Source: an uncultured Clostridia bacterium
GTDB taxonomy: Bacteria > Bacillota > Clostridia > Christensenellales > UBA1242
Direction of reading: 5' to 3'
DNA length: 36,315 nucleotides
Assembly: GCA_905235485.1 (NCBI GenBank)
Contig: CAJOLY010000027.1
Coordinates: 1 to 36,315, forward strand
This document shows, in pieces, positions 1 through 36,315 of this stretch. The notes beneath the pieces were generated by a model. It was not told the DNA's origin, ran no database searches, and worked only from the letters and a program-made list of their open reading frames with translations. The stretch's first letter is position 1. Every line of letters begins with the position of its first letter. Position numbers and translations under genes: made by a program.

Positions 1-2
1 AG

Positions 3-59
3 TTTGGCAAAGACGAGTTTTTGGAAAATATAATTAAAAAATTTGGTTATAAATTTTAA
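3..59 (+). CDS. 3' end of a truncated upstream CDS (...FGKDEFLENIIKKFGYKF*)
   Basis: Open frame from the window edge to TAA at 57-59, followed by a terminator hairpin at 127-161. Confidence 0.4.
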   Translation, partial: FGKDEFLENIIKKFGYKF

Positions 60-126
60 CCCACCCAGCCCCAACAAATATTTTAGGGTTAGGATTGGAG
101 TGCATTGTTGCCGTCAAAAGCGAACT

Positions 127-161
127 GTACGCACACTCAAAATGAGCTGCGTACTTTTTTT
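127..161 (+). terminator. Intrinsic terminator
   Basis: GTACGCA...TGCGTAC stem with inner CTCAaaaTGAG, then T7. Confidence 0.75.
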
Positions 162-232
162 GTTGCTGAAGCTTGTTTCGGAATTTGCGTTTGTTTTGGT
201 ACAAAAAAGAATTTATATGATATAATTAAAAC

Positions 233-1309
233 ATGGAATGGATAATTTATAAACACACAAATAAAGTTAATGGAAAAGTCTATATTGGACAAACTAAACA
301 AACACCGACGCAAAGGTGGAGAAATGGAAATGGTTATAAAAATAATGTATATTTTTACCACTCAATTCAAAAATATGGCTGGAACAATTTTGTACATGAA
401 ATCCTTGAGAAAGGTATTAATTCCGTAAAGCAAGCAAATGAAAAAGAAGTTTATTACATTACAAAATATGATTCATATAAAAACGGCTATAATTTAACTT
501 CTGGTGGTGATAACCGAGATCATTTGGGAATACCAGTTCTACAAATAGATATTAATAGTTTAGAGATTGTCAATGCTTATCAAACTATTCGGTATGCAGA
601 GGAAACAACAGGTATAGACCATTCTCAAATATCAAGATGCTGTTTAAAAAATAAAAAAGATATTCAAGCAGGTGGTTATTACTGGTGTTTCCAAGATGAG
701 TGGCATGATGGTTGGACTCCAAAAAAACGAACCCCGCCTGCTGCATATAATAAAAAAGAAATTTATCAGTTAGATAAATCTATGAATATTGTCTGCAAAT
801 TTGAATCAATTTTAGATGCTGAAAAAGCAACGGGAATTAAGGATTCAAGCATTGGACAATGTTGCAGAGGCAAAAGAATTAGTGCTGGAAATTATTATTG
901 GTGCTATGTAGAAGATTATGATTCTTTTATTCCTTTGTTGCCATTAGATGAAAGACCTGTGGTAAGAATTAATAATAACAATTATGAAGAGATTGTCGTT
1001 TATAACAACATTAGCGAAGCTGCAAACAAAAATAAAATTTCTAGTCCTGAACTTATAAGCAGATGTTGCAATGGTAAACAAATCTCTACTGGTGGTTATT
1101 GTTGGTGTTATCAAGAAGATTATAGTTTAGATTGGAAACCAAGAAAAAATGGGAACTTTACAAAAGTACAATGCGTTGAAACTGGTATTATATACAATTC
1201 AATTAAAGAAGCAATAGAAAAGACCAGTGCATCATCTGCCATAAAACGATGTCTTAAACATCCAGAGTTAAAATCTGGTGGTTATCACTGGAGATACATA
1301 GATGAGTAA
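233..1309 (+). CDS. GIY-YIG endonuclease-like protein with four NUMOD1/IENR1-like repeats
   Basis: N-terminus WIIYKHTNKVNGKVYIGQTKQTPTQRW..; repeated units ending in GGYYWCF/GNYYWCY/GGYCWCY/GGYHWRY; -10-like TATAAT just upstream. Confidence 0.85.
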   Translation: MEWIIYKHTNKVNGKVYIGQTKQTPTQRWRNGNGYKNNVYFYHSIQKYGWNNFVHEILEKGINSVKQANEKEVYYITKYDSYKNGYNLTSGGDNRDHLGIPVLQIDINSLEIVNAYQTIRYAEETTGIDHSQISRCCLKNKKDIQAGGYYWCFQDEWHDGWTPKKRTPPAAYNKKEIYQLDKSMNIVCKFESILDAEKATGIKDSSIGQCCRGKRISAGNYYWCYVEDYDSFIPLLPLDERPVVRINNNNYEEIVVYNNISEAANKNKISSPELISRCCNGKQISTGGYCWCYQEDYSLDWKPRKNGNFTKVQCVETGIIYNSIKEAIEKTSASSAIKRCLKHPELKSGGYHWRYIDE

Positions 1310-1856
1310 TTTGTATAGTATAGTTGAGCAATGGACAGGTGGATATTGTGCAGGTGCCATTATGCCTAAAACATTTAGAATTGAAGCCAGTTTTTGGTTT
1401 GATAAAACTTTTGAATTATGTAAGAGAGAATCACTTACAAGTATTATTGACGCAAATAATATAATTTATAGAATTCAAACATTGGAAACTAAAGAGAAAT
1501 GTGTAATAAAATATGATGATTTATATTATTCGTTTTCAAATGATATCGATGGTTTAAAACAGGTTATAAGAAAAGATAGTTATCTAAAAAGCAATTTAAT
1601 TATTATTGAATATAAACCACTGAAACCAATAAATTTGAATAACTTGTTAGATGATATGTATGTTGGATATAAATCCATATATACATCTGAAAACGAAATA
1701 CTTTCCAAGTTATCAAAATCAAATGTAAAAAACATTTATTATTTAAAAGACAGTAAAGATATTTGTAATTACAAAACAAAAGGAATGAAAATAGATATAA
1801 AAGATTCATGTCTTTCTTATGAGAAATTTATCAAAAAATATAAAATTGGTATGTGA
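1302..1856 (+). CDS. Hypothetical protein, overlapping the end of the GIY-YIG gene
   Basis: 184-aa ORF whose ATG lies inside the preceding gene's stop region; followed by a terminator. Confidence 0.65.
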   Translation: MSNLYSIVEQWTGGYCAGAIMPKTFRIEASFWFDKTFELCKRESLTSIIDANNIIYRIQTLETKEKCVIKYDDLYYSFSNDIDGLKQVIRKDSYLKSNLIIIEYKPLKPINLNNLLDDMYVGYKSIYTSENEILSKLSKSNVKNIYYLKDSKDICNYKTKGMKIDIKDSCLSYEKFIKKYKIGM

Positions 1857-1887
1857 GTATAAAGGAGCTAGCACGCCGCCACACGAG

Positions 1888-1927
1888 AATAATCCGAACC
1901 CTTGCGGTTTGGGTTATTCTTTTTTTG
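1888..1927 (+). terminator. Intrinsic terminator
   Basis: AATAATCCGAACC-CTTGC-GGTTTGGGTTATT stem then CTTTTTTT. Confidence 0.85.
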
Positions 1928-1930
1928 TTC

Positions 1931-1963
1931 AAAAAAGATTGCTGTGCTTATGCAATCTTTTTT
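1931..1963. terminator. Bidirectional terminator hairpin
   Basis: AAAAAAGATTGC...GCAATCTTTTTT between convergent genes. Confidence 0.75.
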
Positions 1964-1992
1964 GTTTATGCTAGCAATGACAACACAAAATG

Positions 1993-2553
1993 TTATTTTA
2001 AGTGTTTTCTTATTAAAGATGAGAAACCAACTTCCACTCTTGGAAGATCATCACAAAGAACATATAAATATTCATATTCTGATGCCCCAGTGAGTGAAAT
2101 TTCAGTGTTTACATTTTCTGCTGAAAATTCAATATGGAATGTTGCTGAAGTGGTTGTGCTATAATCTTCAGCTTTCATTTCTAAAGAGCTTTTAACATCT
2201 CCAAGTATGTTATTTTTGAAACCGGCTTCAAATTTCATAGCCATTTCTACGATTTCTGCGTCTTCAATATAAAATGTGTCATAAGCCAATTTTACTTTTG
2301 CATTTGAACCTGAAACTTTTGTTGAAAGCATATTGCCATAGAACAATGCAATTTCGCTTGTAGCCATTTCAAAATATCCGCTTTCAACCATCCTTCTGTT
2401 AATATGATACAAAATTTCCTCAACTTCATAAATGTAATCATCTTCATCATATTCACGATATAATTTTGCTGTTTCAACAACTTCTTCGCCTTCTTTTACT
2501 TCATATTCTTTTGTTAGATAGTATGTAGTGTCATCGCCTTCTGTTACAAACAT
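1993..2553 (-). CDS. Hypothetical protein, possibly 5'-truncated
   Basis: 186-aa ORF; no clear Shine-Dalgarno and an in-frame TAA immediately upstream of ATG. Confidence 0.5.
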   Translation of the reverse strand: MFVTEGDDTTYYLTKEYEVKEGEEVVETAKLYREYDEDDYIYEVEEILYHINRRMVESGYFEMATSEIALFYGNMLSTKVSGSNAKVKLAYDTFYIEDAEIVEMAMKFEAGFKNNILGDVKSSLEMKAEDYSTTTSATFHIEFSAENVNTEISLTGASEYEYLYVLCDDLPRVEVGFSSLIRKHLK

Positions 2554-2711
2554 TTATAGTAAGGGTTTAAAAAAAGAATAAATTGTCGTTTTGAGAGATA
2601 AAAAAATATTAACTTTTACATAATCAAGAATAATGTTCTGTGATGTTAGAAATTAACTTTTAGAAATAATAATTTTAATATGATCAATATAGATTTTGTC
2701 AAAAATCAATA

Positions 2712-2740
2712 TTGACAAATTGCTGAAGGTGTGATATTAT
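2712..2740 (+). promoter_or_regulatory. Sigma70-type promoter TTGACA-17-TATTAT
   Basis: Motifs read directly upstream of the 2757 ORF. Confidence 0.65.
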
Positions 2741-2756
2741 TTTTGTAGGTGATGGT

Positions 2757-3932
2757 ATGGGAAAAGCATTTGAAAAGATAAATAAAAGTTTTGAATTAAA
2801 AAAACTTCTCAAAAAAACTGATAAACTTGTCAAAGATTTCAAGGTTAATATTGCAGTTTCTGTTTCAGATACATTGCGACAAGTCAGCAAAATTACAGAT
2901 GAAGAATATGAAAAGATGCAATCAAACAAATTCATTGGTTCCAAGAATGAAGATAATTTTTTCAAAGATTTGTCAGAATCTACATTAGATGTCAATGTGA
3001 GAACATTTGTAATCGACAAAAATAATTTTGCATTAGCATTTCACCCAATGGTTTGGAATGTTTTGTCACAAGAAGAAAAAATTGCTGCTTGCAGACTTGC
3101 AAGACTTGCAGTTGATGGCAAGGATTTTAAAGAACTTTGCGACTACAATTTTAATGTGGTTGTCCCGGTTGGCAAAAACTATCGTGGTTCACTTAATATT
3201 GGCGCTTTTAAAAGACAAGATATCCAAGGCATCAATGTTTTGATGGAAGTGTGCAATAGTGAAAACAGCAATAAAAAAAGTTTTTATATCAATAATTCTC
3301 GTGAAAAAGAGATTAACACGATTTTTGATTTTGCAAGTTTTGAAGAAATGCAATATATTTCACCAATTAAACCAAAAGAGAGTGATGTTGCCAAAATGTC
3401 ACCAAGGATAAAAGCATTTTATTTTGATCAGATTTATAAAAGGAAATGTAGAGATGCTGTTTGCAAGTCATGTGAAATGATTATGGCAGTGTTGGATCCC
3501 CTTAGAGATGTTTTTCCACAATTTGACAATGATTTAAAAGAAAAAGTTGATTCAATAACAAAAACTAATTTGTTCATCATGCAAACACTTGGATCAGACA
3601 TAAAGAAGAGAGATGAAGAATATTTAAGAATAAAGGTTGCTATGTTCAACGACATCTTTTTTGGCCAAGAAGACAAGCAAAATGAAGTCCACAATAAATT
3701 GCTTCAGGACTACAATAATTCAGAAGATATTTTGAAAAGTATGGACTTAGAAAGGCAATTGGAAGAGTCACAGAAAATACTCGATAAAATAGAAAGCAAT
3801 TACGTAGTTCTTGAAACTGCCAAAAAACATTTTGCTGAATATTTTTATCCAAAAAAAGAAAAGACAAAAAAGCCGACTGAAAAAATCACATCTCAAGACA
3901 TATTTGAAGATACAGATATACCAGTTTGCTAA
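2757..3932 (+). CDS. Hypothetical protein (391 aa)
   Basis: Long ORF with promoter upstream and terminator downstream; no family recognised. Confidence 0.8.
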   Translation: MGKAFEKINKSFELKKLLKKTDKLVKDFKVNIAVSVSDTLRQVSKITDEEYEKMQSNKFIGSKNEDNFFKDLSESTLDVNVRTFVIDKNNFALAFHPMVWNVLSQEEKIAACRLARLAVDGKDFKELCDYNFNVVVPVGKNYRGSLNIGAFKRQDIQGINVLMEVCNSENSNKKSFYINNSREKEINTIFDFASFEEMQYISPIKPKESDVAKMSPRIKAFYFDQIYKRKCRDAVCKSCEMIMAVLDPLRDVFPQFDNDLKEKVDSITKTNLFIMQTLGSDIKKRDEEYLRIKVAMFNDIFFGQEDKQNEVHNKLLQDYNNSEDILKSMDLERQLEESQKILDKIESNYVVLETAKKHFAEYFYPKKEKTKKPTEKITSQDIFEDTDIPVC

Positions 3933-3975
3933 AAACTTTTGGCACAATGCAAGTTAAAAAAATAAAATAAAACAT

Positions 3976-4032
3976 AAAAAATGCAATATTTTTTAGATTT
4001 TGACATATTTTGAAAAATCTATTGCATTTTTT
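3976..4032. terminator. Long bidirectional terminator hairpin
   Basis: AAAAAATGCAATA...TATTGCATTTTTT with inner AGATTTT/AAAATCT pairing. Confidence 0.7.
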
Positions 4033-4262
4033 TCTTCTGTTGTGCTATTAATTTTGATTCCGTAGAAAATGAATAATTACCAAATTTATCAAAAACTTCT
4101 TTGTCAATTTTATTTGATAAAGGATTTGAAATAATTTAATTATTCCCTTTTGTTATTAAATCATAATTTTGATTAATTATATAATAATTCATTTTGTTTA
4201 TACTTATCTTAGACTATAATATGCAATTTTTATTCAATTGTCAGACAAAAATTTTTGTTGGA

Positions 4263-4400
4263 TTATAAAAACAGAAAAACCATTACTTTAGGAGAGATGC
4301 TCTCTGATTGGTGGGGTTGTAAGAGATATAGAAATTGATTTGCGTATAAACTCCCATACTTCCGCAAACATTATCCGCAATATGCGGTTCTTTTATTTTT
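4263..4400 (+). ncRNA. Candidate small structured RNA (unassigned)
   Basis: Hairpins GAGAGatgCTCTC, TTTGCG...CGCAAA, and CCGCAataTGCGG followed by a T-rich tail; no ORF. Confidence 0.25.
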
Positions 4401-4506
4401 CTTTAAAGGTGTTGCAGACGCAATTTTTAATAGATAAATTAAGGTGTTTAATTTATCAACTCCTTTTTTCTTACAATGCAAACAAAAATTATTAACTAAA
4501 TGTATA

Positions 4507-4543
4507 AAAAAGTATCCAAACATATTTTTATTGGATACTTTTT
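4507..4543. terminator. Terminator downstream of the 4582-5492 operon
   Basis: AAAAAGTATCCAA...TTGGATACTTTTT. Confidence 0.7.
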
Positions 4544-4581
4544 GTTGTTTTGTTTAACAACGCGTATATTAAATTTATATT

Positions 4582-4923
4582 TTATTGTTTGAAATTCAGC
4601 AAGGCTTTTTCAACAGGAAATCCATAATTTACATCTAACAATTTTATTATATTATTTGATCTTTGTGAAAATGTTTTATTAAACAAAAAATTTACACAAA
4701 TATTTTCACAAGGTTTATTATTAAGATATATTGTTTTGTAAACTGCTTGAGTTTTATATGAAGCAATGATTGTTAATCTTTCATTTTTAGTGCAAATGCA
4801 AAATTTTGAAGAAAACGAATTGATTTTTGCTTTTTTAAGCATAAAGCAATCATCTATCATGATTGTTAAATAGTATGGTTTTTTATGGCAAATTACATCT
4901 AAAAACACTGCTTTGGAAATCAT
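4582..4923 (-). CDS. Hypothetical protein (113 aa), C-terminus resembles that of the upstream gene
   Basis: ORF 2 bp downstream of 4926-5492; C-terminus LLDVNYGFPVEKALLNFKQ. Confidence 0.6.
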   Translation of the reverse strand: MISKAVFLDVICHKKPYYLTIMIDDCFMLKKAKINSFSSKFCICTKNERLTIIASYKTQAVYKTIYLNNKPCENICVNFLFNKTFSQRSNNIIKLLDVNYGFPVEKALLNFKQ

Positions 4924-4925
4924 TT

Positions 4926-5492
4926 TTATTCCTCAGTTTCTTCATTTTCAAACTTCAATACTGCATTATATACAGGAAGTTCTGGATAGTTTGCATCTGT
5001 TAAAGTAAAGTTTTGAAGAACAGATTTTAAAGTGTTTTGAATATATTCTGTTTGAGTTTCGTTTCCCATGCCAACAGCAAAAACACTTTGATAAACATTG
5101 TGATTTTCATCGCTTGTGAGTTGTTTGAAGTATAGTGTATATGCTGCTTGTTCAGAGCCATAAGGCACATTATCAAAAATCGCTGTGCCGTTTGAGTCAA
5201 TATTTACAACAGAGCCATATTCCACCTCACCTGTTGAATCTGTCATAACAACAGTGCCCGAAGTGATTGGTGTACCACCTGCCTCACCGGTCTCATTAAA
5301 TGTGATTGTTAAAGTACCATTTGCACCAATAGTAAAATTACCTGTTTGAGTTGTAGATGTTGCAGAATAACTAGTTGGTGCAAGTGTTGTCATATCATAT
5401 CCCGGAGCATAGATTGCAGAAACTGAATACTCCCCCGTTTCCATTGTCTGTGATCCGCTACCGTTTATTATTGTAACATTATAATTAGCCAT
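4926..5492 (-). CDS. Hypothetical Thr/Gly/Ser-rich beta protein
   Basis: 188-aa ORF; RBS ggagg just upstream of ATG; no signal peptide. Confidence 0.75.
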   Translation of the reverse strand: MANYNVTIINGSGSQTMETGEYSVSAIYAPGYDMTTLAPTSYSATSTTQTGNFTIGANGTLTITFNETGEAGGTPITSGTVVMTDSTGEVEYGSVVNIDSNGTAIFDNVPYGSEQAAYTLYFKQLTSDENHNVYQSVFAVGMGNETQTEYIQNTLKSVLQNFTLTDANYPELPVYNAVLKFENEETEE

Positions 5493-5716
5493 ATTTCCTC
5501 CTTTGAATACTTTGTATCCACAACAGCATATTCAACAATAAAAAAATATGTTAATAAATCTAATTTTATAAGATAAAGCAAAAATTGAAATTGATATAAA
5601 TTGAAAATATATGCATTAAAAAAGCCATTAAGCATTTACACTTAATGACATTTTTATTTATATTTTTAAGATTACTTTTTTAGTAGAATATTTTTGCTTA
5701 CCAATTCTTATTTACA

Positions 5717-5752
5717 ACCAAAAGGAACCCCTAGATTTACTCTAAGAGTTCC
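5717..5752 (-). terminator. Terminator-like hairpin downstream of the giant pseudopilin
   Basis: GGAACTCTTAGA-GTAAA-TCTAGGGGTTCC on the minus strand, followed by TTTTGG. Confidence 0.5.
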
Positions 5753-5887
5753 AAATAATTTCATTGTAAGATAATCAATTACACAAATTTATAAGTACAA
5801 TGCTCATATAAAATCAGCATGTTCCTTATTCGGTTTAGTTGCCCGTATGTGATGTTTTAATTTCTACTTACTGAATGTTAATGTATA

Positions 5888-7843
5888 TTATGCAACAGCA
5901 GTTACTGTCCAAGTGCCATCACCATTATTATTAACAGTTCCTATGGTTGAGCCAGATTTAAATCCTTGAACAGAAGGTTCAAAATTGAATGTTCCAGCAG
6001 TAATTGTTAGAGTTGTTTTTGCTTTGCTTGAATATTGGTCTAATACAAAAGCACCACCGTCTGTGATTGAATATGTACCACCATTGATAGTTAAGTTTGC
6101 TATAATTGTTGAATATGATTGAAGATTACACTCAAATATATATTTTGCATTTACAGCAACATTACTTGATAGATTATATTCAGCGAAACTTGCAACTTTA
6201 AAAGCGGCTTTGTTATTATTTTGGACTGAAACAATACCACCAGAAATATTAATTGTTGCATGTTCGGTTGTAGAGGCGCCATTTTGAACATTTATAGCAT
6301 AATAATTATTAGCAATTAATTCACCGCCAGTCATGCTAAGTATTCCACCAGTATTTGTACTAAAATTGATAGCTGGAGAACTATTTTGAGAAGATTTAAC
6401 TATTCCGTCGATTAAATTTATATTTCCTTTATTTTGGATATCAATACCTTGTGTATAACCAATAATTGTTCCACCATAAACATTTAAAACTGATTCAGCA
6501 CCTGTAACTAAGATTCCACTTACACCATAAGCAACTCGCTCGCCAACAACTTTACCTGTTTTATTTTCACTATTATCATAAATGTTTAAAGTTGAGCTAC
6601 CTGATACTTGTATTGCACTTCCGCCCCTTAGATTAGCTGTAATTGTATAACCATTTAAATCAAGTGTTTTTATTCCACTACTAAATGTTAATACGGTATT
6701 TCTTTCGATATCTGCTAACAAAACAAGTGTTTGGCCGCTTTGCAAAGCATTTACAGCTTCATCAATAGTTACATATCCTATAGCTCCAATTCTTGCAACA
6801 CCAACCGGTAATACTTCGTTCGCAGCTTGTTCACTTGCTTCATCTATAGTTTTTTGTTTTTCAGAAGCAATTGCAGTTTCAAGTTTTACTTGAATTTCTT
6901 GTGGAACTGGAATGTTATCATCGCTAACATCTACATTTGCTGCAATGGCAACTATTGATTCTGTTGTTTTAACGCCTGAACTATTTGTTGTTTGAACTAA
7001 AAATTGTGTGACAGAACTATCAAAAGTAACAGCTGGTAATTCTGCATTATTTTCGACTGCAACGATTGCAGTATTTGCGGTTACGTGAATGCCACCTACT
7101 TCAACTTCTTCGCTATCGCCAACTACAACACGGCCTTGTGCAACTTTTACAAATGTTGATACACCGTTTTCATAATATGAAGTATCTGCTACTTTCTGAA
7201 TATCAACGACGTTTGCAACACCATAATGCCTTACTGTATCATTTTCAGCATTTATTACAAGTGTTCCACCGTTAGTACGAATAACTACTTCTTGACTTTC
7301 ACCATTATTAGTGTAAGTTATGGTTGACAATGTTGTTACATCACCAACATCAAGACCTTTGCTTGTTTCAAGACTTGTTGCAGTACACTTTCTTATATAT
7401 GTAGAATATATGTCTGACAAATCAGCACTGCTTGCAATATCTTTAATAACAAAGTATTGATATGGCTTAACTTCTTTTGCTTTTGGTGCTTCTGGAATAT
7501 ATGTTATATCTCCTGTTTCATCATCAAAATAGCAAAATACGTCATTTACGCTATCCCAAAGAATTTCGTTTTTGCCAGCTTTTGCATTTATTCTTTGAAC
7601 ATTGAAGCCATATTCATCTGTAGCAGCCAAAGCAGCTGCCATTGTTTCGTGTTTACCATTTTCACTTGCATCTATCGAAATTGCATTGTTAAGTTCTCTA
7701 ACCAGTGCGCCATCGGCAGCAATATTAGCTTTTTTGATAAGTCCGCCAAATGTTGGAATAAGAACTGCAGATAAAATTGCAATAACTGCAATAACAATCA
7801 CAAGTTCAACAATAGTAAAACCTTTCTTAAGTTTTTTATTCAT
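5888..7843 (-). CDS. Large type IV prepilin-like protein with beta-helix-like C-terminus
   Basis: N-terminal MNKKLKKGFTIVELVIVIAVIAILSAVLIPTF (class III signal peptide with E5); C-terminal repeats such as LNIYDNSENKTG, LNVYGGTIIGY, LSMTGGELIANN, ATINISGGIVSV, LTINGGTYSI. Confidence 0.85.
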   Translation of the reverse strand: MNKKLKKGFTIVELVIVIAVIAILSAVLIPTFGGLIKKANIAADGALVRELNNAISIDASENGKHETMAAALAATDEYGFNVQRINAKAGKNEILWDSVNDVFCYFDDETGDITYIPEAPKAKEVKPYQYFVIKDIASSADLSDIYSTYIRKCTATSLETSKGLDVGDVTTLSTITYTNNGESQEVVIRTNGGTLVINAENDTVRHYGVANVVDIQKVADTSYYENGVSTFVKVAQGRVVVGDSEEVEVGGIHVTANTAIVAVENNAELPAVTFDSSVTQFLVQTTNSSGVKTTESIVAIAANVDVSDDNIPVPQEIQVKLETAIASEKQKTIDEASEQAANEVLPVGVARIGAIGYVTIDEAVNALQSGQTLVLLADIERNTVLTFSSGIKTLDLNGYTITANLRGGSAIQVSGSSTLNIYDNSENKTGKVVGERVAYGVSGILVTGAESVLNVYGGTIIGYTQGIDIQNKGNINLIDGIVKSSQNSSPAINFSTNTGGILSMTGGELIANNYYAINVQNGASTTEHATINISGGIVSVQNNNKAAFKVASFAEYNLSSNVAVNAKYIFECNLQSYSTIIANLTINGGTYSITDGGAFVLDQYSSKAKTTLTITAGTFNFEPSVQGFKSGSTIGTVNNNGDGTWTVTAVA

Positions 7844-7894
7844 TTTTTTCCTCCTGAATATATGAGTATATTTATATTTAATTATACTAAAAAT

Positions 7895-7923
7895 ATAGTA
7901 TCACTTATATTATATAATGTCAA
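7895..7923 (-). promoter_or_regulatory. Promoter TTGACA-17-TACTAT for the giant pseudopilin
   Basis: Minus-strand motifs; perfect ATACTA-N6-TAGTAT inverted repeat overlaps the -10. Confidence 0.6.
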
Positions 7924-7984
7924 CAAAAAGTTATATGGTAAATGCTATGTTTCACGTATAGTTCTATTAATTATTATTATAAAA

Positions 7985-8095
7985 ATAATAAAAAAATATA
8001 CCAACGCATAAGGCTTTTCGTACAGCTCCCTAGTGGTTGCGGAGATAAAACTTTCTCTCCAGAAGACTGTTATATCAGCTTCACTTGATATAATT
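7985..8095 (-). ncRNA. Candidate structured RNA upstream of the pseudopilin promoter
   Basis: TTGAAT-18-TATAAC promoter-like motif, GGAGA...TCTCC hairpin, competing CTCC...GGAG pairing, ends in T6. Confidence 0.25.
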
Positions 8096-8099
8096 CAAC

Positions 8100-8133
8100 A
8101 AAAAATCCTCACAACAACTAGGTTATTATGAGG
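8100..8133 (-). terminator. Intrinsic terminator of the DUF308-like gene
   Basis: 12-bp stem CCTCATAATAAC-CTA-GTTGTTGTGAGG then ATTTTTT on the minus strand. Confidence 0.85.
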
Positions 8134-8187
8134 ACCGAATGGTTGACTTTTGGAAGAACTATAATATTTTAAAAAACCAAAATGTTA

Positions 8188-8742
8188 TTATTCTTCTGCT
8201 TTTTCAACTTTTTTGCATTCATGTTTAAATACAAATTGAGCAACACATACATAAATTCCGTCAAGGATTAGTGCAATGCCAATCAAAAGTAAGAAATTTA
8301 TACTATCGACAAATCTCCACAGTAGAACATACATAACTGCAAGAACAAGTTGGATAATGGCCAAAATTAGTGGTTGCCACCAAGCTTTGCAACCCTTCTT
8401 TTTAAGTTGCATAGTTTCGGCAAGTGCAAGACCGCCAGCTACTGCAAGGAAAAGTGGATAGAAGTAGAGTATAAATTCATAAAATTCAAAAAGTACCATA
8501 TACAAGCCTGCAAACAATAACATAATGCCTAGAATAAGTGAATTGTTTTTGTGTAATTCTTTCATATTCACAAAATAGTGAACTATCATATAAGCGCCAA
8601 TAACTGCAAATGCCCAAACAATTAGTTTAAGCCAAACATCACTTGCAAAACTTTCAGAAATCATAAATAACACTCCAGCAACTACCATAGCGACTGCCAA
8701 AAGCAAATTTTTTACCATTTCCATTACTTTAACACGATTCAT
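8188..8742 (-). CDS. Multi-TM membrane protein, HdeD/DUF308-like
   Basis: 184 aa, about six hydrophobic segments in paired arrangement; RBS upstream. Confidence 0.7.
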   Translation of the reverse strand: MNRVKVMEMVKNLLLAVAMVVAGVLFMISESFASDVWLKLIVWAFAVIGAYMIVHYFVNMKELHKNNSLILGIMLLFAGLYMVLFEFYEFILYFYPLFLAVAGGLALAETMQLKKKGCKAWWQPLILAIIQLVLAVMYVLLWRFVDSINFLLLIGIALILDGIYVCVAQFVFKHECKKVEKAEE

Positions 8743-8850
8743 AATTTTACCTCCTTTAAATATTTAATGTTCACACATCCATTGTTAATATTATATCAAT
8801 AAATTTTTTAATTTGCAAACAAAAAATATTTTTTTTTAAATATTATTTAA

Positions 8851-9042
8851 AACTACTCTCCCAGACTGGTTTATGTCACTTTGTGCCATATAGCCCCAAA
8901 AACTCTCTTTCATATCTTCAAAAAAATAGCATGCTTTGCCGAAATTTTTTCGAAAAAAGAAAAGCAGGCCACAAATGGCTTTTGCTTTTTGAAAAACAAA
9001 AAGCAAAGCCCAAATGCCTTGCTGAAAAAAGGATATCTTTCG
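8851..9042. repeat. Tandem repeat unit A
   Basis: aactactctcccagactgg...gccttgct; near-identical to the next unit; contains inverted repeat GGCTTTTGCTTTTTG/CAAAAAGCAAAGCC. Confidence 0.9.
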
Positions 9043-9220
9043 AACTACTCTCCCAAACTGGTTATATGTCACTTTGTGCCATATAGCCCCAAAGGCTTTC
9101 TTTCACAACTCCAAAAAATAGCAGGCTCTGCCGAAATTTTTTGGAAAGGAGAAAAGCAGGACGTAAACGGCTTTTGCTTTTTGAAAAACAAAAAGCAAAG
9201 CCCAAAGGCCTTGCTTTTCG
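9043..9220. repeat. Tandem repeat unit B, abutting tRNA-fMet
   Basis: aactactctcccaaactgg...gccttgct, same inverted repeat as unit A. Confidence 0.9.
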
Positions 9221-9222
9221 AT

Positions 9223-9299
9223 TGGTTGCGGGGACGGGATTCGAACCACGTGACCTTTGGGTTATGAGCCCAACGAGCTGCCAGCTGCTCCACCCCGCG
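9223..9299 (-). tRNA. tRNA-fMet (CAT), encoded CCA
   Basis: CGCGGGGTGGAGCAGC...GGGCTCATAACCC...GGTTCGAATCCCGTCCCCGCAACCA; C1/A72 mismatch typical of initiator. Confidence 0.95.
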
Positions 9300-9515
9300 A
9301 TATATCTTGAAATTATATCAAGCAATGGAATTATAGCACCATAAAAAACGTTTGTCAATAAATATTATCAAATTTATAATTCTTATTTTGATGCATCACA
9401 ACACATAATATATTATTTACAAGAAATAAAATTATTACTTATAAACAACTATTATTTCATTTTTGAATATAATATCTGGTTAAAATAAAAAATAAAAAAA
9501 ATTTATAAATAATTA

Positions 9516-9544
9516 TTGACATTGATTTAAGATTATATTATAAT
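9516..9544 (+). promoter_or_regulatory. Consensus promoter TTGACA-17-TATAAT of the tRNA operon
   Basis: Read directly upstream of tRNA-Met. Confidence 0.85.
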
Positions 9545-9556
9545 ATGTCAGTAAAT

Positions 9557-9633
9557 GGCGGTGTAGCTTAGTTGGTTATAGCGTTCGGCTCATACCCGGG
9601 AGGTCGGTGGTTCGAGCCCACCCACCGCTACCA
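9557..9633 (+). tRNA. tRNA-Met (CAT), elongator type (tRNA-Ile2 not excluded)
   Basis: GGCGGTGTAGCTTAGTTGG...GGCTCATACC...GGTTCGAGCCCACCCACCGCTACCA. Confidence 0.92.
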
Positions 9634-9652
9634 TTTCAAAAAAATTACATAT

Positions 9653-9727
9653 GGTCCCATCGTCAAGCGGTTAAGACACCACCCTTTCAAGGTGGTTTCA
9701 GCGGTTCGAATCCGCTTGGGACTACCA
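9653..9727 (+). tRNA. tRNA-Glu (TTC)
   Basis: GGTCCCATCGTCAAGCGG...CCTTTCAAGG...GGTTCGAATCCGCTTGGGACTACCA. Confidence 0.95.
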
Positions 9728-9733
9728 AACCGG

Positions 9734-9766
9734 ACCAGTTCGAACACCTTTTCGGACTGGTTTTTT
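9734..9766 (+). terminator. tRNA operon terminator
   Basis: ACCAGTTCGAA-CACCTT-TTCGGACTGGT then TTTTT. Confidence 0.85.
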
Positions 9767-9819
9767 ATTGACAAAATGATGCTTATTTTATATAATACAA
9801 ACAACATTGGAGAAATGAA

Positions 9820-10335
9820 ATGTCATTTTATCATGGAAGTAAAAATCCTAATATTATTGAATTAACAACCAATCACAGTAAAGATGGCTTTGTGTATGCA
9901 ACATCAAACAGATTGGTCGCTTTGACATATGCTGCTCGTAGTTTTCCTAATTTATTCTCATCTGAAAATGGAAAAGAAGTTTTTAATGAAATAAAACCAA
10001 ATCTTTTTAGAAAAATGGTAGAAGGTAAATCCGGATTTATTTATACTTTGGAAGATAAAGAATTTGAACCTGTTCCACAAAGTTATAAATGTGGACATAT
10101 AGATTGTTTTAGAACAAAAACAAATGTGAAAGTATTAAAAAAAGAATTTATTGAAGACTTTTATAATGAATTTAAAAAATATGTGGATAGTGGTGAATTT
10201 ATTCTTAAATCTTATGAAAGTATTGATAGTGATAAAAGAGAAAAAATGTGTCAAAACATTTCAAATGTTGCCAAAACTTTGACTGCTGATGAAATTAACG
10301 ATAAAAATAATTTTTGGTATTTATTTATTGATTAA
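9820..10335 (+). CDS. Hypothetical protein, possible ADP-ribosyltransferase-like fold
   Basis: 171 aa starting MSFYHGSKNPNIIELTTNHSKDGFVYATSNRLVALTYAA; fold assignment speculative. Confidence 0.65.
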   Translation: MSFYHGSKNPNIIELTTNHSKDGFVYATSNRLVALTYAARSFPNLFSSENGKEVFNEIKPNLFRKMVEGKSGFIYTLEDKEFEPVPQSYKCGHIDCFRTKTNVKVLKKEFIEDFYNEFKKYVDSGEFILKSYESIDSDKREKMCQNISNVAKTLTADEINDKNNFWYLFID

Positions 10336-10395
10336 AATAAACAAAATTTACTTTGAATTGTTCGACATGGATTTTGACCGTTCTACCACCAAAAG

Positions 10396-10423
10396 TCTAA
10401 ATCATATCGATTTAGATTTTTTT
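10396..10423 (+). terminator. Intrinsic terminator
   Basis: TCTAAATC-ATATC-GATTTAGA then T7. Confidence 0.8.
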
Positions 10424-10442
10424 ATTTCTCTGCCTTATTACA

Positions 10443-10473
10443 CAAAAAACCCAACAGGGTAATCTGCTGGGTT
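10443..10473 (-). terminator. Intrinsic terminator of the lipoprotein locus
   Basis: AACCCAGCAG...CTGTTGGGTT then TTTTG on the minus strand. Confidence 0.75.
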
Positions 10474-10513
10474 AATATTCTTATGTTATTTCCAATTTAT
10501 GCAAAGCATTTTT

Positions 10514-10843
10514 TTATGCTGGCATTTTTTCCAATGCAAACACAAGTGTTCCTTGTGGTCCCATTGCATAAGTAAGGTTAACTGTGATAACAATTCTGCC
10601 ATCATCCCACACTGCTGAATAACTGTTTATTGTATCAGCTGTTGCGGTGTAAATAAGTTTTCCGTTTCTGATTTCCCAAAGTCCTTCTTGAGTGCTTCCA
10701 CTGTTAAGAACTTTTCCATCTGCTGTTATTGTGAAGTTTGTGTAATACACCATACTAAAGATGTCATATTTTTCTCTGTCTGTTGCATTACCGGTTTCAT
10801 TATTAACTCTACTTTCACTGTATTCATAGGAAGCTCTGTTCAC
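10514..10843 (-). CDS. Second repeat domain of a lipoprotein, separated by a likely frameshift
   Basis: GLWEIRNGKLIYTATADTINSYSAVWDDGRIVITVNLT matches the upstream ORF's ATWKIQNGEFIYTSLPGLDYDQYSAKWKNNKLVLTRTV. Confidence 0.7.
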   Translation of the reverse strand: MNRASYEYSESRVNNETGNATDREKYDIFSMVYYTNFTITADGKVLNSGSTQEGLWEIRNGKLIYTATADTINSYSAVWDDGRIVITVNLTYAMGPQGTLVFALEKMPA

Positions 10844-11361
10844 TGCATAAGCAGTTGTGTATTGAGTGTTATCTGCATTTGTGGGTCATGCTCTCTAACA
10901 GTTCTTGTCAAAACAAGTTTGTTATTTTTCCATTTTGCAGAATATTGATCATAATCCAATCCTGGCAATGATGTGTAAATAAATTCGCCATTTTGAATCT
11001 TCCAAGTTGCCAGCCAAAAATCTGGTGAATTATCAAAAAGATCATAGATTGTTCCGTCTCTTCTAAATTCGGTTACCACATCAAAAAGACCACCGACAAC
11101 ATAATAATCGTTGTCTGCTTCCTTTGTTGTTGCTGTGCCAGCTTCCACTCTAGCTGCCATTTCTTCATATTGCTTTTTTGTGTAGTCACATGATTGATAG
11201 CCTGTTGTGTTCGCAACATTTGCTGTATAAGTTACACGAGTGATTTGATAAGCTCCAACAACATTTTCTTCTGTCATTGGCAATTTTCCGCAAGCTGTAA
11301 GCCCAAGCACCATGCAAAGCAGCAAGCAAATTGCCAAAGTTGATCTAAATAGTTTTTTCAT
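10840..11361 (-). CDS. Lipoprotein, N-terminal portion
   Basis: Lipobox signal MKKLFRSTLAICLLLCMVLGLTAC. Confidence 0.8.
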   Translation of the reverse strand: MKKLFRSTLAICLLLCMVLGLTACGKLPMTEENVVGAYQITRVTYTANVANTTGYQSCDYTKKQYEEMAARVEAGTATTKEADNDYYVVGGLFDVVTEFRRDGTIYDLFDNSPDFWLATWKIQNGEFIYTSLPGLDYDQYSAKWKNNKLVLTRTVREHDPQMQITLNTQLLMQ

Positions 11362-11443
11362 AAATCCTCCTTATAAATCAATTTTAGTATAGTAAAATTT
11401 TAAATTTCTGTCAACAAAATTTATATCCATCATAGGAATGTAA

Positions 11444-11722
11444 GTGATTACCGTTTTTGATTATTATTTACAAATAACTTGTGGTGACTTTAGTCCTTTA
11501 TTTATAGTTGGCTTAATATTGTGGATTGGAGCGAATAATGAAATTAAAAGATTATTAGGTGAAAAACATAATATTTATTTATTTGATGCCTCATCAAAAA
11601 ATAACGATATAAATGAAAAACAAGAAGAAATTACAGATATTTCAAACTCAGATGAAGGTCAAAATGATAATTTAAATGATGATATTATAGAAAATACAGA
11701 TGATGATTCTATAAATAATTAA
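11444..11722 (+). CDS. Small membrane protein with acidic tail (GTG start)
   Basis: 92-aa ORF, one hydrophobic segment, D/E/N-rich C-terminus; terminator downstream. Confidence 0.5.
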   Translation: MITVFDYYLQITCGDFSPLFIVGLILWIGANNEIKRLLGEKHNIYLFDASSKNNDINEKQEEITDISNSDEGQNDNLNDDIIENTDDDSINN

Positions 11723-11734
11723 ATTATACATATT

Positions 11735-11790
11735 AAAAAATCCTATTGAAGTAAATCAAAATATTTACTTTATATCAATAGGATTTTTTT
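11735..11790. terminator. Bidirectional long hairpin terminator
   Basis: AAAAAATCCTATTGA...TCAATAGGATTTTTTT with inner AGTAAAT/ATTTACT, between convergent genes. Confidence 0.8.
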
Positions 11791-11821
11791 TAACAAAAAG
11801 ATTATTATATTTTATTATTTA

Positions 11822-13105
11822 TTATTTCACTGGCTCAACTTTTTCTTTGCCACCCATATACATTCTAAGTGGTTCTGGAATGATTACACTGCCATCTGGT
11901 TGAAGATTGTTTTCCAACAGTGCAATTAGGGCTCTTGTTGAAGCGAGCACTGTGTTGTTGAGAGTGTGAGCAAAATAGTTGCCATTTTCACCTTTGATTC
12001 TTATGCCAAGTCTACGAGCTTGTGCATCCCCTAGGGTTGAACAAGAACAAACTTCAAAATATTTTTTTTGTCTTGGGCTCCATGCTTCAATATCACAACT
12101 TTTAACTTTGAGATCAGCTAGGTCCCCTGTGCAACACTCAAGAGTTCTGACAGGAATATTCAAACTACGGAAAAGTTCCACTGAAAAACTCCACATTTTG
12201 TTATACCACGCCATACTATCTTCTGGTTTACAGATGACAATCATCTCTTGCTTTTCAAATTGATGAACACGATATATTCCTCTCTCAATTCCGTGAGCTC
12301 CAACTTCCTTTCTAAAGCAAGGGCTATATGATGTCATTGTGATTGGAAGTGATTTTTCATTTATAATTTGGTCCTTAAATTTTCCAATCATACTGTGTTC
12401 ACTTGTTCCGATGAGATAAAGATCTTCACCTTCAATTTTGTACATCATTGCATCCATTTCAGCAAAACTCATAACACCATTAACTACATCACCACGAATC
12501 ATAAATGGTGGAATGCAGTATGTGAAACCTTTGTTTATCATAAAGTCACGGGCATAACTTATCATTGCAGAAACAAGCCTTGCGCCATCACCCATCAGAT
12601 AGTAGAAACCATTTCCACTTGTTCTTCCAGCGCTTTCTTTGTCAAGAGCACAAAAGCTATCCAAAATGTCAGCGTGATAAGGGATTTCATATTCTGGCAC
12701 TTTTGGTTCGCCAAATCTTTCAATTTCAACATTTTCACTGTCATCTTTTCCAACAGGAACAGACTTGTCGACAATGTTTGGAATTGTCATCATATCTTTT
12801 TTGATTTGAGCATCTATTTCAGCCTGCTCTTTTTCAATTTGTTCAAGGCGCGCTTTGTTTTCAGCAACTTGTGCTTTTATCTTTTCAGCTTCATCTTTTT
12901 TACCCTCTTTCATAAGAGTACCAATCTCACTTGAAAGAGTGTTTCTTGAAGCTCTAAGATTGTCACCTTCGTTTTTAAGTTCTCTATTTTTTTTGTCAAG
13001 TTCAAAAACCTCGTCTACAAGTGAGAGTTTTTGGTCTTGAAATTTTTTTCTAATATTTTCCTTGACAAGTTCTGGATTTGTCCTAATCAAATTTATATCT
13101 ATCAT
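11822..13105 (-). CDS. serS: Seryl-tRNA synthetase
   Basis: MIDINLIRTNPELVKENIRKK.. coiled-coil arm and class II motifs (FRKEVGAHGIERGIYRVHQFEKQE). Confidence 0.97.
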   Translation of the reverse strand: MIDINLIRTNPELVKENIRKKFQDQKLSLVDEVFELDKKNRELKNEGDNLRASRNTLSSEIGTLMKEGKKDEAEKIKAQVAENKARLEQIEKEQAEIDAQIKKDMMTIPNIVDKSVPVGKDDSENVEIERFGEPKVPEYEIPYHADILDSFCALDKESAGRTSGNGFYYLMGDGARLVSAMISYARDFMINKGFTYCIPPFMIRGDVVNGVMSFAEMDAMMYKIEGEDLYLIGTSEHSMIGKFKDQIINEKSLPITMTSYSPCFRKEVGAHGIERGIYRVHQFEKQEMIVICKPEDSMAWYNKMWSFSVELFRSLNIPVRTLECCTGDLADLKVKSCDIEAWSPRQKKYFEVCSCSTLGDAQARRLGIRIKGENGNYFAHTLNNTVLASTRALIALLENNLQPDGSVIIPEPLRMYMGGKEKVEPVK

Positions 13106-13109
13106 ATTT

Positions 13110-16100
13110 TTAGTTCCTTTTCATCTTAACAATAACTTTTTCGTCATCATAATCAAGTTCTCGCTCAAATCCATTTTCAATATGATCATTTGAAGTTGCA
13201 AGAACTTCACTATTTATTGTATCCAAATTTTTTGCGATAACTTTTTGCATAAGTTCGCCTTTTGCAACTAAATTGAGCGTGATTCGATCATCGATATTGA
13301 AGCCTGCATCTTTTCTTGCAATTTGAAGTTCACGAATAAGTTCACGAAGTTTTCCTTCTTCTTCAAGTTCTGGGGTTATTTCCAAATCAAGCACAACAAG
13401 ATTGTTGCCAAGGTTTGAAATTGCAAATTCTTTTTTTGGAGTAAGTTTTATTTCAAACATATCACTTGAAAGTGATGGGAACGTTGGGATTTCTACAGCT
13501 TTTCCCACCTTAACTTTTTCAACAAGCTCGTTCATATCACTTGCTTTCATATCAAGAAGTGTTTGCTTGAGTCTGTTAACATCGCCTTTGAGCACAGCCC
13601 CTGCCTTTCTAAAATTAAGTGACAAGTTTTGATCGTTGAATTTGTCATCTTCTTCCACAAATTCAATTTCTTTAATGTTTAGTTCATCGGTGATTATTTG
13701 TGCAAAGTCATTAACTGCATCAATATAGTCCGGTGTGACCTTGAGCATCATTTTTGAAAGTGGCTGTTTAACTTTAACTTGATGCTCTGCTCTAAGCCTT
13801 TGCACAAGATATATTATATCTCTCACTTTTTGAGTTTGGTCAAGTAGTTTTTCAAAACCATATTTTTTTTCTGTTGGGAAAGAAGATAGTTGAATACTCA
13901 AAGCTTCATCTTTTTCAGTTTCTCTCACAAGTTTTTGCCAGATATGCTCAGTCATAAATGGAATGATTGGAGCCATAATTTGACTTGTTGTTTTGAGTGC
14001 TGTGTATAACGAATAATATGCATTGAGTTGATCATCACCGCTGTTTTTCCAAAATCTACGGCGATTGATTCGAATATACCAATTTGTTAAGTCATCAATA
14101 TAAACTTCAAATTCCTTAACAATTGGGGTTAAGTCATAGTTGTCATAGTTTTTTGTTGCAATTTCAGCAAATTTTGCTGTTCGTTCTAAAAGCCACTTGT
14201 CTGTTATGTTTAGTTTTTCAAAATCTGGAGTGTAGCCATCTAATTTTGGATTATCTATACTTGCATAAGTGTTATAGAAAATATAGGCGTTCCAAAAACC
14301 GAGTAGTTTTCTCTTGACTTCATCACCAAGATTATATCCAAAACGAACATTGTTTGAAATTGGAGCTGAAGCATAGAGATAACGAATTGCGTCAGCACCC
14401 ATTTTTTCGGCTGCTTCATCAAACTTTATCATATATCCACTTTTGTGGAATCTTCCGCCATCTTCACGTATAACGCTTTCATAAGTCATAACCTTTTGAT
14501 ATGGTGCTTTGCCTTCAAGCACAACACTCATAAAGAGAAGCGAGTAGAACCACAATCGAATTTGTTCAATCATTTCAATAACACATTCACTTGGAAAGTT
14601 TTGTTTGAAATATTCTTTGTCGGTGAAATATTTTTTTGTGCTGAATGGCGTGATGCCAGCATCAAGCCAACAATCACCAACATCAGTGATACGTTCAACT
14701 TCTTCTCCACAATCACACTTGATTTTTATATCGTCAATCCATGGTCTGTGAAGATTTGGAATATTTTTAACTTTTTCTTTATCCACTGCTTTTTCAAGAA
14801 GTTCTTCGCGACTGCCAACCACAGTAAGCTTTCCACACTTTGAGCAAACATAAAAAGGAAGTGGAAGGCCATAAAATCTTTTTCTGCTGATATTCCAATC
14901 GCCCATATTTGAAAGCCAATCTTGCATACGTTTACCAGCATGCTCAGGCTTCCATTCAACTTGTTTTGCTGCATCAATAAGCTTTTGGCGGATTGGCTCT
15001 GATTTTATATACCAGCCACTAACAAGTTTGTAAACAATATCTGTTTTACATCTCCAGCAAAATGCATATCTATGCTTATATTTGTGAGTTTTGTAGAGTT
15101 TGTTTTGCTCTTTGAGTTTTTCAAAAACAAAATCGCGAACTTGGTTTGTATCTTTGCCAGCAAATTCACCGAATTCACTTGTGATAACACCGGCATCATC
15201 AATAGGGCTTATTTTTGGAAGTCCCAAGCTTTCACCAAGTTCAAAGTCACTTTCTCCACACCCTGGTGCAATATGAACAACTCCAACACCCTCTGTTGCA
15301 TCAACTAAATCCCAAGCAACAATTTTGTGTTCAAATTTTTGTGGATCTAAGTATGGGAACATTGTTTCATAAGTTTTTCCAACAAGTTCTGAGCCTTTAA
15401 CTTCTTTAACAACTTCAACTAAGTCGTCTCCAAGGCATTTTAAAACATCTTTACACAAAACAAGATTGTCACTGTCACTTTTAACTTTAACATATGCATA
15501 TGTGAGTTCTGGATTCACAGCAAGCGCAACATTGCTTGTGAGCGTCCAAGGAGTTGTTGTCCAAACTAGCATTTTTGCGTTTTCATCTTTTATTGGCAAT
15601 TTACAAAATACTGCTTCACACTCAACATCGTGATAACTATCTGTCATTTCGTGTTCTGACAAACTTGTTCCACATCTAGGGCACCAATTCATAACGCGAT
15701 ATTTCTTTTCAAGGAGCCCCATTTCATTGCACTTTTTGAGAAAGTGCCAAATACTTGTTATGTTTTCATCGCTGTTTGTAAAATAAGAGTTTTCCCAGTC
15801 CATCCATTGACCAAGACGTTTGCTTTGCTCAGTGATAATGTCACTATATTTTCTAACTCTATCCATACAGGCAAGCGTGAAATTGTCAAGTCCATAGTTT
15901 TCAATATCTTTTTTGTTTGCAAAACCAAGTTGTTTTTCAACTTCAACTTCAACCCACAATCCTTGTGCATCAAAGCCATTTTGATATTGACAACTTTCAC
16001 CCTTCATTGCGTGATATTTTATAAACGTATCCTTGAGAGTCCTACCCCAAGCGTGATGAATACCCATACTGTTGTTTGCAGTCATAGGGCCATCCAAAAA

Positions 16101-16223
16101 ACGATACCTTTTGCCATCTTTATTTTGTTCAACCAGTTTTTCAAAGCATTTGTTTTGGTTCCAATAGTCCAAAACATTGTGTTCCATTTGGATAAAGTCT
16201 AAATTTGCTTGTTCTTTTTCCAT
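13110..16223 (-). CDS. ileS: Isoleucyl-tRNA synthetase, divergent signature motifs
   Basis: 1037 aa; GPMTANNSMGIHHAWGRTLKD, WCPRCGTSLSEHEM, GGRFHKSGYMIKFDEAAEKMGADAIRY. Confidence 0.9.
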   Translation of the reverse strand: MEKEQANLDFIQMEHNVLDYWNQNKCFEKLVEQNKDGKRYRFLDGPMTANNSMGIHHAWGRTLKDTFIKYHAMKGESCQYQNGFDAQGLWVEVEVEKQLGFANKKDIENYGLDNFTLACMDRVRKYSDIITEQSKRLGQWMDWENSYFTNSDENITSIWHFLKKCNEMGLLEKKYRVMNWCPRCGTSLSEHEMTDSYHDVECEAVFCKLPIKDENAKMLVWTTTPWTLTSNVALAVNPELTYAYVKVKSDSDNLVLCKDVLKCLGDDLVEVVKEVKGSELVGKTYETMFPYLDPQKFEHKIVAWDLVDATEGVGVVHIAPGCGESDFELGESLGLPKISPIDDAGVITSEFGEFAGKDTNQVRDFVFEKLKEQNKLYKTHKYKHRYAFCWRCKTDIVYKLVSGWYIKSEPIRQKLIDAAKQVEWKPEHAGKRMQDWLSNMGDWNISRKRFYGLPLPFYVCSKCGKLTVVGSREELLEKAVDKEKVKNIPNLHRPWIDDIKIKCDCGEEVERITDVGDCWLDAGITPFSTKKYFTDKEYFKQNFPSECVIEMIEQIRLWFYSLLFMSVVLEGKAPYQKVMTYESVIREDGGRFHKSGYMIKFDEAAEKMGADAIRYLYASAPISNNVRFGYNLGDEVKRKLLGFWNAYIFYNTYASIDNPKLDGYTPDFEKLNITDKWLLERTAKFAEIATKNYDNYDLTPIVKEFEVYIDDLTNWYIRINRRRFWKNSGDDQLNAYYSLYTALKTTSQIMAPIIPFMTEHIWQKLVRETEKDEALSIQLSSFPTEKKYGFEKLLDQTQKVRDIIYLVQRLRAEHQVKVKQPLSKMMLKVTPDYIDAVNDFAQIITDELNIKEIEFVEEDDKFNDQNLSLNFRKAGAVLKGDVNRLKQTLLDMKASDMNELVEKVKVGKAVEIPTFPSLSSDMFEIKLTPKKEFAISNLGNNLVVLDLEITPELEEEGKLRELIRELQIARKDAGFNIDDRITLNLVAKGELMQKVIAKNLDTINSEVLATSNDHIENGFERELDYDDEKVIVKMKRN

Positions 16224-16307
16224 TTATTTTACTCCGTTTCGTAATTAAATATTAGTTAGCAAAATCCTTAAAAAACGATTTTTACTCAGTTTAATCACAT
16301 AGTATAA

Positions 16308-16336
16308 ATTATATTTATATAAAAATAAAAAGTCAA
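16308..16336 (-). promoter_or_regulatory. ileS promoter TTGACT-17-TATAAT
   Basis: Minus-strand motifs upstream of ileS. Confidence 0.8.
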
Positions 16337-16351
16337 GCAAGTTAAAACAAT

Positions 16352-16378
16352 AAAAAAATCTATTCAAAATGAATAGAA
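16352..16378 (-). terminator. Terminator of the pilus operon
   Basis: TCTATTCA-TTT-TGAATAGA then T7 on the minus strand, downstream of pilB. Confidence 0.85.
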
Positions 16379-16395
16379 GTTTTATGTCGTTTGGA

Positions 16396-16466
16396 ACGCA
16401 AGGCAAGCTTTGCGTGACGCAATTCGTCACCTAACCTAGCCATTCTTGGCTATGTTAGACTTGCGT
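16396..16466. other. Compact cloverleaf-like inverted-repeat element
   Basis: Outer stem ACGCAAG/CTTGCGT encloses GCAAgctTTGC, GTGACGcaattCGTCAC and CTAACcTAGCCattcttGGCTAtGTTAG with one unpaired junction base. Confidence 0.7.
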
Positions 16467-16508
16467 GCAATAATCTGCGATAACCTATGTTCGATATCCA
16501 TTTTCAGT

Positions 16509-18194
16509 TTACATATCACCTAGCATAATATTCATATATTCTTCATAAGAGGTTATGCCATCAAGCACATATTGTTTGCAAGCTTCACTTAAAGTTATCA
16601 TACCATTTTCAATGGCTTGTTTTCTCAAAGTTTCGAAATCAAGATTTTGATCGATAATTTGTGCTTTTATTTTACTATCTAAATATAATATTTCATGAAC
16701 TGCAACTCTGCCTTTGTAACCTGTGTTATTGCAATAAGGGCAACCTTGTGGCTTGAATATATACTCCTCATTTTTTAGCCCAAGTGCTTCCATGATACCT
16801 TTGTTTGTTTTAATTTTCTTTTTGCAGTGTGGACATAGTTGCTTAACAAGTCTTTGGGAAAGCACAGCAACAAGCGCATCACCAACCAAATATTGTGGGA
16901 TGCCCATATCAACAAGACGAATAACTGCCCCTGTTGAATCGTTTGTGTGAAGTGTTGAAAGCACCAAATGGCCTGTGATAGCTGCACGAGTTGCAATTTG
17001 TGCAGTTTCTTCATCACGGATTTCTCCAACCATTATAATATCAGGATCCTGACGCAAAATGCTTCTCAAACTTGAAGCAAACGTGAGATTTGCCTTTTTG
17101 TTGACCTGAATTTGATTTATGCTTTTCATTGCATATTCAACTGGATCCTCAATTGTAACGATATTCTTTTTTCCGTTGTTAAGTTCTCTTAAAAATGCAT
17201 AAAGTGTTGTAGTTTTTCCTGATCCTGTTGGACCTGTGAGCAAAATTATCCCGTGTGGGTGATTTAAAATCTTTTCAATTAGCTTATTTGCTTTGTCAGA
17301 AAAATTGAGCTCCTTTAAACTATATGAGAAAATCTTATTGTCTAAAATTCTTATAACAAACTTTTCTCCATATATTGTTGGAAGTGTGGAAACACGGAAG
17401 TTAACATCTTCCCCGTTAGAGTTCAAGGTTATTCTTCCATCCTGCGGAATACGCTTTTCAGCAATGTCTATGCCAGACAAAATTTTAATACGCGCTGCAA
17501 CTTCTGGGAATGAAGATATTGGAAATTCATTCCACTTAACAAGGTCTCCGTCAATTCTATATCTAATTATAACCTTTAACTCACCTGGCTCAATGTGAAT
17601 ATCGCTTGCCCTGAGTGGCAATGCTTCACGAATAATTGAATCAACAAACTTAACAGCTGGCGCATCTTGAACGCTAATGTCATCAGTTGTTGATTGATCC
17701 AAGTTCTCATCATCTTTTGAAATACTTGTTAGTGCATCTTTTGTTGTTACAGTTGCTTCATATGAATTCAAAAAATCAACGACTTTTTGTTTTTCAACAA
17801 CAACATATTCAATTTCACCATCATAAAGCATTTCCACAACAGATTTGAGTTCTGGATTTAAAATATCTGTAACACCCAAAATCAAAGTGCCATCTTTTGA
17901 AGTGTAAAGTGGCAAAAATGAAAAATGTTTCAACATTTCCAGATTAAAATACTTTTCTATGTTTTGCGAAATAGATATATAGTCAAGGTCTATTGATGGC
18001 AACTCAAAAAGACTGGCATATGCTTCGGTTTTGTCAAAATCAGAAATTTCACCAAGAAAAATCAGATGCTGCAAAACATCAAAGTTTTCTTCTTCAAATC
18101 TCTCCGAAAGTTCGTCATAAACTTTTTGATTTATCTTTCTTGTTTTTAAAAGATACCTTGCAAGTGTTTCATTTTTTGTCATATTTTTCTCCAA
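16509..18194 (-). CDS. pilB: Type IV pilus assembly ATPase PilB (GspE family)
   Basis: Walker A GPTGSGKTTTLYAF, Walker B/Asp box, CPHC/CPYC zinc motif, MshEN-like N-terminus. Confidence 0.95.
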   Translation of the reverse strand: MEKNMTKNETLARYLLKTRKINQKVYDELSERFEEENFDVLQHLIFLGEISDFDKTEAYASLFELPSIDLDYISISQNIEKYFNLEMLKHFSFLPLYTSKDGTLILGVTDILNPELKSVVEMLYDGEIEYVVVEKQKVVDFLNSYEATVTTKDALTSISKDDENLDQSTTDDISVQDAPAVKFVDSIIREALPLRASDIHIEPGELKVIIRYRIDGDLVKWNEFPISSFPEVAARIKILSGIDIAEKRIPQDGRITLNSNGEDVNFRVSTLPTIYGEKFVIRILDNKIFSYSLKELNFSDKANKLIEKILNHPHGIILLTGPTGSGKTTTLYAFLRELNNGKKNIVTIEDPVEYAMKSINQIQVNKKANLTFASSLRSILRQDPDIIMVGEIRDEETAQIATRAAITGHLVLSTLHTNDSTGAVIRLVDMGIPQYLVGDALVAVLSQRLVKQLCPHCKKKIKTNKGIMEALGLKNEEYIFKPQGCPYCNNTGYKGRVAVHEILYLDSKIKAQIIDQNLDFETLRKQAIENGMITLSEACKQYVLDGITSYEEYMNIMLGDM

Positions 18195-18263
18195 TAAATC
18201 AAATTTATTATATTTTTATGAATTTTTACAAAAATTTCATATTTTTTTATTTTTTTACTATTT

Positions 18264-19502
18264 CTAAACTTGAAGCTGAGTTATCATACTAAGTATTGGC
18301 GTGTAAATTGCTATAAACATAACTGCTATAAACACACCAAGTATTGAAAGCAAAACAGGTTGAATAGTTGTTGTTATGAGAGAAAGTGCACTTTCAACTT
18401 CCTGATCAAAATAATCATTTGTTTGAAGAAGCAATTTGTCAGTTGATCCTGTTTTTTCTCCAACCGCAATCATTTGAGTTACAACATTTGAAAGTTTCAT
18501 TTCAAGTTCGACTGCTGTTGAAAGAGCTATTCCCTTTTTAACATCTATTATAACTCTATCAAACTGCATTTTTAAATGTTTGTTTTTTATGATATTTTTC
18601 ATACTTTCAAGTGATGAAACAATGTCAAGTCCACTTGAAAGCAATAATCCCAAACACTCAACAAATTGTGATGTGAACATTGCCATATTTATTCGCTTAA
18701 AAATTGGAAGTGTTACTTTCATTTTGTCAAAGAATAATCTTCCTTTTTCTGTTCTCCCAAACAAAAATATTATTCCAACAATAGCAAATATTCCAAGAAT
18801 AATATACTGCCAATAATCTCGCAGGAAGTTTGATATGTTGAAAAGTGCAAGTGTTAACCCTGGAAGTTCAAGTTCCATTTGTTGAAATGATGAAATAAAT
18901 TTTGGAATAACCACATACAACATAACTCCAACAACTGCAACAAGCATAACAAGCAAAACAAGTGGATAAGCAAGAGCGGAACGAAGTTTTCGTTTGTTTT
19001 TTTCATTTCGAGTGTAATAATCAGAAACAGAAATCAAAACTTTGTCGAGATTTCCAGATGTCTCTCCAACATACACCATTGATGTGAAAAAATGTGGAAA
19101 AACCTTTGGATATTTTTTCATTGATTCCGAAAGCATAAGTCCTGCATACAAATCATCTGTAACTTTGTCAATTGTTTTTCTAAGTAAGCTTGAATAACCT
19201 TGCTCTCTCAACACTTTTAAACTATCTATAATTGAAACGCCTGAAGAAATCAATATTGAAAATTGCTTGCAGAAACTTGTAAGTTCCTTTATTCCAACTT
19301 TTCCTGACACTGTAAAAAATGCAGATGGTGCGTTGTTGGAAAGTTTTTTTATGCTATCAACATACAAATCCCTTTTTGCCAAACTTTCACGAACAAATTG
19401 TTCATCTTCCGCAATAAATGTTCCTTTAATTTTTTTTCCGTTCAAATCTTTTGCAACATAAACAAATTTTTTCATAGCACCCCAAACAAAGAAAGATACC
19501 AA
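18264..19502 (-). CDS. pilC: Type IV pilus inner membrane platform protein PilC (GspF family)
   Basis: Duplicated GspF domain; FCKQFSILISSGVSIIDSLKVL, YVGETSGNLDKVL, MIAVGEKTGSTDKLL. Confidence 0.95.
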   Translation of the reverse strand: MVSFFVWGAMKKFVYVAKDLNGKKIKGTFIAEDEQFVRESLAKRDLYVDSIKKLSNNAPSAFFTVSGKVGIKELTSFCKQFSILISSGVSIIDSLKVLREQGYSSLLRKTIDKVTDDLYAGLMLSESMKKYPKVFPHFFTSMVYVGETSGNLDKVLISVSDYYTRNEKNKRKLRSALAYPLVLLVMLVAVVGVMLYVVIPKFISSFQQMELELPGLTLALFNISNFLRDYWQYIILGIFAIVGIIFLFGRTEKGRLFFDKMKVTLPIFKRINMAMFTSQFVECLGLLLSSGLDIVSSLESMKNIIKNKHLKMQFDRVIIDVKKGIALSTAVELEMKLSNVVTQMIAVGEKTGSTDKLLLQTNDYFDQEVESALSLITTTIQPVLLSILGVFIAVMFIAIYTPILSMITQLQV

Positions 19503-20278
19503 TTTGCAATGATATCACCAACAAACCACGAAACTACTGCCGCAGAAACAATAAATGTTCCAAATGGATACTCTTTGTTTTTTTCTCCTTTATTTTTTAT
19601 GTTCAAAATTGATAACACAATTGCACCCAAAATTGAGGAAATTATAATTGTTATTATTGTACTTTTTAGTCCAAGTAGTAAGCCTAAAACTGCCATGAGT
19701 TTTATGTCTCCAAAGCCAAGGCCTTCTTTTTTTCTAACAAGATAAAATAGCAGTGCAAACAAAGCAAAAAATCCACCTCCAACCAAAAATCCAAATACTT
19801 TGCTTTGAATGTCAACATTTGGTGAAAGCAATGAAACAATGCCAAGAATTAAAAGTGCAAGCTGAAATTCATCTGGTATTTCCATATTGTCAAAATCACA
19901 AAAGAAAACACAGATCATAACTGAAAAAGATAAGCAAGACACGGCAAACATTAAATAGTTTGTTTGAACTGATGGAATGATAAAGTCAGTGAAAGCCATA
20001 AGCGACAAAAACCATAATGCCGTATTAAGTAATTCAACAAATGGATATCTAAATGAAATTTTTGACTTACACTTTCTACATTTGCCACGCAAAAATATGT
20101 ATGATAACACAGGAATATTGTCATACCATTTGAGTTTATAATCACAAGTTGTGCAATGAGAAGCAGGACGCGCTAAAGACATCTTTTTTGGAAGTCTATA
20201 GATAACTACATTCAAAAAACTGCCAACACAAAGACCAATCACAACTGTGAGTGAAATCATCAAAATTTTTGTGAGCAA
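19472..20278 (-). CDS. pilD: Prepilin peptidase
   Basis: N-terminal CTTCDYKLKWYDNIPVLSYIFLRGKCRKCKSKISFRYP and GFGDIKLMAVLGLLLG. Confidence 0.95.
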   Translation of the reverse strand: MLTKILMISLTVVIGLCVGSFLNVVIYRLPKKMSLARPASHCTTCDYKLKWYDNIPVLSYIFLRGKCRKCKSKISFRYPFVELLNTALWFLSLMAFTDFIIPSVQTNYLMFAVSCLSFSVMICVFFCDFDNMEIPDEFQLALLILGIVSLLSPNVDIQSKVFGFLVGGGFFALFALLFYLVRKKEGLGFGDIKLMAVLGLLLGLKSTIITIIISSILGAIVLSILNIKNKGEKNKEYPFGTFIVSAAVVSWFVGDIIANWYLSLFGVL

Positions 20279-20281
20279 ATT

Positions 20282-20731
20282 TTACACCTCCACATATCTA
20301 ATTAAGTTAGCTAAGTAATAATATTCAATTTCGTTATAGACCTTTTTGGTTAAATAAAAATCTTGACTCTGCTTTGCCAAAACTTTTTCTTGTCCCAAAG
20401 TAAAATCATAAATGCAATAAAAGAAAAGCGTTGTTTTTGTTGTATTTGTTTTTTTTGCGACTACTGCTTTTTGATTTGCATTTTCATCATTCACATAAAT
20501 CTTAACATCTAAATCATATTCACTATAACCGCCTTGTATTGTTTGATTATCAACAAAATCAGCATAGATTTTGTTTGTCAAAACTTCTTTGTTTAACTTT
20601 GAAACTTCGTACCTATTTGAAATGCTGGTTCCCATCGTAAGTGCAAAAATCAAACTTGAAACTGCAATTACTATAACCATCAAAACAACAACACTAAGAA
20701 GAACTGCTCCTTTTTTTTTGTTTATTCTCAT
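20282..20731 (-). CDS. Minor pseudopilin (GspK/PilX-like, lacks E5)
   Basis: MRINKKKGAVLLSVVVLMVIVIAVSSLIFAL N-terminus in the pilus operon. Confidence 0.75.
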   Translation of the reverse strand: MRINKKKGAVLLSVVVLMVIVIAVSSLIFALTMGTSISNRYEVSKLNKEVLTNKIYADFVDNQTIQGGYSEYDLDVKIYVNDENANQKAVVAKKTNTTKTTLFFYCIYDFTLGQEKVLAKQSQDFYLTKKVYNEIEYYYLANLIRYVEV

Positions 20732-20732
20732 A

Positions 20733-21164
20733 TCACACCTCGTAGCTATATATCAAACTATCATTTGAAGTGTAACACTCAACCAAAAATGAATTGTCAA
20801 AATTTAGATTAACATAATAACCATATTCACTTTCAGTTGAAACTTCTAAATCCTTAGAATAATAAATGGTTTTGTTGTCGCCATATTCATACTGCGTCCC
20901 GGTTAAAAGTTCCATTGAATTTTTGTAGTGATCACCACCCAAAAAATATGCTTGAACATAATTTTGCGTTTGAACGGTAAAGAAATTTTTTAATTTTGTT
21001 TTGTTGCTTGAGTTTAGTGATAAACTACAAATTGAAAATGCCATTGCTGAAATAATAACAACAAGTGCCATTGCAACAATTGTTTCAACAAGTGTAACAC
21101 CACTTTTTTTGTTTGCAAACAGTCTTATCTTGTTTTGATTTAAAATTCTTTTATTTTTTTTCAT
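20733..21164 (-). CDS. Minor pseudopilin
   Basis: KKSGVTLVETIVAMALVVIISAMAFS prepilin motif. Confidence 0.85.
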   Translation of the reverse strand: MKKNKRILNQNKIRLFANKKSGVTLVETIVAMALVVIISAMAFSICSLSLNSSNKTKLKNFFTVQTQNYVQAYFLGGDHYKNSMELLTGTQYEYGDNKTIYYSKDLEVSTESEYGYYVNLNFDNSFLVECYTSNDSLIYSYEV

Positions 21165-21165
21165 A

Positions 21166-21891
21166 TCAAAACAATCCTTTTTTTACTTCTAAAAAATAAT
21201 TTTTTGTTGCATATTGGAAAAGAGTTGTATTTTCAATTTTTGCAAAATAGTTTATGTCTCCGTCAAAATTGAAATCTTGAAGTTTTTTTTCGCTGTTGTC
21301 AATCAAAATCATTTTTTCACACTTAAATTCAAGAGCAGAACTTTTCAAATTTTTAATAAATTGATCAAAAAATATTTGAACTTTTTCAAAATTTATTGAT
21401 TTTTTTGTTGCTTTTTTGCTTAATTTTGATATTTTCTCTTCAAATTCTTCTTCATTTCCTGACATATTCTTATAATTTGTTTTTATGTAAGAAACAAATT
21501 TTTTTGCTAAACCATTTACGTTCATTTTCAATTTTTGATGGAAAACAACTTCACTTTTTGACACCGCAACAAAGTTTGCATAATCACCAAAATAAGCAAT
21601 CACAAAATTTTCTTTTGCAAGATTTTTGTTTTTTGCAAGCGTAAAATCGGAAAACACTTCTGACAAATATGTCATTCCAGAAACTTTAACACCAAACTTT
21701 GCAAAAGTGTTAACAATTTGGTCTGTGTATTTTTCCCTGATGGCAGCAAATGTGTAGGTGGATGTGTTTTTGTCTGTGGAAAAAAGTTTCTCACATACAA
21801 TCATTTTTTCATCTTTATTATAGAGCAAATCAAACTTTGTTTTGAAATATTTATTCACCTTACTTCTTGAGTAAGGAACAGTAAGATCCAA
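21166..21891 (-). CDS. PilM-like protein, C-terminal part (TTG start)
   Basis: Position in operon; reads as a continuation of the preceding 83-aa ORF. Confidence 0.6.
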   Translation of the reverse strand: MDLTVPYSRSKVNKYFKTKFDLLYNKDEKMIVCEKLFSTDKNTSTYTFAAIREKYTDQIVNTFAKFGVKVSGMTYLSEVFSDFTLAKNKNLAKENFVIAYFGDYANFVAVSKSEVVFHQKLKMNVNGLAKKFVSYIKTNYKNMSGNEEEFEEKISKLSKKATKKSINFEKVQIFFDQFIKNLKSSALEFKCEKMILIDNSEKKLQDFNFDGDINYFAKIENTTLFQYATKNYFLEVKKGLF

Positions 21892-22111
21892 CTAGTTCGT
21901 TTGGAAGAATTACATAATTTTTTTCTCTTCTTAAAATGCCATTTAATTCCTCATTTTGAGCACATATGAAATTTATGATACTTTCAAAATCTTTTTTTTG
22001 AGAATATTCATTTAAAAAATCAACAACAAAATATTTTTTGTTATTTTGTTGTTGTAATAATTTTATTTTTGATAAATCAAAATCGAAATATATAATCATT
22101 CTAAACTCCAA
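21860..22111 (-). CDS. PilM-like protein, N-terminal part
   Basis: MIIYFDFDLSKIKLL resembles the PilM/ASKHA phosphate-1 strand; ends in overlap with the next ORF. Confidence 0.55.
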   Translation of the reverse strand: MEFRMIIYFDFDLSKIKLLQQQNNKKYFVVDFLNEYSQKKDFESIINFICAQNEELNGILRREKNYVILPNELVGSYCSLLKK

Positions 22112-22565
22112 AAGTAACTAAATTTGAATATGTTGGATAATTATCAAACAAATACTTGCACAATATTAGGTTTCCATTAGATGAGAAATTTATTTCTATA
22201 ATTTTTTGAAATATCAAATTCTTTGTTTCAGTTTCTCCGGAATTGAGATTTAAAATGTTCGCTGTCAATTTGTTTTCAGCATAAATATATCTCAGTTCAT
22301 ATTCTTCCGTATCTCTTTTTATAACAACTTTTTCATTTGAAACTGAATCAATCATAAATTCGCTAGTTTGATAATTGTTAAAGAATGTATTCACCAATTG
22401 GCTTGCTCGTTGATATTCGGCTTGACACTGGCTTTCATAAGCTTGTTTGTTTGAAATATTTGATACAATAACTATAAGTGATGCCACAAGTGACATCACT
22501 ATAACACCTATTGACAAAGAAATCACAACTTCAACAAGCGTGAAGCCTTTTTTTTTGTTTTTCAT
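22101..22565 (-). CDS. Minor pseudopilin (PilW/PilJ-like)
   Basis: MKNKKKGFTLVEVVISLSIGVIVMSLVAS. Confidence 0.85.
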   Translation of the reverse strand: MKNKKKGFTLVEVVISLSIGVIVMSLVASLIVIVSNISNKQAYESQCQAEYQRASQLVNTFFNNYQTSEFMIDSVSNEKVVIKRDTEEYELRYIYAENKLTANILNLNSGETETKNLIFQKIIEINFSSNGNLILCKYLFDNYPTYSNLVTFGV

Positions 22566-22567
22566 AA

Positions 22568-24154
22568 TTACTCTTTATCTAGTTGACTTTTAACATCGTC
22601 CATAAGCTTTTTTGCTCTTTTTATTGCCAAATCGCTTTTTACAACGAGAAGAATAGGCGTTTTTTCATATTTCTTGATTTCACCCATATATTTCACAGGA
22701 ATAGGTGAATCTTCATAATCTTTTGCATTTAGTTTATAATATATTTTTAATCCTTTCTTTCCAGCAACTGTTATTGTTGCATATTTTATGTTTTTATAAA
22801 CAAAAGTTTCACCTGATTTTGTTAAAGCTGATTTAAAACCTAAACTTTCAAAATATGCTTTGAGCTCTACAAAATATTTTCTAACTTCTGGCCTTGCCAT
22901 TTTAAGTTTTTTTTCAAAGGTGTAATGATTTGATTTTCTATCAAACAAATTTTCATCATTATTCTCTTCAACTTCTTGAGGCTCTTCAGGCTTTTTTACT
23001 ACAACTTTTTGTGCTTCAACTTTTTCTTCCTTTGGCTCAACTTCACCTTCAACGCCATATTTGTTTTTTAAATCATCAAATAGTTTCTTTGCTCTTTTTA
23101 GCGCAAGGTCACTCTTGACAATCAATAGAACTGGTGTGTTTTCGTATTTTTTTACTTTTCCCATATCTTTAAGTGGGATTGGTGAGCCAAGATAATCATT
23201 GATGTCAAGTTTGTAATAAACTTTGAGACCTTTTTGCCCAGCAACGTCAATCATTGCATACTTTGTGTTTTTGTATGAGAATGTTTCACCTGGTTTTGTG
23301 AGAGCTGACTTGAATCCCAAGCCTTCGGCATAAGCTTTAAGCTCAGCAAAATAGTCTTTTGCAACTTGAAATGTTCTCTCTAGTTTTTGTTCAAAAGTGA
23401 AATCATTATTTTTTCTTTGTTTAAGTTTGTCAATATCACCCTTATAAATTTTTTCATCTTCTTCATCATTTAACAGTTTATCAATTTGAGCATTGTAATT
23501 CACAAAATCATTTCTGTATGTATATCCGTCGTATCCGTTTGAATTTTCAAAATAAAAATCCTTCTCTTCTTTTACTTCAATTGGTTCTTCCTCAATAGCT
23601 TCTTCAAGGATTTCTTCTTTTGGTTTTTCAGCTTTTTTGTGTCCAAGTTCTTCATTATATTGTTTGTAAAGATATATATCTCCAAACAAATATGCTAACT
23701 CAAGCTTTATGGTGCGAGTTGTGAAATATTGCAATGCGACAAACAATATTGCAAGTACAACAACAGTTATTGCAAGAATTTCATTTATAAACAATACCCC
23801 TATAAAGCCAATTCCAAAAGTAAAGGCCACTGTTGAAACCAAAATTGCAATTAAGCCTGCAAAAGAACTAAATTTTCTTTTACAAATCATAAATAGGCAT
23901 AAAATAAATACAAGTGCAAATCCCCCATAAAGCACAACACTTTGAAGCGCAATCAACAAATTAGCACCGCTATATATATCAAATATCACGGCTTTAACAA
24001 AATTATCTATGACTTCTAATGCAACAACATAATTTTTTGTTAATGTTATCCAACAACCCAACCACACTGCACAAACAGCAACCAAGGAAAAGATTGTCGC
24101 AAGCAAGTAATCAAGTGATTTTGGATTCAAAATTCCATATTGTTTATTTTTCAT
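22568..24154 (-). CDS. Membrane protein with two tandem copies of a ~110-aa domain, in pilus operon
   Basis: N-terminal TM segments; repeats YFAELKAYAEGLGFKSALTKPGETFSYKNTKYAMIDVAGQKGLKVYYKL and YFVELKAYFESLGFKSALTKSGETFVYKNIKYATITVAGKKGLKIYYKL. Confidence 0.85.
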   Translation of the reverse strand: MKNKQYGILNPKSLDYLLATIFSLVAVCAVWLGCWITLTKNYVVALEVIDNFVKAVIFDIYSGANLLIALQSVVLYGGFALVFILCLFMICKRKFSSFAGLIAILVSTVAFTFGIGFIGVLFINEILAITVVVLAILFVALQYFTTRTIKLELAYLFGDIYLYKQYNEELGHKKAEKPKEEILEEAIEEEPIEVKEEKDFYFENSNGYDGYTYRNDFVNYNAQIDKLLNDEEDEKIYKGDIDKLKQRKNNDFTFEQKLERTFQVAKDYFAELKAYAEGLGFKSALTKPGETFSYKNTKYAMIDVAGQKGLKVYYKLDINDYLGSPIPLKDMGKVKKYENTPVLLIVKSDLALKRAKKLFDDLKNKYGVEGEVEPKEEKVEAQKVVVKKPEEPQEVEENNDENLFDRKSNHYTFEKKLKMARPEVRKYFVELKAYFESLGFKSALTKSGETFVYKNIKYATITVAGKKGLKIYYKLNAKDYEDSPIPVKYMGEIKKYEKTPILLVVKSDLAIKRAKKLMDDVKSQLDKE

Positions 24155-24170
24155 AATATTCCCCTTTTTG

Positions 24171-24198
24171 AAAAAAACCTAAGTTTTTCGCTTAGGTT
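24171..24198 (-). terminator. Terminator/attenuator between pilin and rest of the operon
   Basis: AACCTAAG-CGAAAAA-CTTAGGTT then T5 on the minus strand. Confidence 0.75.
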
Positions 24199-24211
24199 TA
24201 GTAGTTATTTA

Positions 24212-24625
24212 TTACGCTGCTATATAATAAATATAATATCCGTTGATAGCTTCTCCACCATTCAATTCACCAACTGTTTTAGTTTCTGATATTGGATTCC
24301 ATTTTCCATCAGCATCAATCATATAAGCTTGGTTTGCAGCACCTTCTGTTGGAACTTCAACAGATGCTGTTGTTGCTGGAGCTGTGATTACAACTTCATA
24401 TGTTGTAATAACAACTTGTGAGTCAGCATAAAGATTTTCATCTTCAGCTTCATAATTAGAAGCATAAGAAACATAAACATTTCTCAGTTCATCTTGAAGT
24501 TTAACTTCATTTGCTTTCTTTGTGAGATTTGCAAATGTAGGAATCAAAATTGCAGATAAAATTGCAATAACTGCAATAACAATAACAAGTTCAACAACTG
24601 TAAATCCTTTCTGTTTATTTTTCAT
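24212..24625 (-). CDS. pilA: Type IV pilin, probable major subunit
   Basis: MKNKQKGFTVVELVIVIAVIAILSAILIPTFANLTKKANEVK; first gene of operon with strong RBS. Confidence 0.85.
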   Translation of the reverse strand: MKNKQKGFTVVELVIVIAVIAILSAILIPTFANLTKKANEVKLQDELRNVYVSYASNYEAEDENLYADSQVVITTYEVVITAPATTASVEVPTEGAANQAYMIDADGKWNPISETKTVGELNGGEAINGYYIYYIAA

Positions 24626-24682
24626 TTTTTTCTCCTTTATTTCCTTAATTTGCTATATTATCCATATTACGATTACACTTAA

Positions 24683-24711
24683 ATTGTAGTACTAAAAGTA
24701 CTTTAAGTCAA
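24683..24711 (-). promoter_or_regulatory. Pilin promoter TTGACT-17-TACAAT with palindrome in the spacer
   Basis: AGTACT-N3-AGTACT at 24688-24702 lies between -35 and -10. Confidence 0.65.
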
Positions 24712-24879
24712 CTAAATTATACAATATCTTACATATTTTTAGTAAAAATTATTTAATTTAATCTACCCCTATGCTTAATATGTGCCAAAAAAACTTAATT
24801 TATTAAAGAAAGACGATTTTCATTTGCCAAATGTTGTTTTTTTGTATATACTTACAATATTCAATAAAAGGAGAATTTT

Positions 24880-25419
24880 ATGGAACTTAAAGGCAGTAAA
24901 ACAGAAAAGAATTTAATGACAGCTTTTGCTGGAGAAAGTCAAGCAAGAAACAAATATACATATTATGCTTCAAAAGCCAAAAAAGATGGCTATGAGCAAA
25001 TTGCAAGCATATTTTTGGAAACTGCTGAAAACGAAAAAGAGCATGCAAAAATATGGTTTAAGTTACTTCACGATGGTGCTGTTCCAAGCACAGCAGAAAA
25101 TTTGAGAGATGCTGCAAATGGTGAAAATTACGAATGGACAGATATGTATGATGAATTTGCAAAAACTGCAAAAGAAGAAGGCTTTGACCACATTGCATTT
25201 TTGTTTGAAGAAGTTGGCAAAATTGAAAAGGAACATGAAGCAAGGTATTTGAAACTTCTTGAAAACTTGGAAAATGGGCTTGTTTTCAGCAAAGATGGTG
25301 ACAGAATTTGGAAATGCAGAAATTGCGGACATATTGTTATTGGCAATACAGCACCTGAGGTGTGCCCTGTTTGCAATCACCCACAAAGCTATTTTGAAAT
25401 TAAAGCTGAAAATTACTAA
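24880..25419 (+). CDS. Rubrerythrin
   Basis: [39 protein letters not shown]-terminal [27 protein letters not shown]. Confidence 0.97.
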
Positions 25420-25436
25420 TTTGATTATCAGACTTG

Positions 25437-25463
25437 CAAATATCAAATATCAAATATCAAATT
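25437..25463. repeat. 7-bp tandem repeat (CAAATAT)3 + CAAATT
   Basis: Direct reading, upstream of tyrS RBS. Confidence 0.85.
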
Positions 25464-25482
25464 AAAACACTAGAGGTAAAAT

Positions 25483-26703
25483 ATGTTTAACAAAGAAGAC
25501 ACAATAAAATTTATTTTGAAAGGTGCTGAACAGGTTGATGAAGAGGCAGTTAAGCAAAAAGTTGATGAAGTTTATGCCCAAAATAGATATTTAAACATTA
25601 AATTTGGTTTAGACCCATCCGCACCTGACATTCACTTAGGGCACGCAGTTGGGCTTAGAAAATTAAAACAACTACAAGATTTAGGGCATAATATAAGCAT
25701 TATCATTGGTGATTTTACTGGAATGATTGGCGACCCTTCTGGAAAGTCAAAAACAAGAAATCAACTATCTAGAGACCAAGTTGTTGAAAACGCAAAGACT
25801 TATGTTGAGCAAATATTCAAAATTTTGGATAGAAAAAAAACAAAAGTTTTGTTTAACAGTGAATGGTATGAACATATGGAGTTTCCAGAACTCATAAACC
25901 TTTGCAGTAAAGCGACTGTCGCAAGAATTTTAGAACGAGATGACTTTTCAAAAAGATATAAAGCAGGTACTCCTATTGCAGTGCATGAGTTCTTTTATCC
26001 TCTTATGCAAGCATATGACAGTGTTGTTTGTAAGGCAGATTTTGAACTTGGTGGAACAGATCAAACTTTTAATATTATGCTTGGAAGAAACATTCAAAGA
26101 GATTTTGGCATCAACCCACAAGTGCCAGTGTTTGTACCACTACTTGAAGGCATTGATGGCGTTGAAAAAATGAGCAAATCACTTGGAAACTATGTTGGAA
26201 TAAACGAAGAAGCAAAAGTTGTTTATGAAAAGGTTATGAAAATCCCTGACAATTTAATCATAAAGTACTATACTCTTGCAACTGACTTGCACCCTGACAA
26301 GATAAAAGAAATTGAAAACGATTTGAAAAACGGCAAAAATCCACGAGATGTGAAAATGGAACTTGCAAAAGAAATTACAAAAATATATCACAACCAAACT
26401 GAAGCTGAAGAGGCTGAGAAATATTTTGTTGCAACTTATCAAAAAAATGTTGTATCAGAGCAAACACCTGTTTTGAATCTTACAAATAATTTTTTGTTTG
26501 ACGGAAAAATAAGTTTGGTTGATCTTATTATGAGTTCAAACAAATATAAATCAAAAGGTGAAATCAGAAGACTTATTGACGGTGGTGCTGTGAAATTAAA
26601 TAGTGAAAAGGTGAATGAATATGCCATTGAGATAACAAAAGATAATTTTACTTTGCAAGTTGGAAAAGGAACTCTATTTGATGTTCATAATAAATTAAAT
26701 TAA
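25483..26703 (+). CDS. tyrS: Tyrosyl-tRNA synthetase
   Basis: PDIHLGHAVG, GGTDQTFN, KMSKS, C-terminal S4 domain. Confidence 0.97.
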   Translation: MFNKEDTIKFILKGAEQVDEEAVKQKVDEVYAQNRYLNIKFGLDPSAPDIHLGHAVGLRKLKQLQDLGHNISIIIGDFTGMIGDPSGKSKTRNQLSRDQVVENAKTYVEQIFKILDRKKTKVLFNSEWYEHMEFPELINLCSKATVARILERDDFSKRYKAGTPIAVHEFFYPLMQAYDSVVCKADFELGGTDQTFNIMLGRNIQRDFGINPQVPVFVPLLEGIDGVEKMSKSLGNYVGINEEAKVVYEKVMKIPDNLIIKYYTLATDLHPDKIKEIENDLKNGKNPRDVKMELAKEITKIYHNQTEAEEAEKYFVATYQKNVVSEQTPVLNLTNNFLFDGKISLVDLIMSSNKYKSKGEIRRLIDGGAVKLNSEKVNEYAIEITKDNFTLQVGKGTLFDVHNKLN

Positions 26704-26720
26704 AAAAATCATTTTTATAA

Positions 26721-26748
26721 AAAATCCACAAAAAACTGTGGATTTTTT
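26721..26748. terminator. Terminator between tyrS and trpS
   Basis: AAAATCCACA-AAAAAC-TGTGGATTTT then T run. Confidence 0.85.
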
Positions 26749-26835
26749 TTATTTTTTATGTTTTTTATGAAAATCTTTTTACTCGTCTTAAACACATAAT
26801 TAAAAAATGTTTGCTAAAAAATAACTTTCCAATTT

Positions 26836-27927
26836 TCAATTTTTATTTGCAAATCTTTTTTTTTGCTCTTCTTCATACTTGTTTCCGGAATAATAATCAA
26901 TACCCATTGCGCTTTTTACTTCGTGAAGTGTTTGATTTGCAACTTGACTTGCTTTTGATGTGCCATTTCTTAAAATTTGCAAAATTCCTGCAATTTGGTT
27001 TTGAAGTTCTTTTCGCCTTTCTCTAATTGGAGATAAAATATCCATCAAAACTTTATACAAAAATTGTTTAATTTTTCCATCCCCTAGTCCGCCTTTTTGA
27101 TAGTCCGCTTCAAGTTCACTCAAATTTTTAAACTCTGGATAATATTTCTCAAAATGTTTATCTTCACAAACTGCCCTGAGATACACAAACAAAATATTGT
27201 TTTCAATCACACCTGGGTCCTCTAATTTTCTAGGCATAGTTACAATTGAGTTGACTTTCTTTTTGAGAACTTCTGGCTCATCACTGAGATAAATGCAGTT
27301 GCCAAGTGACTTGCTCATTTTTGCGTTTCCATCAGTTCCTGGAAGTCGCAAACTCTCTTTGTTTTGTGGGAGAATTGCCTTACATTCCACCAAAACATTT
27401 GAATTATATGTTCTATTAAACGCTCTAACAATTTCTCTTGTTTGTTCAAGCATAGGCTCTTGATCTTCGCCAACAGGTATGATATTTGCCTTGAATGCAG
27501 TTATATCAGCAGCTTGACTAATTGGATAAATTGCAAATCCAACAGGCACGCCACTTTTGTCAAAACCTTTTTGCGCAATTTCATTTTTAACAGTTGGATT
27601 TCTAAGGAGCCTTGGAAGCGTCACCAAGTTTGAATAAAATTGCGTAAGTTCAGGGAGTGCAGAAATCTCTGACTGAATGCAAAAAGTTACTTTTTGTGGA
27701 TCTAGCCCAACAGACAAATAGTCAAGCATAACTTCCAAAACATTATCTCTAACTTTTTGAGGATTTCCAGCATTATCTGTGAGTGCTTGTGCATCGGCAA
27801 TCATAACATAAAACTCATCAAACTCTGTTTGATTTTGAAGTCTAACTCTTTCCCTAAGTGAACCAACAAAATGTCCCAAGTGAAGTCTGCCAGTTGGTCT
27901 GTCAGCAGTTAAAATTATGTTTTTCAT
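26836..27927 (-). CDS. trpS: Tryptophanyl-tRNA synthetase
   Basis: DRPTGRLHLGHFVGSL, GEDQEPMLEQTREI, KMSKS. Confidence 0.96.
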   Translation of the reverse strand: MKNIILTADRPTGRLHLGHFVGSLRERVRLQNQTEFDEFYVMIADAQALTDNAGNPQKVRDNVLEVMLDYLSVGLDPQKVTFCIQSEISALPELTQFYSNLVTLPRLLRNPTVKNEIAQKGFDKSGVPVGFAIYPISQAADITAFKANIIPVGEDQEPMLEQTREIVRAFNRTYNSNVLVECKAILPQNKESLRLPGTDGNAKMSKSLGNCIYLSDEPEVLKKKVNSIVTMPRKLEDPGVIENNILFVYLRAVCEDKHFEKYYPEFKNLSELEADYQKGGLGDGKIKQFLYKVLMDILSPIRERRKELQNQIAGILQILRNGTSKASQVANQTLHEVKSAMGIDYYSGNKYEEEQKKRFANKN

Positions 27928-28046
27928 TTTAACCTCCTATGTTTTATTTTTTATATCAATGTTATTTAAAATTTTAGTTTTTTTGCTGTTTTTTTATAAT
28001 TTTTTATATGATTATTTTTTTTGAATTTTTTTAAATAAAATCAAAT

Positions 28047-29741
28047 TTAATCTTTCTTTTCAATTTTGTAGCCATCTTTAAGTGACACTGTGCTGTTGAA
28101 AATATACTTGTCTTCTGTGCTGTCCTTATCCAAAGTGAAATATCCCTTTCGCATAAACTGGAATTTGTCATATGGTTTTGCACATTTCAAATAGTTCTCC
28201 GCAAACGCTTTTGTTTCAACCAAAGAGTTTGGCTCCAAAATTTCATCAAAAGGTGTGCCATTTGCAAGCGCCTTGTTTGGCCAAAGATATTCTGCTTTTG
28301 TTAGATTTTTAAAGTTACGAATAGTGCACTCAAAGCAATTTTTGTTTGAAACAAAGTGAATTGTTCCCTTAACTTTCATATTTGCATTTTCTTCACCACT
28401 CATAGTTTTTTCAATGTATTCACATTCTAGGTGGTCAATTTCACCATTTTTGTTGCACACAACATTGTTGCATTTTATGATATATGCACCTTTAAGTCTA
28501 ACTAATCCCCCAACAACAAGACGATTATATTTTGGTGGTGGGTTAAGTGAAAAATCTTCCTTTTCAATATATATCTCACGACTAAATAGTGATTTATGAA
28601 CACCTGCTGTTTCATCATTTGGATTATTTTGAACTTCAATTTCTTGCACTTTATCTTGTGGATAGTTTGTAATTACAACTTTGAGTGGGTCAACAACAAC
28701 CATTGCTCTTTGCGCAATTTTGTTAAGATCTTCACGAATGTAATATTCCAGCGCCACAAATGGAATTGTGCTCTCACTTTGAACAACGCCACAGCTTGCG
28801 ATAAAGTTTTTTATTCCATTTGCAGTGTAACCCCTACGCTTCATTCCAACAATTGTCATAAATCTTGGGTCGTCCCATCCCATAACTTTGCCAGAATTGA
28901 CAAGTTCTTTCAAATACCTCTTGCCAAGAAGCACATTTTCAAGATTGAGTGTTGAAAATTCTCTTTGCTTTGGAGCGAAAGGCTTTTTCCAAGCGTGTTC
29001 AATAAACCAATCATAAAGTTCTCTGTGCACTCTAAATGTCATATCACAAAGTGAATATGTTACTCCTTCAAGCGCATCTTCCATTGGATGAGCAAAATCA
29101 TAGAGAGGATATATGCACCACTTGTTGCCTGTTTTATAATGATGCTCGCGTGATATTTTGTAAATAATAGGGTCACGCATTAAGATGTTTGGATGAGCCA
29201 TATCTATTTTTGCTCTAAGAGTAAGTGAGCCATCTGGATATTTTCCATCTTTCATTTCTCTAAATAATTTTAGACTTTCATCAACAGGTCTGTTTCTAAA
29301 TGGACTTTCAACACCAGGTTCTGTGAGAGTACCTTTCATTTCAAGTTGTTTTTCTTGAGGCAGTTCATCAACATATGCGTCGCCTTGCTTTATTAACTCT
29401 TCGGCAATTTCATAAATTTTGTCAAAATATGCCTCGCTTGCAAAAATCATAGCTTTTGGTTTGTAACCAAGCCATTCTAGGTCTGCCATATAGCTGTCTG
29501 CAAATTCCCCTTGCTCTTTGCTAGGGTTGGTGTCATCCATTCTAAGATATGTGTAGCCACCGAATTTGATTGCAGTTTCAAAGTCAATCATCCACGCTTT
29601 GCAATGACCAATGTGCCAATATCCACTTGGCTCTGGAGGGCATCTTGTGATAACTTCTTTGCTTCTGCCATTTTTCAAGTCGTCCAATATTTCTTCTTCA
29701 ATAAAATTGCTTGGCACAATTTTGTTTAAATCAATATTCAT
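28047..29741 (-). CDS. glnS: Glutaminyl-tRNA synthetase
   Basis: RCPPEPSGYWHIGHCKAWMIDFETA, LRMDDTNPSKE, beta-barrel C-terminus. Confidence 0.95.
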   Translation of the reverse strand: MNIDLNKIVPSNFIEEEILDDLKNGRSKEVITRCPPEPSGYWHIGHCKAWMIDFETAIKFGGYTYLRMDDTNPSKEQGEFADSYMADLEWLGYKPKAMIFASEAYFDKIYEIAEELIKQGDAYVDELPQEKQLEMKGTLTEPGVESPFRNRPVDESLKLFREMKDGKYPDGSLTLRAKIDMAHPNILMRDPIIYKISREHHYKTGNKWCIYPLYDFAHPMEDALEGVTYSLCDMTFRVHRELYDWFIEHAWKKPFAPKQREFSTLNLENVLLGKRYLKELVNSGKVMGWDDPRFMTIVGMKRRGYTANGIKNFIASCGVVQSESTIPFVALEYYIREDLNKIAQRAMVVVDPLKVVITNYPQDKVQEIEVQNNPNDETAGVHKSLFSREIYIEKEDFSLNPPPKYNRLVVGGLVRLKGAYIIKCNNVVCNKNGEIDHLECEYIEKTMSGEENANMKVKGTIHFVSNKNCFECTIRNFKNLTKAEYLWPNKALANGTPFDEILEPNSLVETKAFAENYLKCAKPYDKFQFMRKGYFTLDKDSTEDKYIFNSTVSLKDGYKIEKKD

Positions 29742-29837
29742 TTTGTCTCCTAAAATTTTGTAAGTATTTAAAAATTTTGAAATAATTTCAATTTTTTTTG
29801 TTTGATTTTTGTTAAATTTTTTGTAATTTTTGATAAA

Positions 29838-31331
29838 TTATTGCAAGTTTTCGTTTTCTAATCTTTGAATTGTTTTTTTAATTCTTTTGATTGAATTTTC
29901 TTTTCCAACAAGATAAAGCATTTCGCCACCACCACCAGGAGTTATAGTTTTGCCTGTCACTGCAACTCTTATTGGCCACATAACTTTGCCAATTTTGTAT
30001 TCTTTTTGAGTTGCATAGTTTTGTGAAATTGAATTGATGTTATCAACAGTCCAATCATTCAAGTTCTCAAGAACTGGGAGTATATCTTTCAAAATTTCCA
30101 AACTCTGAGCTTTGTCTAGTTTGTTCTTTTTGTTTTCTAATTCATTCAAATCAAAATCTTGATAATCTAAAATAAAATCAAAAAGTTTCTCTATTTGTGA
30201 AAATTTGTCAATCCTTCCTTGTGCAAGAACTGAAGCAAAGTCCCACTTTTCTTTCAAACTCTCCGGCAAAGACTGAATATATTTTTTTGAATGTTTAACA
30301 AACTCTTCGTGTGATAGGTTTGAAATGTAGTGATTATTAAACCAATCAAGTTTTTTGTAGTCAAAAATTGCATTTGTTTTAACTATTCCCTCTTCTGTGA
30401 AAAGTTTTGCAAGTTCATCAAGAGTGAAAAACTCTTGCTCCATTTTTGGACTCCAACCAAGGAGTGCGATATAGTTTATCACTGCTTCTGGCAAATATCC
30501 TTCTTCAAGAAGTTGAGCAAAACTCACTGAGCCGTGTCTTTTTGAAAGTTTTGAAACACTGCCATCTTCATTTTTTCCCATAATAGTTGAAACATGAATT
30601 GTTTTTGGTGATTCCCAGCCAAAAGCGTTGTAAAGAAGTTGATATTTTGGTGTTGATGAAATATATTCCTTTCCACGAATAATATGAGAAATTGCCATAA
30701 GGTGATCATCAACCACATTTGCAAAGTTATAGGTTGGCATACCATCACTTTTGAGAAGAATTTGATCATCTAATGTGTTTGTTTCAACTGTTATATCTCC
30801 ATAAACTTCATCGTGAAAAGTAACAGTTTCATCAATAGGCATTTTTTGCCTTATAACATAGCTTTTGCCAGCCTTTAAATTTGCTTCGACTTCTTCCTTT
30901 GGCAAATTTCGGCAATGTCTGTTATATCCAAATGTTTGCTCTGTTTCAACTTCTGCATCTTCTCCAGCACTTTCTTCATCATGATTTCCACAAAAGCAAA
31001 GGTAGGCATATCCTTTTTCAACAAGTTCCAAAGCATATTTTTTGTAAAGTTCCTTCCTTTCACTTTGAACATATGGTCCATAGCCACCATCTTTGTCTGG
31101 TCCTTCATCGTGAATCAGTTTTGTGGTTTTTAGTGTATCATAAATAATTTCAGTTGCACCCTCAACATACCTTTTTTGGTCAGTGTCTTCAATTCTCAAA
31201 ACAAACTTTCCATCATAGTGCTTTGCATAGAGATAGGCATAAAGTGCTGTTCTCAAATTTCCTATGTGCATATAACCTGTTGGGCTAGGTGCAAATCTTG
31301 TTCTAACTTCCTTAAATTTATCTTTTTCCAT
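29838..31331 (-). CDS. gltX: Glutamyl-tRNA synthetase
   Basis: TRFAPSPTGYMHIGNLRTALYAYLYAKH, LRIEDTDQKRY, SKLSKRHG. Confidence 0.96.
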   Translation of the reverse strand: MEKDKFKEVRTRFAPSPTGYMHIGNLRTALYAYLYAKHYDGKFVLRIEDTDQKRYVEGATEIIYDTLKTTKLIHDEGPDKDGGYGPYVQSERKELYKKYALELVEKGYAYLCFCGNHDEESAGEDAEVETEQTFGYNRHCRNLPKEEVEANLKAGKSYVIRQKMPIDETVTFHDEVYGDITVETNTLDDQILLKSDGMPTYNFANVVDDHLMAISHIIRGKEYISSTPKYQLLYNAFGWESPKTIHVSTIMGKNEDGSVSKLSKRHGSVSFAQLLEEGYLPEAVINYIALLGWSPKMEQEFFTLDELAKLFTEEGIVKTNAIFDYKKLDWFNNHYISNLSHEEFVKHSKKYIQSLPESLKEKWDFASVLAQGRIDKFSQIEKLFDFILDYQDFDLNELENKKNKLDKAQSLEILKDILPVLENLNDWTVDNINSISQNYATQKEYKIGKVMWPIRVAVTGKTITPGGGGEMLYLVGKENSIKRIKKTIQRLENENLQ

Positions 31332-31415
31332 AATACCTCTTGTTAGTATAAAATATATAAATAAACATATAGAGTATATGTCAACATTTTTTTTTTGTCA
31401 ATTTAAACTTGCAAC

Positions 31416-31439
31416 AAAAATGAGCCCACGGCTCATTTT
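31416..31439 (-). terminator. asnS terminator
   Basis: AAAATGAGCC-GTG-GGCTCATTTT on the minus strand. Confidence 0.75.
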
Positions 31440-31445
31440 AATAAT

Positions 31446-32825
31446 TTAATACAAACAGTTGTTTGGTGTTCTTGGGAAAGGTATTACATCTCTAATGTTT
31501 TCAACGCCAGTGAGATAAATAATAAGTCTTTCAAATCCCATTCCAAAACCAGAATGCTCTACACTCCCAAATCTTCGTAAATTCAAATACCAGTCTATAG
31601 TGCTTGTGTCAACGCCAAGTTCTTTGCAGCGAGATAATATTTTCTGATAGTCAGTTTCCCTTTGACTGCCTCCCATAAGTTCACCGGCTCCAGGGACTTC
31701 AAGGTCAACAGCAGCAACAGTTTTGCCATCGTCATTCAGCTTCATATAATATGCTTTTATATCCTTTGGCCAGTCTTTTATGAATACTGGTCCATTGAAA
31801 TAAGAAGTCAAATACTTCTCGTGTTCCTTTGCAATATCACTATCGTAATTAGGTTCAAATTCCCACTTTTCACCACTATTTTTAAGTATGTCAATTGCTT
31901 CGTGATGCGAAATTCTCACAAATTTGCTATCCACAAGTTGTTGCAACTTTTGAATGAGTCCATTTTGAACATTTTTGTCCAAAAACTCAAGTTCTTCACT
32001 GCATTTTTCAAGCACTTCTCTCACTACACTTTTGAGCATATCTTCTTCGATATCCATAAGTTTGTTAATATCACAAAATGCAATTTCTGGTTCAATCATC
32101 CAAAACTCATTTGCGTGTGTTTTTGTGTTTGAATTTTCTGTTCTGAATGTTGGGCCAAAAGTGTATATCTTTTGAAATGCCAGAGCAAAAGCCTCACCGT
32201 GAAGTTGACCTGATCCTGTTATAAATGCTTTTTTGCCAAACAGATCCTTGCTCATATCAACACTGCCATCTTTATTTTTTGGGAGGTTGTTGAAATCAAG
32301 TGTTGTGATTTTGAACATTTGATCACTACCTTCACAATCAGCTGTTGTGATGAGTGGCGTGTTTACATAAACATATCCATTTTTTTGAAAATATGCGTGG
32401 ATTGCCATTGCTGCAACGCTTCTAATTTTGAAAATTGCAAAATATGTGTTTGTTCTTGGTCTCAAATATGCCTGTTCACGCAAAAACTCAAGCGTGTGTC
32501 TTTTTGGTTGAATTGGATAATCTTCATCGGCATCACCAAGCAAAACAACATCAATAGCCTTCACTTCATAATCTTGTTTGCCACCTTCAGATTTCGCAAG
32601 TCTTCCCAACACATGCACAGCAGATCCAACTTTAAGTTTTTGAATTTCTTCAAATTTTGAAAGTGAATCATCATAAACAATTTGGGTTTGCTTGAAACAA
32701 GTCCCGTCGTTTAAATTGATAAAACCAAAATTTTTTTGCTTTCTATGATTTCTAATCCATCCATCTAGTTCAATTTGTTTGTCTAAATATTTTTTAGGGG
32801 TCTCCCACAATTCTTTTGCGTCCAT
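31446..32825 (-). CDS. asnS: Asparaginyl-tRNA synthetase
   Basis: N-terminal OB fold, FRTENSNTKTHANEFWMIEPE, GFGMGFERL, C-terminal FPRTPNNCLY. Confidence 0.96.
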   Translation of the reverse strand: MDAKELWETPKKYLDKQIELDGWIRNHRKQKNFGFINLNDGTCFKQTQIVYDDSLSKFEEIQKLKVGSAVHVLGRLAKSEGGKQDYEVKAIDVVLLGDADEDYPIQPKRHTLEFLREQAYLRPRTNTYFAIFKIRSVAAMAIHAYFQKNGYVYVNTPLITTADCEGSDQMFKITTLDFNNLPKNKDGSVDMSKDLFGKKAFITGSGQLHGEAFALAFQKIYTFGPTFRTENSNTKTHANEFWMIEPEIAFCDINKLMDIEEDMLKSVVREVLEKCSEELEFLDKNVQNGLIQKLQQLVDSKFVRISHHEAIDILKNSGEKWEFEPNYDSDIAKEHEKYLTSYFNGPVFIKDWPKDIKAYYMKLNDDGKTVAAVDLEVPGAGELMGGSQRETDYQKILSRCKELGVDTSTIDWYLNLRRFGSVEHSGFGMGFERLIIYLTGVENIRDVIPFPRTPNNCLY

Positions 32826-32846
32826 AAAATTCTCCTAAGTGACTTT

Positions 32847-32875
32847 ATTATCCAACAAAAACAAAATAAAGTCAA
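32847..32875 (-). promoter_or_regulatory. asnS promoter TTGACT-17-GATAAT
   Basis: Minus-strand motifs upstream of asnS. Confidence 0.65.
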
Positions 32876-32893
32876 ATAATTTTAATATTGATA

Positions 32894-32914
32894 AGCCTAA
32901 TTTTAATGTTAAAA
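32894..32914. repeat. 21-bp direct repeat AGCCTAATTTTAATGTTAAAA, copy 1
   Basis: Identical to 33904-33924. Confidence 0.95.
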
Positions 32915-33027
32915 TTGTTATATAACTAAATAGACAAAACAAATAAAAATTTTCATAAAATCATGTATTGTAAAATGAGAAGTTATTATAAAATGTTATT
33001 TGTATTTTTTTCCATAATTACAATAAA

Positions 33028-33060
33028 AAAGAGTGCCATTTAATTCACACGACACTCTTT
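33028..33060 (-). terminator. Terminator of the 33083 gene
   Basis: AAAGAGTG...CACTCTTT followed by TTTATT on the minus strand. Confidence 0.65.
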
Positions 33061-33082
33061 ATTTTATGCACAAGTTAAACAA

Positions 33083-33628
33083 TTATCTCCAAGAAATTTT
33101 TACGTTTGCACTACCACCGAGTTCATTTACTTTTCTCTCCGCATCACTTTTCATTGAACGAGCACCTTCATTATATGCACTATCACTATATGGACCTTCC
33201 CATCCAACTAATTTCTCTAATTGCAAATTTATGGTAAATCTGTTCGCAGAATCTCTATTTACATAAGCATCAACAACATTCACATAGCCATTTGACATAC
33301 CCATAATTGCATTTGTTACGTCTGTAGTGCTAAGTTCTTTTGTTTCATCACTGTCTTCATTAGGATTCTTTGGTTTGCCGTATCTTTTTACTTGAGAAGT
33401 TGAACTTGAAGATGAACTGCTTGAATCCGTGTTATAATAGTGAGTGTTATTCTTTTTGTTATGAATAATTAATCCTAAGCCAGTAAATGCCCATGGAAAG
33501 CCGATTACCCACAATACGATTGCCAATGGTAAAATACTGATCCAAACGAATCCTAGAATACCTAAACAAATAATTCCTTTTAAGTAATCTTTAATTCTGC
33601 CACTAGTGCTCTCTTTCTTTTTAATCAT
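33083..33628 (-). CDS. Membrane-anchored hypothetical protein with Ser-rich linker
   Basis: Start moved to the ATG at 33628 after ttggaggttaat; two hydrophobic segments, SSSSSSSST linker. Confidence 0.75.
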   Translation of the reverse strand: MIKKKESTSGRIKDYLKGIICLGILGFVWISILPLAIVLWVIGFPWAFTGLGLIIHNKKNNTHYYNTDSSSSSSSSTSQVKRYGKPKNPNEDSDETKELSTTDVTNAIMGMSNGYVNVVDAYVNRDSANRFTINLQLEKLVGWEGPYSDSAYNEGARSMKSDAERKVNELGGSANVKISWR

Positions 33629-33657
33629 ATTAACCTCCAACAATTTGATTATATGAT

Positions 33658-33687
33658 ATTATACCATAAAAGATAAAAAATAGTCAA
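33658..33687 (-). promoter_or_regulatory. Promoter TTGACT-18-TATAAT
   Basis: Minus-strand motifs upstream of the 33628 start. Confidence 0.75.
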
Positions 33688-33903
33688 GAAGAATAAGAAC
33701 GATAAAAACCACTATTCTTGCAAAAATTTTTGAAAAATTCGTGACAAATTCGTGAGATGTAGGCACTTTTTGAGCACAATTAAGAAAAACTGTGAAAAAT
33801 TGATACAGTAAAAAACGAACCCCTATTAAAAATAATTTTACAGGTTGGGGGTTCGACTTTTTATGTTGAAAATAAAAAAAATCAGCAACCCTAAAAGTCG
33901 CTG

Positions 33904-33924
33904 AGCCTAATTTTAATGTTAAAA
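33904..33924. repeat. 21-bp direct repeat, copy 2
   Basis: Identical to 32894-32914. Confidence 0.95.
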
Positions 33925-34092
33925 GAGCGCCATAATGGCTCAACACTCTTAATAGTTATAACCAAGAGGTTACTCAAACGGTTGCAAATAGAATTATGTC
34001 CATAATAAGACTAAGGAATATGACAAACAAACAACTTGTGACGAATATCTCGAAAGCTTGTATGGCAAAAACTAAAAGTTTGTTATTTAAAA

Positions 34093-34114
34093 AAATTCAC
34101 ATTTCTGTGAATTT
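34093..34114 (-). terminator. Hairpin AAATTCACATTTCTGTGAATTT downstream of the surface-protein gene
   Basis: Palindrome; the identical 22-mer recurs at 35014-35035. Confidence 0.65.
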
Positions 34115-34161
34115 TTTGATTGATTTTATACATTACATATAATTGTAGTTAAATTAAAAAA

Positions 34162-34710
34162 TTATATTTTTCCTAAAACATCTTTCTTTTTCAACACAAC
34201 AGCCACAAGTGAAGAAAGCATCAAAACAGCCACCATTGGCTCAACAACACTAGCAACCACACCTGTGCTTGGTGTTGGTTCAGTGTCAACAATTTGTGTT
34301 GCATTTGATTGTAACCATGATATTAGAGTGCCATTTGTAGCATCCGTGCCACCGGTGATTGCAATAGTAAGAGGAATACTTCCAGCCCAACCAGTCGACC
34401 ACACCATATCGTAATCAGTCTCCATAATCCAGAAAAAGAAAGGATCAGGATTAACAAGAATAAACATCAATGAAGTAAAATCACCGGGTTCACCATCACT
34501 AAACCAGTAACTACCACTTATAGACCAAGTATACTCACCTGGAAAAGTAATAACATCATTAAACTCCCAAGTTGTGCCTGTCAGATCTGTTATCTCTGCT
34601 TCTGCGTGCAATTTTAAATTTGCTTCAGCCCCAAAAATCATTGATGCGGCTAGTAACATAATTGCCATAAAAACAAACAAATATCTACTAATTGTGTTAT
34701 ATTTTGTCAT
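34162..34710 (-). CDS. Secreted surface protein with TPSTG sorting-like C-terminus
   Basis: Start moved to the ATG at 34710 after ttggaggttaat; signal peptide; C-terminus EPTPSTGVVASVVEPMVAVLMLSSLVAVVLKKKDVLGKI. Confidence 0.75.
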   Translation of the reverse strand: MTKYNTISRYLFVFMAIMLLAASMIFGAEANLKLHAEAEITDLTGTTWEFNDVITFPGEYTWSISGSYWFSDGEPGDFTSLMFILVNPDPFFFWIMETDYDMVWSTGWAGSIPLTIAITGGTDATNGTLISWLQSNATQIVDTEPTPSTGVVASVVEPMVAVLMLSSLVAVVLKKKDVLGKI

Positions 34711-34744
34711 ATTAACCTCCAAAACTATATTATTCCTCAATGTC

Positions 34745-34780
34745 ATTTTAGAAAAAAAAAAAAAAAAAAAAAACAGTCAA
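34745..34780 (-). promoter_or_regulatory. Promoter with homopolymeric spacer: TTGACT-G-T22-C-TAAAAT
   Basis: A22 tract at 34752-34773 (+ strand) between AGTCAA and ATTTTA; 24-bp spacer. Confidence 0.6.
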
Positions 34781-34917
34781 GCAAATTATATAAAGCTTTT
34801 AATTTTTTTTATTTTTTTTGTAAGCTGAATATTTAATTGATATTTTTAGTATATATAAATAATAAATTATATTAAAAAAATCATCATATCGTTTGATGAT
34901 TTTAAAAAAACTAAATG

Positions 34918-35019
34918 TTATAATTCAATTTTTACAATTTTATATTTTGTTTGTCCGATTGGAGTGTCAACAACAACTTCTGTTCCAACTTTTTGACCTA
35001 ATATTGCTTTGCCAAATTC
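34918..35019 (-). pseudogene. greA: 3' remnant of transcription elongation factor greA
   Basis: Minus-strand frame reads EFGKAILGQKVGTEVVVDTPIGQTKYKIVKIEL*, like the GreA C-terminus; upstream frame runs into a stop after about 7 more codons. Confidence 0.7.
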
Positions 35020-35035
35020 ACATTTCTGTGAATTT
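35014..35035. repeat. 22-bp palindromic repeat, second copy
   Basis: Identical to 34093-34114; sits at the greA homology breakpoint. Confidence 0.9.
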
Positions 35036-35132
35036 AATCTGGTTTAATGCTTTTTTGAATTTATATTTTATCCTAGTTTCAGCAAATATCATCAAAATTA
35101 TTGTCAACAACCAGTGAAAAAAAACCTACAAA

Positions 35133-35936
35133 TCACGCCACTTGTTTTGCAATCACCATAACTCTGTTTTCAAGGTTAGAGTTGCAAGTGAATAGCGTCA
35201 AAAACCTGTCGCCATAGGTTGCAGTTTCCAAACATCCAACGATTGAATGTTTTTGCACAAGTCCATAAAAATTGTCAAAAGAAGCCTGAGAATTTATGTT
35301 GATTGTGTTGTAAATTTTAAGTTGCTCAGTATTTTCACGATTTACATTAAATAATATTACGCCCATAACCTTAAAGATATATTTATTGTTTAAAGTTTCA
35401 ACACTTATTGTGTAATTGTAATTGGGGTTATAAATTAAATATTTGTTAAGTGCCCCAAATATCGAAGTGTTTTTTTTGAGATTAAACAAATTTTCTGTAA
35501 ACGAACTGTGTCCAATAAACACGGTGTTTGTTGTCTCGCCAAGCATTGTTGTGTGCTTTTGATATGGCGTGCCAAGCTCGTTAGCATCATTTTTAAAGTC
35601 GTGCGAAAGATAGTAGTCTTCACCAGCATTACTTTCGGTTTTAACAATTGGCAAATGTATGTCTAAATCTTCAATTTCAATATATGCAAAGAGGTCGTTG
35701 TTAATCTCCTTCAACGCAGCAAGACCTTTTTCTTCCTTTAGGTCATACAGTCCATTTAAGTATATATCATAATCATACATATTTTTTACACGCATTATAG
35801 ATTTTACATTATAATTAAGCACAAATATCAAAGCAGCAGTCAAAATGCATATCAACAGTCTTGAAAAAAACTCTTGTTTTCTACTCCATAAAACATGTCT
35901 TAACTTTTGTTTCTTCATTTTTTTATTATACAACAT
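35133..35936 (-). CDS. Class B sortase
   Basis: N-terminal TM, VFIGHSS His motif, TLFTC catalytic Cys motif, NRVMVIAK Arg. Confidence 0.9.
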   Translation of the reverse strand: MLYNKKMKKQKLRHVLWSRKQEFFSRLLICILTAALIFVLNYNVKSIMRVKNMYDYDIYLNGLYDLKEEKGLAALKEINNDLFAYIEIEDLDIHLPIVKTESNAGEDYYLSHDFKNDANELGTPYQKHTTMLGETTNTVFIGHSSFTENLFNLKKNTSIFGALNKYLIYNPNYNYTISVETLNNKYIFKVMGVILFNVNRENTEQLKIYNTININSQASFDNFYGLVQKHSIVGCLETATYGDRFLTLFTCNSNLENRVMVIAKQVA

Positions 35937-36002
35937 AAAACAAAAAATTCAAAATGTTTTTAAAAAAACGCTTTTTGCTTGACCGCAATAAAAATACATT
36001 GG

Positions 36003-36130
36003 CAACAAAAATGAGAGTATGTCAGAAGTTCAACCTTGAAAGTTGCTGAATAGCCCGAAAAAATCGAACAAGTTCAATGGTGACGCCACAAGTGGATCTT
36101 CTACGAAAAATTTTGGTGCGCACTATAAAA
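36003..36130. other. Unexplained intergenic segment downstream of tRNA-Arg, possible dispersed repeat
   Basis: Less AT-rich than flanking DNA, no supported gene. Confidence 0.3.
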
Positions 36131-36151
36131 CCAAAGTTAGGTTTGTCACAT

Positions 36152-36182
36152 AAAAAACTACTCACATTTCGTAAGTAGTTTT
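36152..36182 (-). terminator. tRNA-Arg terminator
   Basis: AAAACTACT...AGTAGTTTT then TT on the minus strand. Confidence 0.8.
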
Positions 36183-36186
36183 GTTT

Positions 36187-36263
36187 TGGTGCACCCTAAG
36201 AGGCTCGAACTCCTAGCCTTTGGTTCCGTAGACCAACGCTCTATCCAATTGAGCTAAGGGTGC
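36187..36263 (-). tRNA. tRNA-Arg (ACG), encoded CCA
   Basis: GCACCCTTAGCTCAATTGGATAGAGC...TTGGTCTACGGAACCAA...GAGTTCGAGCCTCTTAGGGTGCACCA. Confidence 0.95.
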
Positions 36264-36315
36264 AAATGAATATTAAATTGTATTGTGTTAACTGTTAGGA
36301 ACCAAAGGTAGGCCC

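Follow-up and report, generated by a model that had tools for sequence, protein, structure and literature searches.

A T22 promoter spacer as a putative phase-variable switch of a sortase-anchored-type surface-protein gene in an uncultured Clostridia bacterium

Introduction

Phase variation through changes in promoter-spacer length is established for surface genes of Neisseria and Mycoplasma, as the initial annotation of the present locus had stated (porA, PMC3639595; vlp, PMC10502178). In Neisseria meningitidis, the porA promoter has a poly-G tract between its -35 and -10 elements, and tracts of 11G, 10G and 9G lead to graded expression (PMC3639595), while all members of the Mycoplasma hyorhinis vlp family carry an adenine tract in the promoter region and are switched ON or OFF by insertion or deletion (PMC10502178). 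Upstream of the LPXTG surface protein Spy1336/R28 of Streptococcus pyogenes, a variable intergenic tract of 9–11 T sets the transcript level in this Gram-positive species, and has been described in terms of how far apart it places two direct repeats, ATTTTT, of a divergent regulatory region (PMC7098570). For Candidatus Mycoplasma girerdii, metagenome reads showed phase variation in BspA-like proteins and in a methyltransferase with a G8 tract (PMC5476646).

Here, we analyzed a stretch of 36,315 nucleotides (the window), which is a whole contig (C27) of an assembly of 981,203 bases in 58 contigs. A homopolymer of 22 T residues lies in the spacer of a predicted sigma-A-type promoter, and we estimate a probability of about two in three that this promoter is a phase-variable contingency locus driving a surface protein of the sortase-anchored type.

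Architecture of the Putative T22 Promoter

On the minus strand, positions 34780-34745 read TTGACT-G-T22-C-TAAAAT, exactly to the base as initially annotated, and the distance from the -10 hexamer to the ATG at 34710, given as about 35 nt, was measured as 34 nt. The elements of the promoter region are the following:

34775..34780, minus strand: -35 hexamer TTGACT, assigned from the sequence and from the same hexamers at other promoters of the window
34774, minus strand: G, first base of the spacer
34752..34773, minus strand: T22 homopolymer tract
34751, minus strand: C, last base of the spacer
34745..34750, minus strand: -10 hexamer TAAAAT, assigned from the sequence
34716..34720, minus strand: ribosome-binding site GGAGG, between the -10 hexamer and the ATG and 5 nt before the latter, assigned from the sequence

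The spacer (G + T22 + C) measures 24 bp and is nearly all one homopolymer, so that a simple repeat separates the -35 and -10 elements, as in promoter-spacer contingency loci. Its description as far from optimal is borne out by the genome's own promoters: the four put forward for comparison (16308-16336, 33658-33687, 24683-24711 and 9516-9544) are present, with spacers of 17, 18, 17 and 17 bp, respectively, and among the TTGAC[ATC]/TATAAT pairs in ~72 kb of this genome, 17 bp is clearly the most frequent spacer length (n = 6, versus 0–2 at the other lengths between 10 and 31 bp). The T run was also considered as part of a terminator, which we rejected, since neither strand has a GC hairpin before the run and the terminator scan has no entry there.

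We propose that the sigma-A-type promoter with the T-tract spacer would drive expression of the sortase-anchored-type surface protein, and that slipped-strand mispairing during replication would alter the number of T residues. Tracts of T14–T16 (spacers of 16–18 bp) should permit transcription, with T15 (17 bp) being the best, and other lengths would reduce or stop it, the assembled T22 allele (24 bp) being predicted as OFF; the outcome would be reversible, heritable cell-to-cell differences in the exposure of the surface protein. We infer tract variation, transcriptional control and protein display from sequence. The earlier proposal that the promoter would be restored by loss of 6–7 T holds arithmetically but does not describe a single step: going from 24 to 17 bp requires a net loss of ~7 T, and T22 is therefore not one slip away from ON. 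T22 may be a far-OFF allele in the sampled population, the locus may be multi-step or graded, or the tract length may drift over a wide range. In addition, MutS1 is intact in the genome, which should lower slippage in mononucleotide tracts and counts against the phase-variable reading; for the same reason, loss of mismatch repair was rejected as the cause of the tract.

Both the 7 T in excess of the best spacing and the presence of MutS1 would also fit a decayed promoter, in which a single past expansion of the T tract would have silenced the gene for good and left no functional reversibility. We consider this unlikely, in view of the genome background, the state of the gene and the tracts on other surface genes described below.

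The Tract Against the Genome Background

Apart from T22, the whole assembly has no A/T run of 12 nt or more, although a first-order Markov model predicts ~31 runs of at least 12 nt and ~0.006 runs of at least 22 nt. Long runs are thus otherwise avoided in this genome, with T22 as an outlier, and the repeat is long relative to the genome background, as in contingency loci. In a genome devoid of other long runs, neutral expansion precisely at a promoter spacer would be odd, which argues against the decayed promoter.

The placement of the tract is also uncommon. Among 398 T runs of 6–21 nt in ~72 kb of the same genome, TTGAC lies at most 4 nt upstream in two cases, and in one of the 398 such an upstream TTGAC is accompanied by TANNNT 1–12 nt downstream. 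That a T tract like T22 occurs only once in the genome counts against the phase-variable reading. The framed T-run pattern was found in 2 of the 151 genomes of the order sample (T≥14) and in 2 of the 392 genomes of the class (T≥13), and the backward control pattern in none of the 151 or of the 392. Other T runs of at least 13 nt are present in 24 of 80 genomes of the family and, apart from T22, none of those whose sequence was read is framed as a -35/-10 spacer; the family thus does not use poly-T spacers in general. One further candidate, TTGACT-T14-GA-TAAAAT in genome G034, was rejected as a surface-gene analogue, because the gene downstream encodes a reverse transcriptase.

Contig overlaps of exactly 99 nt indicate an assembly graph with k = 99. 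The tract may have been mis-sized, the true spacer being ~T15 in an ordinary constitutive promoter with a T-rich spacer: the assembly was made from short reads, homopolymers this long are sized poorly by PCR and short reads, and T-rich spacers do occur in the window (e.g., TTGACT-ATTTTTTATC... at 33687-33658). Nevertheless, the 22-nt tract and its flanks fit within one 99-mer and were spanned by the assembler's words, so that the length is probably near the true one, with some stutter possible, and a T15 tract would still exceed every other A/T run of the genome in length and be prone to slippage. We regard this as the least likely of the alternatives weighed here.

In metagenome-assembled genomes (MAGs) of the same family, long T runs are often located less than ~100 nt from a contig start (e.g., G591:C38:20-33, G529:C40:22-35, G569:C53:3-16, G542:C25:42-55, G580:C3:70-83 and G002:C63:88-101). 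This suggests that assemblies break at long T tracts, so that short-read data probably understate the number of such loci.

The Predicted Surface-Protein Gene and Its Neighbourhood

The gene downstream of T22 and the adjoining features are:

34162..34710, minus strand: coding sequence of 182 amino acids, with a signal peptide, a beta-rich middle (from a low-confidence model), a PTPSTG sorting-like motif, a membrane segment and a KKK tail
34165..34281, minus strand: sorting-signal-like tail EPTPSTGVV...VLKKKDVLGKI, with E-P-T-P-x-T-G-V-V invariant in three paralogs
34918..35043, minus strand: C-terminal remnant of greA, 41 codons plus stop, with the sortase gene on one side and the promoter on the other (Pfam GreA_GreB, 2.3e-8)
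35133..35936, minus strand: class-B-like sortase of 267 amino acids, upstream of the T22 gene (Pfam Sortase, 8.6e-10)

The regulated gene had been assigned to the expected target class on the basis of its signal peptide and sorting-like tail, and both were recovered here, next to a sortase gene. The C-terminal pentapeptide motif, hydrophobic stretch and positively charged tail of sortase-anchored proteins are all present and conserved in three paralogs, the motif being TPSTG and not LPXTG; the protein has no match to a Pfam or NCBIfam family, the LPXTG-anchor models included, and its predicted structure (mean pLDDT 47) is of too low a quality for a fold search. Two full-length paralogs in the same genome, in contigs C31 and C47, have 32 and 42% identity to it and share the motif PTP[SA]TGVV; they are likewise without a Pfam family, and paralog L016 gives only a weak LPXTG-anchor match, below the cut-off. 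No orthologs of the T22 gene were found in the genus, the order sample or the GTDB representatives.

The sortase scores above the cut-off of the Pfam Sortase model and its nearest solved structures are SrtB, but its match to TIGR03064 srtB (3.3e-18, 65.9 bits) lies under the curated cut-off of 153.75. It is possibly the enzyme that anchors the T22-gene protein.

The open reading frame, ribosome-binding site, signal peptide and tail of the T22 gene are all intact, contrary to what a decayed promoter with a permanently silent gene would lead to expect, whereas the adjoining greA remnant indicates that the neighbourhood has been rearranged, in line with decay. An exact 22-nt direct repeat, AAATTCACATTTCTGTGAATTT, containing a 9-bp hairpin, flanks the T22 gene at 34093-34114 and 35014-35035, with one copy inside the greA remnant and the other on the 3' side of the gene, and may mark a past rearrangement.

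With the sortase gene on the same strand and 422 nt upstream, the T22 gene could instead be transcribed by read-through or from an upstream promoter, leaving U22 in the 5' leader, where it could act via polymerase slippage or be idle. Promoter-like sites on the same strand exist at 34928-34899 and 34875-34848. They match only 9 of 12 positions, however, and sites of this quality are about as frequent in shuffled sequences (19 found versus a mean of 12.8, sd 4.2), while a chance framing of the tract by TTGACT and TAAAAT is much less likely than the occurrence of such weak sites. Transcription from further upstream therefore appears quite improbable to us, and the phase-variable promoter remains the preferred reading.

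Elsewhere in the window, we observed a ~192-bp tandem repeat at 8851-9215 (1.9 copies, 89% alike) and, at 16509-24625 on the minus strand, a gene cluster whose translations resemble an ATPase of the type II secretion/type IV pilus kind, a membrane protein, a prepilin peptidase and several pseudopilins. The AsnRS gene (31446-32825, minus strand) has its closest matches in Bacilli MAGs, with ~73% identity, and was possibly acquired by horizontal transfer.

Homopolymer Tracts on Other Genes

We looked at the promoter regions of both paralogs. The contig carrying the C31 paralog begins 61 nt before the ATG, at a possible -10, leaving the promoter off the contig; a reconstruction from contig overlaps was abandoned, as no fetched contig end overlaps. 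The C47 paralog (C47:3456-4121, L017) is preceded, ~100 nt before its ATG, by a 30-nt N gap (3324-3353) that ends in GGGGGATTGTGATACAAT, its GGGGG being immediately upstream of TGATACAAT and next to a -10. This gap is probably a poly-G tract left unclosed by the assembler, and would fit a poly-G spacer hidden within it.

G runs of at least 7 nt number only four in the genome, where ~0.08 runs of at least 8 G are expected per strand:

C8:30999-31009, minus strand: G11 in the signal-peptide codons of a gene for a BspA-like LRR_5 surface protein, out of frame as assembled
C12:92-99, plus strand: G8 in the signal-peptide codons of a gene for a BspA-like LRR_5 surface protein, out of frame as assembled
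C42:3526-3534, minus strand: G9 within the gene of a cytosine methyltransferase, located on a phage-like contig (L040), in frame as assembled
C42:4874-4881, minus strand: G8 within the gene of an adenine methyltransferase of the EcoRI type, on the same phage-like contig, in frame as assembled

The two BspA-like genes (L038 and L039) have an identical 99-nt 5' end and encode BspA-type leucine-rich-repeat proteins with sorting-like tails. Their bodies are in frame from the ATG only if the number of G residues equals 1 modulo 3, which places the G11 and G8 alleles out of frame. The tracts in the methyltransferase genes are possible contingency loci.

Comparable arrangements were spotted by eye in relatives, in a small sample that consists partly of the flanks of other matches, and they serve as illustrations and not as a measured enrichment. 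Genome G096 belongs to the same family and has a tandem pair of paralogous lipoprotein genes, each with TTGACA-TCATAT-G14-C-TACAAT (L289:1-45 and 1020-1075), and in G227, from another family of the class, TTGACTG-T14-GG-TATAAT (spacer of 17 bp) lies before a gene for a signal-peptide protein. In a Bacilli MAG (RGIG8711), TTGACA-AAATGAGGT-G10-TACAAT (N9 + G10; spacer of 19 bp; L145:7985-8015) precedes an open reading frame for a secreted protein of 772 amino acids; across the 796,527 bases of the comparison loci, both strands counted, there is no T run of 12 or more and no other G run of 8 or more. TTGACA-ACTGGTCA-G15-TATATT, near a contig end in G555, may be an assembly artefact, the stretch being very homopolymer-rich.

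Tracts on other surface genes, in the same genome and in relatives, lend independent support to the phase-variable reading and speak against a decayed promoter. The initial proposal of a phase-variable promoter is supported in part: in its favour are the promoter geometry, the predicted class of the target, how rare such a run is in the genome, and these analogous tracts.

Comparison With Known Systems

A broader reading, to which we give somewhat less than even odds, is that this uncultured family with genomes of ~1 Mb has a mixed surface-variation programme. Promoter spacers with T or G tracts and signal-peptide codons with G tracts would then act as independent switches for sets of sorting-signal proteins, BspA-like proteins and lipoproteins, and as such tracts cause breaks or gaps in short-read assemblies, most of the programme would have escaped notice. 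Were this the case, uncultured bacteria with reduced genomes would also use promoter-spacer phase variation, a mechanism best known in cultured pathogens, and would do so with both T and G tracts; a lineage represented by assemblies only would gain a list of contingency genes testable by tract-length counts in existing metagenome reads, and there would be a warning that such genes get lost at contig ends and gaps.

The mechanism itself is already known from porA, vlp and the R28 tract; what this uncultured lineage with its reduced genome adds is the mixture of T tracts with G tracts and of promoters with signal-peptide codons as their sites. As in porA, a homopolymer separates the -35 and -10 elements of a gene for a surface protein, here a predicted one, although the tract is poly-T, about twice as long, in an unrelated protein and phylum, and with a presumed length variation. 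As in vlp, an A/T homopolymer is found in the promoter region of a member of a surface-protein family, but with T on the coding strand and in one member only, the other members having a possible poly-G tract or unread sequence; moreover, the vlp products are lipoproteins, whereas those of the T22 family are sorting-signal proteins. A T homopolymer upstream of a surface-protein gene is shared with R28, with the difference that T22 itself forms the -35/-10 spacer. Although most repeats in Ca. M. girerdii are dinucleotides and their variation was demonstrated at read level, this organism is, by analogy, the closest ecological parallel, as both are uncultured, have small genomes and carry simple repeats in BspA-like genes (G8/G11 here) and methyltransferase genes (G8/G9 here).
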